DNA from: Candidatus Solibacter usitatus
GTDB lineage: Bacteria; Acidobacteriota; Terriglobia; Bryobacterales; Bryobacteraceae
Reading direction: 5' to 3'
DNA: 64,000 bases
Assembly (NCBI GenBank): GCA_016191645.1
Contig: JACPVQ010000205.1
Location: 1 to 64,000, forward strand
The position numbers and the translations under genes are program-made. Below, piece after piece: positions 1-64,000 of the stretch. Each line of letters opens with the position of its first letter. Within the stretch, counting starts at the first letter, position 1. The notes under the pieces were generated by a model, which did no database searches, was not told where the DNA came from, and was given only the letters and a program-made list of their open reading frames with translations.

Positions 1-1015
1 GTGCCGGCAAGGTCACCAACTGTCAGCTCGCCGTCTCCCTGGCGGTGGCTACCAAAACCGCGCAGCTGCCCATCGACATGCAACTGTACCTGCCGCAGAG
101 CTGGACCCAGGACCTGGACCGTCGCAGGCTGGTCAAGATTCCCGACGATGTCCCTTTTCTGACAAAACCCCAAATTGCGCTGGAGATGCTTACGCGCGCA
201 CACCTTGCGGGCATCCCTTTGGGTGTGGTGATGGCCGATGCCGCCTATGGCACAAGCTCTGCGTTCCGCGCCGGCATCCGAAAGCTGCCCAAGCACTACA
301 TGGCCGGGGTCAACTCGACGCTGTTGGTCCATGTCGTGGACCGGAAAAAGGGGCTGCTTGCGCCCCAATCTTTGGCTCAGCTGAGACAAAAACTCAAGCC
401 GAACAAGTGGCGGCTGTACCGCTGGCGCCTGGGAAGCAAGGGGGTCATGCAAGCCCGCTTCGCCCTGCTGCAGGTCCGCGTCCCGGACGACGAGGAGGAT
501 TGGACTGTGTGGCTGGTCATCCAACAGATCGGAGAAAAGGACCAGCCCTACAAATATTACTTGTGCAGCTTGCCGGCCCAGACTCCGCGTTTGCGTCTGG
601 TTTACCTGGCCAAGGCCCGGTGGACAACGGAACAGATGTACATGGAATGCAAAGAGGAGCTGGGCCTGGATCACTACGAAGGGCGGAGCTATCCGGGCTG
701 GAACCACCACGTCTCAGCCGTGCTGGCCTGCTATGCCCTGGTCGTCGCGTGCCGAGAGCGCGCTTTTTCCCCCTGCGGACAAAGAGCCTGCCAAAATGGT
801 GCGTACTCAGGAGCGCAAGCAGCGCCATCAACCCGCCTCCATGGCGACGATGTGCGCTCGCTTTGGCAGAGTGCTTTTGGCCTGGCTGCCTCGGTGCCCT
901 CACTGCCACCACGCGGTCGCCTTCGCGCTCACTCCGCTCTTGCCTCCATGGTCGGGTCGCCGCCTTCCTCTACGGGTGTGACGCAGTAATGCTAAGCCGA
1001 GGGATCGCCCCCTCC
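1..1015 (+). mobile_element. IS701-like insertion sequence, 3' part only (left end outside window; right boundary approximate)
   Basis: Transposase ORF open from the window edge, ending next to a beta-propeller gene that loses its family-like sequence at about 1016-1020. Confidence 0.75.
3..981 (+). pseudogene. IS701-family DDE transposase, 5' truncated by window edge and apparently frameshifted near 757-773
   Basis: Translation from base 3 (AGKVTNCQLAVSLAVATKTAQLPIDMQLYLPQSW...WTTEQMYMECKEELGLDHYEGRSYPGWNHH) is IS701-like; the expected C-terminus (FPPADKEPAK...LLAWLPRCPHC) continues in the frame of ORF 733..981. Confidence 0.8.
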
Positions 1016-1916
1016 TGTCGCTCTTGCCTTTCCATGCCATGCGCATGCCAGGCTTTTCGCTGTCGAGGTGGAACATGACGGGGCCGTTGTAAAAGGCGCT
1101 GACAAACAATTTCGATCCGCTGTGCACGGGCGTGCCGACGGCAAGGCCGTTATTCACTCGCCACGGATGCTGCCAGAACAGGGAGCCCGTTTCCGGATCG
1201 AGTGAAGCTACGCCGCCGGCATGCCATTGGATTACCTGTTGGCGGCCGCCGGCCAGAATCATGATGGGAGGACTGTAGCCGGGCTCGGAATTGGCATCGA
1301 GAGCGCGCCACGCCACCTTGCCCGTCATTTTGTCGAACGCCATCACTTTGGAATTCTCCTCGCCGGCCACCAGGCAGATGAGGCGGTTGCCGGCGACCAG
1401 CGGCGCGGCCGTCATTCCCCACACAGGCACGCGCGTTTTGAAATCCTTGACGTAATCAGCGCTCCACACGATCTCGCCCGTGGCGGCATTGAGGCAAAAC
1501 AGCGCGCCCATTGCGCCTTGCACGTAGACGCGGCCGCCATCGACGGTGGGCGTGGCGCGCGGGCCGATGGCGTAAGTCCCCTGAAGACCCGTGTAATCGG
1601 CGGGCCACTCCCGAGTCCAGAGAACCTTGCCGGTCTTCTCGTCCAAAGCCAGGACTCGTTCCGTTCCGCGATTGCCCTGTTGCTTCCGCCAATCCATCAC
1701 GAAGACCCGGCCATCGGCCACGGCGGGGCCGGCAAAGGAACTGTGCACGGGCACTCGCCAGCGTACGGTGAGTCCGCCATCGGGGAACTTGTCGAGGATG
1801 CCCTCTTCGCGAAATTCCCCTTGGCGGCCTTTGCCTCGCCATTCGGGCCAGTCCTCAGCGAAGGCGATGGGGCAGAGCAGCGGCAACCACGCGATGATGT
1901 GTTTCAAGAAGTTCAC
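1016..1916 (-). pseudogene. PQQ-like beta-propeller (BamB/PQQ-dehydrogenase-like) protein, 3' end lost to IS insertion
   Basis: N-terminal signal peptide then WPEWRGKGRQGEF and repeated AxxxxTGKVxW blades; after MAWKGKSD the ORF reads into IS sequence. Confidence 0.8.
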
Positions 1917-2713
1917 TTTCCCAATGCTCCCAGCAATTCCGCGGATGTCGTAGTGGGCGCCCAGTGTTTTTCGATGTGCTCAATGACCAGATCGGTACCG
2001 GCCTGATGGCTCACGTACGGTTTGTCGTTGGGGTCGTACATGGCGTCGGTGAGATCGCGGATGAGAATGCAGCGCATGCCCCATTTCGTCATTTGTTTGA
2101 TGGCGAATGTGCGGTTGAGGATGCACATATTGGTGTGCACGCCCATGACCAGCAAATGCGTGACGCCGCGCAGTTTCAGCGCGCTGTAAACCTCGTCGCC
2201 TTTATCGCTGATGAGATCGCGCGGCCCAATGACGAGAGCGGGATGCTGGCGGCTCCACGCTTTGTAGTTCTTGTCGCCGGTGTCGCAGCCGCCGCGCGCG
2301 GAATCGACGGGCAGTTCCGGATCGGCCAGGTTCAGCGCGGTGGGCGGCGGCGCTTTGGGCATGCCGAGGATCGCCAGACGCTGCGGCGCTTCTTTGTAGA
2401 ACTCCATGGTTTCCGATGGCGCGTGAATGATCAACACATTGCGTTCGCGAAGTTTTCCCAGAACGGCGTTGAAACGATCGACCATTTTGCCGGCACGCTC
2501 CGTCGCTCCGCGGCACCAATGTTTGTCCCACATGTCGCAAATGACCACCGCCGTGCGGTCGAGAGGAAGGGGCTGCGAGAGCCGCGTCTCGCGCCAGTCC
2601 CCGGAACCTTTGTAGAGTTCCACGCGGCTTCGCAGCGGCAGAGAGATCTCCGTGATCGCCGCGGGAAAGGCCGCCGCGGCGAGAAAAAGGAGGACCGTTA
2701 GAACGATGCGCAT
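1913..2713 (-). CDS. Isochorismatase-family cysteine hydrolase, secreted
   Basis: TAVVICDMWDKHWC ... GVHTNMCILNRTFAIKQMTKWGMRCILIRDLTDAMYDP; signal peptide from Met at 2713; GTGA overlap with the downstream propeller gene. Confidence 0.85.
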   Translation of the reverse strand: MRIVLTVLLFLAAAAFPAAITEISLPLRSRVELYKGSGDWRETRLSQPLPLDRTAVVICDMWDKHWCRGATERAGKMVDRFNAVLGKLRERNVLIIHAPSETMEFYKEAPQRLAILGMPKAPPPTALNLADPELPVDSARGGCDTGDKNYKAWSRQHPALVIGPRDLISDKGDEVYSALKLRGVTHLLVMGVHTNMCILNRTFAIKQMTKWGMRCILIRDLTDAMYDPNDKPYVSHQAGTDLVIEHIEKHWAPTTTSAELLGALGK

Positions 2714-2793
2714 GGTAGCTAATAGATTACGACAGTTCCAGGCCGCCGTTAGAGGCAAGCCTTATCCCCCAAACACACCAGACTCCGCGCAAA

Positions 2794-4281
2794 ATGGCAC
2801 TAGCCCGTCCAGGAGCGCGGCGAAACCATCCATGCTGGTGGATAATTACAGCAGGTCCTTTTTTGCCGGCACGCCGTTCCATCTTTCTGATCGCCTCCTT
2901 CGCGGCCATTTTGGCTGTAGGCGGGCTCTCCGAATTCGAGGTATACCGCAACGCGCGGGATGCGCAGGTGCGAACCATCGCGTTGCACAACAAGGACATG
3001 GAAACGCAGGACGCACTGGATAGCATTCGCACCAGCGTCTATTTGACGGCCATCCTGACACGCGATTTCCGCCTGGAATTGGACACTCCGAATAAGCAGG
3101 AATTCCAAATGCGTTTCCAGACGCTGCGAGCCGGCACGAAGAAACCATTTGAAATCCTTCAGGGCCGTGTCGTCGACGAATCCCAACGGGTCACTTTGCA
3201 GCAACTGCGCGGCGAATTGGACGAATATTTGCGCAATACCGAAGAGATGATGAAATGGGGCCCGGCCGGGAAAAGAACTTTGGCCATGGAATTGTTGCGG
3301 CAGCGGGCGCGCCAGCGCAGCGATATCCTGGCGCTGATCCAGCGCATCGAGCAATTGAACGCACAAAACTCCGCACGGCAAGCCGAGGAGATGGAGAAGG
3401 CCGATAAGGATTTCCGCTCTTCGCTGGTTTGGATCGCCTCAACGGCACTGCTGTTCGGACTGGGAATCTCCGTCGTCACCCTCACCAGAATGCTCTCCCT
3501 GGAGCGCCAATCGCGGGCGGCGGAATCGGAATTACGCTCGCTTGGCGTGGAATTAAGAACGGCGCAGGAACGCGAACGGCGAAACCTTTCGCGCGAGCTG
3601 CACGATCAAGTGGGTCAGATGCTGACGGGGGTGCGCATGGAACTGGCCTGCGCGGCGCGCTTGAACACATGCGGCGATGCCGAACTCGCCTTGCGTCTGG
3701 AACGCGCCAAAAACGAAGTGGAACAAACGTTGGGGATCGTGCGCAATATCGCCATGCTGCTGCGGCCGTCCATGCTGGATGATCTGGGTTTGGCGCCGGC
3801 GCTGGTGTGGCTGGGAAAACAGGTGGCGGAGAACAGCGGCATTGAAATCCACGCCGATGTCGATCCGCGATTGGATACGCTCCCGGATTCGCACCGCACG
3901 TGCCTCTATCGGGTGATGCAGGAGGCGTTGACCAATGTGGCCCGCCATTCCGGCGCGCGGAAGGCGGAAATGCGCGCCGGCGGCGGACCGGATTGGGTGC
4001 GCGCCGTAGTGAGCGACGATGGCCGGGGCTTTCAGTATACGAGCGACAGAAAGAAGGGTTTGGGGTTGCTGGGCATGGAGGAACGCGTGCGGGAATTGGG
4101 CGGGTCTCTCCGCGTACAATCTTCTCCCGGGCGGGGCACCTCCGTGGAGATCAGTTTGCCTAACCCATCGCAGCAGGAGAAAAAGGATGACCAGGATTCT
4201 GATCGCCGACGATCATGGGATCGTGCGGACGGGGCTGAAGCTTCTGCTGGAACGCCTGGACGGCATTCAAGTAGTGGGTGA
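2794..4281 (+). CDS. NarL/UhpB-type sensor histidine kinase
   Basis: HisKA_3 motif RRNLSRELHDQVGQMLTGVRMEL; HATPase DDGRGF..KKGLGLLGMEERVRELGG; N-terminal TM/sensor region. Confidence 0.9.
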   Translation: MALARPGARRNHPCWWIITAGPFLPARRSIFLIASFAAILAVGGLSEFEVYRNARDAQVRTIALHNKDMETQDALDSIRTSVYLTAILTRDFRLELDTPNKQEFQMRFQTLRAGTKKPFEILQGRVVDESQRVTLQQLRGELDEYLRNTEEMMKWGPAGKRTLAMELLRQRARQRSDILALIQRIEQLNAQNSARQAEEMEKADKDFRSSLVWIASTALLFGLGISVVTLTRMLSLERQSRAAESELRSLGVELRTAQERERRNLSRELHDQVGQMLTGVRMELACAARLNTCGDAELALRLERAKNEVEQTLGIVRNIAMLLRPSMLDDLGLAPALVWLGKQVAENSGIEIHADVDPRLDTLPDSHRTCLYRVMQEALTNVARHSGARKAEMRAGGGPDWVRAVVSDDGRGFQYTSDRKKGLGLLGMEERVRELGGSLRVQSSPGRGTSVEISLPNPSQQEKKDDQDSDRRRSWDRADGAEASAGTPGRHSSSG

Positions 4282-4834
4282 GGCCACGGACGGACGCCAG
4301 GCCGTTCAAATGGCGGAGCAGCTCAACCCCGACATCGTAATCATGGATATCGGAATGCCCTTGTTGAACGGCATGGACGCGACGGCGCGCATTGTGCGCG
4401 AAAACGAGCGTATCGGCGTCATCATGCTCAGCATGCATTCCGACCAGAGCTACATTCTGCGGGCATTGGACGCGGGCGCCAAGGGCTACCTGCTGAAGGA
4501 TAAAGCCGACGAAGACGTGGAAAAGGCCGTGCGCAATGTTGCGGCGGGCCGGCCGTACTTTTCCCCGGCGGTGGCGCAATCGCTGCTGGAAGATTATGTC
4601 CGCCTGATGCGCGACCGCGGCGTCCGAGACTCGTTCGAACTGTTAACGGACCGCGAGCGCGAAATCCTGCAGCTTCTGGCGGAAGGCAGATCCAACAAGG
4701 AAGCCGCCAGCCTGCTCAGCCTCAGCCCGCATACCGTGGAAACGCACCGCACCAATCTTATGCAGAAGCTGGGATTACACAACACGGCGGAGATCGTGTT
4801 GTACGCCGTGCGCAAGGGCATTGTTTCCATGTAG
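4187..4834 (+). CDS. NarL/FixJ-family response regulator
   Basis: MTRILIADDHGIVRTGLKLLLE; C-terminal LTDREREILQLLAEGRSNKEAASLLSLSPHTVETHRTNLMQKL (LuxR HTH). Confidence 0.95.
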   Translation: MTRILIADDHGIVRTGLKLLLERLDGIQVVGEATDGRQAVQMAEQLNPDIVIMDIGMPLLNGMDATARIVRENERIGVIMLSMHSDQSYILRALDAGAKGYLLKDKADEDVEKAVRNVAAGRPYFSPAVAQSLLEDYVRLMRDRGVRDSFELLTDREREILQLLAEGRSNKEAASLLSLSPHTVETHRTNLMQKLGLHNTAEIVLYAVRKGIVSM

Positions 4835-4889
4835 CGGCTACGGCATCGGCGGGATTGTTTCCAACACCCTAACCCTACATTCTTACTCC

Positions 4890-5906
4890 ATGGCACAAGG
4901 GAGTGTGGCAATTGCATTTGCCTCCTGCACGGAGGACTTGCAGAAGCCTTTCCTTGCTCAAGTGCGGAATCTGAATCCGGACGCGCGCTTGTACGTTGTT
5001 TCGGAGTTCCCCGTGGAGGGCGCGCACTGGGTTCCGGCGCACCTGGACCGGTCGTGGGCGGAAAATGTGGCGCGGCTGAGAGATACGTTCCGGGGCAGGC
5101 GGGTGTCGTATGCCGGAGTGGTGCTGCAACCCAACCTGCCCTATTGGAAGCTGCGCCTGATTCCGCTTTGGCTTTGGCCGATGCGTACCGTGCTCTATAA
5201 CGAAAACCTGGATCACTTCATGCTGCGTCCCCGTTGCGCGAGTACCATCGTTCGCCACTGCCTTTGGCGAACGCGGAACTTTTTCGCAAGCAGGAAAACG
5301 CAGGCTGTTGCCATCTGGCGTCTGATGACCAATCCCATCGAACGCAGGCGAGTGGCGGCCATCCTTGCGGCGCGCACGGCGGGCGTCGTTGCGGCTGCCC
5401 TAAAAGCGCTACAGCCGCCGATGAGAGATCCGCGGATGACGGTGCGTTTAAAGCCCGGCGTTGCCGTGATTCCCGCCACATCGCCCGCCGCCGTGAATCG
5501 CGCGCTACGAAACGTGCGGTTTTCCCATGTCGTTCTGACCGATGGGAATTCGGCCCCGGAAATCGAATGCATCGAAAAGATGCAGCGCGCCTTCCGCCGC
5601 ATTCCCGATCTGTTTGCCGCAACGACTCGCATGCCGGCGCAACGGGCGTCACCGGGAGGCGAAGATCTGGCTTACGTTTTGCATGGAAGCGCGGACTGCA
5701 CCATGTACGACACCGCAAAGCTACTCACGTTGGGTGGGCTGCCGGACAGCTACGCCACGGAAGAAGTGCGGCACATGGACCTGGGCTATCGCGGATGGTT
5801 CTCACGGCCGCCGCGCAACGCACAACCGGAAGACGCATTTCTGCAACTGACCAGCGGGACCGTTGCCGTTTTCCCCGGGAGGCAATCATCCCTCGGCCGG
5901 TCGTAG
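4890..5906 (+). CDS. Putative glycosyltransferase-like protein of unclear family
   Basis: VLYNENLDHFMLRPR segment plus GT2-like C-terminal part (VVLTDGNSAPEIECIEKMQ); located directly upstream of a GT4 gene. Confidence 0.5.
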   Translation: MAQGSVAIAFASCTEDLQKPFLAQVRNLNPDARLYVVSEFPVEGAHWVPAHLDRSWAENVARLRDTFRGRRVSYAGVVLQPNLPYWKLRLIPLWLWPMRTVLYNENLDHFMLRPRCASTIVRHCLWRTRNFFASRKTQAVAIWRLMTNPIERRRVAAILAARTAGVVAAALKALQPPMRDPRMTVRLKPGVAVIPATSPAAVNRALRNVRFSHVVLTDGNSAPEIECIEKMQRAFRRIPDLFAATTRMPAQRASPGGEDLAYVLHGSADCTMYDTAKLLTLGGLPDSYATEEVRHMDLGYRGWFSRPPRNAQPEDAFLQLTSGTVAVFPGRQSSLGRS

Positions 5907-7084
5907 TCATCGCGGCTCCCTATTTACCATTCCCTCTTTCGCACGGCGGAGCCGTACGAATGTTAAACCTGATGCGGCGCTGTGCCCGCGACTTCGACCA
6001 GGTGCTGGTTAGTTTTGTCGAGGAGCAGCAACCGCCCGCCCCCGAGTTGTTGGATATTTGTGCCGAGGTCGTGCAGGTTCACCGCATCGGGAGCCACCTG
6101 CGCCCGGTCACTTCGCGTCCCGCGATGGTGGAGGAGTTCGCATCAGCCGCCTTCGCCGCCTCGCTGGAACTCGCGGTGAAGAAATGGCGTCCCGCGGTGG
6201 TGCAGCTTGAGTTCACGCACATGGCGCAGTATGCGCGGCATTGCCGTCCGGCGCGGACCATCCTGGTGGAGCACGATATCACAATGGAACTCCACGCGCA
6301 GTTCGCGCGCCTGGAACGAAGCAATCGCGAGACGGAGCGCGAGCGGCAGCGCTGGGAGCAGTTTGAAACCGAAGCGTGGCGTAGTGTGGATGCCGTAGTT
6401 GCGATGTCGGAGGCGGACCGTCAATTGGTTACCGGCGCGCCCTGCGCGGTTATTCCGAACGGCGTGGACCTGCTGCGCTTCCAGCCAGGCCCCGTCGAAC
6501 CGGACCGGGCGCGCATTCTCTTTGTGGGCTCGTTCGCTCATCTTCCGAATGTACTGGCCATCGACTTCTTCCTGCGCGAAGTGTGGGATCAGCTCGGTCC
6601 CCTTCATCCGCGGTTGCACATCATCGCCGGGGCGCGCCATCGCTACTATCTGGAGCGATATCAGGACTTGGTTACCTTGAACCTGGACCGGCCGGATATC
6701 GAAGTGGACGATTTCGTGGCGGATGTCCGGCCCGCCTATCATCGCGCCTCGGTGGTGATCGCGCCGCTTGTGGCCTCGGCGGGTACCAATATCAAGATCA
6801 TGGAAGCGATGGCAATGGGAAAAGCAATTGTCACCACGCGGGCGGGAATTCACGGTCTGGACGAGATTCGCCCAGGCCGCGATGTGGTGGTCGCCAACAC
6901 GGGGGCGGAAATGGCCGCCGGAATCCTTGAAGTGCTGTCAGATCCGCTGCGCCGCCGCGGACTGGAGACGGAAGCGCGTAACGCGGCAGTGGAGCACTAC
7001 GATTGGGAGAAGATCGCCCAACGGCAGGTGGATCTTTACTATGGGATGGCGGGACAACAGACACCACTTTCCGGTGGTGCCTGA
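5795..7084 (+). CDS. GT4-family glycosyltransferase (start uncertain; homologous region begins about 5885)
   Basis: VVVIAAPYLPFPLSHGGAVRMLNL ... VIPNGVDLLRFQP..ARILFVGSFAHLPNVLAIDFF...SAGTNIKIMEAMAMGKAIVTTRAGIHGL. Confidence 0.85.
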   Translation: MVLTAAAQRTTGRRISATDQRDRCRFPREAIIPRPVVVIAAPYLPFPLSHGGAVRMLNLMRRCARDFDQVLVSFVEEQQPPAPELLDICAEVVQVHRIGSHLRPVTSRPAMVEEFASAAFAASLELAVKKWRPAVVQLEFTHMAQYARHCRPARTILVEHDITMELHAQFARLERSNRETERERQRWEQFETEAWRSVDAVVAMSEADRQLVTGAPCAVIPNGVDLLRFQPGPVEPDRARILFVGSFAHLPNVLAIDFFLREVWDQLGPLHPRLHIIAGARHRYYLERYQDLVTLNLDRPDIEVDDFVADVRPAYHRASVVIAPLVASAGTNIKIMEAMAMGKAIVTTRAGIHGLDEIRPGRDVVVANTGAEMAAGILEVLSDPLRRRGLETEARNAAVEHYDWEKIAQRQVDLYYGMAGQQTPLSGGA

Positions 7085-7175
7085 CTCTAGGGGATTGCCA
7101 ATCCTGCCGTTTCAGGCTACATTGCTTGCATTGGCCGTGTTGTTTGGGTGAAGTCAAGTTTCTGGGTGACAAGCG

Positions 7176-8495
7176 GTGATTTTAGAAAATTCGCACAGCG
7201 AACGGATGCCGGCGCGGTTTGCGTTGCTGGTGGCAGCGGCCGTGGCAACGCTTTGCGTGCTCGCCTATGGACGGGCGCTCAGCCTTCCGTTCATCGCCGA
7301 CGATTACTTGCAGATTGAATTGGGACGGCAATTCGCGCCGCCTTCGGGCTGGTCCGCGTTGGCGCTGGACCCGCTGTACAGATGCCGGGCTACGTCGATG
7401 TTCGTCACGTATTGGCTGGACAGCTTGTTCGGACCCAACCCTTTCTACTTTAATCTCGCCAGCCTGTTCCTGCATGTGCTGAACTCCCTGCTCGTCTTCG
7501 CGCTGGGCACGTGGCGGATGGTGGGATGGAAGGTGTCGGCGATTGCGGCGTGCTTCTTCGCCATCTGCCTGCGGCCCAGCGAAGCGGTCATCTGGTTCGC
7601 GGCTGTACCGGAGCTGCTGGTGTTTTTCTTCGTATTGTGCGGGTTCCTCTGCTGGGTGGGTTGGCTGCAGGAGGAGAAGCGGAAAACGCTTTGGCTGGCG
7701 GGAGCGTATGTGTTTTTCCTGCTTGGCCTCGCCTCGAAAGAATCCGCGGTGATATTAACGGCCATGTGTGCAATGGCGGTGTTAGTCCACCGGGAAATGC
7801 CGTTGCGGAGACTGTGGGCCGTCTTGCCGCTCGCGATCATATCAACGGCCTATTTCGCCATTGCATTTTTGGCTCGCGACAGTCATCAGCACTTTAACGA
7901 CGGCACGTTTTCCTTGCAGGCTCCCGTAGTGGAAGTTCTGGTGCGGAGCATGGGAGGCCTGCTTTGGGTGTGGGGGGCGGCGGCGCTGGCGCTGATGGTT
8001 GTGCGCGGAAACTCTTCGCGGCTGAAATTGACGGCCATCGGTTTGGCGTGGATGGTGATTACCCTTCTGCCCTATGCTTTTTTGACTTACATGGTTCGGG
8101 TGCCCAGCCGCCACACCTACCTTGCCAGCGTAGGACTGGCCTTAATAGTGGCTCATGGCCTGTTGCTGCTGCGCGAGTGTTCTTTGCGCTGGCGGCGTCC
8201 CTGGCTGGTTCCGGCCTTCTCCATGGTGATTGTGATTCACCAATTCTCTTATCTTTGGGTGATCCTTCACAACCGTTACGAATTGCGCGCGGAACCGACC
8301 GAAAAGCTGGTTCAGTTGCTGCGGCAGGCGCCGCCGGCCGTCTACGCGAGTTGCTTTCCGTACTCTCCGCAAATCGCCGAATCGGTGGCGCGGGTGATTT
8401 CCACGGAGGTACGGCGGACCAGATTTGTGGAGGGGGCCGAAGCGTCGATGAGAACGGATGCTGTCGATTTCTGCAATTCGCTGGTTCATCATTGA
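7176..8495 (+). CDS. Polytopic membrane protein, possible GT39/PMT-like glycosyltransferase
   Basis: About 10 hydrophobic segments; N-terminal FIADDYLQIE after the first TM, as in mannosyltransferase-like membrane proteins. Confidence 0.5.
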   Translation: MILENSHSERMPARFALLVAAAVATLCVLAYGRALSLPFIADDYLQIELGRQFAPPSGWSALALDPLYRCRATSMFVTYWLDSLFGPNPFYFNLASLFLHVLNSLLVFALGTWRMVGWKVSAIAACFFAICLRPSEAVIWFAAVPELLVFFFVLCGFLCWVGWLQEEKRKTLWLAGAYVFFLLGLASKESAVILTAMCAMAVLVHREMPLRRLWAVLPLAIISTAYFAIAFLARDSHQHFNDGTFSLQAPVVEVLVRSMGGLLWVWGAAALALMVVRGNSSRLKLTAIGLAWMVITLLPYAFLTYMVRVPSRHTYLASVGLALIVAHGLLLLRECSLRWRRPWLVPAFSMVIVIHQFSYLWVILHNRYELRAEPTEKLVQLLRQAPPAVYASCFPYSPQIAESVARVISTEVRRTRFVEGAEASMRTDAVDFCNSLVHH

Positions 8496-8571
8496 TCCGC
8501 GCGGAGCCTGTCTCCGGATTCGATTCAGCCCATGACCGCGCGCACGATATATAATTGCGCCGGGGGGCTTC

Positions 8572-11500
8572 ATGCCGAAATTCGCGTTTGTGCTGGTTTG
8601 TCTTGCCGCGGCTGAGTGCGCGTGGGCGCAGGGCCAATTCGGATCCATCAACGGTCACGTGAAAGATGAAACCGGAGCGGTGGTTCCCGGCGTGGACCTT
8701 CGTGTAGTGAATGCCGGTACGGGCGTCGATCTGAGCGTTGTCTCGGACGATCAAGGCCGCTACCTTGCGCCGCAACTGCTTCCCGGGACATACAACATTG
8801 TGGTGCGAAGAGACGGCTTCAAGCAGGTATCCATCAACGGATTGAAGCTCGACACAAACGGCAATCTGACACAGGATATTGTGCTCACCGTGGGGGCTGT
8901 AGCGGATAGCGTGCAGGTGTCGGGGCAGACGGCGTTAGTAGATACCGTTACCGGGTCCATCGGTCACATCGTGAACAACAAGTCGGTGCTGGAATTGCCG
9001 TTGAACGGCCGCGCCGCGTACAACCTGGTTGCGTTGACGCCGGGGTCGTTTGTGCGCACGGGCGCGGCGATCTATGTTTCCATCGGCGGCGGGCGCACTC
9101 TTTCGGCGACCAGCGCGCTGGACGGCGTCGTGGGCGGATCGGGCGGCATCTCGCAGCAGACCATCGGCTTCACGCCTTCGGTGGACGCGTTGCAGGAGTA
9201 TCGCGTGGAAGCGAACAGCTTCTCGGCGCAATACGGGCGCTCGAACGCGGGCATCATCAACGCCACGACAAAAAGCGGAACCAACGAATTCCACGGCGTG
9301 CTCTATTGGTTTGTACGCAACGACGCGTTCGATTCGCGCGGGTGGAACTCCGGAGAGCGCGCCAGTTTGCGGCGCAACACATACGGCGGGAGCATCGGCG
9401 GACCAATCCGGAAAAACAAGACCTTCTTTTTTTATAATCTGGAAGGCCTGCGCGAGCGGCGCGGCGTTCCGCAAACGCGCACCGTGCCTCTGGCCGCATG
9501 GCGCAGCGGCGATCTGAGCACGCTGCAACGCGCGGTAACAACGGCGCAAGGCGTGGTGGGGCAACAACTGGTGGTCTATGATCCGGCGGCCAACCAGCAG
9601 CAGGCGTTTGCGGGCAATCGCATTCCAGCGAGCAGACAGGATGCCGTGGCGCTCAATATTATCAAGGCGATTCCCGCGCCCAACCGCGCTCCGGACAATC
9701 CCATTACACAGCAAGGGAATTATCAGGAAGCCGCCGTGACGCCGATCACGCGCGACGTGCACACCATGCGCGTCGATCACACGCTGAGCACGAAGTCGCA
9801 GATCTTCGGACGATACATGGTGGCCAGCCCGAGCATTGCTCCGCTCGCCGGATTCACGCCGGCGTATGGCTCCATCGATCCCAATGCGATCGACATCCGC
9901 GGCCGCAGCCACAGCCTTGCGCTAAGCGTGACGCATATTTTTTCTCCGTCCACATTTCTTTCGGCGAGAGTGGGGGGCGCGCGAACGCCGGAGACGCGGT
10001 CGTCGGCAAGCTTCGGTGAAAACTGGCCGGAGAAACTCGGGTTGAAGGGCGTGGGGCCCGATTCGTTTCCGCGCATTAACCTGCAAGCGGGACTGGTTCC
10101 TCTCACCAACATCGGCACCGGCGGCGCGGGCAACGTGCAGTATCGCTTTTATGCGTTTCAGAATCTGGAGACGCAGTTGAGTCTGACGAAGATCGCGGGC
10201 GCGCATACGTTGAAATTCGGCGGCACGCACATGCGCATCTCGGGGAACGACGAAAACCGCCAGAGCGCATCGGGCATCTTCGGCTTTGGACCGCAGTACA
10301 CCACGGGCCGGACCGCGGCCGGAGGAACCATCGCCAACACGGGTTCCACGATCTCGGATTTGCTGCTCGGCAGGCCGGACTCCGTAACGCTGCGCGCCGC
10401 GCCGATGATGGGCCGCCGCATTCGCCACTACGCCGGTTATTTCGAAGACGACTACCGCGTTGCCAGCCGGCTGACCTTCAACCTGGGCGTGCGCTATGAA
10501 TTGGAATCTCCCTTTTTCGAAGTGAACAATCGCATGAGCAGCCTGGACCCCGGCGCGATCCATCCGCTTGCGGGCAAGGGCGACATTCCGGCCGGGCAAT
10601 TGGGCGCTTTGATTTTTCCCGGCCGCGGCGGGCGCGGGCGCTATCTTGCGAATTGGGACAAGAACAACATCGCGCCGCGTTTCGGATTCGCCTGGCGGCC
10701 CACCGCTTCTAATGAAACTGTAGTCCGCGGCGGCGTGGGTTTGTTCTATGGCAACCCTTACGACAACAACGTGATTCAGACCATGCGCGCAGGTTTCGAA
10801 GGGCAAGGCAACTACGCTTTCCCCGTGCCGTTTACTCTCGCCCAAGGCGTGCCCGCGGGCGCGCTGGTCACGCCTCCGGAATCGGAACTCACCGGCGCGT
10901 TCGGCGCGCGCGGAACCGCCTTTGCCACTTCCAGCATCGACATGATCGATCCGCAACGCCGCACTCAATACAGCATCAATTACAATCTCACCGTGCAACG
11001 CCAGTGGCGCGAAGTGCTGTTCGAGGCGTCCTACTTCGCCAACCTCGGCCGCAAGGTTCCATTCCCGTCGCTCAACGTCAATCAGATTCCCACGGCGCTG
11101 CTGTCGCGCACCGATATTCCGGAACGTCTGAAGCGGCCTTATACGCAGTTCTCCGGCGACCGCGCGGACGTGAATTTGCAGGCGCCGAATTTCGGACTCT
11201 CCAACTACCACGCGTTGGGAGTGAAAGTGGACAAGCGCTTCTCCAAAGGGTTCGGTCTGACGGCGGCCTATACGTTCTCCAAGTGGATCGACAACATTCT
11301 GTTCACCGGCGCCGACGACGCAACCTGGGGCGACAATGACGGATTGCAAAATATCTACGACCTGCGCAATGAGCGCTCCTTGTCCACCAATCATATTCCG
11401 CATCGACTGGTGTTGAGTCCCATCTGGGAGTTGCCCTTTGGAAAAGGAAAGCCCATGGCCAACGCGGGCGGATGGGCGGATTGGCTGATCGGCGGATGGC

Positions 11501-11964
11501 AGGTGTCCACCATTGCGACGATGCAGGCGGGATCGATGTTCGGAACCACGGTGACCAATGGCGCGCGCGATATCCTGGGCGACGCCGCGACGGGACGCGT
11601 GCTGCGGCCGAATCTATCGGCGAATCCGAATGTTGTGGATGGGAAGGGACAACCGGCGCAGGGGCAGCGCGGGATCGCCTGGTTCAACCCCGCCGTGTTT
11701 TCCACGCCTGCGCGGTTTACGCCGGGCAACGCCGCGCGCACTATTATTCAAGCGCCTGGTTTGGTGAATTTCGATTTCGCGATGATGAAGAACTTTCGCC
11801 TGAAAGAGCGCTACCGGCTGCAATTCCGTTGGGAAGCGTTCAACGCCACGAACACTCCGTTCTTCGAAGTGCTGGGCGATGTGGTGGGCCAGGGAAACTT
11901 TGGCGTGGCGACGGCGGGCAACTCCAAACGCGAAATGCAATTCGCGCTCAAGCTGTACTTTTGA
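8572..11964 (+). CDS. TonB-dependent receptor, Oar-like, with N-terminal carboxypeptidase-regulatory-like domain
   Basis: INGHVKDETGAVVPGVDLRVVNAGTG; SVLELPLNGRAAYNLVALTPG; Ala/Asn-rich beta-barrel ending MQFALKLYF. Confidence 0.93.
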   Translation: MPKFAFVLVCLAAAECAWAQGQFGSINGHVKDETGAVVPGVDLRVVNAGTGVDLSVVSDDQGRYLAPQLLPGTYNIVVRRDGFKQVSINGLKLDTNGNLTQDIVLTVGAVADSVQVSGQTALVDTVTGSIGHIVNNKSVLELPLNGRAAYNLVALTPGSFVRTGAAIYVSIGGGRTLSATSALDGVVGGSGGISQQTIGFTPSVDALQEYRVEANSFSAQYGRSNAGIINATTKSGTNEFHGVLYWFVRNDAFDSRGWNSGERASLRRNTYGGSIGGPIRKNKTFFFYNLEGLRERRGVPQTRTVPLAAWRSGDLSTLQRAVTTAQGVVGQQLVVYDPAANQQQAFAGNRIPASRQDAVALNIIKAIPAPNRAPDNPITQQGNYQEAAVTPITRDVHTMRVDHTLSTKSQIFGRYMVASPSIAPLAGFTPAYGSIDPNAIDIRGRSHSLALSVTHIFSPSTFLSARVGGARTPETRSSASFGENWPEKLGLKGVGPDSFPRINLQAGLVPLTNIGTGGAGNVQYRFYAFQNLETQLSLTKIAGAHTLKFGGTHMRISGNDENRQSASGIFGFGPQYTTGRTAAGGTIANTGSTISDLLLGRPDSVTLRAAPMMGRRIRHYAGYFEDDYRVASRLTFNLGVRYELESPFFEVNNRMSSLDPGAIHPLAGKGDIPAGQLGALIFPGRGGRGRYLANWDKNNIAPRFGFAWRPTASNETVVRGGVGLFYGNPYDNNVIQTMRAGFEGQGNYAFPVPFTLAQGVPAGALVTPPESELTGAFGARGTAFATSSIDMIDPQRRTQYSINYNLTVQRQWREVLFEASYFANLGRKVPFPSLNVNQIPTALLSRTDIPERLKRPYTQFSGDRADVNLQAPNFGLSNYHALGVKVDKRFSKGFGLTAAYTFSKWIDNILFTGADDATWGDNDGLQNIYDLRNERSLSTNHIPHRLVLSPIWELPFGKGKPMANAGGWADWLIGGWQVSTIATMQAGSMFGTTVTNGARDILGDAATGRVLRPNLSANPNVVDGKGQPAQGQRGIAWFNPAVFSTPARFTPGNAARTIIQAPGLVNFDFAMMKNFRLKERYRLQFRWEAFNATNTPFFEVLGDVVGQGNFGVATAGNSKREMQFALKLYF

Positions 11965-14423
11965 CACCTTCCATCCGCACCACGTAGTACGGCTGTTGGA
12001 TCAGATCCGGTCCGAGCCCCGGATAGAGCACGCGCGCATTCGCGCCGGTGGTCACTTCGAAGTAGTAGGCAATGGGAAACGGCGTCGCGGTGTAGGCCGC
12101 CGGAATTGCCGCCAGGAACCGGCCGCCGCGGTCCTCCATGTCCACGGACTCATAACGTTCGGCCTGATTCACGTGACGATAGTACAAGCGAACGGCGGAA
12201 GGCTTCCCAGCAAATGAAATCTCCAATTGCAGCGCCTTCGTGCGCTGAAAAGACTTTGGCCCGGAATGGCGCGCACTCACGGCGGGACGATTCGGACGGC
12301 CTAGCGCGTCCTTGATCGCCCGCGCTACGCGATCCTGCTCCGCGCCGGGTTTTGCGTCATTCAGTTTTTTCTCCAGAGCGGCGATGTCGGCGTCGATGGC
12401 AGGCAAACGGTCCAGCCAATGGCCTCTTAGAAACGGGCGCTCGCCCACGGTGAGATCGGAAACATACGCGTCTTTGGCGCGATTCGCCAACCCTGCCCAA
12501 GCCGCGCGCGCGGCGCGATATTGTTTGAGCGATGCATCGAGTGCGGCCCTGCTTCCGGTCTGTTCGTAAACGCCGTACAAAACTCCGGCGCGGAATTTCG
12601 CGCCGAAGAAGCGGCCGCTGCGGATCGAAAGGGCTCACGTTGCCGAAAACGCGAGGCGTTGGAGTATCGCCATAGACGTTCGCCGGACTCTCAATCATCG
12701 GCTGATTCGTGTACAACTCCGGCCAATACGTATTGTTGGCGGCCGACGCACCGTGCGCCGTGGTCACGATTCCCAGAATGCGGCTGGCGTTTGCGAGCGC
12801 ATCGCCGGCGGCCTGCGCGCCTGTTCCGAACTTGTTCGAAAGATAGCGCTGCCACACATCGCCAGGTGAATCCGGATTGTAGAGCATGCGGCCCCAGACG
12901 CGCAGACTGTATTCGTACTTCTGCCAATCCCACTTCGGCGCGAGCGTTGCATCGGCATATCCGCAGCGATTGCCCGCAATGCCTGAGCCCCTGCGGCCTT
13001 TGAACGAAAGCGGCTCCATGATCTCGACGCCATCGCTATTACAGAACTGAAACGCGCGCGAGTGCGCCGCCGCGGTCAGAGGATCGCCCCACAGCAATAG
13101 ACGCTGCGTGCCCGGCCAGATGCGGTGCAGCACGCCCCACCTTCGGTCTTCCCGCATCAGGTCCGCATAGCCGTAGCGAGTGAAGCTGCGTGTTCCGGTG
13201 CTCAAGTTCATCAACCCCGTGGCGATGCGTCCGGGCCGCGGCCGTTCGAGTTCACGAATGTCCGTCTGATGATAGGTCATGCCCATATGCTCCGCCCAGT
13301 ACTTGGGCGAAACCGTCAGCGGCAAACCTGTGGAGACGCCAAGGTCGAGCATCGTTTGATCCATGCCCTTGGAATGCATGTCGAGATTTACTTTGCGCCC
13401 GCACGACGTCACGCCTTCGAACACGGTCTTCCAGAAATCGTAGCTGCCTTCTTCGACGCCGCTTTCGCCGTGCACGCGAAACGTGACGCCGGTAATGGCG
13501 GGACACGCTTGCAGCAGCGCGCGGATGGCGTCGCGGGAGTATGCCGCGTGGTTCTCCTTGGTCAGTCCTTCGATGGTGTAGTTGGGGTTCGGGCTGTTGA
13601 TCCACTCGTAGCCGTGTGTCCAAATGCCCAGTTGGAATTCCATGCCGCGCGCGACGGTCTGTTCGCTGATGGCGCGCAGCATTTCGAGATTCTTGTCGCG
13701 CTCGGCAGGCGGCAGTTGCGGAACCTTCACGTTGTAACCGGGAACGGAAAGGAAAAACGGGTAGGCGAAAAGAAAGTAGGCGTCGGTAACGCTGCGCAGG
13801 AAATCGTAACCGATGCCGAAGGCGAGATGAAAGCGGTTGAAGCGCTGCGTGGCAAGCAGAGTGAGATATTCCGGCCACATCTCTTTGCTGTGGAACCATG
13901 GCTTGTCTTCGACATCGCTACAAAACAAACGCGACACGCCGCGGATGGCATTTGCGGGCTTCTCCACAATGGGCTTCACAACTTCCAGGGCAGCCAGCGG
14001 CGTGTTGCTCATGCGCACGCGATCATTGAGTTCCAGCAGCGCGTACACAAGGCCGCGCGCATCGGACCCGGCGGCTAATAGAACGCCGCGTCCATTGATT
14101 TTCGCCGCAGCCAGAGCAAGCGCCTCCGCGGTATCAGGAAGATGGACGCCGCCGATTTTCAAAGCATCGCGCCCCGAAACGACCATGATCGCCAGCCGGT
14201 CACGCCCGGCGTCCGCAAGGCGCTTGTGAATCTCCGCCGCTACTCCGCGTTTTGCAAGCGAAGCGGCGAGCTCGTTGGCCGCCCACACCACCGGGGCGGA
14301 AGCGGCAGCGGGATCCAGAATGATGGCGACCCCCGCCGCTGAAGCCGCATTGGCCGCGGAGATGGACCCCGCGGTCAATGCAGCGGTGCGAACAAAGTCG
14401 CGTCTGCGAATCGAGTTTTTCAT
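11948..14423 (-). pseudogene. Tat-exported glycoside-hydrolase-like protein (alpha-glucuronidase-like N-terminus), split by a frameshift near 12600-12620
   Basis: ORFs 12357..14423 (N-part) and 11948..12580 (C-part) are consecutive; FFGAKFRAGVLYGVYEQTG resumes in the +1 frame after NVSPFDPQ. Confidence 0.7.
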
Positions 14424-14441
14424 TGCAATGCCTCCCGCGCG

Positions 14442-17099
14442 CTACTCCAACACGATCTCATACCACGGCGAATACTGCTGACCCTCGGCTTGTAAATGCA
14501 AAGTGAGCACGGAGCCCTGCAGCATTGCATGGTCCGGCGAAAGGGCAGGGAGGCGAACGCCCGATCCATCCAGCGGATAAACCGTAGCGCGAGTGGCTGC
14601 GACGTCCAGCGAAACAAAACATTCGACTCGCTCCAGGAACGTGGGCCGCTGTCCGCCATTCATGTCGCCCGAAGGTTTGTTGATTCCCGGCTGCGGCTGC
14701 AACGTCCACCAATCGGAATTGCCGGGGTAGTTGATCAAGCGTTGCGGAGTGTTTGTTCCCGGCTGCGTGCGCAGGGTTTGCCCTGGAACGCTCAACAACA
14801 ACCTTCGCGATTCCGCGAGCGGCAATTGATCCGCCGGCGTCAGCAGGACGCCGGAAAATCCACGCGCCGAATCGGCCAGCCTCAGTTTCAACGGCCCGGC
14901 TTGCTTTTCTTCGCGTCCCATAACACCGATCAAACCCGCCGCGTATTTCGAATGCAGCAGAAACAATTTCGCCGGTGCGTCGTAAGTAAACTCGTCCGTG
15001 TCAGATCGAACGACGCCGGATTTTGCGGCGGTGGATTCCACAGGCAAATCTCCCGCGGCGTCGGCCAGACGCACGGCGTGTTCCACAGCCGCCAGTGCCT
15101 GATAGCCTCGCGTAGAGTTGAGAAACGGAACAATGCCTCCGTTGCGCCGCTCCACCGTCGCTTGTTCGCGATCCGCGCGTGACACGGGAAGGTCCAACGT
15201 CGCGTTCGCCGTGCTGACGGCGCCGCTGCGGAATAGCCACGCCGATTGTCCGAATCCAATCCACTTGGTCCAATCGCCGTTGATGTTGAAACCGTTCGGC
15301 ACGCCGTCATCCCAATTGCGGCTGTGCGAATAGGCGAAGTGCATCACGGAATCCCAATCTTGAAATGCCCCGGCAATAGACACCAGCGGATCGATCTCCG
15401 CGGCCTGCTGATTAGGCCACGGCTGGTTGTACTCGCTCACCGTGAAGGGCTTTCCTCCAACGCGGCTCGCCGCCATGGAGAGGATGGCGCTCAAGCCGCC
15501 ACCGCTGGTGGAGTTGTCGCGAATGCGCCAGTCGCGTCCATCCCATTGCACGTTCGGGAAGTTGTAGTGATCGACATAAAAATGGTTGTCGTGATAATCC
15601 AGGTCGCGGTGCGAATCGATGGTCATCAGGCCGCCGAAGCCGATCTGCGTTCCGGCAACCGGAGTCAGTTCGCCTGTCTTCTCACGAACCGTCGTCAGCA
15701 TTCTGTTCAGATAGGAGCGATCGGTCTCCACCAGAAAGTCGAGAAAATCACGAGTGCGCGTCCGCGCGGAGTACTCCGTGGTTCTCACCAGCGCCACGTT
15801 CGCGCCGGTCAGGCTCTCGTTCGCGCGCAAGCCAATCTCGCCCGCCTCGCGCAGCGATGCCCCGCGAATTTGAACATTCGCGCCGACATTCTCAATAGAC
15901 AATCCGAAACGCCCGATGCCGTCCATGGAAAACGAAGCACGCACTTGCATCGTAAAGCGCTGCCAGCGGTTGCTCACGCCGATGTTCATGCCGGTCTGTG
16001 AGCGCCACGGGCTCACGTCCTGTTTCACATCCCAATACACCGGCCGCGATACGTCTTCGGGAAGATCCGCGCGCATCTCCACTTCGGCCGTGTAGGTGCG
16101 GCCCTGGGTCAGCGAGAAGCCTGTCTGCTTGATGATGATGGTATCTCCGCCGCGAACGAATTCGACGTCGAGCAGTTGGCCTTCCGGCGCGTCAGTGACG
16201 CGCAGATTCGCGCGCGCGGTTGTGTGGAGTTCCGCGACCCAGTTGCGCCCCAGTACTTGAGGACCTGTATCGACGGCCGGCTGCCACGCTTTGCGCAGAT
16301 CTTCGGTGAACGTGTAGCGTCCGCGAAGATAGCTGTTCCACTGCGCCGTGAGTTGGTCCAGGTACGGCCCCTGCTGGAAGTTGTCCAGAGCGGTGACCTG
16401 CCATTCCCACAGCAGCGAATCCTCGTTGCTGATCTCCACCATTGCCAGCGACGGGCTCTCCTGTAATTCCAGAGCGTCGATGGCGAGCCGCGTGAATTCC
16501 TGCTGCAACTCCACCATGCGCGGATAGAAGATGTGCAGCGGCTTGCTTTGATTGGGAATGGCGGGCGTCATGCTAGGGACGCCGTCAATGGTTGGCCGGA
16601 AGGTGTAGCCAACGTGCAGATTGAGATTAACGTAAACTCCTTCGGCGGCAAGAGCGCGGATGAAATTCTTCAGCAACGCCGCCGAGTTGACGTTGATCGT
16701 AGGATAAGGACCTGTAGTGAGCAGACTCGCGGCGTTCGTTGGATTCTGGTCGGGTTGCGTGTCCATGTGATGCAGGCGCACAAGGTTCACGCCTAAGCGC
16801 CGCAAACGTTTGGCGACCCGCTCCGCGTCGGCGGCGTTAGGAAAATTGGCGGAAAACGCAAGGTTCACTCCGAACAAACGCACGCGCTCATCATCGGCGG
16901 TGTTCGGCAAGACATCGGGACCAACGCGATAGAAGTGGCCGTTGCGGACAAACAGGCGGTCCGCCGCGGTCAATGGATGGTTGAGAAAACTGAAGTCGGG
17001 AGCGCCCTGTACGGCGTCCTGATTAATAGAGAAAGGATAGTATTCCGGCTCGGCCGCGAAGGCGAATACGGCCGGCAGAAGAAATGCCAGTGTCCGCAT
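14442..17099 (-). CDS. Secreted clan GH-A-like glycoside hydrolase with CBM-like module
   Basis: Signal peptide; LRRLGVNLVRLHHMDT; acid/base-like SLAMVEISNEDSLLW; nucleophile-like FTVSEYNQPWPN. Confidence 0.75.
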   Translation of the reverse strand: MRTLAFLLPAVFAFAAEPEYYPFSINQDAVQGAPDFSFLNHPLTAADRLFVRNGHFYRVGPDVLPNTADDERVRLFGVNLAFSANFPNAADAERVAKRLRRLGVNLVRLHHMDTQPDQNPTNAASLLTTGPYPTINVNSAALLKNFIRALAAEGVYVNLNLHVGYTFRPTIDGVPSMTPAIPNQSKPLHIFYPRMVELQQEFTRLAIDALELQESPSLAMVEISNEDSLLWEWQVTALDNFQQGPYLDQLTAQWNSYLRGRYTFTEDLRKAWQPAVDTGPQVLGRNWVAELHTTARANLRVTDAPEGQLLDVEFVRGGDTIIIKQTGFSLTQGRTYTAEVEMRADLPEDVSRPVYWDVKQDVSPWRSQTGMNIGVSNRWQRFTMQVRASFSMDGIGRFGLSIENVGANVQIRGASLREAGEIGLRANESLTGANVALVRTTEYSARTRTRDFLDFLVETDRSYLNRMLTTVREKTGELTPVAGTQIGFGGLMTIDSHRDLDYHDNHFYVDHYNFPNVQWDGRDWRIRDNSTSGGGLSAILSMAASRVGGKPFTVSEYNQPWPNQQAAEIDPLVSIAGAFQDWDSVMHFAYSHSRNWDDGVPNGFNINGDWTKWIGFGQSAWLFRSGAVSTANATLDLPVSRADREQATVERRNGGIVPFLNSTRGYQALAAVEHAVRLADAAGDLPVESTAAKSGVVRSDTDEFTYDAPAKLFLLHSKYAAGLIGVMGREEKQAGPLKLRLADSARGFSGVLLTPADQLPLAESRRLLLSVPGQTLRTQPGTNTPQRLINYPGNSDWWTLQPQPGINKPSGDMNGGQRPTFLERVECFVSLDVAATRATVYPLDGSGVRLPALSPDHAMLQGSVLTLHLQAEGQQYSPWYEIVLE

Positions 17100-17108
17100 A
17101 CAATTCCA

Positions 17109-18389
17109 CTATACTCTTGGCTGAGCCTTGCGCCACCTCGCCAAACGCGCGGCCAGCGTTCGCACCACTGCCGGATTCCGCGCCGCCACGTCGCGAGTTT
17201 CGGATGGGTCGCCGGCCAGATCGAAAAGTTGGCGTTCTCCGGTTTGCAGAAACTCAATCAACTTCCAGCGCGCATCGCGAATGGCCATGCTCGATTTGCC
17301 GCCCAGCGCATGGTCCTTCTCCAGCGGGTAATACCAATAGAGGTCGCGAGCTTTCCATTTCGCGGCGGGATTACGCAGCAATGGCGCAAGCGACCTGCCG
17401 TCGGTCCGCGTCACCGACACCTTTGACAAATCAAGAAACGTAGCGTAGTAATCCGTGCTGACCACAGGCGTCGCGCACGTCGCGCCTCTAGGAATCACTC
17501 CCGGCCATCGGGCGATCAACGGCACGCGGATGCCGCCTTCGTAGAGATGCGATTTCCCACTGCGCAGATGCGCATTGGTGGTGACGTTCAACTCGCCACC
17601 GTTGTCGGAGTTGAAAATGACGATGGTGTCGTTGTCGAGATTGCGGCGCGCGAGTTCGCGCAGAATCATCCCCACGCCATCGTCGATCGATTCCAGCATC
17701 GCCGCGAGCACGGGATTGTTTTTTCGCTGCGATGCCCCAGGCCGGTTCTTGTACTTCGCTACTAAATCCGGTTTGCCTTCCAGTCGCGTGTGCGGCGCGT
17801 AATGGGCCAGGTAGAGAAAGAACGGCTGCGTACTGCGCGCGATGAAATCGACCGCCTCCTGATTTAATCGATCGGTCAGATACTCATTGGGCGCGCGTGC
17901 CTCCAGCCCTTGCAGATGCTTGTATGGATGCCAGTAGTATCCTGGGCCGATGTAGCTGGTCTCGGAGCAGATCACTTCGTCGAACCCGTGCAGCTTGGGA
18001 TCGCCGGGGCGCTTCGCATAATCGCCCATCAGGTGCCACTTGCCGATCAGCCCCGTGCGGTATCCGGCCTTCTTGAGCATCTTCGGCAAGGAAGGGAGTG
18101 ACGGTCGTAAGTGATTCGGATCGTCGGCGCGCAGAAAATCCGTGATGCCGACGCGCGCCGGATGTTGGCCGGTCATGATGGAGGCGCGTGTCGGCGAACA
18201 AACGGGCGCGGCGGAATACGCGTTGTGAAAACGCATTCCCTCAGCGGCCAGCCGGTCGAGGTTCGGTGTCTGATTAAACGTGTTGCCGTAGCAGCCCAGC
18301 TCACCCCAACCGAGATCGTCGGCAAGAATGAAGATGATGTTCGGCGGCCGGCGAACCAGAGCGAGGTATGCAAACTCGCGGCGTGTCAT
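17109..18389 (-). CDS. Type I sulfatase (arylsulfatase)
   Basis: PNIIFILADDLGWGELGCYG and CSPTRASIMTGQHPAR (C-x-P-x-R formylglycine motif). Confidence 0.95.
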   Translation of the reverse strand: MTRREFAYLALVRRPPNIIFILADDLGWGELGCYGNTFNQTPNLDRLAAEGMRFHNAYSAAPVCSPTRASIMTGQHPARVGITDFLRADDPNHLRPSLPSLPKMLKKAGYRTGLIGKWHLMGDYAKRPGDPKLHGFDEVICSETSYIGPGYYWHPYKHLQGLEARAPNEYLTDRLNQEAVDFIARSTQPFFLYLAHYAPHTRLEGKPDLVAKYKNRPGASQRKNNPVLAAMLESIDDGVGMILRELARRNLDNDTIVIFNSDNGGELNVTTNAHLRSGKSHLYEGGIRVPLIARWPGVIPRGATCATPVVSTDYYATFLDLSKVSVTRTDGRSLAPLLRNPAAKWKARDLYWYYPLEKDHALGGKSSMAIRDARWKLIEFLQTGERQLFDLAGDPSETRDVAARNPAVVRTLAARLARWRKAQPRV

Positions 18390-18428
18390 GGTTGTATGAT
18401 TTGTACCACAAGACTCTAAAACCTTTGT

Positions 18429-18564
18429 GTGGGGTCAGGTCTCCAGACCTGCCGCGGGATCTCAAGATCCCGCATGGCCTCGCAGAGGCCATCGGCCGCT
18501 TTCTCAATTTCTGCCGGCAGAGCCGGTCTGGAGACCGGCTCGCAGATCTGGAGATCTGCCCCAC
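18429..18564. repeat. Modular palindromic intergenic element, copy A
   Basis: GTGGGGTCAGGTCTCCAGACCTG ... CAGATCTGGAGATCTGCCCCAC terminal inverted repeats with internal hairpins (GGGATCTCAAGATCCC, GGCCTCGCAGAGGCC, GAGCCGGTCTGGAGACCGGCTC). Confidence 0.9.
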
Positions 18565-18576
18565 AGAGGAAAGATA

Positions 18577-19623
18577 TTATTTCTTGCCCCAGTTGTCCGA
18601 TACTTTGATGGCAAAGAAGTTCATCACGCGGGCGTCGTTGCGGGCAACCTCGTAGTAAACTGCGCGCAGCAGTTGATCTTTGCGGTTGATCAACTGATCG
18701 CGGATGCTCTGCTGCACGCGCGGATCGTTCAACTCCCGCTGGCCCGCGGGTTCCTTGGACATCACTTTCAAAATGCGATACTCGTTGTCGCTGCGGATGG
18801 CCGGAGAAACCTGTCCCGGCGACAATGCCATCACCATCTTGCGCAACTCGGGGTTCGTCTTATCCAATGACGATTCGCCGATGAATCCCATGTCGCCGCC
18901 ATTGGGAGCGCTGTTGGGATCTTCGGAAAAATTCTGCGCCAGCATGGCGAAGTCTTCGCCGCCGCGCGCGCGCGCTTCCAGGTTGAGCACTTTCTTGCGC
19001 GCCTGTTCGTCGTTCTTCGCCTTATCGCGCTTCAGGTTGCGCACGTTGGGATCGGGTTTCGAGGTGACCACAATCTGCGCCAGGTGAACATGCGGTTCCG
19101 CCAAATGGAAGCTGGCTTTGTTGGCGTTGTAGAAATCCGTAACCTCTTTGTCGTTGATGGCGATCTTCGACGTGATCTCCTTATTGAACAGCTTTTGAAT
19201 ACTCAGGTCGCGGCGCAACTGCGTTTTGAGGTCTTCCACGCTCATGTTGCGCGCTTGCAGCTGTTTCTGCCACTCCTCCTGCGTGTAGGGCGCTTTCAGT
19301 TCGTTGAACTTCGCGTCCACTTCCGGCTCGGTGGCCATCAGGTTCAGTTTCTCCGCGCGCTGCAACATGATTTCGTTGTCCACCAGCGTGCGCAGCAACT
19401 CCAGCTTTTGATAGTTGGTTTGCTCCTCGCTCGGCTTGTCGCCTTGCTTGTCGGGCGCTGTGCCGAATTGAAAGCGGAACTGCTTGTCCACCTCGGCATA
19501 ACTCACGGGGCGGCCGTTGACGGTTGCCGCGACATCGGCGGGAGGCTTGCTCTTGCACCCGGTCAGGCCAACGGCGGCAGCCAGGAAAGCGGCCGGCAAG
19601 TAGGTGTGAAGCAGGACTCTCAT
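18577..19623 (-). CDS. SurA/PrsA-like peptidylprolyl isomerase lipoprotein
   Basis: Lipobox LTGCKS; SurA-like N-domain and parvulin core NGGDMGFIGESSLDKTNPELRKMVMALSPGQVSPAIRS. Confidence 0.9.
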   Translation of the reverse strand: MRVLLHTYLPAAFLAAAVGLTGCKSKPPADVAATVNGRPVSYAEVDKQFRFQFGTAPDKQGDKPSEEQTNYQKLELLRTLVDNEIMLQRAEKLNLMATEPEVDAKFNELKAPYTQEEWQKQLQARNMSVEDLKTQLRRDLSIQKLFNKEITSKIAINDKEVTDFYNANKASFHLAEPHVHLAQIVVTSKPDPNVRNLKRDKAKNDEQARKKVLNLEARARGGEDFAMLAQNFSEDPNSAPNGGDMGFIGESSLDKTNPELRKMVMALSPGQVSPAIRSDNEYRILKVMSKEPAGQRELNDPRVQQSIRDQLINRKDQLLRAVYYEVARNDARVMNFFAIKVSDNWGKK

Positions 19624-19631
19624 GCGTCTGG

Positions 19632-20663
19632 TTATTCTACCAATCCTGCGGCGAACGCGTCGAGGGCGATGCCTTTCTGCACATTGCGCCGCGAAAACTC
19701 CACCAGTTCATCGGTGCGCGCCGCAGCCGCGCGCAGCCATTCAAAAGTGCTGTTTGCCGCGATCCGCCGCAGGCGCGGACTGAGGTCCGGATTGTTGCGC
19801 GCGTCCAATCCCTCGCGCAACAAAAGAATGTCCTCCAGCAATCCATACAGAGGCTTCAAATAGAATTCGAGTTTCTCGCCGCGGCTTGCGGAGATCTTTT
19901 CCGAATGGCCAATCCAATCGGAAAACTTCGACTGATGGGCGGCCGTTTCGAGCAGCGCCAGCATGCGTTCGCGGCGCTTGTCCCATATCTCCAGATCCAT
20001 GGACGCGGCAACTCCCGGCGATCCGCCGGCAAGAGGAATGCGGCGGTCCTGGGCATTCATACCGCGCGTTTTGGCAAACGCCTGCATATCCGCGGCGGAA
20101 AGCGTGTGCATGGAAAAGCTCACGGAGCGCGAGCGAATGGTGGGCAGCAGATCGTAGTCGTTCTCCGCCGTCAGGATGAGGATGAGATGGGCGGGCGGCT
20201 CTTCCAACAGCTTCAGCAGCGAATTGGCGGCTTGTTCGTTGGCGCGGTCGATGCGATCGATGAGGAAGATGCGATGTTGTCCTTTGGACGGACTGAATGC
20301 CGAGCGTTCTTTCAACAGGCGGGTTTGTTGAATGGAGATTTGGCGCAAGGGGCCATCGGGAGGAAGCGTAATAAAATCGGGATGCGAGGCCAGCAGCAGA
20401 GGATCGTCGGCGCGTTTGTCCGAAGGCAGCTTCTCGCGTTCGGCGAGAAGTTCCAGATTAGCGGGCAGGCTCAAATCGTCCAACTCGATCTTGTCAGCGC
20501 CGCCCAGAAGCGCCGCCGCGAACCTTCTTGCCAGCGTCGCTTTGCCAATTCCCTCGGCGCCCACAAACAGCAGCGTTTGGGGAATGCGATTCTGGCGCAC
20601 CATGTTGTCCAGCGCCGCGGCAGTGGCGCTATTGCCGAAGAAATCCGGAAACGCGCCGCTCAT
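19632..20663 (-). CDS. holB: DNA polymerase III delta' subunit
   Basis: LLFVGAEGIGKATLARRFAAALLG; IDRANEQAANSLLKLLEEPPAHLILILTAEN; sensor TIRSRSVSFSM. Confidence 0.88.
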   Translation of the reverse strand: MSGAFPDFFGNSATAAALDNMVRQNRIPQTLLFVGAEGIGKATLARRFAAALLGGADKIELDDLSLPANLELLAEREKLPSDKRADDPLLLASHPDFITLPPDGPLRQISIQQTRLLKERSAFSPSKGQHRIFLIDRIDRANEQAANSLLKLLEEPPAHLILILTAENDYDLLPTIRSRSVSFSMHTLSAADMQAFAKTRGMNAQDRRIPLAGGSPGVAASMDLEIWDKRRERMLALLETAAHQSKFSDWIGHSEKISASRGEKLEFYLKPLYGLLEDILLLREGLDARNNPDLSPRLRRIAANSTFEWLRAAAARTDELVEFSRRNVQKGIALDAFAAGLVE

Positions 20664-21814
20664 GCTTCCAGCGCCGTTCGCAAGGTTTCGGCAAGTTTGG
20701 CCAGGCGATACGGCTTCTGCAAAAAGCCTTTTGCGCCGGCGGCAATCAGCGCGTCGATCGCCGCGTCGCGATTGTAACCGCTGGTCAGCACAATCCGCAC
20801 CGAGGGGTCGATCTCGCGCAACTGCTCAAACAATTGCCCGCCGCTCAGGCCGGGCATGACCAAGTCTACGATGACGATGTCGATTTCGCATCCGCGCTCC
20901 TGATAATAATCGAGCGCCGCCTGCGCGTCGCGCACGCAGACCGCCGTGTAACCCGCGCTGGCCAGCATGCGCACCGCCACTTGCCGCACCACTTCCTCGT
21001 CGTCCACCACCAGCACGCATCCGCGGCCCTTTTGCGCGGCCGCCGCGGCGGGTTCGCCGCTCAGCGGCGCGCGGTCGCGCGCAAGCGGAAGCAATACGTG
21101 GAAACATGCGCCAGGGCCGCTATCATCCAACTCGATACTGCCGCCATGCGCGCGCACAATGCTCTGCACGACGGTGAGGCCCATGCCTGTCCCTTTTCCC
21201 GGATCTTTAGTAGTGAAAAACGGTTCGAAGATGCGTCCGCGAATGGGTTCGGGAATTCCCGGGCCGGTGTCGCTCACCAGCACGCGCACCGATCCGCCGG
21301 CGTTCTCCGTGCCCAGTGTCAGCGTGCCGCCTTCGGACATGGCATCGCGGGCGTTCAGCGCGAGGTTGAGAAAGACTTGAAAAATCTGGCTCGCCTCGCC
21401 CATCACGCGCGGCGTGGCCGCTTCCAGTTTTGATTCCAGGCGAATGTTTTTGTCGATGGTGTGTCGCAGCAGGTCGGCGACTTCAGAGAGCGTATGATGC
21501 ACATCGACGCGCGTGCGGCGGCCTGTGCCACGCCGCGCAAAGCCAAGAATTTGCGCCGTCAATTGCGAGGCGCGTTCGGCGGCTTTCTCGATTACGTCGA
21601 GCGCTTCCAGCACATGCGGCGGAATGGCGGGATCTTCGCGCAGCACACTGGCATAGCCCAGAATTGCGGTCAGCAGATTGTTGAAGTCATGCGCGACGCC
21701 GCCCGCAAGCGACCCGATGGCCAGCAGTTTCTGCGCCTGGGCAAGTTGCGATTCGAGATCTTCCACTCGCCGGCGCAATTGGGTTTCGGTGCTCTGCGAC
21801 GATTCCCGTGTCAT
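20660..21814 (-). CDS. Hybrid histidine kinase with C-terminal receiver domain
   Basis: GGVAHDFNNLLTAILGYASVL; DTGPGIPEPIRGRIFEPFFTTKDPGKGTGMGL; REC VLVVDDEEVVRQVAVRML..VDLVMPGLSGGQL. Confidence 0.93.
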   Translation of the reverse strand: MTRESSQSTETQLRRRVEDLESQLAQAQKLLAIGSLAGGVAHDFNNLLTAILGYASVLREDPAIPPHVLEALDVIEKAAERASQLTAQILGFARRGTGRRTRVDVHHTLSEVADLLRHTIDKNIRLESKLEAATPRVMGEASQIFQVFLNLALNARDAMSEGGTLTLGTENAGGSVRVLVSDTGPGIPEPIRGRIFEPFFTTKDPGKGTGMGLTVVQSIVRAHGGSIELDDSGPGACFHVLLPLARDRAPLSGEPAAAAAQKGRGCVLVVDDEEVVRQVAVRMLASAGYTAVCVRDAQAALDYYQERGCEIDIVIVDLVMPGLSGGQLFEQLREIDPSVRIVLTSGYNRDAAIDALIAAGAKGFLQKPYRLAKLAETLRTALEA

Positions 21815-21968
21815 GGTTTGCGCTAACTGTCATCTTAGCAGGGTGGGGCAGATCTCCAGATCTGCGGAGGGGTCTCCAGACCCCGACTCGTTCGCGCAGC
21901 GAACGATGGCCGCTGCGCGGCCATGCGGGATCTGGAGATCCCGCTGCTCGACTTTGGCCTTTTGTCCT

Positions 21969-23411
21969 TCACCCATTGGCGTAGCAAACAGCGGATGCGA
22001 TAGGGAAAGAGTATTTCTCCGGCTTCCTATCTGCGGGCGGTTTCGACGCGAAGCCGGAGAAACTATCAATGCCGAGGCCGCGTCCCCAAACCTCGGCACG
22101 CAAGTTATGCAGCAGTTGTTGTGTTGAGTTGCGTGGGCCCTTGGAACTGGCAGCCCATTTGGGTTGGGGCAGCAAGCCCTCGCTGGAATGGCCGAAGGCG
22201 CGCTGCCCGGCGACCAGCAGCATGCCATAAGCAGCGACGGTGAGTGCTGGGGCGGATTCGACGGAGGTCTCCGCTCGCACCTGTGCTTGGCCAACACCGA
22301 GCAGAGTCTTCTCGTCACGGAAGTTTACCTCGATGTCCCAGCGCTGGAAGTACGATTCGATGATCGTGCGCGGGTCCAGTTCCGGGTCGGTGCAGATGAG
22401 GAATGCGGGATCGCGATAGAGCAGTTTGGAGCCTTTGCGCAAACGGTAGGCAAGCGGCCGGATGACGATCAGTTGCAGCAACTGGGCACCCGTTGTGCGC
22501 CATAACAGATGGGGAATGCGTTTATAGCAGAGTGTATGACTGATGCCGGAATGGACGAACGTCATGGTTTCCCAGGGTTGGGAATCACTGCTGCGGAATT
22601 GATCGGGAGTGGGAGCGGCAGCGCCGTAAACAAGACGGCGGCCCTGAGCTTTCCTCTGGTCAGAGTCCGGCGGAAAACACAGATTGGCATCTTTTCGAAT
22701 TCGTCCGATACAGACGGTGTGAGGTGGAATTTGCTTCAACACAGTGGAGTTGGTGAAGCCGCCGTCGAAAGCGAGTAATAAGGTGCGGTTGCGGCCACCG
22801 GGATCCAGATCCAGGGACTGGCGGAGTAGAATCATCTGCTGGGCAGCACGCAGACTGAGCCGGGACGAACTTGCGTCCAGACGGTATTGGGTGCGGTCGG
22901 CGTCGGTAGCCTGACGACCCGGTTTGGGCGGCGTGGGAGCGTGAAGGAAGGCAATGGGAGCCAACCGGAATGCTCCTTCTTTGCCGGGCATGGCGGCGGA
23001 GATCTGAAGAAAGCGCTGTGCACGTACGAAGTTGGTCTGGAAGCGCGGCCCGAGCGGATCTCGTCGCCAAGCCACTCCTGGCGTATGCAGACCGGAGCGG
23101 CGCAGGAGTGTATCGTCGATGACGGCGCGAAACGGTGCGCCGGCGGGCAGTTCGTCGGCGATCGCACGGCGGACGACAGAGAACATCTCCGGCAGGGGAA
23201 GCCGATCATGAGAGAAGAGTCTATAGGAAGCGCTCCAATCGCGAAACTGAGAGCCGGAAGTGGTGAGTAGGCCAGTGACGGTGCGGCGGCCGAGACAGAG
23301 AAGAGAGCTCAGCGCGAGGGTTTGCGCGTGATCGGCGACACGGCGCTGTGGGAAGGCGGGGAGGCATTGGTTCCAGAGGTGCTCGAACTGGGGGAGGAGA
23401 CCGGCGGAGTT
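21969..23411 (-). CDS. IS DDE transposase (frame 2, likely produced by -1 frameshift from the upstream AbrB-like ORF)
   Basis: NSAGLLPQFEHLWNQCLPAFPQRRVADHAQTLALSSLLCLGRRTVTGLLTTSGSQFRDWS...YFQRWDIEVNFRDEKTLLGVGQAQVR; open continuously to 23411 with no ATG/GTG/TTG until 23186. Confidence 0.8.
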   Translation of the reverse strand, partial: NSAGLLPQFEHLWNQCLPAFPQRRVADHAQTLALSSLLCLGRRTVTGLLTTSGSQFRDWSASYRLFSHDRLPLPEMFSVVRRAIADELPAGAPFRAVIDDTLLRRSGLHTPGVAWRRDPLGPRFQTNFVRAQRFLQISAAMPGKEGAFRLAPIAFLHAPTPPKPGRQATDADRTQYRLDASSSRLSLRAAQQMILLRQSLDLDPGGRNRTLLLAFDGGFTNSTVLKQIPPHTVCIGRIRKDANLCFPPDSDQRKAQGRRLVYGAAAPTPDQFRSSDSQPWETMTFVHSGISHTLCYKRIPHLLWRTTGAQLLQLIVIRPLAYRLRKGSKLLYRDPAFLICTDPELDPRTIIESYFQRWDIEVNFRDEKTLLGVGQAQVRAETSVESAPALTVAAYGMLLVAGQRAFGHSSEGLLPQPKWAASSKGPRNSTQQLLHNLRAEVWGRGLGIDSFSGFASKPPADRKPEKYSFPIASAVCYANG

Positions 23412-23596
23412 TTTTTTAAAGCGGACGGCGGAGGATCGCGACGATGCAGGGCAAGCAGGGCCTTATTCTCGACAATCCACTCGACGGTTTCGCCGCGAGA
23501 GAACTCCATCGCCTGAGCGAGAGCAGAGGGAAAGTTGATATACCACTGCTCGCTGGCAGCGCGTTTGATGAGTTGGACTTTGGTGGGGAACCCCAT
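23309..23596 (-). CDS. AbrB-like short ORF of the IS (frame 1)
   Basis: MGFPTKVQLIKRAASEQWYINFPSALAQAMEFSRGETVEWIVENKALLALHR resembles a SpoVT/AbrB fold; the remainder is a low-complexity tail. Confidence 0.65.
   Translation of the reverse strand: MGFPTKVQLIKRAASEQWYINFPSALAQAMEFSRGETVEWIVENKALLALHRRDPPPSALKKTPPVSSPSSSTSGTNASPPSHSAVSPITRKPSR
23411..23417 (-). other. Candidate programmed -1 ribosomal frameshift heptamer A_AAA_AAA
   Basis: A8 run on the minus strand (T8 at 23410-23417) read in frame as TTA AAA AAA; a -1 slip gives AAC TCC GCC GGT..., which enters the transposase frame exactly. Confidence 0.7.
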
Positions 23597-23743
23597 GGAA
23601 GATCCTTTCGGTCACACTCTAGTCATATAACTAGATACCACAATTCAAGCAGAGATACAACATGGGTCGCAAGAAATGTTTTTTATCTAGTGAAAGGCCA
23701 AAGCCGAGTCGGCCGCGAAGCGGCCGCCTGGGAGATTCCGTTG

Positions 23744-24832
23744 CTACCGGCAGAGACGGTCTGGAGACCGTCTCGCAGATCTGGAGATCTGCCCCACAGC
23801 GAGGAACTCCTCTAACAGAAGGTGGAAATGGTGTACGCCGTTTTCCCGTTTCACGGAGTAACGTCCGCGATCGTACGAGCGTGATTGCAACCCCTTCTGC
23901 ACGGATTCACAGATGCGGATATCTTCCTGTTGGATCTCATCGCTGAAGGCAATTGCCGCCGGGTCCAACTCCTTCCCGGCGTAACTGAACCATTCAAAAA
24001 TCGTCAACGTCCGGTCGTGACCCAGCGGAAGGATGATGTTGACGCTCAGATTGTCCGGGTAGATGTTCAACATCAAGTTGGGAAAAACCCAATAATAAAG
24101 CGCCTGTTGACCAGCCGCCGCATCATCGTAGCGGCGAGGTTCATCGCGCCCGGACCGCGGCGGACGGATGGGCGCGTACTGTGACGAATAGTAGCGCGCG
24201 GTATCGACGCGATATGCGTTGTAGTCGAGCTCGCGAAACAACGACGGATGCGCGGCGGGCAGATGGTAGCCCTCCAGATAGTTGTCGACGTAAACCTTCC
24301 AGTTGCAGGCGATCGTGTAATCCCGCCTGTGGGCGAAATGCAGCCGCTGAGCGTGTTCAGGAATGCCTTGAATCATCTCAGCGAACGGAATTGCCTGCGC
24401 GTCGAGATTGACAAAAACGTATGGACCCCACTCCGTCAAACCATACGCCGGCAAGCGCACATCTTCCTTCTTCCAACACTCGACGCCCTCAAATTCCGGT
24501 GCGTTCAACAGGTTGCCATCCAAGGCGTAGGTCCACGCGTGATAAGGGCAGCGAAGCGATTTCGCATTCCCGTGCTCTGAAAGAATCACGGATGCGCGGT
24601 GGCGGCACACATTGGAGAACGCTCGCAATATTCCATCGTGCCCACGTACAACGGCGACAGGCTCGCCGGCAATCTCACCGGCGCAATAATCTCCGACATT
24701 TGCAACCTGTGCCCGGTGGCAAAGAGGCTGCCAGGTTCGCCAGAAAACACCTTCCTTTTCAGCGTTTAGAAAAGACGGGTCCGTATACCATTGCGAAGGA
24801 ATTGTGGACGCGCGTGCTAGGTTGGGCTCCAT
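23744..24832 (-). CDS. Rieske-type ring-hydroxylating / choline-monooxygenase-like oxygenase alpha subunit
   Basis: CRHRASVILSEHGNAKSLRCPYHAW (Rieske C-x-H/C-x2-H); CNWKVYVDNYLEGYHLPAAHPSL (mononuclear Fe site); C-terminal VGQISRSARRSPDRLCR is encoded by repeat copy B. Confidence 0.92.
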   Translation of the reverse strand: MEPNLARASTIPSQWYTDPSFLNAEKEGVFWRTWQPLCHRAQVANVGDYCAGEIAGEPVAVVRGHDGILRAFSNVCRHRASVILSEHGNAKSLRCPYHAWTYALDGNLLNAPEFEGVECWKKEDVRLPAYGLTEWGPYVFVNLDAQAIPFAEMIQGIPEHAQRLHFAHRRDYTIACNWKVYVDNYLEGYHLPAAHPSLFRELDYNAYRVDTARYYSSQYAPIRPPRSGRDEPRRYDDAAAGQQALYYWVFPNLMLNIYPDNLSVNIILPLGHDRTLTIFEWFSYAGKELDPAAIAFSDEIQQEDIRICESVQKGLQSRSYDRGRYSVKRENGVHHFHLLLEEFLAVGQISRSARRSPDRLCR

Positions 24833-24855
24833 GGCTCGTATGCTAGTATGCCGCA

Positions 24856-26151
24856 ATGACTCAGCAGCGGTACGAATTGCAGCGTGCATTGGGTACCGCG
24901 TTCGGCGTTGCGGTGGGCGTCGGAACCATGATCGGCGTTGGGATCTTGCGCAGGCCCGGCGAAATCGCAAAGCTGCTCGGTGAGCCATGGGCCATCTACG
25001 CCATCTGGCTTGCGGGCGCTCTCTATTCCTTTCTCGGCGCACTCTGCGTAGCGGAACTGGCGACGATGATTCCGCGCGCGGGAGCGTTCACTGTTTATGC
25101 GCGCCAGGCATTGGGGCCGACGGCCGGCTTCGCGGTGGGTTGGACCGATTGGTTGTTGAACTCCGCTTCCCTAGCCTATGGAACCATCGCGGTGGCGGAG
25201 CTGATTCCGAGATTCTGGCCGCGGACGGGAGGCTGGACCGTACCCGCCGCGCTTCTGCTGGTCGCATCCCTCGCTTTCGTCCAATACAAAGGAATCGGAG
25301 CGAACAGCCTCGCCCAACAATCGCTGAGCCTTCTGGTGTTCCTTGTTTTTGCAGGCCTCATCGCGGCATGTTTTCTTCATGCGCCGGCAAGCGCTTCTTC
25401 CGGCGGCGGCGCGGCGGGCGCCGGTCTATGGCTGCTGGCCTTCCGTTCGATCCTGGTTTCCTACGACGGATGGTATCAGCCGGCGTACTTCACGGAAGAG
25501 AACCGCGATCCTGGCCGCGGATTGCCGCGGGCGCTCTTCGGCGGGCTTGCGACGGTGACTGCGGTCTATCTTCTCATCAACGCCGCTCTTCTTCACATCT
25601 TTCCCGTTGCAACGCTGGCCGCATCCGCGATGCCGGTGAGCGACGCCGCGAGGTTGGTTGCGGGCCAATCGGGCGATGCCGTCATCGCTCTCCTCTCTTC
25701 CTGCGCGCTGCTGAGCATGGCGAACGCTTCACTCGCGGGCGGCGCTCGCATTCTGTTGGGTGCAACGCGGGCACTTCCCGGATGGGACGGCATCACGGAA
25801 GTGCGAAATACCGGCACGCCATGGGCCGCTACCATGGCGACGGAGCTCACAGCCGCGGCGATGATAGTGAGCGGAGCGTTCGACACGCTGTTGAATCTGG
25901 CGGGGGTATTACTGGTGGTCCTGTACAGCTCCGCCTACATCTCGCTGGTCGTTCTGCGCCGTCGCGAACCTGCCGCGCCGCGCCCGTTCCGGACGCCTGC
26001 GTATTCCGTTGTCACCGGCGTGCTGCTTGTTTCGGGAGCGGCATTCCTCTGCGGCATCGCGATGGAAGACGGGCGTACGTTTCTTGCCGCCATCGCCTGC
26101 ATCGGAGTGAGCTTTCTGTTGCTCGTTGCCCGGCGCTACACTCGGCAATAG
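24856..26151 (+). CDS. APC-superfamily amino acid permease
   Basis: GVGTMIGVGILRRPGEIAKLLGEPWAIYAIWLAGALYSFLGALCVAELATMIPRAGAFTVYARQALG; 12-TM-like profile. Confidence 0.92.
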   Translation: MTQQRYELQRALGTAFGVAVGVGTMIGVGILRRPGEIAKLLGEPWAIYAIWLAGALYSFLGALCVAELATMIPRAGAFTVYARQALGPTAGFAVGWTDWLLNSASLAYGTIAVAELIPRFWPRTGGWTVPAALLLVASLAFVQYKGIGANSLAQQSLSLLVFLVFAGLIAACFLHAPASASSGGGAAGAGLWLLAFRSILVSYDGWYQPAYFTEENRDPGRGLPRALFGGLATVTAVYLLINAALLHIFPVATLAASAMPVSDAARLVAGQSGDAVIALLSSCALLSMANASLAGGARILLGATRALPGWDGITEVRNTGTPWAATMATELTAAAMIVSGAFDTLLNLAGVLLVVLYSSAYISLVVLRRREPAAPRPFRTPAYSVVTGVLLVSGAAFLCGIAMEDGRTFLAAIACIGVSFLLLVARRYTRQ

Positions 26152-26163
26152 AGGACCTCGCTT

Positions 26164-27393
26164 ATGTCCGTCAAACAACGTCCGCCAACGGCAATTCTCA
26201 CCCGCGGCTTCGATCCGACGCTCTCCGTCGGTTCCGCCCGTCCGGCGGTGTTTCGCAGTTCTACTTATGTTTTCTCAAGCCCAGAGGCCGCCGAGCGGGC
26301 ATTCGACATCATGGCGGGACGCGCCGCGGCCACACCCGGGGAAAATGTCGATCTTGTCTACAGCCGGTTCAATCATCCCAACGCCGAGATTCTGGAAGAT
26401 CAAATCGTTCCGTTGGAGCGTGGAGCCGCCGCGGCCGCGGCGTTCAACTCCGGCATGGCGGCCATCATGACGGCCATCCTGGCGTTCACGCGCCCGGGCG
26501 ATCATATTGTTTTCACCGTGCCCATCTACGGCGGCACGGAGCACTTCATCCATGAATTCCTGCAGCCTTTCGGCATTTCCAGCACCGCCGTCCGCGCCGG
26601 CTGCAACGGCGATCTTGCCGCTGCCATTCGCAACGCGCCGAACTTGCGCGTGGTGTTGATTGAAACCCCGGCCAACCCGACGCTCGTCATGACCGATATC
26701 CGGCAGGCGGTGGAGGCCTCGGCTGCGCACAATCCGCGGCCGCTCGTAATGGTGGATAACACCTTCCTCGGGCCGTGCTTCCAGCATCCGTTGGTTTGCG
26801 GCGCGGACGTCGTGCTCTATTCCGCCACGAAGTATCTGGGAGGCTTCAGCGATCTGCTCGGCGGTATCGCGTTGACGCGGGATCCGGAACTGATTCGCAA
26901 GATCAAGAGCTGGCGCGGATTGTTTGGAAACATTTTGCAGCCCGATGAATGCTGGATGCTCGATTCGCGCCTGCCCACGGTAACGCTGCGCATGAACCGT
27001 GCGAGTAAGAACGCGCAGCGCATCGCCGAGCGCCTGGCGGCTCACAGGAACATCCGCCGCATCTATTACCCGACGCTGTTTGAAGACCCGGAGCAAGTGC
27101 GCATTCGTCTCGCGCAATGCGACTATCCCGGCGCAATCATCTCCTTGGACCTCAAAGGAGGTAAGCCGGCGGCGTTTGAATTCCTGCGCAATGTGAAACT
27201 CGCGCGCAACGCCGTTTCATTGGGCGGCGTGGAAACACTTGCCTGCCACCCAAAATCAACGACGCACTCCGCCGTTTCCGCGGAAGAGCTCGAGATCGCC
27301 GGCGTCACCGATGGCTTGGTGCGCATTTCCATTGGCGTGGAAGACTGGCGCGACTTGCTGGCGGATTTCGAGCAGGCATTGGATTCCATTTGA
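26164..27393 (+). CDS. Cys/Met metabolism PLP-dependent enzyme (cystathionine gamma-synthase/lyase family)
   Basis: LVYSRFNHPNAEILEDQIVPLE; MVDNTFLGPCFQHPLVCGADVVLYSATKYLGGFSDLLGG; SLGGVETLACHPKSTTHS. Confidence 0.93.
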   Translation: MSVKQRPPTAILTRGFDPTLSVGSARPAVFRSSTYVFSSPEAAERAFDIMAGRAAATPGENVDLVYSRFNHPNAEILEDQIVPLERGAAAAAAFNSGMAAIMTAILAFTRPGDHIVFTVPIYGGTEHFIHEFLQPFGISSTAVRAGCNGDLAAAIRNAPNLRVVLIETPANPTLVMTDIRQAVEASAAHNPRPLVMVDNTFLGPCFQHPLVCGADVVLYSATKYLGGFSDLLGGIALTRDPELIRKIKSWRGLFGNILQPDECWMLDSRLPTVTLRMNRASKNAQRIAERLAAHRNIRRIYYPTLFEDPEQVRIRLAQCDYPGAIISLDLKGGKPAAFEFLRNVKLARNAVSLGGVETLACHPKSTTHSAVSAEELEIAGVTDGLVRISIGVEDWRDLLADFEQALDSI

Positions 27394-28502
27394 AGATCAC
27401 ACGCATCGAGACGATTCCGGTCCGTGTTCCCATCCATGCGCGTCTGGCGATTCGCGGCAAAGGCGGCATGCATGCCGTGTCGCCGTTTCTCTTAGTGAAA
27501 GTACACACATCCGAAGGAATATGCGGCCTGGGCGAAGTGTCGGCAACGCCGCGCTGGAGCTGGGAAGATCAGGTCACGGCGGCGCATTTTATCGAGAGCA
27601 TCTTCGCGCCCTTGCTCGTCGGCCAAGACCCGAGCGAGGTAGAGACGCTGAGTGCGCGAACTCGTGCGGCGCTGTTTGGCAATACGTTCACTAAGGCTGC
27701 AATCGAGATGGCGCTGTGGGACATCGCGGGCAAAGCCGCGGGCGTGCCAGTGTGCCGACTGCTGGGCGGACCGGTACGCGCGCGCATTCCCATCAAGTGG
27801 TCTATTTCGGGCGTCGATCCCGTGCGCGCATCGGAGATCGCCGCGTGGGCGCTGGAAAAAGGATTCCGCACGATGAAGGTGAAGGTCGGCATCGATGCGG
27901 AGCAGGATATCGCTCGCGTGCGCGCCGTAAGGGATGTGGTTGGCGCGGAGGTCAGGCTCGGGGTGGATGCCAATGGCGCATGGGATGTTCCCACGGCGAT
28001 CCGAATGATTCGCGCGCTCGGCGAATTCGAAATCTACTTTGCGGAGCAGCCTGTCGCCCCCGGCGATCCGGAGCGCATGGCCGAAGTGCGCCGGAGCGTC
28101 GATATTCCGGTGCTCGCCGATGAGAGCGTGTGTTCGGTGGACGACGCCGCGATGTTGATTCGCGCGTCCGCTGCGAGCGCCTTTTCCATCTACGTCGGCA
28201 AATCGGCGGGCATCGGGCCCGCGCGTACCATCGCAGCCACTGCCGCCGCTGCCGGAAGACCCTGTACCGTTGGAAGCAATTTAGAGCTTGGTGTCGCCAC
28301 TGCGGCGATGATTCATCTTGCGGCAGCGACGCACGGCATCGATGCGGAACAGTTTCCGTGCGACATCATCGGACCTCTTTTCTACACCGAAGAAATTCTG
28401 CGCGAGCCGCTTAGGATTGCCGATGGGCACGCGGACCTGCCGCAAGGAATCGGGCTAGGCGTCGAACTGGATGACGATGCAGTCCTCCGCTTTCGCGTCT
28501 AG
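27390..28502 (+). CDS. Mandelate racemase/muconate lactonizing enzyme family (enolase superfamily)
   Basis: ALWDIAGKAAGVPVCRLLGG; RTMKVKVG; GVDANGAWD; YFAEQPV; VLADESV. Confidence 0.92.
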   Translation: MKITRIETIPVRVPIHARLAIRGKGGMHAVSPFLLVKVHTSEGICGLGEVSATPRWSWEDQVTAAHFIESIFAPLLVGQDPSEVETLSARTRAALFGNTFTKAAIEMALWDIAGKAAGVPVCRLLGGPVRARIPIKWSISGVDPVRASEIAAWALEKGFRTMKVKVGIDAEQDIARVRAVRDVVGAEVRLGVDANGAWDVPTAIRMIRALGEFEIYFAEQPVAPGDPERMAEVRRSVDIPVLADESVCSVDDAAMLIRASAASAFSIYVGKSAGIGPARTIAATAAAAGRPCTVGSNLELGVATAAMIHLAAATHGIDAEQFPCDIIGPLFYTEEILREPLRIADGHADLPQGIGLGVELDDDAVLRFRV

Positions 28503-29288
28503 TTAGTTCTGCCCTTTCTTGCCGCCCACGCGTCTGCCCACAATCATTTTGACGATCAAGTGATCGGTGTTTCGCGTCACTCCGACTCCAACGCCGAAAT
28601 TAACATCCCACTTTCCAGCGACGGTGAAATCGATGGTCGGAACGAATTGATGCTCCTGCTCCTTCAAAGGTTCGAAATTGCGCAGCGCGCCCAAACCGCC
28701 GTAATACTCCATGCCAAAAGCTGCATTCTTGAACACTTTATACGATGTCTTCACGCCGGGTGCAAAATCGAATCCCGCGTTTTGATTCGGTCCTTTGAAA
28801 GACTTGCCGATCACGGGATTGACTGCCCAGTAAAACTTTCCCATCTCTTTGTCAATCACCGGCCTGATTTCCCAGGCCCAGGAGTCGCCAACATATTTAG
28901 CCCTTCTGTAGCCGAACTCCGTCGACAAACTCAATCCGACCGGAAGATTCCACGAATCCGGAGCGCGCACGCGCGGGCGGAAGTGGGAACCGACATACTG
29001 CCATCCGCGGCCCTTGTTGATGCTGGAAAACACATAAACGGCCGATTCGAACCAGTCCGTGAAGCCGTGCGTGATTTCCAGAGTTTCATGGAAGGCATGG
29101 TGAGTGGGAACGGTCCCACCTTCGGGATTCTTGGATCCCTTGAACGTAAAGTTGTGGTGGGTCTCAATCCGTGTGGCTCCCTTGGGAACGGTGGGCGAGG
29201 CGTAAACTTGAATCTCGTAATTGTCTTGCGCGTACGCCCCAACAAAGCAACCGGAGGTAAGAACGAAAGCCCAGAAAGAAAGACGCAT
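28503..29288 (-). CDS. Secreted/outer-membrane beta-barrel-like protein of unknown function
   Basis: Signal peptide MRLSFWAFVLTSGCFVGAYAQ; alternating aromatic beta-strand pattern. Confidence 0.55.
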   Translation of the reverse strand: MRLSFWAFVLTSGCFVGAYAQDNYEIQVYASPTVPKGATRIETHHNFTFKGSKNPEGGTVPTHHAFHETLEITHGFTDWFESAVYVFSSINKGRGWQYVGSHFRPRVRAPDSWNLPVGLSLSTEFGYRRAKYVGDSWAWEIRPVIDKEMGKFYWAVNPVIGKSFKGPNQNAGFDFAPGVKTSYKVFKNAAFGMEYYGGLGALRNFEPLKEQEHQFVPTIDFTVAGKWDVNFGVGVGVTRNTDHLIVKMIVGRRVGGKKGQN

Positions 29289-29317
29289 TCTTTTCACTAT
29301 ACGACAGGCGCGGCGTC

Positions 29318-29797
29318 TCACACGCGTTCGAGCAGCAGCCTTCGCGGACCTTCCCATCGGCATTTGCGGCAGGCCTGTGCAAAGGGAAGCCAATCCGTTT
29401 TCCAATCTCCTGGAACGCGCGCGAAGAGACTTGCATGTGCGGGAATGCCTTCATGCCCGCGCAGAACAACGCCCCGGCCGTAGACGAAACACACCTCACC
29501 GACGGGTTTCCGCGCGCCCACCGCGCCTTTTCCTTCGTCGAAAAAATAAAGCAGTTCCCCGGGCAAGGGTAGATTCACCATGTTCTCCGCGGGCGCGGGC
29601 TGTGGCTTGTCGACAAGGACAAACACCTCCGCGCCGGAGTACATCCCATGAATCGCTTTACCCTCGATAGGAAGCGAATTCCAGATGAGGTCGCACACAC
29701 CCGGCGCATCCTGCTCCAATAAATCGGCGATGACGGACTCTCCAGCCTCCGGGAAGCTCAATCGAATGCGGCGTGTTTCCACACTGGAATGATACAC
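29318..29797 (-). CDS. DUF3830-like (cyclophilin-like) protein
   Basis: RRIRLSFPEAGESVIADLLEQDAPGVCDLIWNSLPIEGKAIHGMYSGAEVFV...LPLPGELLYFF; start GTG at 29797 or 29782. Confidence 0.6.
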   Translation of the reverse strand: MYHSSVETRRIRLSFPEAGESVIADLLEQDAPGVCDLIWNSLPIEGKAIHGMYSGAEVFVLVDKPQPAPAENMVNLPLPGELLYFFDEGKGAVGARKPVGEVCFVYGRGVVLRGHEGIPAHASLFARVPGDWKTDWLPFAQACRKCRWEGPRRLLLERV

Positions 29798-29814
29798 TGT
29801 TCGCTTCGCCCCAC

Positions 29815-30543
29815 ATGGCCGCAATAGAGGAGAATCAGTATCGCGTCCGCGTGGCCAGATCCGCCTCAAGCGGCATTGCCACGGAGTTCGCGGTTGTCCT
29901 GGAAGAGCGCATGACCGTGCTCGATGCGTTGTTCTCCATCCAGAGAAATCAGGACGCATCGCTCTCTTTCCGCTGCGCTTGCCGCGTGGGAATGTGCGGC
30001 ACGTGCGCGGTGAACATCAATGGTGTGCCGCGTCTGGCTTGCCGCACGCGCGTGAAAACTTTGGGAACGCAGGTAGTGAGCGTTCAGCCGCTGCCGAATC
30101 TTCCCGTGATTAAGGACCTTGTCGTTTCGCTGGAGCCGTTCTTCGCGCAATGGAAAAAGATCAAGCCCGCTCTTCGCCCAAAGGACCCCGCATCGAAGGA
30201 GCTTGTAAGAGTGCCGCACGATTCCAACTACGCGCGCAATAGCGCGGGAAAGCGCGATTGCATCACCTGCGGTGCTTGCTACGGGGCATGCGGAGTCAAA
30301 GAGTCGAGTGAGGAGTACCTTGGTCCCGCCGCCATCAACCGCGCCTATTTGCGGCTGCTCGATCCGCGCGACAGCGCGATGAAGGAGCGCTGGCAGGCGC
30401 TCAACGAAGAGCGCGGCGGCATCTGGCGGTGTCATACGCAGATGAATTGCACTTCCGTTTGTCCGAAGGGAATCACGCTTACGGATACCATCACGCGGCT
30501 AAAGCGGGCGGCGCTGTCTCCGGGTCAATTCGAGAATCGATGA
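29815..30543 (+). CDS. sdhB: Succinate dehydrogenase/fumarate reductase iron-sulfur subunit
   Basis: 2Fe-2S CRVGMCGTCAVNINGVPRLAC; CITCGACYGACG; CTSVCPKGI. Confidence 0.95.
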   Translation: MAAIEENQYRVRVARSASSGIATEFAVVLEERMTVLDALFSIQRNQDASLSFRCACRVGMCGTCAVNINGVPRLACRTRVKTLGTQVVSVQPLPNLPVIKDLVVSLEPFFAQWKKIKPALRPKDPASKELVRVPHDSNYARNSAGKRDCITCGACYGACGVKESSEEYLGPAAINRAYLRLLDPRDSAMKERWQALNEERGGIWRCHTQMNCTSVCPKGITLTDTITRLKRAALSPGQFENR

Positions 30544-30893
30544 ACGTCTATACGGGCAAGCTCGCGCAGATTCTGCAACGGATCACCGGTGTTCTGCTGT
30601 TGATCTATCTGCTGCTGCATGTGCACACCATCCGCGAACTGCGGGAGGGGCCTGCCGCGTTCAACGCCGCCCTGGCGACATTTCGCAATCCGTTCTTCAA
30701 GCTGTTGGAGATCGCATTGCTGGGCACGGTAATTCTGCACGCGCTGAACGGGGTGCGCATCACGCTGATCGACCTTGGAATTGGGCACACAAGACACGTG
30801 AAGCTGTTTTGGTACGGAGCCGTTGGTTTTGGATTGCTGCTGTTTCTTGCCGGCGCAATCCCGATGTTTCTGCAAGGAGTGTTGAAGGTCTGA
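30540..30893 (+). CDS. sdhC: Succinate dehydrogenase membrane anchor (SdhC-like)
   Basis: LAQILQRITGVLLLIYLLLHVHTI; 3 TM; ATGA overlap with sdhB. Confidence 0.8.
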   Translation: MNVYTGKLAQILQRITGVLLLIYLLLHVHTIRELREGPAAFNAALATFRNPFFKLLEIALLGTVILHALNGVRITLIDLGIGHTRHVKLFWYGAVGFGLLLFLAGAIPMFLQGVLKV

Positions 30894-30895
30894 AC

Positions 30896-31237
30896 ATGGG
30901 CAGCGTCATCGGATGGTATTTGCAACGAATCACCGGCGCGGCGCTCTTGCTGCTGCTGGTGGCGCATTTCTGGGTTGAGCATTTTCTCACCGCGGAACTA
31001 CGCCGGGGCGAAATCACCTATGAAGCGATCTTGTCGCGAATCTCCAATCCGCTGTGGCAGGGGATCGATATCGCCTTCTTGTTGGTTGCGCTCTACCACG
31101 GTTTGAATGGCCTTCGAAACATCCTTCTCGACTACAGCAGAATCGGCGCGGGCGCGGCGCGCTTCATCACTGGCGGCCTCATCGTGATCGGTCTGGTGTG
31201 GGCCTGGTGGGGAATCGACGCCTTCCGGAATCTTTGA
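30896..31237 (+). CDS. sdhD: Succinate dehydrogenase membrane anchor (SdhD-like)
   Basis: IGWYLQRITGAALLLLLVAHFWVEHF; 3 TM; between sdhC and sdhA. Confidence 0.75.
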   Translation: MGSVIGWYLQRITGAALLLLLVAHFWVEHFLTAELRRGEITYEAILSRISNPLWQGIDIAFLLVALYHGLNGLRNILLDYSRIGAGAARFITGGLIVIGLVWAWWGIDAFRNL

Positions 31238-32946
31238 TGCAGAATCTTCCGGTAGACCATCTCGACGCGGACATCCTTATCCTGGGGGCGGGCGGAGCGG
31301 GTCTACTGGCCGCGATGCACGCGCACGAAATCAGCAGGAAGCTGCGTATCGTCATCGCCGTGAAGGGGCTCCTGGGGCAAAGCGGTTGCACGCGTATGGT
31401 GCAAGGCGGTTACAACGCTGTTCTGCATCCTGACGACTCACTGGAAAAGCATTATCGCGACACCATCGTAGGCGGAGCTTACCTAAATCATCAGGAGCTT
31501 GCGTGGAAGCTGGTGGAAGAAGCCCCGCGGCGCATTATCGAATTGGAGAACAAAGCGGGCTGCCTGTTTGATCGCAACGCGGATGGGACCATTCATCAAA
31601 AAGCGTTCGCCGGACAATCGTTCGACCGCACGGTTCACAAAGGCGATCTCACCGGAATCGAGATCATGTCCAACTTGCGGGACTACATTCTGGAAGCGGA
31701 TATTCGCGTGTTGCAGGAAACCAGTGGACTCGATCTCTTCGCATCCAATGGCGCGGTGGGTGGGGCTTTGCTTCTGGATCATCGCAAAGGCAGTCTGGTG
31801 GCGGTGCGCGCGCGGGCCACGCTTCTGGCTACCGGCGGCGGCGCAACCATGTATCGCATCTCTTCTCCGTCGCTGGAAAAATCCGGCGACGGCATGGCGA
31901 TGGCGTACCGCGCCGGCGCCACCTTCGTCGACATGGAGATGCTGCAATTCCATCCGACCGGGTTGCTGGTGGGAAAATCGATGGCGACCGGAGGATTGCT
32001 GGAAGAAGGTTTGCGAGGCGTCGGCGCACGGCTGTTCAACGGGCGCGGCGAGCGCTACATGGAGCGATACGATGCGGTCAATATGGAGCGCGCCACCCGC
32101 GACGTCATCTCCCGTTCCAGCTATCTTGAAATCATGGCTGGCCGCGGTACTCCTTCGGGCGGTGTTTATGTTGATTTGAGCCACCTCGATCACGACGTTG
32201 TCCGCAATAGTTTTCCGGGCATGGTGGAACGCTGCCGCGATTATGGATTCGATCTTGTGCATGAGCGTGTGGAGGTTTCGCCAAGCGCGCATTATCAGAT
32301 GGGCGGCGTCGCCATCGACGTCGATTGCCGCACGAATCTGACTTGCCTCTTCGCCGCGGGCGAAGATGCCGGCGGCGTCCACGGAGCGAATCGACTGGGT
32401 GGAAACGGAGTGGCCGACTCCATCGTATTCGGCGGCCGCGCCGGAGACAGCATGGCGGATTTCGTGATTGGACGCGACTTGCCCGCCGTGCCGCAGGCGC
32501 AGATCATGCAACTCGCGGAACGGTGGCAAACGGCGCTTACAAAGGACAAGGGTGGCAATCCGTTCACGCTGCGCGCAAAACTGGAAGACCTCATGTGGGA
32601 GAAGGCCGGAGTGGTACGCAATGGAAAGGATTTGTCGGCAGCGGCGGCGGAACTTCATCAATTGCGTGAGGAGGCTGCCGCCGTGCGCGTGCGCGGCGGG
32701 CCGGAATCGAATCCGGAATGGAGCGAGTCGATCAACCTCACCAATCTCTGCCACGTGGCAACCCTGCTGGTGGAATCGGCGCGCATTCGCACGGAAAGCC
32801 GCGGCGCGCATTACCGTCAGGACTTTCCATCCAGCAGCGATGCATGGTTGAAAAATATTTTCCTTACCTTGACCGATCATGGTGTGCGCGTTGAGAAGAA
32901 GCCCGTCAAGTTCACGCGCCCGCCGGCGAGGCAGGATCCAAAATGA
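31237..32946 (+). CDS. sdhA: Succinate dehydrogenase/fumarate reductase flavoprotein subunit
   Basis: ADILILGAGGAGLLAAMHAHE; GGATMYRISSPSLEKSGDGMAMAYRAGATFVDMEMLQFHPTGL; GVHGANRLGGNGVADSIVFG. Confidence 0.93.
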   Translation: MQNLPVDHLDADILILGAGGAGLLAAMHAHEISRKLRIVIAVKGLLGQSGCTRMVQGGYNAVLHPDDSLEKHYRDTIVGGAYLNHQELAWKLVEEAPRRIIELENKAGCLFDRNADGTIHQKAFAGQSFDRTVHKGDLTGIEIMSNLRDYILEADIRVLQETSGLDLFASNGAVGGALLLDHRKGSLVAVRARATLLATGGGATMYRISSPSLEKSGDGMAMAYRAGATFVDMEMLQFHPTGLLVGKSMATGGLLEEGLRGVGARLFNGRGERYMERYDAVNMERATRDVISRSSYLEIMAGRGTPSGGVYVDLSHLDHDVVRNSFPGMVERCRDYGFDLVHERVEVSPSAHYQMGGVAIDVDCRTNLTCLFAAGEDAGGVHGANRLGGNGVADSIVFGGRAGDSMADFVIGRDLPAVPQAQIMQLAERWQTALTKDKGGNPFTLRAKLEDLMWEKAGVVRNGKDLSAAAAELHQLREEAAAVRVRGGPESNPEWSESINLTNLCHVATLLVESARIRTESRGAHYRQDFPSSSDAWLKNIFLTLTDHGVRVEKKPVKFTRPPARQDPK

Positions 32947-33842
32947 ACGACATCTACGAAACCATCGAAATCGTTTCGCGGGATCTGTACTGGGCCGCGT
33001 TGAAGGACATTCCGCAGGACGTCCGGAGTGCTATCGCCGGGGGGTTGCAGGCGGAGAAGGAGGGTGGCAACACCACGGCCGAGCAGGTGATGTTCACCAT
33101 TCTGCGCAACATTCAGGCGGCCGATGAGCAGAACACGCTGGTCTGCCAGGACACGGGGCTTGCGGTCTATCGAGTGCGCGTCGGCAACCGCCTTCACCTC
33201 GACATGGTGGAGTTGAAGCGCCGCATTCGCCGCGGCTGCGAGCGAGCTACGGCTGAGTATCCGCTGCGCTCCAACTCCGTGCACCCGCTGACGCGCAAGA
33301 ACACGGGCACGAATGCGGGCGAGGGGCTGCCCATCATCAAACTCGATTTTGTTCCTGACTCCAGCGAGATTGAGATCAGCATGGCGCCAAAAGGCTCGGG
33401 CTCGGAGAACATGAGTTTTCTGAAAATGCTGAATCCTTCCGAAGGGCTGAAAGGCGTCAAGAAATTTGTCATCCAATGCATCTTTGAATCCGGCGCGCGC
33501 CCGTGCCCGCCCATGATCGTCGGAATCGGCATTGGCGGCACGTCGGATGTTGCGATGCAGTTGGCCAAGGAGGCGAGTACGTTCCGGCGCATTGGTTCGT
33601 CGAGCGCGGACCCCGACATCGCCGCTCTGGAGAAAGACCTACTCGGGAGAATCAATGAGACCGGCATCGGCCCGCAGGGGTTGGGAGGCGCGACCACGGC
33701 TCTGGCGGTGAACATCGAATGGGCTCACACGCACATCAGTCAATGCCCCGTCGCCGTCAACGTGCAATGCTGGCGCGGGGAACGCGCGCAAGCCGTGATT
33801 GGCGCAACCGGTGAAGTGAGGTATGGCGATGGCGCACTTTGA
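32943..33842 (+). CDS. Class I (Fe-S) fumarate hydratase, alpha subunit
   Basis: NTLVCQDTGLAVYRVRVG; KNTGTNAGEGLPI; KGSGSENMSFLKML; PPMIVGIGIGGTSDVAMQLAKEA. Confidence 0.92.
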   Translation: MNDIYETIEIVSRDLYWAALKDIPQDVRSAIAGGLQAEKEGGNTTAEQVMFTILRNIQAADEQNTLVCQDTGLAVYRVRVGNRLHLDMVELKRRIRRGCERATAEYPLRSNSVHPLTRKNTGTNAGEGLPIIKLDFVPDSSEIEISMAPKGSGSENMSFLKMLNPSEGLKGVKKFVIQCIFESGARPCPPMIVGIGIGGTSDVAMQLAKEASTFRRIGSSSADPDIAALEKDLLGRINETGIGPQGLGGATTALAVNIEWAHTHISQCPVAVNVQCWRGERAQAVIGATGEVRYGDGAL

Positions 33843-34407
33843 GTTGCACACGCCGCTGACGGAAGCGGACATCCGGCAATTGAAACTGGAGGACACCGTC
33901 TCCATCGACGGTACTATCTTCGGAATCCGCGACGCTACGCAAATTCGTATTTTCGATGAAGGCATCGCGCCGCCCGCCGATCTCACGGGAGGCATCTGCC
34001 TCCACACCGCGCCGGGCGTTCGCAAACGCGCGGACGGCACATACGAGAAGCTCTCCATCGGCACTACGACCAGTACGCGCATGGATCGCTTTGCGCCGGG
34101 TCTCATCGAGACGTACGGCGTGCGCGCCATCGTAGGGAAAGGCGGATTGCTGGAAGGCAGCATCGACGCAATGAAGCGGACGGGCGCGGCCTACTTCGCC
34201 ATTGTCGGCGGCGCGGCGGCGCTCGAAACCATGCAGATCGAAGAGATCGAACAAGTGTGGTGGGAAGACCTGATGCCGGAGTGTTTGTGGAAGTTTCGCG
34301 TCAAGTCGTTTGGACCGCTTATTGTCGCCATCGATTCTCACGGCAATAGTTTGTACCGGCGCGTGCAGGAAGAGGCCGCGGCCCGCATCGCGGCTATGCA
34401 GTTGTGA
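33823..34407 (+). CDS. Class I fumarate hydratase, beta subunit
   Basis: LEDTVSIDGTIFGIRDATQIRIFDEG; IETYGVRAIVGKGGL; AAYFAIVGGAAALE; FRVKSFGPLIVAIDSHGNSLY. Confidence 0.92.
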   Translation: MAMAHFELHTPLTEADIRQLKLEDTVSIDGTIFGIRDATQIRIFDEGIAPPADLTGGICLHTAPGVRKRADGTYEKLSIGTTTSTRMDRFAPGLIETYGVRAIVGKGGLLEGSIDAMKRTGAAYFAIVGGAAALETMQIEEIEQVWWEDLMPECLWKFRVKSFGPLIVAIDSHGNSLYRRVQEEAAARIAAMQL

Positions 34408-35234
34408 GCGCGCCCTTCTGCGACATCCAACTTGCCCGGCGTCTGGAGCGCGCGGAAGGACATGCCTGCGCGCAGTTTGCATTGGCGCGCCGCAAACTTT
34501 TCCCGGCGAGCGGCGCTGAGGTGATGGAACATGCGGGCGCCTATGCGGTCTTCGACGCCATCGGCTCCGCGGTCACGCAGAGTTTCGGCCTCGGCATCTT
34601 CGAAGAGCTGAGCGCGGAAACACTGGATGCGATAGAGCGCTTTTTTCGCGACCGATGGGCGGATGTGGACCTTGAAGTGAGCCCTCTCGCCGGGGTGGCA
34701 GCGTTGAGTTTGCTCTGTGAAAGAGGGTACAGGCCCATCGAGATCAGCAATGTTATGTACCGACCTGTTGAAGAGCCGTCATCAGGCGCCGGGGATGGCA
34801 TCAAAGTTCGAGTGGCGGGGCCGGGAGAGATGCAACTCTGGAACACAACAGCCGCAAAGGCCTGGGTGTACGAACACCCCGAACTGGAGGAGTTCTTCCG
34901 TGAATTCGGCGCGATCGCCTCGGCACGCGAGGCGTGCGTATGTTTTCTCGCTGAGTATGACGGCCAGCCCGGGGCTTCAGGCGCACTCTCCATCCATGAA
35001 GGGGTGGCGTTGTTCGCCGGTGCGGCCACTGTGCCTGAGTTGCGGCGTCGCGGACTGCAGGCGGCGTTGTTGCAAGAGCGTATGCGCTACGCATTTGAGC
35101 ATGGCTGCGACTTGGCGATGATGGCGGCGGAGGCGGGAAGCAACTCCCAACGCAACGCCGAGCGCAAAGGATTTCGCGTCGCCTACACGCGCACCAAATG
35201 GCGCTTAAGTCCACGCTGCACTACTACCCTCTAG
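34404..35234 (+). CDS. GNAT-family N-acetyltransferase
   Basis: GVALFAGAATVPELRRRGLQAALLQERMRYAFEHGCDLAMMAAEAGSNSQRNAERKGFRVAYTR. Confidence 0.88.
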   Translation: MSAPFCDIQLARRLERAEGHACAQFALARRKLFPASGAEVMEHAGAYAVFDAIGSAVTQSFGLGIFEELSAETLDAIERFFRDRWADVDLEVSPLAGVAALSLLCERGYRPIEISNVMYRPVEEPSSGAGDGIKVRVAGPGEMQLWNTTAAKAWVYEHPELEEFFREFGAIASAREACVCFLAEYDGQPGASGALSIHEGVALFAGAATVPELRRRGLQAALLQERMRYAFEHGCDLAMMAAEAGSNSQRNAERKGFRVAYTRTKWRLSPRCTTTL

Positions 35235-35242
35235 AATCTTTG

Positions 35243-35356
35243 GTGGGGCAGGCCTCCAGGCCTGCAAGGCGGTCTCCAGACCGCCTTTGCGGAGTAATCG
35301 TACTTCCGGCAGAGGCGATCTGGAGATCGCCTCGCAGGTCTGGAGACCTGCCCCAC
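35243..35356. repeat. Modular palindromic intergenic element, copy C
   Basis: GTGGGGCAGGCCTCCAGGCCTGC ... GCAGGTCTGGAGACCTGCCCCAC; internal AGGCGGTCTCCAGACCGCCT and GAGGCGATCTGGAGATCGCCTC palindromes. Confidence 0.9.
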
Positions 35357-35375
35357 AGAGCAGAAGAAGGTTCGA

Positions 35376-36095
35376 CTACATGGCGGTCCAGCCGCCATCC
35401 ACGGGAATGATCGCGCCCGTGATGTACGACGACGCATCCGAAGCGAGGAACAACGCGGCGTAGGCCACCTCGCGCGGATCGCCCGTGCGGCCGAGAAAAG
35501 TCTTGCCGATCTGACGCGCGTGCAGTTCGTCACCGGGCTTCGGCGAAATGCGGGTTTGAATTGCTCCGGGGCAGATGGCGTTGCATCGCACGCCGTGGAG
35601 CCCGTAGTCGTAAGCGACGCTGCGTGTATATCCCGCGAGCGCGTGTTTGAGGCTCGTGTATGCCGCCGAAGTTCGCGCGCCTACCATGCCCTGCACCGAC
35701 GATATGTTAATGATCGAACCGCTCTGTTGGCGGATCATGTGCGGCAACACAGCCTTCGTGAAATGCTGCGTGCCCATCAGCGAAACGGCGAAACATCGCT
35801 CGAATTCCGCTTCGTCCGCTTCCAATGCGCCATGCACCTGGCCGAGATAAGCGGCGTTGTTGCAAAGCACGTCGATGCGGCCGGAAACGGCAAGCGCCTC
35901 TTCCACCACGCGCACGGCATCGGCCGAGATGGACACGTCCGCGCACAAACAGCGGATGCCTTCCATCGCGGAAGCTTCCTCGATATCCGCCACAACCACA
36001 CTCGCGCCGGCATCGCGAAACAGTTCGGCGATCGCGCGTCCGATGCCGTTTGCGCCACCCGTAACAATCGCCGTTTTGCCGTTGAGGTGGATCAT
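35376..36095 (-). CDS. Short-chain dehydrogenase/reductase
   Basis: TAIVTGGANGIGRAIAELF; SSVQGMVGARTSAAYTSLKHAL (YxxxK); C-terminal SYITGAIIPVDGGWTAM. Confidence 0.95.
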   Translation of the reverse strand: MIHLNGKTAIVTGGANGIGRAIAELFRDAGASVVVADIEEASAMEGIRCLCADVSISADAVRVVEEALAVSGRIDVLCNNAAYLGQVHGALEADEAEFERCFAVSLMGTQHFTKAVLPHMIRQQSGSIINISSVQGMVGARTSAAYTSLKHALAGYTRSVAYDYGLHGVRCNAICPGAIQTRISPKPGDELHARQIGKTFLGRTGDPREVAYAALFLASDASSYITGAIIPVDGGWTAM

Positions 36096-36898
36096 CGTTG
36101 ATTGGCCAGCTGCCTTCCCGTCCGTCCAACTGGCGCGCGCGCGATGGTGTTGCGGCCGAAATTCGCGGCATAGAGATGGCCGCCGTGAAACGCGATGTTG
36201 GTGGGCCTGCTCAGCTTGATCGCCCAGCGATCATAGGCGAAGAGCGTCACACTTCCCGAACGGTCGACGCGATGAATGTCATCGGAGGCGTAGCATGAAA
36301 CATAAAGATTGCCCTCTGTGTCCAAAGCCAGCCCATCCGGCAGGCGGCCGGTGTTCTCCGCGTAGACTCTATGCACTCCCGTAACCAGATCCACGCTGAC
36401 CACGCGATCGGCATCGCTTTCGGCAACGTACAGCACTCCTGCATCTTCATCCAACGCGAGCCCGTTTGCAAATCCCATCGGCGCAAGAACGGTCTCCATC
36501 CCGCCGCCGGCGTCGAAGCGCAGCACGCGGCCATTTGCCTTCTGCCAATTGCCGGAGTCGCTGACGTAGTAAGTTCCATCGCTATGGAACACACCATAGT
36601 TGGGACAGATCATCCCCTTCGCAAAAACTTTCCATTTGCCCTCGCGCGTCACGCTCACAACGCCATGAGCCGGGTTGCAGACATACAACTCGGCGTCATC
36701 GGGCGTCCATGCCAGCCCGCCGCAAAAACCGCCCAGTTCCGCAACCGTCTCCACGCGGCCATCCATCGCAATGCGATAGACCTGCCCCGCTTCGCCTCCC
36801 GCCCACAACATGCCCTCACGATCAAATGCGATGCACTCGGGATGATCGAGCCCGGTGGCGAAGATCTCGAATTGCTCGATGGGAATTTCCGGCGTCAA
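36092..36898 (-). CDS. SMP-30/gluconolactonase-like beta-propeller protein
   Basis: ATGLDHPECIAFDREGMLWAGGEAGQVYRI; FANGLALDEDAGVLYVAES; DGLALDTEGNLYVSCY. Confidence 0.88.
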   Translation of the reverse strand: MTPEIPIEQFEIFATGLDHPECIAFDREGMLWAGGEAGQVYRIAMDGRVETVAELGGFCGGLAWTPDDAELYVCNPAHGVVSVTREGKWKVFAKGMICPNYGVFHSDGTYYVSDSGNWQKANGRVLRFDAGGGMETVLAPMGFANGLALDEDAGVLYVAESDADRVVSVDLVTGVHRVYAENTGRLPDGLALDTEGNLYVSCYASDDIHRVDRSGSVTLFAYDRWAIKLSRPTNIAFHGGHLYAANFGRNTIARAPVGRTGRQLANQR

Positions 36899-38388
36899 TA
36901 TCCCGCCGCCTTTCCTTCGCGGCGCGGATCGACTGCGCCTTCCAGCCACTCCCCAGCGGCGAGAATGAGATTCATGTCGTTGTTCGATCCGCGCAACTCG
37001 ACACGATATCCTTTTTCGCGCAGGATGGCCAGCGTGTCGGGCGAGAAGCCGGGCTCAACAAACACCACGTCCGGCCGCCACTGATGATGGACGCGCGGCG
37101 TATTGATCGCCTGCTGCGCGTTGTGGCCGAAGTCGATCACATTTACGATGCCTTGCAGCACGGCGCTCACAATGGTGGGACCGCCAGGCGTGCCGATCAC
37201 CATATGAAGCCTGCCGTCCTTCTCGACAATGGTTGGCGTCATGGAGGAGGCAGGGCGCTTGCGCGGCGCGATCGCGTTCGCCTCGCCTTGCACCAGCCCG
37301 TACTGATTCGCGCCGCCCGGATTGGCGGCGAAGTTGTCCATGTTGTTGTTCAGCAGGAATCCAAGACCGGGCACCGTAACTCCGCTTCCGTAGAGCATGT
37401 TCAGCGTGATGGTCGCCGCGACAGCGTTGCCCGCGGCATCGACTACACCGTAGTGCGTCGTGTTGCCGGATTTGGCGCTGAGCAGCTTTTCATAGGGAAT
37501 GCTGACGAACTCCGGATCGCCGAAATATTCGGCGCGATCGGCGAAACTGCGCCGCATCGCCTCCACCAACACTCCGATACTCGTGGCAGAGCCGCAACCC
37601 ATCGCCGGCAGATCGGCCGTTTCGATGAGGCCAAGCATTTGCAACAAACCGAGTCCGCCGGAACTGCTTCCGGCGGCGGTGGTCACATCGAATCCGCGGT
37701 AACTTCCGCGCAGCGGCTGCGGCGTTGAGACGCGGAACGTACGCAAATCCTCCAGCGTTACGTGCCCTCCGTGCGCGGACATCGCGGTGGCCAATTTCGA
37801 TGCCGTCTCGCCGAGATAGAACTCCTCCGCGCCGTTGTTCGCGATCCGTTCCAGAGTCGCCGCAAGTTCGGGTTGGCGGTGAAGTTCATCCGGCTCCAGG
37901 TACTTCCCGTTGTTCAAGAAGACGCGCGTCGATTCCGGGTCGGCATGGAGCGCCTCCGATTGACGCATGCTCTCTGCGCGCTGCCAGGTGACGGCATGAC
38001 CTTGCGCCGCAATCACCGTCGCTGGCATCAGCAACTCGCGCCACGGCAATTGTCCGTGTTGTTTATGCAGCGCCGACATTCCAGCGACATGGCCCGGCGT
38101 GGCCGCCGCCCGCCAGCCGGTGACGCTCTCTCCCGTCAGCTGTCCGTTCGCGTCTTTAAACATGTCGCGCGAAGCAGAGGCGGGCGCTTGCTCGCGAAAG
38201 TCGAAAAAGTTGAATCTGCCGTCTCTGGTGCGAACCAGGACATTGCCTCCGCCGCCCAAACCGCACATTGCCGAATGCGTCACGGAGAGAACGAAGCTCA
38301 TGGCCACGGCCGCATCGACGGCATTGCCGCCTCGCTGCAGCACAGCCAGCCCAACGTCCGTAGCGTAGGTATCGCCGCTCGCCACCAT
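36895..38388 (-). CDS. ggt: Gamma-glutamyltransferase
   Basis: VLQRGGNAVDAAVAM; catalytic GNTTHYGVVDAAGNAVAATITLN; GSGVTVPGLGFLLNNNMDNF; GTPGGPTIVSAVLQ. Confidence 0.94.
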   Translation of the reverse strand: MVASGDTYATDVGLAVLQRGGNAVDAAVAMSFVLSVTHSAMCGLGGGGNVLVRTRDGRFNFFDFREQAPASASRDMFKDANGQLTGESVTGWRAAATPGHVAGMSALHKQHGQLPWRELLMPATVIAAQGHAVTWQRAESMRQSEALHADPESTRVFLNNGKYLEPDELHRQPELAATLERIANNGAEEFYLGETASKLATAMSAHGGHVTLEDLRTFRVSTPQPLRGSYRGFDVTTAAGSSSGGLGLLQMLGLIETADLPAMGCGSATSIGVLVEAMRRSFADRAEYFGDPEFVSIPYEKLLSAKSGNTTHYGVVDAAGNAVAATITLNMLYGSGVTVPGLGFLLNNNMDNFAANPGGANQYGLVQGEANAIAPRKRPASSMTPTIVEKDGRLHMVIGTPGGPTIVSAVLQGIVNVIDFGHNAQQAINTPRVHHQWRPDVVFVEPGFSPDTLAILREKGYRVELRGSNNDMNLILAAGEWLEGAVDPRREGKAAGY

Positions 38389-38437
38389 GGCGCGCCGCGA
38401 GCGTACGGGCTGCGCGCCGAATATCAGTTGCGGTGTT

Positions 38438-38809
38438 CTATTGATGGACAGAGTACGGAGCCTGTGGCGGGTTCAGTTTGATTTCGATCGTCTTCTCTTC
38501 TTCATTGACTTCGAAGACCTGACCGAACGTCTGATAGCCGCTGGCGATCACCGTAACTTTGATGTTGCCCTGCGGAATGGAAGGAAGCTTCGCCACGCCG
38601 TCCTGCCCGGTCTTGGTTTCCCAATGCGTGCGCGCCTTGCGGCCGAGTTTCACCACCGAACGGCTGCCCTTGAAATCCAGCACCACGCTGGCGCGCTCAA
38701 TCGGCTTGTCCTTCAACGTTTTCACTTCCACGCGAAGCGTCGTCATGGGGGGATCGGCCGGCAGTGGAAGCGTTACTAGAAATGCCAGCGCAAGCAAACG
38801 GAGTCGCAT
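38438..38809 (-). CDS. Small secreted carboxypeptidase-regulatory-like (Ig-fold) protein
   Basis: Signal peptide; VKTLKDKPIERASVVLDF...TKTGQDGVAKLPSIPQGNIKVTVIASGYQTFGQVFEV. Confidence 0.65.
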   Translation of the reverse strand: MRLRLLALAFLVTLPLPADPPMTTLRVEVKTLKDKPIERASVVLDFKGSRSVVKLGRKARTHWETKTGQDGVAKLPSIPQGNIKVTVIASGYQTFGQVFEVNEEEKTIEIKLNPPQAPYSVHQ

Positions 38810-38845
38810 GACTTTATTATCACCCGGCTGAGCCGCCGCTTCCAC

Positions 38846-41800
38846 TCACTTGTTTTCCGTGGCCGCGGATTTGCCCCTGGAGGCCTCCAATTGCTGCAAT
38901 AGTTCGCGCACCGCCGCATCCAACTGGCTATCCTTGCCGGAATAGCTTTCGCCAACGGGGCGCTGCACCGGCACATCCACCGGCCTCGGGTGCATTTCCA
39001 TCAACACCCCGTCGTTATCGAACACTTTTGTGCGCGGCATGCGCAAAGAGGAGCCGTCGATCAAGGTCTGATTCCACGTGTAGACGATCCAACCCGCGGT
39101 CGGCTCTCCCACGACCTTGCCCAATTTGAGCCGGCGGTATCCTTCGGTGAAATCCTCGGCGTCGGAAAGAGAATGCTGGTTGGTGACCAGAATCGTCGGC
39201 AACTCCAGCGAACGCTGGCCCAGAAGGCTGCGCGCGGGTGAGGCTCGCCTGCCGCGTTCGAGAAACGTCAGGTATGGCTTCCGCGCAAAGACGTCGAGAG
39301 CATAGGCGTTTACAAAGCCGCCGTTATTGGCGCGAACGTCGATCACAACTCCCTCTTTGGAATGATTACCGGCATCGAGATCGACGTAGAGGCGCGACAG
39401 CGAATCCGCCCCCATGTCGAGCATGTGTACGTAGCCGAGTTTTCCACTGCTGATTTTTTCAACGTAGGCGCGTCGGCTTTCCACCCACGCACGGTAGAGC
39501 AGGTTTTTCTCGGCGGCGTTGCCGATGGGCTGCACGGCGACGGTTCGCGTTTTCCCGTCGGTGCCCGCTACGGTTAGTTCGACGCGCTTGCCGGACGTGT
39601 AAGCGAGAAGCTCCTGTAGGTTCGTGTCGCGTCCCAATGCTTTACCGCCGAGGGTCAGCAGCGTGTCTCCCGGCCTGATTCCGGAGATCGCCGCCGGACC
39701 AAGGGGAATTACTTCGTTGATCAGGAATTTGCCGCCGGCCAACGCTGCGGAATCGAAGCGAAGGCCAATCGCGCCCGCCGTGGATTCGCGGTTCGGCGCA
39801 GCGCCAATCCCCGAATGCGACGCGTTCAACTCACCGATCATGAGGTTGACCAGCCGGTACAAATCGGACGATGTGCGCGCCGAATCCACCAGCGGTTCGT
39901 ACGTTGCGCGAAGAGCGTTCCAATCCGCGCCGTTAAATCGGTCGTCGAAGAAATGATCCCGCTGATAGGTCCAAGCCTGTTGGAAAACCTCCTTCTTCTG
40001 CTGATGGAAATCGATGTCCATCTCGGCGGTGACGTTGACCGCCCGCGCGGCGCGCGTATCCAGCGCGACGGATTGTATTCTGCCGCGTTCCAGATAGACG
40101 GCCTCCTTTGCGCCCGCGGCGAATTGCGCGTGCGATTTGTTTCCCGCCGTGGTGGTCACCTGCACGGCCACAGCTTCTTCGCGGGCCGTTTCGTCGATTG
40201 CGTAAGTGAAGAGATTCTCGCGGCCTGCAAGAGCCGCTGTAATGAGCAGACGCTTACCATCCGCGCTCATGTCGAAGTCGTTCACGTCCAGCCCCAGATT
40301 CAGCAGACTCAACCTTCCGCGAATGCCCTCGAAGACAATTTCGACAGGACCCGGCTTCGCGGCAAGTTCCACGGGCGGGGCCACTGCGCGAAAAAGATCG
40401 CTGAATCGATCTTCGCGAAAGCGCGGCGTGCGCAAAACCAGGTCGACGCGCGCGATCCGTTGCTCTTCCGTTCGCTGCCCCGTTTGAAAAAAGATTTGCT
40501 TTCCGTCGCTGCTCCACGCGACGCCGCGGACATTCGCATTGGCAAGAAATGATACGGGCGCCGGCGCGCCGCCTTCCAACGGAGTCACCATGACGTTGGT
40601 GAATCCGCGAGTGCCGCGTGTTGCAAACGCCAGCCACTTACTGTCGGGCGACCACGCGAGCGTTTTCGCGGAGACCAACGGCAGGCGGCCAAATTCACCG
40701 GGGGCGAGCATTCGCTCCTGTTTGCTTTCGAACGTGTAAACCCAAACGGATTTGCCGCCTCGCAGATAGGCCAGGTGTTTGCCATCGGGTGAAAATCGTG
40801 GCGCGGCATCGGGCTCCGCATTCGATGTCAACCGCGTTTCCACGCCGCTCCCAAAATCGTAAAGATAGATGTGACTCGCTCCGCCACGCGAGGAAACATA
40901 GACAAGCTTTCTGCTATCCGGCGACCAGGAAACCTGCTGCTCCAAAGCAGAGGTTCGCGTCACGCGCTGTGCGTCGCCACCGTCTTTCCCCGCGGCGAAT
41001 ACTTCCCCGCGCACCACGAACGCGATCTTCTTGCCGTCGGGCGAGAGCGACAGTTCGCTAAATTCGCTGTTCAAGCTGACATGCGTGATGGACGGCGTTG
41101 CGGAGGACCCGCGCAGGTGAATGGGAATCTGCGCCATTTTCGCGTGCAGCGTATCCATCTTCCAGATGCCGAACCCCCGCTCGAAGACGATCATCTTTCC
41201 GTCGTAGGTGATATTGGGCCACAACAACCGGCCGTCTTTGAAAGCAGTCACTTGGCGCGAAGTCCCGCCCAAGGGTTGACGCCATATGTTCTCCACTCCC
41301 GTACGATCCGAAACGAAGAATAACGATTTTCCATCGGGCGTCCACATCGGCCAAATCTCTTTCGCGCCGCCATCGGTGACGCGCTCATAGACTGGCGGAG
41401 AACCCTTCACCAGAAGGATTTCACTAAGGTCGAGATTGCTGTGCCCGTTGCGCCACCATTGCCGCGAGGCGATACCGCGCGCATTGATGGCTACGGCCAA
41501 TCCATCGGGCGATGGGGCTGCGAAAAACTCGCTGGCGTAACGATCGGCCGCAACGGGAATGGGCGTTCCGCCGCTCGCGCGGACTTTGTAGACGTCGTTC
41601 ATGGAAGAGATGTCGCCGCTTGCGGAATGGAAGAAAAGCCATTGTCCGTCGCGGCTCCACGAGTCGAGTTGATCGAGCCCGTCCTGAAAGGTCAGGCGCT
41701 TCAATTCGCCGCTCGACATGGTGAGCACGTAGATGTCGCCGCCGCCGGTGCGCGTGGATACGAATGCCAGCTTCGTACCATCGGGCGATAGCAGCGGCCG

Positions 41801-41977
41801 CGATTCGTCCGCCGGGTGAGACACCAGCAGCGATGCCTCTCCGCCATTCGGCGGCACGCGCCAGATGTCGCCGCCGGATACAAACACGATCTCGCCTTTC
41901 TCCGTTGCCATGTGCGGTTCGGAGACCGTTTGGCTAAAGGCGCATAGAGAAAGCGCGGGGAGCAGAAGTAATTTCAT
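38846..41977 (-). CDS. Tricorn-like S41 peptidase with TolB/WD40-type propellers
   Basis: Repeated SPDGKxxAF motifs; PDZ IRPGDTLLTLGG; catalytic region VIDVRANNGGFVNAYALD, ILVTNQHSLSDAEDFTEGYR. Confidence 0.93.
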   Translation of the reverse strand: MKLLLLPALSLCAFSQTVSEPHMATEKGEIVFVSGGDIWRVPPNGGEASLLVSHPADESRPLLSPDGTKLAFVSTRTGGGDIYVLTMSSGELKRLTFQDGLDQLDSWSRDGQWLFFHSASGDISSMNDVYKVRASGGTPIPVAADRYASEFFAAPSPDGLAVAINARGIASRQWWRNGHSNLDLSEILLVKGSPPVYERVTDGGAKEIWPMWTPDGKSLFFVSDRTGVENIWRQPLGGTSRQVTAFKDGRLLWPNITYDGKMIVFERGFGIWKMDTLHAKMAQIPIHLRGSSATPSITHVSLNSEFSELSLSPDGKKIAFVVRGEVFAAGKDGGDAQRVTRTSALEQQVSWSPDSRKLVYVSSRGGASHIYLYDFGSGVETRLTSNAEPDAAPRFSPDGKHLAYLRGGKSVWVYTFESKQERMLAPGEFGRLPLVSAKTLAWSPDSKWLAFATRGTRGFTNVMVTPLEGGAPAPVSFLANANVRGVAWSSDGKQIFFQTGQRTEEQRIARVDLVLRTPRFREDRFSDLFRAVAPPVELAAKPGPVEIVFEGIRGRLSLLNLGLDVNDFDMSADGKRLLITAALAGRENLFTYAIDETAREEAVAVQVTTTAGNKSHAQFAAGAKEAVYLERGRIQSVALDTRAARAVNVTAEMDIDFHQQKKEVFQQAWTYQRDHFFDDRFNGADWNALRATYEPLVDSARTSSDLYRLVNLMIGELNASHSGIGAAPNRESTAGAIGLRFDSAALAGGKFLINEVIPLGPAAISGIRPGDTLLTLGGKALGRDTNLQELLAYTSGKRVELTVAGTDGKTRTVAVQPIGNAAEKNLLYRAWVESRRAYVEKISSGKLGYVHMLDMGADSLSRLYVDLDAGNHSKEGVVIDVRANNGGFVNAYALDVFARKPYLTFLERGRRASPARSLLGQRSLELPTILVTNQHSLSDAEDFTEGYRRLKLGKVVGEPTAGWIVYTWNQTLIDGSSLRMPRTKVFDNDGVLMEMHPRPVDVPVQRPVGESYSGKDSQLDAAVRELLQQLEASRGKSAATENK

Positions 41978-41983
41978 GGTGTC

Positions 41984-43972
41984 CTACAACTTCAAATAGG
42001 TCTGCAGCCAGTCTACCCACCTGCGCATCACGTCGCGAGTGTGAACGGGGTCCGTGGGGCTGTGGCCAGCCACCGGGTATGCGAAAAACCGCACAGGAAC
42101 GCCGTTGTCCCGCAGTGCATTGTACAGCCGGTAGGATTGTGAAATGGGTACACGGTAATCGCCGGTGGTGGCAAGAATCAATGTTGGCGTTTTGATGCGG
42201 CTTGCTTCGGCCATCGGCGATTGCTTGCGGTACTCCGCCATGCGCGCGGCGTCGGTGTAGGGCGACCCGCCAAATGCCGTTCCGCGCCGCACGTTCGCGT
42301 CACCCAAGTTGTATTGATCCATCCAATCCGTCACCGCGGCGCCAGCCACCGCCGCGCGCCAAACATCCGGGTAGTGGCCAATCAGCCACGACGTCATGTA
42401 GCCGCCATACGACCATCCCGACACCGCAATGCGAGTATCGTCGACGAACCCGCGCCTCTTTAACAGATCGACTCCCGACATCACGTCGCGGCCCGGACCG
42501 TCTCCCGCGTTGTTCCAAATTGCGGATTGAAACGCGTTTCCCAAATTGTCACTGCCGCGGTAGTTCGGCTCAAACACCACCCAGCCTTGCGCGGAGAACA
42601 ATTGCGCGTAGTTGGAAAACGCCTCCTTCGAAGCCGACCGCGGTCCGCCATGCACATACAACACCAGCGGATATTTGCGGCCCGCTTGAAAACCGGGCGG
42701 ATAGGTGACCACGCCATCCATCTGCAAACCATCGGGACCTTTCCACTGAATCGATTCCGGCCGCCCCAACTCCATCGCGGCAATTTCCTTGTTGAATTCC
42801 GTCAAGCGCACTGGCCCGGCGGCAGCCGATTCCACAAAGTAAAGTTCCGCCGGCCACATCGGTTCACTGCCCACAAAAGCGATGCGTCCTTGCGGATTCA
42901 CGGAGGCATCCAGCCAGAACCCCGTGGTTGGAACCACTTTGCCGGTTTGGATGCGCTTCGCCGGCCCATCCACCGGTTGAATCCACATGGCGACCCCTGT
43001 GCCGTCGTTCGCGCTCACCAACAGCGATCGCGAATCGGCCATCCAGATGGCGCGCTGCACATTGCGGTCCAGCGGGCGCGTGACGGAACGTCCTTCCCCA
43101 CCCGCAAACGGCGCGACCATCACTTCGTTTACGTTCTTGCTTTGGCCATCGCGGGGATACCAATAGGCAACGTACTGCCCGTCCGGCGAAATCAGCGGCT
43201 GGCCCTCATCTGTCTTGTGGCTGGTCAATTGCCGCATCGCGCCGCTCGCCACGTCCAAAACCTGCACGGTCGATTGATTGAAATCGCCGGAATACGGCGT
43301 GGCCACTTTGACGATCGTCACCGATTTTCCATCCGGAGTCCAGGAAAGCGGCGCCGCGGGTGGGCTTGGCGGAAAGCTGATAGGCAGCGTCCAATTGCCT
43401 GAGGTGATGCGCGATGCATTTCCGCCATCGGACGCAATGATCCATAAATGCGATGGCCGCGGATGCGTTGTCGTCAGAAAATCGTTATGCGCGGCTTCAA
43501 ACGATTTGTTGTGCCGCTCCACGCCTTCCACTTTCGGCGGGTCGTCGAAGGTGACGAATGCGATGCGCTTCCCGTCCGGGCTCCAACTGAACTGCTGCAC
43601 GCCTTGCGGCGTCCTGGTGAGCGCGAATGCGTCGCCGCCGTCGAACGGCAAAATGTGGATTTGCGTCTTACCATCCACCGTTGCGAGAAATCCCAACCGG
43701 TTTCCCGTGGGGGACCAGCGAGGTTGCGCAACGCCGCGGCGATCCCGCGTCAGCGTTCGTTGTTGCCGGCTGGCAACGTCGATGAGGACCAGATTCGCGT
43801 CCGTTCGATTCTCTTCGAAGTTCGACCTGGACACGATGACCGCGATGGATTTTCCATCGGGAGAAATCTGTGGATCGGAAAGCCGCACGATGCGGCCCGG
43901 CGTATTGATATCGAAGCGCGCCGCAAAGGCCGCCAATGCGAGCACGGCGGCGAGAACCAAACGGATGATCAT
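41984..43972 (-). CDS. S9 family peptidase (prolyl oligopeptidase/DPP-IV-like)
   Basis: GSDNLGNAFQ; IAVSGWSYGGYMTSWLIGHYPDVW; AGHSP; N-terminal propeller. Confidence 0.94.
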   Translation of the reverse strand: MIIRLVLAAVLALAAFAARFDINTPGRIVRLSDPQISPDGKSIAVIVSRSNFEENRTDANLVLIDVASRQQRTLTRDRRGVAQPRWSPTGNRLGFLATVDGKTQIHILPFDGGDAFALTRTPQGVQQFSWSPDGKRIAFVTFDDPPKVEGVERHNKSFEAAHNDFLTTTHPRPSHLWIIASDGGNASRITSGNWTLPISFPPSPPAAPLSWTPDGKSVTIVKVATPYSGDFNQSTVQVLDVASGAMRQLTSHKTDEGQPLISPDGQYVAYWYPRDGQSKNVNEVMVAPFAGGEGRSVTRPLDRNVQRAIWMADSRSLLVSANDGTGVAMWIQPVDGPAKRIQTGKVVPTTGFWLDASVNPQGRIAFVGSEPMWPAELYFVESAAAGPVRLTEFNKEIAAMELGRPESIQWKGPDGLQMDGVVTYPPGFQAGRKYPLVLYVHGGPRSASKEAFSNYAQLFSAQGWVVFEPNYRGSDNLGNAFQSAIWNNAGDGPGRDVMSGVDLLKRRGFVDDTRIAVSGWSYGGYMTSWLIGHYPDVWRAAVAGAAVTDWMDQYNLGDANVRRGTAFGGSPYTDAARMAEYRKQSPMAEASRIKTPTLILATTGDYRVPISQSYRLYNALRDNGVPVRFFAYPVAGHSPTDPVHTRDVMRRWVDWLQTYLKL

Positions 43973-44029
43973 AGGAACCCCTCCTGCAACGTACAGTGAT
44001 AACATACTCATGAATCCAGGAGGTTACCC

Positions 44030-45001
44030 ATGCCTATTTCACGGCGGCAGTTTTTGGAATCCGCGGCGGCGGCTTCGTTCGCGGCGGAGGTTGTCTACGG
44101 GGCTCAAGCCGACAAGAAGACCGGCATTCCCATGCGCATCTTCGGCAAGACCGGAGCGCGTATCCCGTGCATCACCTTCGGATGCGGCAGCCGGTTCCTC
44201 ATGTACAAACAGGAAGACAAAGCGCTGGAAGCGGTGAATCGCGCCATCGATCTCGGCATTACCTATTTGGATACCGCCTTTAGCTACGGCAATGGTCAAA
44301 GTGAAGAACGGCTCGGCAAGGTCATGAAGACTCGCCGCAAGGAAGTCTGGCTCACCACCAAAATCAACAAGCGCACCTACGACGAAGGGATGTCCATCAT
44401 CGAAGGCAGTTTGAAGCGCCTGCAGACGGACAGGATCGACCTCATCCACGTGCATAGCCTGACGGACATGGACGACCTAAAGGCGGTGGAATCGGGTTTG
44501 CTGAAGGCCTTGTACAAGGCTCGCGATCAGAAAATGACGCGGTTCATCGGCGTGACTTCGCACACCGATCCCACCGTGCTCAAGCTGGCACTGGAACGCC
44601 ACGACTTCGATTGCACGCAGATGGCGCTCAACGCCGCCCGCGTTGGCATGAAGAGCGGTAAGGGCGGAATGGAGGTCAACGAGGCGATGAAAGAGAGCTT
44701 CGAATTGACCGCCCTTCCAGCGGCGCTGAAAAAGAAAATGGGCGTGACGGCGATGAAGATTTTCGGCCAGGAGGCTCTCGTCGGAAAGGCTTCGGTTGAA
44801 AAACTGATCCGCTATGCGCTTTCTCTGCCCGTCGCCGCGGCTACACTCGGCATGCCGAAACTGGAATTTCTCGAAGAAAACGTGAAGATCGCCAAAGCAT
44901 TCAAGCCGCTCCCCAAGAATGAAATGCATAGCCTGGCAACGCAGCTGTTACCGCAGAAAGCGATGATGGATCGCTTCTTTGCCACCCACATCGACGCCTG
45001 A
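44030..45001 (+). CDS. Aldo/keto reductase with Tat-like leader
   Basis: MPISRRQFLESAAAASFAAEVVYG; LGITYLDTAFSYGNGQSEERLGKVMKTRRKEVWLTTK; SD AGGAGG upstream. Confidence 0.92.
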   Translation: MPISRRQFLESAAAASFAAEVVYGAQADKKTGIPMRIFGKTGARIPCITFGCGSRFLMYKQEDKALEAVNRAIDLGITYLDTAFSYGNGQSEERLGKVMKTRRKEVWLTTKINKRTYDEGMSIIEGSLKRLQTDRIDLIHVHSLTDMDDLKAVESGLLKALYKARDQKMTRFIGVTSHTDPTVLKLALERHDFDCTQMALNAARVGMKSGKGGMEVNEAMKESFELTALPAALKKKMGVTAMKIFGQEALVGKASVEKLIRYALSLPVAAATLGMPKLEFLEENVKIAKAFKPLPKNEMHSLATQLLPQKAMMDRFFATHIDA

Positions 45002-45058
45002 TTAGGCGACGCAGGCCTTTAGAGTGATACGATCAAAATAGCCCTCTTAGGCCTCCCC

Positions 45059-45748
45059 ATGCGCGAAAACACTCTGGCTGAAATCCTCCCGTCGATCCTT
45101 TCAGCCGATTTTGCGCGTCTAGGAGAAGAAATTTCGAGCGTCGAACGTGCCGGAATCCGCATGCTCCATATCGATGTGATGGACGGTCATTTTGTGCCGA
45201 ACCTGACTCTGGGCCCTCCAGTGGTCAAGTCGGTGCGGAGGATCACGAAACTGACATTGGATGTTCACCTGATGATTACTGACCCGGACCGTTACGCTCC
45301 CATCTTCATCGAAGCCGGAGCGGATATGGTTTCCGTACATCAGGAGGCGTGCACGCATCTGGATCGCACGCTGCGCATGATTCAGAGCGAAGGAGCGCGG
45401 GCTGGTGTGGTCCTGAATCCCGCGACGCCTGTCTCCACTCTGGACGAAGTGTTGGAGTTGGCTGACTACGTGCTCATTATGAGCGTCAATCCTGGATTCG
45501 GCGGACAGGCGTTTCTTCCGCACACGCTGCGCAAAGTGCGTACGTTGGAGGAAAAGCGGCGGCGCGGGAAGATGAACTTTTCCATTGAGATGGATGGGGG
45601 GCTGGGGCCGGACAATGTGGTGGAAGCGGTGCAGGCGGGCTGCGATTGGATAGTGGCCGGGTCCAGCGTCTTTCACAGTGAAAATGCGGAGACAGCCGTG
45701 AAGCGGCTGCAACAGTTGGTTCGCCAGGCGGTAACCGCCAGTGCGTAG
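45059..45748 (+). CDS. rpe: Ribulose-phosphate 3-epimerase
   Basis: ILPSILSADFARLGEEI; LHIDVMDGHFVPNLTLGPPVV; LDVHLMI; MSVNPGFGGQAF; MDGGL. Confidence 0.97.
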   Translation: MRENTLAEILPSILSADFARLGEEISSVERAGIRMLHIDVMDGHFVPNLTLGPPVVKSVRRITKLTLDVHLMITDPDRYAPIFIEAGADMVSVHQEACTHLDRTLRMIQSEGARAGVVLNPATPVSTLDEVLELADYVLIMSVNPGFGGQAFLPHTLRKVRTLEEKRRRGKMNFSIEMDGGLGPDNVVEAVQAGCDWIVAGSSVFHSENAETAVKRLQQLVRQAVTASA

Positions 45749-45763
45749 ATTTTTGATGAGGTT

Positions 45764-46966
45764 GTGCTTATGATGCTTTCGCGTAATTGGTTCTTGAAGC
45801 TGCTGGTGCTGGCGTGCTGCATCGGCGTTCTCTCTTCCTGTGGCTTCCGCCGCAAGAAATATGAGAACCCCATCACCAAGGACACGCAACAGCCGGACAA
45901 GGTCCTCTTTGACAAGGCGGTGCGGGACCTGGAGAAGAACCGTTTCGAAATCGCCCGTCTGACGCTGCAGACGCTGATCAATACATATGATTCCAGCGAG
46001 TTTCTGGCGAAGGCGAAGCTGGCCATCGCCGACAGCTGGTTCCGCGAGGGCGGCTCCCACGGCTTGGCGCAAGCGGAAGCGGAGTACAAGGATTTCATCC
46101 TGTTTTATCCAACCCTTGAAGAATCGGCCGAGGCGCAGGAGCGCGTTTGCATGATCCACTACCGGCAGATGGAGAAGTCGGATCGCGACCCCAATCACGC
46201 CTTGAAGGCGGAGGAAGAATGCCGCAACCTGCTCACGCAATTCCCTAACAGCAAGTTCGCGCCGCGCGTGGCTCAGTTGCTGCGCAACATCCAGGAAGTG
46301 GTTGGCGACAACGAATTCAAGATCGGCGATTACTACCACCACAAAGGGAGCAATGCCGCCGCCAGCAACCGCTTGCAGGGCTTGGTGGATCAGTATCCGC
46401 TCTATAGCAAGTCGGATGCGGCGCTGTGGCTGATGGGCGATTCGTATTCCAAGATGGGTCCGCGCTTCCGCGACAAGACGGGCACGGCGTATTCCCGCAT
46501 CGTGAAAGAGTATCCGCTGAGCAACTACGTCGAGGACGCGAAGAGGAAACTCAAGGAAATGGAGATGGACATTCCCGAGGCCGATCCCGTCGCCGTGGCG
46601 CGCATGAAGTATGAACAGGAGAATCGCATTAAGCGTGGAATGATGACCAAGGCAACCGGCATCTTCCGCAAGAGCCCGGACACCACGACGGCCGCTAAGT
46701 CGGGCGCTCCGGCCATGACGCGCAACCAACCGAGCCTTCCCGCTACTGTGCCTCTGCCCGCCGCCGCCGGCGCGGGCGTGACCGACGTCAGTGTTTCCAC
46801 GGTCACCGATTCGTCGACCCTTGATTCGAAGCCCGACGCCCGCCAGAATCCTCCCAAGCCGGAAGAGGAAAAGAAGAGCGCTCTTTCCGGCGAACAAGCG
46901 AAACAGGCGGAACAGCAACAGGAAATGAATAAGACCAAGGCCAAGAAAAAGAAGGCCAAGAAGTAG
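45764..46966 (+). CDS. bamD: Outer membrane protein assembly factor BamD-like lipoprotein with long charged C-terminal tail
   Basis: Lipobox LSSCGFRRKKYE; TPR-like repeats with BamD pattern (FDKAVRDLEKNRFEIARLTLQTLINTYDSSEFLAKAKLAIADSWFREGG). Confidence 0.85.
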   Translation: MLMMLSRNWFLKLLVLACCIGVLSSCGFRRKKYENPITKDTQQPDKVLFDKAVRDLEKNRFEIARLTLQTLINTYDSSEFLAKAKLAIADSWFREGGSHGLAQAEAEYKDFILFYPTLEESAEAQERVCMIHYRQMEKSDRDPNHALKAEEECRNLLTQFPNSKFAPRVAQLLRNIQEVVGDNEFKIGDYYHHKGSNAAASNRLQGLVDQYPLYSKSDAALWLMGDSYSKMGPRFRDKTGTAYSRIVKEYPLSNYVEDAKRKLKEMEMDIPEADPVAVARMKYEQENRIKRGMMTKATGIFRKSPDTTTAAKSGAPAMTRNQPSLPATVPLPAAAGAGVTDVSVSTVTDSSTLDSKPDARQNPPKPEEEKKSALSGEQAKQAEQQQEMNKTKAKKKKAKK

Positions 46967-46977
46967 CCGTACGTCCG

Positions 46978-47505
46978 ATGCCCCGTGTATTGTTGGCCGA
47001 CGACAGCCCGCACGCGCAGCGCATGGGCGAGCGAATTCTGCGCGAAGAAGGCTTCGAAGTTGTCTCGGTTACGGACGGCGATGCGGCCATGCAGCGGCTG
47101 GCCGATTCGGACCCCGACGTGATGGTGGTGGATGCGTTTCTTCCACGCCGCTCCGGATTCGATTTGTGCCGCGAGGTGAAAAGCAACGCCGGCATGCGTC
47201 ACGTTCAGGTGGTGTTGACGGCCGGCGTTTTGGAATTGCTGGACGAGACGGAAGCGATGCGCGCCGGCAGCGACGCGCTGTTGAAGAAGCCGTTCGAAGC
47301 GTCGGCTATGATGGATACCCTGCAGCCGCTGGTGGAAGCGGCGAGGATGGCTCGCGAGCAGGCCGCCCGCGGAACCGGACCCGCGGCGCGATTTGATTTG
47401 GAAGATGAGCGCGTGCGCGCAGCCGTTACGCTTGCCGTCGACGCATCCATGCCTACGCTGGTGGACGAGATCACCAGACAAGTGCTCTCCGCATTGAAGA
47501 AATAG
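46978..47505 (+). CDS. Single-domain response regulator with C-terminal helical extension
   Basis: VLLADDSPHAQRMGERILREEGFEVVSV; MVVDAFLPRRSGFDLCREVK; K109-like LLKKPF. Confidence 0.9.
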   Translation: MPRVLLADDSPHAQRMGERILREEGFEVVSVTDGDAAMQRLADSDPDVMVVDAFLPRRSGFDLCREVKSNAGMRHVQVVLTAGVLELLDETEAMRAGSDALLKKPFEASAMMDTLQPLVEAARMAREQAARGTGPAARFDLEDERVRAAVTLAVDASMPTLVDEITRQVLSALKK

Positions 47506-47529
47506 AATTAGAAATAGAGTTTCCAACCC

Positions 47530-48030
47530 ATGCCTGAAAATACGTTCGACATCGTCTCCGTGGTGGAGATGCCTGAAGTGGTGAATGCCATCAACCAGGC
47601 GATGAAAGAGATCACCACACGCTACGACTTGAAAGACTCGCACAGCGCGATCGACTTGAACGAAAAGGACAAGAAGATCACCTTGACCACCAAGGATGAA
47701 TTCAAACTGAAGAGCATCACCGAGATCTTCGAGCAGAAATTGGTCAAGCGCAAAGTTTCCTTGAAGGCCTTAACCTATGCGCCCATGCAGCAGGCCGCGG
47801 GATCCACGGTGAGACAGGAAGTGACCTTGCAGAGCGGCATCGCCACGGAGAAATCGCGGGAAATTGTGAAGGCCATCAAGGACACCAAGAAAAAGGTGCA
47901 GGCGTCCATTCAGGGCGACTTGGTGCGCGTGAGCAGCAAAGATCGCGATACGCTGCAGGACATCATCCAATTCCTGCGCCAGGCCGATTTCGGAATCGAC
48001 ATTCAGTTCACCAACTATCGCTCCAACTGA
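47530..48030 (+). CDS. yajQ: YajQ-family cyclic-di-GMP-binding protein
   Basis: NTFDIVSVVEMPEVVNAINQAMKEITTRYDLKDSHSAIDLNEKDKKITLTTKDEFKLKSI; ends VQASIQGDLVRVSSKDRDTLQDIIQFLRQADFGIDIQFTNYR. Confidence 0.97.
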   Translation: MPENTFDIVSVVEMPEVVNAINQAMKEITTRYDLKDSHSAIDLNEKDKKITLTTKDEFKLKSITEIFEQKLVKRKVSLKALTYAPMQQAAGSTVRQEVTLQSGIATEKSREIVKAIKDTKKKVQASIQGDLVRVSSKDRDTLQDIIQFLRQADFGIDIQFTNYRSN

Positions 48031-48034
48031 CAAC

Positions 48035-48658
48035 GTGGCACGGCGCATCGAATCGCTCTTCCTTCCCGGTCCCGCCGGTCAATTGGAAGCGTTGCTGGAA
48101 GAACCGGAAGATAGTGAACCGCTGAAGGCGGCCGTGGTGTGTCATCCACATCCGCTGTACGGCGGCACGATGCACAACAAAGTGGTCCACCGCATGGCCC
48201 GCGGCCTGAGGCGATCGGGCCATGTTGTCTTGCGCTTCAACTTTCGCGGCGTCAACCGCAGTGAAGGAAAACACGACAACGGCGTCGGCGAAGTGGAGGA
48301 TGCGCGAGCGGCGCTGATGGCACTGCGCGGCCGCTATCCGGAGCTTCCCTTTCGTCTTGCGGGCTTCAGCTTTGGCTCATTAGCCGCGCTGCGTTTGGCG
48401 CACTCCATTCCGGAAACGGAAGCCATTATCGCCACCGGCTTTCCGGCCCACTATGTGACGCCGGACATGCCTCTCGATTCCTCCGTGCGGCGCGTCTTCC
48501 TACACAGCCGTCACGATGCGCTCTGCAAGCCGGATGCCGCGCGGACCTTCTACGAATCGCTTGCCGGGCCGAAAGACTGGCACTGGGTGGAAGCGAGCGA
48601 CCACTTTTTCAGTGACGCGCTGCCGCAACTGGAAGAGTTAGTTGTCTCGCTTGGCTGA
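48035..48658 (+). CDS. Alpha/beta hydrolase
   Basis: AAVVCHPHPLYGGTMHNKVVHRMARGLRRSGHVVLRFNFRGVNRSEG; nucleophile elbow GFSFGS. Confidence 0.92.
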   Translation: MARRIESLFLPGPAGQLEALLEEPEDSEPLKAAVVCHPHPLYGGTMHNKVVHRMARGLRRSGHVVLRFNFRGVNRSEGKHDNGVGEVEDARAALMALRGRYPELPFRLAGFSFGSLAALRLAHSIPETEAIIATGFPAHYVTPDMPLDSSVRRVFLHSRHDALCKPDAARTFYESLAGPKDWHWVEASDHFFSDALPQLEELVVSLG

Positions 48659-51019
48659 CAACGGCGGCGCGTTCTTCACGTATTTGTCGAACCATTCGAT
48701 CATTTCTGCGAGCGTGTGTTCCACCGATTCCTTTCCCACGTAGCCGTGGGACTCATTGGGCAGAAAGACCAGCCGCACTTTGCCGCCATTGCCGCGCACC
48801 GCCTGATACATGCGGTCCGATTGTATGGGGAATGTTCCGGCGTTGTTATCCGCCTCGCCGTGAATCAATAGCAGCGGCTCGTTGATCTTGTTGGCCACCA
48901 TGAACGGCGACATTTTGAGATAGAGCTCCGGCGCTTGCCAGATGGTTCTACGCTCGCTTTGAAACCCGAACGGCGTGAGCGTGCGGTTGTAAGCGCCGCT
49001 GCGGGCAACGCCGGCGCGGAAGAGATCGGAATGCGCCAGGAGATTGGCGGTCATGAAAGCACCGTAACTGTGCCCGCCCACGCCCACGCGGTCGCGGTCG
49101 GTCACGCCAATCTCGACGGCTTTGTCGATGGCCGCCTTGGCACTGGCCACAATCTGCTCGACGTAAGTATTGTTGACCACGGCAGGCTCACCCACCACGG
49201 GCATGCTGGCGTCGTCCAACACCGCGTAGCCTGCAAGAAGATAGAACAGATGCGAAGTGCTTGTGATAGTTGTGAACCTTTCCGTGGATCCGCCAAACTG
49301 CCCCGCCGTGCCGGCATCGACGTATTCGCGAGGATAGGCCCAGACCACCGTTGGCAGGCGCGTGCCTTCTTTGTAATCCGGAGGTAAATAAAGGGTGAAG
49401 GAGAGGTCCACGCCGTCGGGGCGTTTGTAGGTGACCAACTGTTTCCTGATCTTTCGCAGCTGCGGCGTCGGATCGGTGAAGTGCGTGAGCGCTTTTGCTT
49501 CTCCGCCGCTGGAGGAGATGTAGAAGTTAATAGGCTCCGTGGTACTCTCGCGCTCGCTGAGCCAGCGGGAGCCATCGGCGGAGAGAAGCGCGAGCGGACG
49601 CTCGTAGGACTTTTCGGCCGAACGGAACAAACGGGACGTCTCGCCGGTCTTCACGTTGTAGCGGTCCAGAAAGGGCCGCGCGCCGGTGGGCGTTGCTCCC
49701 AACGCGTTGAGGAAAATGTGATCGCCATCCTGTTCCAGCATGCGATGGCCTGTTGACGAGATGTGTTCGATGGGCGTGCCCGGATCGCGATAGCGGTCCT
49801 GCGAGCTTCTGCTAACGGCAACCTTAGGCATCGCGCCTCGGTCGCTCAGATTCAGAATCATCGTTCTGGTCCAGCGGCGGTTCCGTTCTTCGTCGCGCAC
49901 CAGTGCGAATCCCTTTCCCCAATCGATGCCGCGGAAGCGATGCTCCAACTTCATCCACTCCGCCGCCTGCCCGCCAATCTTGCGCGTCATCAACCGGTCG
50001 CGGAACGGGGCCTTCCTTGCCGGATCTCCGCTATCGAGCGCCTCCACCCAAAACAGCGTCGCCGGTTCATCGGGACGCCATGACAGCGAACGCGGACCCG
50101 GGGCGACGCCTTCAATGGCCACGCCATCCTCCATCCCTTTTTCAAAAAGCTTCTCTTCTTCACGACCGTTGGGATCCAAAAGAAGAGTGGTTTGCGGGAA
50201 GGAGTTCCATGTATGAAGCAGCGAATAAGGTCTGTGAATACGCACCAGGAAGACATGCCGGCCATCCGGGGAGGGTTCGATGGTGGAATAGAGGCCGGGT
50301 TGGTAATACGGCGTGAACTTTCCGGTTTGCACCTCCACCATCAACAGCTGCGACGTCATGTAGTAATCGAATAAATCCATGTCGTGCGCGCTGGTGAGCA
50401 GATCCTGCAGCGTACGAACGGGGGCGCGTCTACCGGCGCTTTCCTGAATGCGCGGCCCGGACGGAACCAGCGGGGCCTCCGGCGGATTACCCCGCTTGGG
50501 AATCGATTTCACCAGCAGGTGGCGGCTGTCCGGCATCCATTGAATGGTTTCCGAAATCGCGGCGTTGACGTTGATGCCGGGAACGGCCCGCACTTTGCCG
50601 GTCGCCGTTTCACAGAGCATCAGATCGATGCGGTTGGTCAGCGTGCTGGTGAAAGCGAACCACTTCCCGTCCGAACTCCAGCGGGGCATGCCGAAAACAC
50701 CGTCCTTCGGAAGCGCCAGCGGAACCGTCTGGCCATCGGCGGCGCGAAGCAGTGTGAACTCGACGAAGGTGATTCCCAGGTGCGGTCCATTGGTGCGCGG
50801 GTTCGTGCGCAGACCCGCCAGCCGCAGCATGGGCTGCGACACTTGCGCGATGGAAGGATAGCGCCCGCGGCGGAGCAGAAGTACGTGCGTGCGCGAAGGA
50901 TTCACCTGCGCCGTGGGCGCCATGGGCGCATTGAGAACATCTAGAACCGGTTGCGGAGGCTTCTTATAGCCGTCCTCCGCATGTGCCATTCCAGCGAGCA
51001 AGAGCAGCGTCAACATCAT
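48638..51019 (-). CDS. S9 family peptidase (glutamyl endopeptidase/POP-like)
   Basis: RVGVGGHSYGAFMTANLLAHSDLFRAGVARSGAYNRTLTPFGFQSERRTIWQAPELYLKMSPF; N-terminal propeller. Confidence 0.93.
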   Translation of the reverse strand: MMLTLLLLAGMAHAEDGYKKPPQPVLDVLNAPMAPTAQVNPSRTHVLLLRRGRYPSIAQVSQPMLRLAGLRTNPRTNGPHLGITFVEFTLLRAADGQTVPLALPKDGVFGMPRWSSDGKWFAFTSTLTNRIDLMLCETATGKVRAVPGINVNAAISETIQWMPDSRHLLVKSIPKRGNPPEAPLVPSGPRIQESAGRRAPVRTLQDLLTSAHDMDLFDYYMTSQLLMVEVQTGKFTPYYQPGLYSTIEPSPDGRHVFLVRIHRPYSLLHTWNSFPQTTLLLDPNGREEEKLFEKGMEDGVAIEGVAPGPRSLSWRPDEPATLFWVEALDSGDPARKAPFRDRLMTRKIGGQAAEWMKLEHRFRGIDWGKGFALVRDEERNRRWTRTMILNLSDRGAMPKVAVSRSSQDRYRDPGTPIEHISSTGHRMLEQDGDHIFLNALGATPTGARPFLDRYNVKTGETSRLFRSAEKSYERPLALLSADGSRWLSERESTTEPINFYISSSGGEAKALTHFTDPTPQLRKIRKQLVTYKRPDGVDLSFTLYLPPDYKEGTRLPTVVWAYPREYVDAGTAGQFGGSTERFTTITSTSHLFYLLAGYAVLDDASMPVVGEPAVVNNTYVEQIVASAKAAIDKAVEIGVTDRDRVGVGGHSYGAFMTANLLAHSDLFRAGVARSGAYNRTLTPFGFQSERRTIWQAPELYLKMSPFMVANKINEPLLLIHGEADNNAGTFPIQSDRMYQAVRGNGGKVRLVFLPNESHGYVGKESVEHTLAEMIEWFDKYVKNAPPLSAKRDN

Positions 51020-51034
51020 GGAGCAAAGTTACCA

Positions 51035-52186
51035 CTAGTCGAGGCGTTTGTGGAATCGCAACGCGCTAAGACTCAGAATGGCCACTCCGAAGATGGCGAG
51101 GGCCACGAATTGCGGCCATAGGACATCGATCCCGCTGCCCTTCAAGAAGACGCCGCGGCAAATCTCAATGAAATAGCGGATGGGGTTGATCATCGTCAGG
51201 TACTGCACCGGCTCCGGCATGCTTCGGATGGGAAATGCGAAGCCGCTCAACATGAAGGCGGGCTGGAAGAAAAAGAAGGTGGATAGACTCGCCTGCATTT
51301 GTGTGTTCGACACCGTGGAGATGAAGATTCCGGCGCCCAGCGTCGTCATCATGAACAGGACCGCGGCGCAAAATAGAAGCAGAACGTTGCCTTGGAACGG
51401 GATGTGAAACACAGTCATCCCCAGGACGATGATCACTCCCAGATCGAACAGGCCGACGATAGCGAACGGCAACGTCTTGCCCAGCATCAGCTCCATGGGA
51501 CGAATGGGCGTGACCATCAATTGCTCCATAGTGCCGATCTCTTTTTCGCGCACGATGGCCATCGATGTGAGCATCAGCGTGACGATCGTGATGATGTTCA
51601 CGGCGACACCCGGAATGAAGTAGTTGCGGCTTTTCAATTCCGGGTTGAACCAAACGCGCTGTTGAAAATCGATGCCCGGCGCATTCACGCGCGCGATTGC
51701 GCCGCCGCGCGCCATGCGCTTCTGCGTCACCAGATGGACAATCTGTCCGTTGGCGAAAGTGCGTCCGATTTCGGCGGCGTAGTTCGCCAGAATGGAAGCC
51801 GTATTGGAATTGCTGCCTTCCACCAGCACTTGAATCCTGGTCTGCCGGCCGCGCGCAAGATCCTCGCCGAACCCCGGTGGAATCGCGATGGCGGAATGGA
51901 TCTCGTCGCGATCCAGAAGGTCCTGCATTTGCTTGGGATTGGCCGGGCTGTGCGTCACCGTGAAATATTTGGACGAAGTAAACGCGTCGCGCAGCTCGCG
52001 GCTTTGCGGCGAATTGTCCTGGTCCAGCCAGGCGAGACGGGAGCGATCGACATCGAGATTGACAATGAATCCGAACACCATGAACTGAACAATCGGCGGC
52101 ACCAGAACCATTCCGCGCATGCGCGGATCGCGAAAAGTAACGCGCAGTTCCTTGCGAATAATCTCTTTGATGCGTTCCCAGTTCAT
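51035..52186 (-). CDS. ABC-2 type transporter permease (YbhR-like)
   Basis: MNWERIKEIIRKELRVTFRDPRMRGMVLVPPIVQFMVFGF; REKEIGTMEQLMVTPIRPMELMLGKTLPF. Confidence 0.92.
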   Translation of the reverse strand: MNWERIKEIIRKELRVTFRDPRMRGMVLVPPIVQFMVFGFIVNLDVDRSRLAWLDQDNSPQSRELRDAFTSSKYFTVTHSPANPKQMQDLLDRDEIHSAIAIPPGFGEDLARGRQTRIQVLVEGSNSNTASILANYAAEIGRTFANGQIVHLVTQKRMARGGAIARVNAPGIDFQQRVWFNPELKSRNYFIPGVAVNIITIVTLMLTSMAIVREKEIGTMEQLMVTPIRPMELMLGKTLPFAIVGLFDLGVIIVLGMTVFHIPFQGNVLLLFCAAVLFMMTTLGAGIFISTVSNTQMQASLSTFFFFQPAFMLSGFAFPIRSMPEPVQYLTMINPIRYFIEICRGVFLKGSGIDVLWPQFVALAIFGVAILSLSALRFHKRLD

Positions 52187-53319
52187 GCTATTTTCATCCT
52201 CAGCTTGCGAGTCAGAAAGAAGAAGACCACCGTGGCGTACAGCAACAGAAACGCCAGTTCGGCCCACAGGATCTCCAGGCCGACGCCTTTTTGAAAAATG
52301 CCTTTCATCATCGCCACAAAGTAGCGCGCGGGAATGACATAGCTGATGAGGCGGGGAATCAAGGGCATGCTATCGATGGAGTAGACGAAGCCCGACAACA
52401 GAAACGCGGGCAGGAACGAGCTGAGCAGGCCCAATTGATTCGCCATCGCCTGGTTGCGCGTGATGGCGCTCAGAAACAGGCCCCACGCCAGTGCGCCGAA
52501 GAGGAAAATACCGCCGCTGAGAAAGAGCAGCCACACACTGCCGCGCATGGGAACTCCAAACACGAAGATGCCGGCAATCACCGCCGTAATCATGTCGGCC
52601 AAGCCGAGCAGAAAATAGGCCGACAGCTTGCCGATGGCCACTTCCGCCGGACGCAGCGGCGTGGAAAGCAACTCCTCCATGGTGCCGTTCTCCCATTCGC
52701 GGGCGATGGCAAGCGAGGTGAGCATGGAGGCGATGATCATCATGATCACCGCGATCAATCCAGGCACAATGTAGTTCTTCGATTTCAACTCGCTGTTGAA
52801 CATCACGCGCAGTTGGGGATCCACAGGGGGCTTGATCTTCCCCGCTCCATGGCGGATTTGATACTCGGTGCGCACCTGGCTGGAATAGCCTGCGGCCAAA
52901 GCGCGCGCATATCCCAGCGCGATGCTCGCGGTGTTCGAATCGGTGCCATCCAGCAAAAATTGAACGGGCGCTTGGGAACCGGAGAGCAGACGCTTGGCGA
53001 AATCCGTCCGCACTACCAATACGCCCATCACCTTGCCGCCGGTGAGTCCGGTCTCCGCCTGCTTGTAATTGTCGATGTCGCCCAGCGTGGTGAAGAAACG
53101 GGAGCCGCGGAATTGGCCCGTGAACTCATGGCTCTGCGGCGTGCGGTCCTGGTCGAAGATGTAGATGGGGATCTGGTCCACATCCAGAGAAAGCGCATAG
53201 CCGAACAACATCAGCATGATGGCGGGCAGAGCGAGCGCCAGATACATGCTGCGCGTGTCGCGCAGAATGTGCAGCAGCTCCTTGCGGATCATGGCGCGCG
53301 TGCGGCGCAAGCTGATCAT
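52183..53319 (-). CDS. ABC-2 type transporter permease (YbhS-like)
   Basis: AMIRKELLHILRDTRSMYLALALPAIMLMLFGYALSLDVDQIPI; REWENGTMEELLSTPLRPAEVAIGKLSAYF. Confidence 0.92.
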   Translation of the reverse strand: MISLRRTRAMIRKELLHILRDTRSMYLALALPAIMLMLFGYALSLDVDQIPIYIFDQDRTPQSHEFTGQFRGSRFFTTLGDIDNYKQAETGLTGGKVMGVLVVRTDFAKRLLSGSQAPVQFLLDGTDSNTASIALGYARALAAGYSSQVRTEYQIRHGAGKIKPPVDPQLRVMFNSELKSKNYIVPGLIAVIMMIIASMLTSLAIAREWENGTMEELLSTPLRPAEVAIGKLSAYFLLGLADMITAVIAGIFVFGVPMRGSVWLLFLSGGIFLFGALAWGLFLSAITRNQAMANQLGLLSSFLPAFLLSGFVYSIDSMPLIPRLISYVIPARYFVAMMKGIFQKGVGLEILWAELAFLLLYATVVFFFLTRKLRMKIA

Positions 53320-54083
53320 GCGGCGGCCTCGCGTTCCTCGCGTTCAATCATGGAAACGAAAACGTCTTCCATCGACGGCTCCGGCAGATCGGGGGTAGCG
53401 AGGTTTTGGCGCAAATCGTGCGGCGTGCCCAGAGCGATGACACGTCCGCGATACATCAATGCGAGCCGGTGGCAGTACTCGGCCTCTTCCATGTAATGCG
53501 TGGTCACGAAGACCGTGTGTCCGGCGTGAGAGAGATCGTTGATGAGATCCCAGAAGGAGCGGCGCGCCACCGGGTCGACGCCCGACGTCGGTTCGTCGAG
53601 AAAGATCACGGGAGGCTCGTGCAAAATAGCGCAGCCCAAGGCCAGACGTTGTTTCCAGCCGCCGCTGAGTAAATGCGTCACGGTGCCGGCCTTGTCTGTG
53701 AGGCCCGCCATGCCCAGGGCGTAGGATTTGCGCGCCTCGCGCTTATCGCGCGGAACTCCGTATACGCCGCTGAAAAAATCGATGTTCTCTTCCACCGTCA
53801 AATCGTCGTAGAGAGAGAATTTCTGCGACATGTAACCGATGCTGGTTTTCACCGCTTCCGGCTGCCGCGCGACGTCGTATCCGGCGACGTTCGCCGATCC
53901 CGAAGTGGGAGCAAGCAGAGCGCACAGAATGCGAATGGTGGTGGATTTGCCGGCCCCATTGGGTCCGAGGAATCCAAAGATTTCTCCGCGCTTTACGGTG
54001 AGGCTGACGTCGTCGACGGCGACAAAGTCTCCGAAGCGCTTGACCAGTTTGTCGATGACCACCGTGGTTTCACGCGGCGTCAC
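53316..54083 (-). CDS. ABC transporter ATP-binding protein (corresponds to one half of YbhF)
   Basis: FLGPNGAGKSTTIRIL; LSGGWKQRLALGCAILHEPPVIFLDEPTSGVDP. Confidence 0.94.
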   Translation of the reverse strand: MTPRETTVVIDKLVKRFGDFVAVDDVSLTVKRGEIFGFLGPNGAGKSTTIRILCALLAPTSGSANVAGYDVARQPEAVKTSIGYMSQKFSLYDDLTVEENIDFFSGVYGVPRDKREARKSYALGMAGLTDKAGTVTHLLSGGWKQRLALGCAILHEPPVIFLDEPTSGVDPVARRSFWDLINDLSHAGHTVFVTTHYMEEAEYCHRLALMYRGRVIALGTPHDLRQNLATPDLPEPSMEDVFVSMIEREEREAAA

Positions 54084-54987
54084 GGGAAACCCCTTTGCGC
54101 ACGGTGGCGATGAAAACGTCTTCGAGCGAAGGAAGCACGCGCCGCAAGGAGTGACCGGCTGTGGCCTTCATGACCTGCTCTTCGGACACGCCGGGCTTTA
54201 CAAACACGTGCAATGTGTTCCCAGCCAGTTCGACGTTTGAGACCTCAGGCAGCGTGCGCAGATAGTCCCGCGTGGGACGAAGATTGTCGCCGCGCACTTC
54301 GTAACAGGATTCGGGAAGCTGCTCGCGCAGCGCGAGAGGGGTGTCCATGAGAATCAGGCGGCCGTAGTTCATGAGGGCCACGCGGTCGCAGCGCTCCGCC
54401 TCATCGAGGTAAGCGGTGGTGACCATGACGGTGAGTCCATCTTTAACCAACTGCTGCAGGATGGCCCAGAAATCGCGGCGGGAGACAGGGTCCACGCCGT
54501 TGGTCGGCTCGTCCAAAAAGAGAATCTCCGGCTTGTGGAGCAGTGTGCACATCAGGGCGAGCTTCTGTTTCATTCCCCCGGAAAGTTTCGCCGCCGGGCG
54601 ATGGAGAAAAGGCTGCATGCGCGTCATCTGCAAGAGGCGCGCGGTCAATTCGTCACGCTCTTTTCCGACGATGCCGAAGAGATCGGAATAGAAACGCATG
54701 TTCTCGTTCACGGTTAGGTCGCCATAGAGGCCGAACTTCTGTGCCATGTAACCAATTCGATCTTTCACAGCATCGGGATTGCGCGCCACATCGTATCCAG
54801 CCACGCTCATCTCGCCAGCGGTAGGGTTCATGAGGCCGCAGAGCATGCGCAGAGTCGTGGTTTTCCCCGCGCCGTCGGGCCCCACGAGTCCAAATACTTC
54901 GCCCTTGGCTACGGAAAAGTTGACGCAGTCCACCGCTGTCAGCGATCCGAATTGCCGCGTCAGGTTCGATGCTTGAATCTGCATCAA
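54070..54987 (-). CDS. ABC transporter ATP-binding protein (corresponds to the other half of YbhF)
   Basis: LVGPDGAGKTTTLRML; LSGGMKQKLALMCTLLHKPEILFLDEPTNGVDP. Confidence 0.94.
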   Translation of the reverse strand: MMQIQASNLTRQFGSLTAVDCVNFSVAKGEVFGLVGPDGAGKTTTLRMLCGLMNPTAGEMSVAGYDVARNPDAVKDRIGYMAQKFGLYGDLTVNENMRFYSDLFGIVGKERDELTARLLQMTRMQPFLHRPAAKLSGGMKQKLALMCTLLHKPEILFLDEPTNGVDPVSRRDFWAILQQLVKDGLTVMVTTAYLDEAERCDRVALMNYGRLILMDTPLALREQLPESCYEVRGDNLRPTRDYLRTLPEVSNVELAGNTLHVFVKPGVSEEQVMKATAGHSLRRVLPSLEDVFIATVRKGVSRDAA

Positions 54988-56159
54988 AGAACCAGCTCCG
55001 CATCCACAGGCATGTTGGCTTTGAGCTCCTGGTTGGGGTTGTCCACCAGGATTTTGACTTTGTACACCAGCTTCACGCGTTCGTCTTGTGTCTGAATTTG
55101 CTTCGGAGTGAACTCCGCTTCGGAAGCAATGAAAATGACTTCTCCCGCGTAGACTTTGCCGGGATAGGAATCGGTAGTCAGCTTCACCTTTGTGCCCAGC
55201 TTTACGCGGCCCAGATCCTTTTCAGAAATGTAGGCGCGAAGCCAAGGGCGCGCCAGGTCGCCGATACTCGCCACGGTCGCTCCGGCGGCGATGGTCTCCC
55301 CCGGCTCGGCCGATTTCACCAACACGACGCCGTCGATGGGCGAGGTAATCAACGAATCGTCGAGCTGTGTGTCGATCACGGCGATGTTGGCGGCGGCGCG
55401 GCGAATTTCCGCGCGCCTCACGTCGATTTCCTGTTCGCGGCGTTTCAAGTCGATGCGATTGGCTTCGGCAAGCCGGATGGCTGCCTTGGCGCGGTCCACT
55501 TGTGCGCGAGAGGATTCAATCGTCAACTTGCGCGGCCCTTCTTCCAATAGCGCCATCCTCTGTTCAGCCTGGCGCAGGGTTTGAGACTGGCTTTCGAACT
55601 TCGACCGGAACTGTTCATGTTGCGCCCGGGAGATGTCTTCATCTTTAAACAATGTCTGCGCGCGATCCCAATCGCGTTTCGCCTGATCGAGCCACGTGCG
55701 CATATCGTCCACTTGGGCGCGCGCGGTCTGCAATTCCTGCGGGCGCGCGCCTGCCTGAAGATCGGCGAGATTGGCCTCGGCGGCTCGCAGTTCGGCGCGA
55801 CGCAATTGCAAGTCGCCTTCGATGGTTTCGCGCTGCAACTGCAATGCAGTCTCGGCCTGCGCCAGTTGCGCCTGCGCGGATTGCAGCCCTGCCTGTTCGC
55901 GTGTTTTCTGTTTTTCCACCGATGCCAGATCGATACGCGCGATAGCCATGCCCTTGGTGACTCGCGACCCCTCGCGGATTTCCAAAGCAATCAACCGCCC
56001 GGGCACCTTGAAGGAGAGATCGACTTGCGTCAACTCGATGTTGCCGCTGAGACGAATGATGTTGGGGTCATTTTTCTTGAAGAACCCCGCGCGGGAGAGT
56101 CCGACACCCGCGGCCGCCAGAAGCGCCAAAACTACTACGATACGAATCCCTGTTTTCAC
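54984..56159 (-). CDS. HlyD-family periplasmic adaptor (YbhG-like)
   Basis: LSGNIELTQVDLSFKVPGRLIALEIREGSRVTKGMAIARID; coiled-coil; SPIDGVVLVKSAEPGETIAAGATVASIGD. Confidence 0.93.
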   Translation of the reverse strand: MKTGIRIVVVLALLAAAGVGLSRAGFFKKNDPNIIRLSGNIELTQVDLSFKVPGRLIALEIREGSRVTKGMAIARIDLASVEKQKTREQAGLQSAQAQLAQAETALQLQRETIEGDLQLRRAELRAAEANLADLQAGARPQELQTARAQVDDMRTWLDQAKRDWDRAQTLFKDEDISRAQHEQFRSKFESQSQTLRQAEQRMALLEEGPRKLTIESSRAQVDRAKAAIRLAEANRIDLKRREQEIDVRRAEIRRAAANIAVIDTQLDDSLITSPIDGVVLVKSAEPGETIAAGATVASIGDLARPWLRAYISEKDLGRVKLGTKVKLTTDSYPGKVYAGEVIFIASEAEFTPKQIQTQDERVKLVYKVKILVDNPNQELKANMPVDAELVL

Positions 56160-57475
56160 GGTAAATACCTTTCCACGCTGCCCATGGCAGTACCTAAATC
56201 GAGACGGGCCAGATTATGCGCGAACAACGCAATGACTCGGGTGTCGCGGGCGCGAGCGAGGCGGGTTTGCGCGTCCGTCACTTCGATGTGCGGAGCGACA
56301 CCGGCCTTATAGCGGCGCTCCGCCTGATCGTATTCCTTTTGCGCCAGTGCCAAGCCTTGTTCGGCGGTTGCCACCTGGAGATCCGAAGAGCGAAGGCTGT
56401 CGAAGGCGATGCGCAGTTCGAACTCCATTTGCTCGCGCAAGTCGCGAGTGCGGATGCGCTCCTGCCGCAATTGCGAGGCGGATTCGGCGCGGCGGGCATC
56501 TCGGCGGCCGCCGTCGAAGATGGGTACGCGCAACGAAAGGCCTACAGAGCGTGTGGCGCGCGATTCGGCGAACTCTCGTCCGATGGAGCCGTAATCGCCG
56601 AAGGCGGCAATGGAGGGCAAACGATCAAGCGCATTGGCCTGGTAGCTGATTTGCGCCACGCGTTCGCGCTCCTGCTGGGCTTTCAGGTCCGAGCGCGCGG
56701 CAAGCGCCGCCATAACGGCCTGTTCGATGGCGATGGGCTCCAGAGGCGTATAGGACAATTTGTCCGTGAGTTCGACGGCAGTGTCCAGGCGCAGATCCAT
56801 GGCGCGAAGCAGCTGCAATTGCGCCTTGTTGTATTCGTTGCGGGCGATGCTCAGACGGCCGTGCTCATTGGATAGTTGCACCTCCGCCCGCGTCACTTCG
56901 ATGCCCGTACCCGATCCGGCGTTCTTCTGAGAGAGCGCGAGCGCGCGGATGGATTCGGCGAGAGCGACGTTCGCCTTTGCCGCATCTACTTGCGCGGCGC
57001 TGCGCAGTGCGCCGAGATAGGCGCGCGCCACTTGATCGGTAACCTGCGTCCGCACATGCGACTGTTCCTGCCTGGCGACTCCGACCGCGGTGCGCGCCGA
57101 TTGATAGCGGCGGACGTTTCCGAAGTCGAGGACACTCTGGGTCACGTTGGCGCGCGCGTCCAGGATGCCGAACGGCCCGGCAAACGAGGAAAAACGAAAT
57201 CCCGGGAACGAGGGGAACGTAAAACCAAAAGCATTGAGGTTGCGGGTCATGTCGGCGTACGACACCACGCCGTCCAGATTCGGGAGCAGCGCGGCGCGCG
57301 CAAGCGACCGGCGGGCCTCGGCCTGATGAATGATCTCCTGGGCGATCTCGATGCGCGTATTGCCTTCCGGAGCGAGCGCGATTTCGATCGACTTGCGAAG
57401 ACTCAACGGCAGCGGAATTTTGTCCTGCGCGTGGGCCGTCGCCGCGGTTACAAGGATTGCCACTAGGAACTTCAT
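56156..57475 (-). CDS. TolC-family outer membrane efflux protein
   Basis: LSLRKSIEIALAPEGNTRIEIAQEIIHQAEARRSLARAALLPNLDGVVSY; paired OEP-type repeats. Confidence 0.93.
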   Translation of the reverse strand: MKFLVAILVTAATAHAQDKIPLPLSLRKSIEIALAPEGNTRIEIAQEIIHQAEARRSLARAALLPNLDGVVSYADMTRNLNAFGFTFPSFPGFRFSSFAGPFGILDARANVTQSVLDFGNVRRYQSARTAVGVARQEQSHVRTQVTDQVARAYLGALRSAAQVDAAKANVALAESIRALALSQKNAGSGTGIEVTRAEVQLSNEHGRLSIARNEYNKAQLQLLRAMDLRLDTAVELTDKLSYTPLEPIAIEQAVMAALAARSDLKAQQERERVAQISYQANALDRLPSIAAFGDYGSIGREFAESRATRSVGLSLRVPIFDGGRRDARRAESASQLRQERIRTRDLREQMEFELRIAFDSLRSSDLQVATAEQGLALAQKEYDQAERRYKAGVAPHIEVTDAQTRLARARDTRVIALFAHNLARLDLGTAMGSVERYLP

Positions 57476-58110
57476 AGTCCTGCTCCTAAGCTGGGGGCGC
57501 GGAATCCCGCAGCCGTGAATTGGATCAATTGACGCAGCGCTTCTTCTCTGGTGGGGGCGTGCATGCGGCCTTCGCTCACAACCTCCATCGTGCCGGAGCC
57601 GGCCGCCAACTGCGCGAACGCTCCCATGGTGAACTGCATGCGAAGAAACGCCTCTTCCGGCTTGAGATGCGGGAGCGCCTTTCGCAAAGCGGGAGCAAAA
57701 CGGTTCGCCACAGGCTTGAAGTGCGTCTCATAGATCGCCCGGAAGGTTTCGCGCGCTTCCAGGTAATGAAAACGCACCATCATCCGCGGCACCAATACGT
57801 TGCATTCGGTTACCGGGCGAAAGAACGCCTCCAGGAGCTCGTCGATCGGGATGGGTTCGTTTCGCAGTTTTTCCTCAAGCTGTTGCAGAGCCTCTATCCG
57901 GCGCTGGTTGATGGGCCCGGCACGGCGGGCGACCACGGCATGGAGAAGGGCGTCTTTTGATTGGAAATGGTAATTTACGGAAGCAAGGTTCACACCGGCT
58001 TCGGCTGTGATGGCGCGGAGGGAGGTCGCCTCGAAGCCATCGTTGGCAAAGAGGAGTTCCGCAGCATCGAGGATGCGGTCTTTGGTGGAGATAGGAGCTA
58101 GTGCAGTCAT
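57472..58110 (-). CDS. TetR/AcrR-family transcriptional regulator
   Basis: TKDRILDAAELLFANDGFEATSLRAITAEAGVNLASVNYHFQSKDALLHAVVARR. Confidence 0.95.
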   Translation of the reverse strand: MTALAPISTKDRILDAAELLFANDGFEATSLRAITAEAGVNLASVNYHFQSKDALLHAVVARRAGPINQRRIEALQQLEEKLRNEPIPIDELLEAFFRPVTECNVLVPRMMVRFHYLEARETFRAIYETHFKPVANRFAPALRKALPHLKPEEAFLRMQFTMGAFAQLAAGSGTMEVVSEGRMHAPTREEALRQLIQFTAAGFRAPSLGAGL

Positions 58111-58123
58111 ACAATCGAACAAT

Positions 58124-58143
58124 TGAAACAAACGTTTGTATCA
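58124..58143. promoter_or_regulatory. Candidate TetR-type operator palindrome
   Basis: TGAAACAAACGTTTGTATCA: 20-bp dyad with a single mismatched pair around a perfect ACAAACGTTTGT core, 14 bp upstream of the TetR start codon. Confidence 0.65.
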
Positions 58144-58211
58144 TACAATAGTTTTATGTGCCCCGTCAAGACTCTTGATTTGGCTAACAAAATGCTCTAC
58201 AGTTTCCTCGT

Positions 58212-59273
58212 ATGACTTCTTGGGAGTCCTGGCTGAAGCGCTGGCAGGATGCCGCGCTCATTGACACGGAGCTTGCCAGTCGTATCCGCGAGTTTGAAAA
58301 CCGGCAAACGGATTCGGGCAGACTCCGCTGGCCCGCAGTCTTGGCTCTTTCGCTAGGGGGCTTGCTCATCGGCGCGGGCGTCATCCTATTCGTCTCCTCT
58401 CATTGGGATGAGATTTCGCCGCTTTCGCGCATGGTGTTGCTGCTAGCGACCTTGTTGGGCTTTCATGGCGCGGCAATCGTTCTTAAACCGAAGATGCCTA
58501 TCCTCAGCACGGTAATGCATTTCTTGGGAACCGTTTCGCTCGGCGGGGGCATTCAATTGGCGGGACAAACCTTCAACGTGCAGGAGCACTGGCCAACAGG
58601 AATCCTCCTCTGGGCGATCGGCGCCTGGGTGGGACTGCTTCTGCTGCGCGACTGGCCGCAGGCGGGACTTGCTGCGTTGTTGACTCCGGCGTGGATGGTG
58701 TCGGAATGGCGTATTCCCGCAACGCTCCTGCTGCTCGCTTTATGCTATGCATCGGCAAGATCTTCGACTCAGGATGCGGCGTGGAGGCGCGTCCTGACAT
58801 GGATGGGGATGCTGGCCGTGTTTCCCGTCGCCTTTTGGTTGGTTTTCGAATCCAGCTCCAATTCTTTGAAGGGGCGCTGGCTTGCGGATCTGATTGCGCT
58901 TGCCCCCGCGGCCATTTTCTTCTTTTGGCTAAAGCGCAATCAAATTCCCAACGTCGCGGCCGCCGTGGCTTGGGTTTTGCTGCTGCGGCTGCTGGCTGAT
59001 GACAAACAGATGCTTGGTGCAATCGCGTGGTGCGGATTGGGTTCCGCGGGCATGATCGCGTGGGGAGTTCTGGAAGAGCGCGTGGAACGGGTCAATCTAG
59101 GAGTGGCGGCGTTTGCAGTCACCGTGGTGAGTTTCTACGTTTCGCAACTGATGGACCAGTTGGGCCGCTCGCTCAGCCTGATCGGATTAGGCGTTCTCTT
59201 TTTGTTGGGGGGATGGCAGTTGGAAGTGTTGCGCCGCAGGTTGGTGGGGCGCATTACAGAGGTCCGGCCATGA
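58212..59273 (+). CDS. DUF2157-like polytopic membrane protein
   Basis: N-terminal WLKRWQDAALIDTELASRIREFE followed by about 10 TM segments. Confidence 0.75.
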   Translation: MTSWESWLKRWQDAALIDTELASRIREFENRQTDSGRLRWPAVLALSLGGLLIGAGVILFVSSHWDEISPLSRMVLLLATLLGFHGAAIVLKPKMPILSTVMHFLGTVSLGGGIQLAGQTFNVQEHWPTGILLWAIGAWVGLLLLRDWPQAGLAALLTPAWMVSEWRIPATLLLLALCYASARSSTQDAAWRRVLTWMGMLAVFPVAFWLVFESSSNSLKGRWLADLIALAPAAIFFFWLKRNQIPNVAAAVAWVLLLRLLADDKQMLGAIAWCGLGSAGMIAWGVLEERVERVNLGVAAFAVTVVSFYVSQLMDQLGRSLSLIGLGVLFLLGGWQLEVLRRRLVGRITEVRP

Positions 59274-59734
59274 GGAACGCAATTCTGGTTGGCCTCATCC
59301 AAGCGGCCGTCTTGTTGAGCATTACGGGAAAGTTTCTTTATGACCGCGAGCGCCTTCCGCGCGTTTGGGTGAAGGTTGCTCCCGTTGATCCGAATCATTT
59401 GCTGCGCGGCAGGTACGTGCGCTTCCATGTTTTCGTAGAGCCGGCGAATCTCGAGGCCACGCTCATGGTCCACGTGAGGCTGTCTGTCGAAGGCGAGCGG
59501 CTGAAGGTATATAGGAACGATTCGTCTCCGCTCAATATCGTTCCCGCGGGCAAAGAATTCCGGCTCAATGAACCGCTCGCTTTCTACATTCCCGAGCACA
59601 TCCCCGACCCGTCGCGCCGGCCGGCTGGCGAAGAGTTGTGGGTGGAGGCGACCATTCCTCCCAAAGGCCCGCCGCGGCCGTTGCGTCTTGGGATCAAGAA
59701 AGATGGAGTCCTGACTCCACTGGTCACGCGATAA
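59270..59734 (+). CDS. GDYXXLXY-like domain protein
   Basis: LYDRERLPRVWVKVAPVDPNHLLRGRYVRFHVFV; ATGA overlap with the DUF2157 gene. Confidence 0.7.
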   Translation: MRNAILVGLIQAAVLLSITGKFLYDRERLPRVWVKVAPVDPNHLLRGRYVRFHVFVEPANLEATLMVHVRLSVEGERLKVYRNDSSPLNIVPAGKEFRLNEPLAFYIPEHIPDPSRRPAGEELWVEATIPPKGPPRPLRLGIKKDGVLTPLVTR

Positions 59735-60865
59735 TCAGGCTTTGCAGAACTGATTCCAGGTGCGCCAAAAGTAGCCGTCCGTCATGCCGGCGATGTAATC
59801 GCAAGTGACGAAATGGGGCGCTCTGCCCAACTCGACTTCTTCCCGATAGTTGGGCGGGAGGTTCTCCGGGTGGTTCTGGAATAAATGGAACAGATCGTCG
59901 ATCGCCGCGTTGGAGCGCTTACGGTCGGAAATCAAAGCCTCCGTCCCATAGACGTGTTTGTGCAGAAACCCCTTCAGCGCGGCGTTGGTGAGTGCATCCT
60001 CCGGCGACAGGCAGGCCAATCTTTCGCCGCTATCGCGAACATCATCCACAGTCTGCGCGCCCATGGCCAGCGTTTTATCGTATGTTCCGCGAATCAACGC
60101 CGAAACGAGCACATCCACCAATCCGCGGATGCATTCCAGAAACTGAATTCGCGCCGGAGCTCCCGGGTACATGGTCTCCGCCGATTCCCGCCGCCGCGCA
60201 AACTCCGGCACTTCCTGCGACAGAATGTCGACATCAATCAATCCCGCAGAGTGCGCGTCATCCAGATCGGCGGTGTTGTACCCGATCTCATCGGCGAGGT
60301 CGATGAGCTGTGCTTCCAGCGTTGGCTTCTTTCCGGGAAGGTACTCTTCCAGGTTCTCGTCATCTCCGGCATGAAGTTCCGACGAATGCTTGACGATTCC
60401 CTCGCGCACCTCGAACGTCAGATTCAAGCCGGGAAAGGGCGCGTAGCGCTGCTCGAAGGATTCCACCAGCCGCAGCGCATGAAGGTTGTGATTGAAGCGC
60501 GCGCCGAAGCGGCGCATATGCCGGTCCAGCGCCATTTCGCCGGAGTGGCCAAAGGGAGGATGGCCAATGTCGTGGGCGAGGGCGAGAGCTTCGGTAAGAT
60601 CCTCGTCGAGTCCCAAGACGGCCGAGACCGTGCGGGAAAGCTGCGCCACTTCCATGGTGTGGGTCAGGCGGTTGCGGAAATGGTCGGAAATGCCGGCGGT
60701 GAAGACCTGCGTCTTGTTTTCCAGGCGGCGAAAAGCACGGGAATGGATGATACGGTCGCGATCGCGTTGAAAATCGTTGCGATAGCGGTGCGGAGGCTCA
60801 GGGAAGCGGCGGCCACTGGTGCCGGTTACGGGAAAACGGAGATAGGAGAGCGCTGCGGGCCCCAC
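59735..60865 (-). CDS. dgt: dGTP triphosphohydrolase-like protein
   Basis: RIIHSRAFRRLENKTQVF; NRLTHTMEVAQLSRTV; ALALAHDIGHPPFGHSGE. Confidence 0.95.
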   Translation of the reverse strand: MGPAALSYLRFPVTGTSGRRFPEPPHRYRNDFQRDRDRIIHSRAFRRLENKTQVFTAGISDHFRNRLTHTMEVAQLSRTVSAVLGLDEDLTEALALAHDIGHPPFGHSGEMALDRHMRRFGARFNHNLHALRLVESFEQRYAPFPGLNLTFEVREGIVKHSSELHAGDDENLEEYLPGKKPTLEAQLIDLADEIGYNTADLDDAHSAGLIDVDILSQEVPEFARRRESAETMYPGAPARIQFLECIRGLVDVLVSALIRGTYDKTLAMGAQTVDDVRDSGERLACLSPEDALTNAALKGFLHKHVYGTEALISDRKRSNAAIDDLFHLFQNHPENLPPNYREEVELGRAPHFVTCDYIAGMTDGYFWRTWNQFCKA

Positions 60866-60872
60866 GAGCTTG

Positions 60873-61589
60873 TTACTTCGGCGGCGAGATCTGGTTCAAT
60901 TCGCCGAGCAGACCAACCGCGGCCCGCGTCACAGCCGAGCGGTCGGCGTTCTGCAACTGCTCGAGAATCGACCGGGCTTCCTGCGGTTTGGAGCGAATGA
61001 TCGTCTTCACCAACAGAATCTGGGCCTGCTCTTTCGAAACCAGCGGCGTCGGGTTGGCGATCAGTTCGCGGCACAGTTTTTCCGCCTCGGCCAGCTTTTT
61101 CTGGCCGTGATACAACGACACCAGGGATACTTTGGCGACAGAGGCAATCTGCGCATGACTGCCATTGGCCGCTTCTTTCAGCCCGCTTTCACATTCGGCG
61201 GTTTTGCCCATATCACAGAGCTGAGAGGATGCCTGCACACGAGCAATCAGGCCCTCCATGGACCCGGAATGCTTGAGAGCGACCTCGTTGAATGCCTTCA
61301 TCGCGGCGGTGTCTTTTTCTTCCTGCGTCTTAAACATCTGCGCGCCGGGAGGCCCGCTGACGCCAATGATGCCGTCCAAAACCAGGGAGGCCTTGCGAAG
61401 GTCCTCTTGCCGCTGGTTCTTGCGCCAATTCAGAAAGCCGTAAATAGATCCGGCGACCAGGAGAACCGCCAACACGATTGCGCCATTGCGCAGAACGCCA
61501 GCCTTGTGCGTAGTGACGTATTCGAAAATGTTCTCGATCTGTTCGACAAAAGTGTCGTGCTTGATTTGTTCTTTTAACTGCTTGTCCAC
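60873..61589 (-). CDS. YfgM/TPR-like membrane-anchored protein
   Basis: Single N-terminal TM followed by TPR_21-like helices (VSLVSLYHGQKKLAEAEKLCRELIANPT). Confidence 0.7.
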   Translation of the reverse strand: MDKQLKEQIKHDTFVEQIENIFEYVTTHKAGVLRNGAIVLAVLLVAGSIYGFLNWRKNQRQEDLRKASLVLDGIIGVSGPPGAQMFKTQEEKDTAAMKAFNEVALKHSGSMEGLIARVQASSQLCDMGKTAECESGLKEAANGSHAQIASVAKVSLVSLYHGQKKLAEAEKLCRELIANPTPLVSKEQAQILLVKTIIRSKPQEARSILEQLQNADRSAVTRAAVGLLGELNQISPPK

Positions 61590-61673
61590 GGATACCCTTC
61601 AGGAAGGAAAACGCTTTGAAAATAACAGGTTACCACAAGGTTTCCGACTTCCAAAAGGGAAGGAAGCCGCATC

Positions 61674-62018
61674 CTATTTCCGGCGCGCGCCCCTGGCCGG
61701 AGCGGCGTGCCGGTATCCGGCCCGCAGCAGATCAGGCAGCGCGTCCATGGACACGCTGGTCAACCGCACCAGAATCCACGGATAGTTCCGGTAATGCTCG
61801 GTGACGTAGTAAGTCAGCGGTTCAGCGGCCATAAGTTCCTCACGCTGATCGAACGGCATGCGCAAGACGATGGAGTCCAGGTCTGGCCGCAGCCGCACGA
61901 ACAAACTGCCTCTTATCTTCAACGCCGGAGTTCCGTACGATGTGCCTTCCTCAACGTCCGGCATCCTTAGCGCGAGAAGGCGAACCGTGTCGTAGGTCAC
62001 CCGTTCTTTTTTCTTCAC
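61674..62018 (-). CDS. MmcQ/YjbR-family protein
   Basis: VRLLALRMPDVEEGTSYGTPALKIRGSLFVRLRPDLDSIVLRM...WILVRL. Confidence 0.88.
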   Translation of the reverse strand: MKKKERVTYDTVRLLALRMPDVEEGTSYGTPALKIRGSLFVRLRPDLDSIVLRMPFDQREELMAAEPLTYYVTEHYRNYPWILVRLTSVSMDALPDLLRAGYRHAAPARGARRK

Positions 62019-62021
62019 GGC

Positions 62022-62618
62022 CTAATCCATGTCCAGCAAATGGCCGAGCTTTTCTTTTTTCGTTCTCAGGTAGTCCTCGCTCGTCTCTTGAAAGGGAACG
62101 ATGCAGGGGACACGCTCGGTCACTGTAACGCCGGCTCTCTCCAGGGCTTCAATCTTTCCCGGATTGTTGGAAAGCAGACGCACGCGGGAAAGCCCGAGAT
62201 GAGAAAGAATCGCCCCCGGAAGCTCGTAATTGCGCAGATCGGCTTCGAAACCGAGTTGCTCGTTGGCTTCGACGGTGTCCGCGCCTTGATCCTGCAAGGC
62301 GTAGGCGCGCAGCTTGTTCATCAGGCCGATGCCTCTGCCTTCCTGCATTTCGTAGAGCAGAATTCCGCGCCCTTCGGCGGCAATCATGCGCAGCGCGAGT
62401 TCGAGTTGCGAGCGGCAATCGCAGCGCAGGCTATGGAACACGTCGCCTGTCAAGCACTGGGAATGAATGCGCACCAGCGGCGGGTCGCTGGTAACGTCGC
62501 CCATCACCAGAACGGCCGCCTCTTCCACGCGATCGGCGAAATGGCCGACGAAACCGAAGATGCGGAAGACGCCGAATCGCGTGGGGAATTCCGCTTCGGC
62601 CATTTTTTCAAGCCGCAT
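62022..62618 (-). CDS. ribA: GTP cyclohydrolase II
   Basis: VRIHSQCLTGDVFHSLRCDCRSQLELALRMIAAEGRGILLYEMQEGRGIGLMNKLRAYALQD; RLLSNNPGKIEALERAG. Confidence 0.96.
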   Translation of the reverse strand: MRLEKMAEAEFPTRFGVFRIFGFVGHFADRVEEAAVLVMGDVTSDPPLVRIHSQCLTGDVFHSLRCDCRSQLELALRMIAAEGRGILLYEMQEGRGIGLMNKLRAYALQDQGADTVEANEQLGFEADLRNYELPGAILSHLGLSRVRLLSNNPGKIEALERAGVTVTERVPCIVPFQETSEDYLRTKKEKLGHLLDMD

Positions 62619-62687
62619 GGTTGTTACAGGATGCATGGGTGGAGAGTACAGGGAAGCACTATCAATTATAATGACGATCGCGGGTCC

Positions 62688-64000
62688 ATGCTGGAGCAAT
62701 ACCTTGTCAACCTCTTTGTCAAACTGGCTGTAGCGGCCTCGCTGGCAACCATACTGGTGAGGCTCGATTTCATTCCCCGGCTGCTGATGGAAGAAGAGCG
62801 CACGCTGCCCAAGCGCATGTTGCTGGCGCTGGCGTTCGCCATTGTTTTCGGTACCAGCGTGGCCATTCGCGTGCTCAGCCGCAACGGATACCAAGCGGTA
62901 GATCTTGGCCTGGAGGGAAGCCTTCTTTGCGGCCTGGTGGGCGGCTACGTGTGCGGACTGACCAGCGGAATTCTGATCGCGATTCCCGCGATGTTGAACG
63001 GTGAATTGCTCACCATGCCGCTATTTGCAGGGCTTGGAGTGACCGGCGGTCTGCTGCGCGACCTGGCTCCGGAAAAAGAAGAGATGTGGAGGTTCTCGCC
63101 CTTTTTCGACGTCGTGTTCGTGCGCATGCTGAGGCACCGCATTGATCCGCCGCGGGTGTTATTTCACGTTACCTTTTTGTTCACCATCTTCTTCGCGGAA
63201 TTCGTCCGGCTGAATTTGGCGAAGTCTTTTGGCGCGCGCTTTCTTTTCGTCCTGTACCCGCAGGCGGAGTCGACGGTCTGGCTGTCGGTGGCCACTTACA
63301 GCGCAACGCTCTTCGCCGTGACGCTGCCGCTGAAGGTCTGGAACAACACGCGCAACGAGCGGAAGCTGGAAGCCCAACAGGCCTTGCTCACGGAGGCCCG
63401 GCTGGCCGCACTGACGCGCCAGATCAACCCGCATTTCCTGTTCAACACGCTGAATTCCGTGGCCAGCCTCATCCGCACCAATCAGGAGCAGGCGCGCACC
63501 ATGATTACACGGCTTTCCAACATTCTTCGCCGCCTTCTACGCAAGCAGGAAAACATGTCGTCTCTGCGCGAAGAACTCTCCTTCATCGACGATTACCTGG
63601 CCATCGAGATGGTGCGTTTTGGGTCCAAGCTCAAGTTCGAGAAAACCGTGGACCCGCGCACGCTCGACATGCTTGCGCCGAGCATGGTCTTGCAGCCGAT
63701 TGTGGAAAACAGCATCAAGCACGGACTCAGCAGCAAGGTGGAGGGGGGATGCATTCGATTCGTGAGCATGCCCGCGGGCAGCCGCCTGTTGATGATCATT
63801 GAAGACGACGGCGTTGGCATCGCCGAGGAACGGCTGGACGATTTGTTTCTGCATGGAATCGGGATGAGTAACGTCAAGGAAAGGCTGAAAGTTTTGTACG
63901 GCGATGACTACCGGCTGAGCGTCATCAGCCGTTTGGGGGAGGGCACGAGAACGGAAATCGAAGTGCCCCAACTCAAAGTGCCGCTGGCGGCGGTATCCTA
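62688..64000 (+). CDS. LytS/YehU-type sensor histidine kinase (5TM-Lyt-like), truncated by window end
   Basis: ATG at 62688 open to the window edge; LEAQQALLTEARLAALTRQINPHFLFNTLNSVASLIRTNQEQA; PSMVLQPIVENSIKHGL; GIGMSNVKERL. Confidence 0.93.
   Translation, partial: MLEQYLVNLFVKLAVAASLATILVRLDFIPRLLMEEERTLPKRMLLALAFAIVFGTSVAIRVLSRNGYQAVDLGLEGSLLCGLVGGYVCGLTSGILIAIPAMLNGELLTMPLFAGLGVTGGLLRDLAPEKEEMWRFSPFFDVVFVRMLRHRIDPPRVLFHVTFLFTIFFAEFVRLNLAKSFGARFLFVLYPQAESTVWLSVATYSATLFAVTLPLKVWNNTRNERKLEAQQALLTEARLAALTRQINPHFLFNTLNSVASLIRTNQEQARTMITRLSNILRRLLRKQENMSSLREELSFIDDYLAIEMVRFGSKLKFEKTVDPRTLDMLAPSMVLQPIVENSIKHGLSSKVEGGCIRFVSMPAGSRLLMIIEDDGVGIAEERLDDLFLHGIGMSNVKERLKVLYGDDYRLSVISRLGEGTRTEIEVPQLKVPLAAVS

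Follow-up and report, generated by a model that had tools for sequence, protein, structure and literature searches.

ISs that recode their mRNA usually join an ORF for an HTH or zinc-finger domain to the catalytic ORF. In IS1, a short in-frame DNA-binding ORF (InsA) meets an out-of-frame catalytic ORF at an A-rich slip site, and a ribosomal shift yields the fusion InsAB'; the short product represses the IS promoter, and the fusion transposes. In other ISs, known from Deinococcus, Nostoc and Roseiflexus (IS630), recoding takes place by transcriptional slippage: they carry a run of A8-A10 between overlapping ORFs, the length of this run varies among homologues, and both +1 and -1 versions occur (PMC1088944, PMC5009743, PMC3711429).

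The 64-kb stretch of DNA analysed here (the window) holds an element that is like these systems, since a short DNA-binding ORF is followed at an A8 run by an out-of-frame transposase. Unlike IS1, it has a transposase of another family and an N-terminal domain of the AbrB type, and repression of its promoter is a proposal. It differs from the slippage ISs in its first ORF, none of the AbrB type having turned up for any IS in the literature searched, which was mainly freely available articles, and here slippage is a prediction. In this element an AbrB/MazE-type domain would fill the role usually taken by HTH or zinc-finger ORFs, and would do so in the IS4/IS701 branch, which is reputed for a single unbroken transposase gene. 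On balance, we think it probable that the element is a working IS and one transcription unit with two products, in which slippage makes an AbrB-transposase fusion and ORF1 represses its own promoter. Annotation pipelines will read such elements as two genes or as a pseudogene.

Element and gene layout

The features of the element and its immediate flanks are:

21947..23708, minus strand: complete IS element, IS701/IS4-like, 1,762 bp, bounded by terminal inverted repeats
23693..23708, minus strand: left terminal inverted repeat CTCGGCTTTGGCCTTT, whose tip CT....TTTGGC is common to related copies
21947..21962, minus strand: right terminal inverted repeat AAAGGCCAAAGTCGAG
23684..23691, minus strand: half-site ACTAGATA, directly inside the left inverted repeat and kept in most copies of the alignment
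23617..23636, minus strand: operator-like palindrome ATCTAGTTATATGACTAGAG, 20 nt 5' of the ORF1 start
23603..23608, minus strand: Shine-Dalgarno-like AAAGGA of ORF1, called from sequence
23309..23596, minus strand: ORF1, predicted AbrB/MazE-like DNA-binding protein of 95 aa; the conserved domain is the first 60 codons, 23417-23596
23410..23417, minus strand: A8 slippery run joining the two frames, 0-frame TTA AAA AAA ACT
21969..23411, minus strand: -1-frame DDE transposase of 480 aa and a stop codon, without its own start codon near the N-terminus
23710..23726, minus strand: host hairpin CGGCCGCTTCGCGGCCG, 1 nt beyond the left IS end
21925..21944, minus strand: host hairpin GCGGGATCTCCAGATCCCGC, 2 nt beyond the right IS end

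ORF1 starts at the ATG at 23596 behind AAAGGA, reads GCT TTA AAA AAA ACT through the run and stops at 23309; its coordinates (23596..23309), frames and codons are all as originally predicted. A -1 slip leads into AAC TCC GCC GGT and a frame that stays open for 480 codons, with its stop ending at 21969, and the fusion predicted on re-reading is 62 + 480 aa, as first stated. In the 5' direction from the slip, a TAA that lies 45 nt ahead of the run closes the transposase frame, and in the window copy no ATG, GTG or TTG occurs in this frame from that TAA to 150 nt past the run. The junction of ORF1, run and transposase is beyond chance, because the A8 at 23417-23410 is the sole A8/T8 within the 64-kb window (shuffled sequence has 2.5 on average anywhere) and nine intact copies, the window copy among them, share this junction. 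An A8 in a high-GC host also provides a clear test case for slippage versus ribosomal shifting.

Three further contigs of the same genome break off within the IS at 98-100% identity, C148 and C140 with its 5' end and C183 with its 3' end, and the element is therefore multicopy and recently mobile, with at least three near-identical copies in its own genome. Seven left ends of the IS in another genome (G528) were likewise counted as a sign of recent mobility.

ORF1 is a predicted AbrB/MazE-type domain

The AbrB call made from the letters alone agrees with Pfam profile matches and with a model fold. The Pfam MazE_antitoxin profile (PF04014) matches six of six ORF1 members, the best at 3.3e-5, with the window ORF1 itself below the cut-off at 0.14, and a distant relative exceeds the curated cut-off (26.0 vs 24.7). 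An AlphaFold2 model of ORF1 has a beta-beta-alpha-beta-beta fold (pLDDT 75), and its Foldseek matches in the PDB, which are weak (E >0.6), are mostly C68, MazE, SpoVT, AbrB and VapB. On profile and model together, ORF1 is assigned to the AbrB/MazE type. Domains of this type are known from antitoxins and global regulators.

Transposase and family assignment

The transposase matches Pfam DDE_5 (8.7e-12) and NCBIfam IS701_3 (7e-47), its fold matches Tn5 transposase (E 4e-8), and the acidic residues D99/D100, D216 and E361 are invariant across eight copies. All eight transposases tested match IS701_3 (NF049999), the best member at 3.7e-58; the window transposase scores 160 bits, slightly below the curated cut-off of 170. 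Together with an R...E...K-type C-terminal motif, the IS701_3 match and the Tn5-like fold liken the element to the IS701 family of the IS4 superfamily (NF049999, NF033540; PMC2266710).

The parent IS4 family is characterized by a transposase gene that lacks a frameshift (PMC2266710), whereas here two out-of-frame ORFs, predicted to be joined by recoding, are present in nine intact copies. IS701 members measure 1,400-1,550 bp, compared with 1,762 bp for this IS, and generate a 4-bp target duplication, which was not seen at the window copy or at the ends of L047 and L022; the window copy shows no duplication and the copy at L098 one of 22 bp. Because it departs from the published criteria on frameshifts and on the 4-bp duplication (PMC2266710), the element is called IS701-like and not a member of IS701.

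Conservation of the run and frame relation

Acidobacteriota genomes were searched with ORF1 and transposase queries, which gave a set of nine intact copies (the window, L047, L022, L095, L097, L098, L106, L103 and L102) from nine genomes and four families (f1, f8, f23, f41) of one phylum. Transposase identity to the window copy is 80% for L047, 59% for L022, 51% for L095, 43-45% for L097, L098 and L106, 42% for L103 and 41% for L102. A scan of genome contigs returned one close relative, L047, besides distant IS4-like matches. ORF1 had no match in plasmid and phage collections and none that was confirmed in viral contigs, and all plasmid matches of the transposase were less than 30% identical.

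All nine intact copies have ORF1, an uninterrupted run of at least eight A and an out-of-frame transposase, an outcome of the check suggested with the original prediction that favours recoding; the transposase is about 470-490 aa long and always at the same junction. The frame relation is -1 in eight of them and +1 in one (L102, on a single MAG contig). The run stands as T-A8-C in six intact copies, as A9 followed by G in L047, as A9 in L103 and as A10 in L102. ORF1 sequence 5' of the run has a mean pairwise identity of 69% among the nine, and the tail 3' of the run diverges or ends within five codons. Four copies with a broken transposase (L096, L099, L100, L101) still have the A8, and three decayed copies (L104, L110, L113) have lost it, so that run loss amounts to three of seven decayed copies and none of nine intact ones.

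A +1 frame was considered for L103 and rejected on its tblastn phase and translation, both of which give -1, and another for L101 was rejected in favour of its N-terminal match, which is -1; high-GC DNA leaves false open frames.

The original prediction had noted that homologues encoding both domains in one frame and lacking the slippery run would reduce the case to a simple frameshift mutation, and among copies with both domains we found no such single-frame fusion. With a homopolymer at the junction of a MAG contig, one might suspect a single decayed IS that has suffered a frameshift mutation or was misassembled, but eight other intact copies, each in a different genome from this one, show the same break in frame, and the element has several near-identical copies, which leaves this explanation a negligible probability. 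Because the run and frame relation are conserved in the nine intact copies, we interpret the ORF1-transposase fusion as programmed recoding and not as mutation.

A different possibility is that two separate proteins are made, the transposase arising by termination-reinitiation or from a non-standard start, so that a fusion would be unneeded. In the subclade of L098, L100 and L106 the ORF1 stop overlaps an ATG (TGATG) 24-27 nt past the run, which could provide a separate transposase start by reinitiation, and L097 has a TTG over the ORF1 stop. Related acidobacterial ISs use stop-start overlaps too, some where an AbrB-like ORF precedes an IS1182-like transposase and others where a HARE-HTH ORF precedes an IS701-like one. 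However, in the window copy, L099, L102 and L103 (the last read in its -1 frame), the stretch from the preceding stop to the conserved N-terminal block has no ATG, GTG or TTG, and the A8 is kept even in L097, L098, L100 and L106. We accordingly give separate synthesis little probability for the group; the earlier view that independent initiation looks impossible stands for the window copy, but L098, L100 and L106 could start a transposase separately.

Slippage or ribosomal shift at the A8 run

The first reading of this locus proposed a fusion through a programmed -1 frameshift at A_AAA_AAA and pointed to IS1/IS3-type elements. Its core, a programmed AbrB-DDE fusion, is well supported by the conserved run and frame, and the heptamer is in phase; a ribosomal shift, in which tandem tRNA-Lys would slip back one base on a normal A8 mRNA, is less certain as the mechanism, given runs of 8-10 A, one +1 copy and no stimulator found. 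The heptamer lies in the correct 0-frame phase in the window copy, L022, L095-L101 and L106 and also in L047 and L103, and thus in all -1 intact copies, where it is a valid ribosomal slip site; L047 additionally has A_AAA_AAG. Eight of the nine intact copies being -1, and the two Lys codons directly 5' of the shift being invariant, also speak for the ribosome.

Against this, no stem-loop stimulator was found near the run in most copies (best z near 0, with pseudoknots outside the model), and an upstream Shine-Dalgarno stimulator is absent from most copies, an SD-like motif occurring in L103 only. In intact copies the run always has at least eight uninterrupted A, although the shorter A_AAA_AAG would be enough for the ribosome and is never found in its place, and L102 needs +1 (or -2). 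Taking these points together, we regard ribosomal frameshifting as a contender, though a rather unlikely one.

Transcriptional slippage fits the same observations better. In Deinococcus and Nostoc, IS homologues whose runs number 8 to 10 A have been reported (Baranov and colleagues, PMC1088944), and mixed shift direction within a transposase family has been described as a sign of transcriptional slippage (Antonov and colleagues, PMC3711429). Because run length varies from 8 to 10, L102 is +1, in most copies no stimulatory structure or SD was found with the run, and at least eight pure A are always present in intact copies, we infer that slippage is appreciably likelier than a ribosomal shift. 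This preference stays an inference since the +1 of L102 rests on one MAG contig, in which a one-base homopolymer error would convert it to -1 or to an in-frame fusion. Nine A is the usual slippage threshold, and A8 is short for many bacteria (PMC1088944). Poly-A sites can serve both slippage and ribosomal shifting (PMC3711429), and both could contribute at this run, but we consider a dual mechanism improbable.

Proposed regulation

If transcriptional slippage is the mechanism, RNA polymerase would add an A on the run, turning A8 into A9 (at L102, A10 would become A9), and the slipped mRNA would encode one 542-aa AbrB-transposase fusion as the active transposase. Most mRNAs would be read in frame to give the short ORF1 protein, and the element probably makes mostly repressor, with full transposase only on a decoding slip.

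A palindrome, ATCTAGTTATATAACTAGAT in form, lies just 5' of ORF1; it has 18-22 of 22 positions symmetric in relatives, and is kept in L106 and even in the AT-rich L102. In its own 4.47-Mb genome, with two mismatches allowed, the three IS copies are the only places that have it. A conserved palindrome placed directly before ORF1 and found nowhere else in the genome suggests that unfused ORF1 represses the IS promoter through it, by analogy with InsA in IS1; a sigma-70 promoter scan 5' of ORF1 gave nothing above chance. We envisage that an ORF1 dimer binds the ATCTAGTTATATAACTAGAT palindrome and represses the promoter, and that the AbrB arm of the fusion may in addition recognise the ACTAG half-site located within the left end. 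A low rate of slippage combined with autorepression would keep transposition rare, following the logic of InsA/InsAB' in IS1. The element is a candidate case of a single switchable protein that combines regulator, end-binding and target choice.

Insertion next to hairpins

Hairpins were scored with a stem of at least 7, a loop of 3-6 and a distance of 0-2 nt from the inverted repeat. By this test, 27 of 32 IS ends from several genera adjoin a perfect hairpin, compared with 0.67% of background positions, and the hairpins are unrelated in sequence. In the window's own genome, all IS ends seen lie against a short hairpin that belongs to a repeated hairpin array. Hairpin-adjacent ends were recorded at window positions 23709-23797 and 21843-21946 and at L002, L003, L004, L022, L047, L095-L103 and L169-L181.

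At L098, on an 11-kb contig of genome G459, an exact 22-bp repeat, ACGAGCGGCTTTAGCCGCTCGC, forms the hairpin on both sides of the IS and occurs nowhere else in that genome. In the window's own genome, CAGCGGGATCTCCAGATCCCGCAT is found both on the left of the IS in C140 and on the right of the window copy, and ATGGCCGCTTTGCGGCCAT is common to C148 and C183. The repeat at L098 and these shared flanks suggest that the hairpin is duplicated on insertion. We assume that the two flanks on most multicopy MAG contigs probably come from different copies; in the complete genome containing L096, two different hairpins flank the IS.

ISs that target REP sequences (ISRm22, ISPsy8, IS1397, IS621; PMC1525189) are similar in that their insertion is tied to palindromic repeats. 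However, ISRm22 and ISPsy8 cut the palindrome at its axis (PMC1525189), whereas the present IS sits between intact, unrelated hairpins, with the hairpin duplicated at L098. More tentatively than for the recoding model, we propose a structure-guided IS group, in which the slippage-made fusion might insert beside any hairpin and duplicate it (about 19-24 bp), and the unfused AbrB arm would autorepress via the IS-specific palindrome. If confirmed, insertion next to hairpins and the 22-bp duplication of a hairpin would be an uncommon way of choosing a target.

The arrays themselves are dispersed in the window's own genome and consist of 3-4 successive hairpins (e.g. window 21843-21946). Their hairpins include GGGGCAGATCTCCAGATCTGC, GCGGGATCTCCAGATCCCGC, ATGGCC...GGCCAT and CGGCTGC...GCAGCCG, the second of which alone has 153 exact copies in that genome.

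Related elements

Ahead of two distant IS701-like transposases (L025 and L031, ~38% identical) lies a HARE-HTH ORF whose stop overlaps their start (ATGA), and different DNA-binding ORFs are therefore paired with this transposase group. An AbrB-like ORF of the same type also precedes IS1182-like transposases (L073, L078, L082, L088, L112, L114 and L115-L128), a call made by eye, a Pfam search of the N-terminal fragment having given no match. In this IS1182-like group, of which genome G667 contains eight copies or more, the transposase has its own overlapping ATG and no slip run, and the upstream palindrome is a different, TAGCNATATNGCTA-like one. Other AbrB-like ORFs (L117, L122 and L075) have a CTAGCTTATAAGCTA-like palindrome upstream and do not lie beside this transposase.
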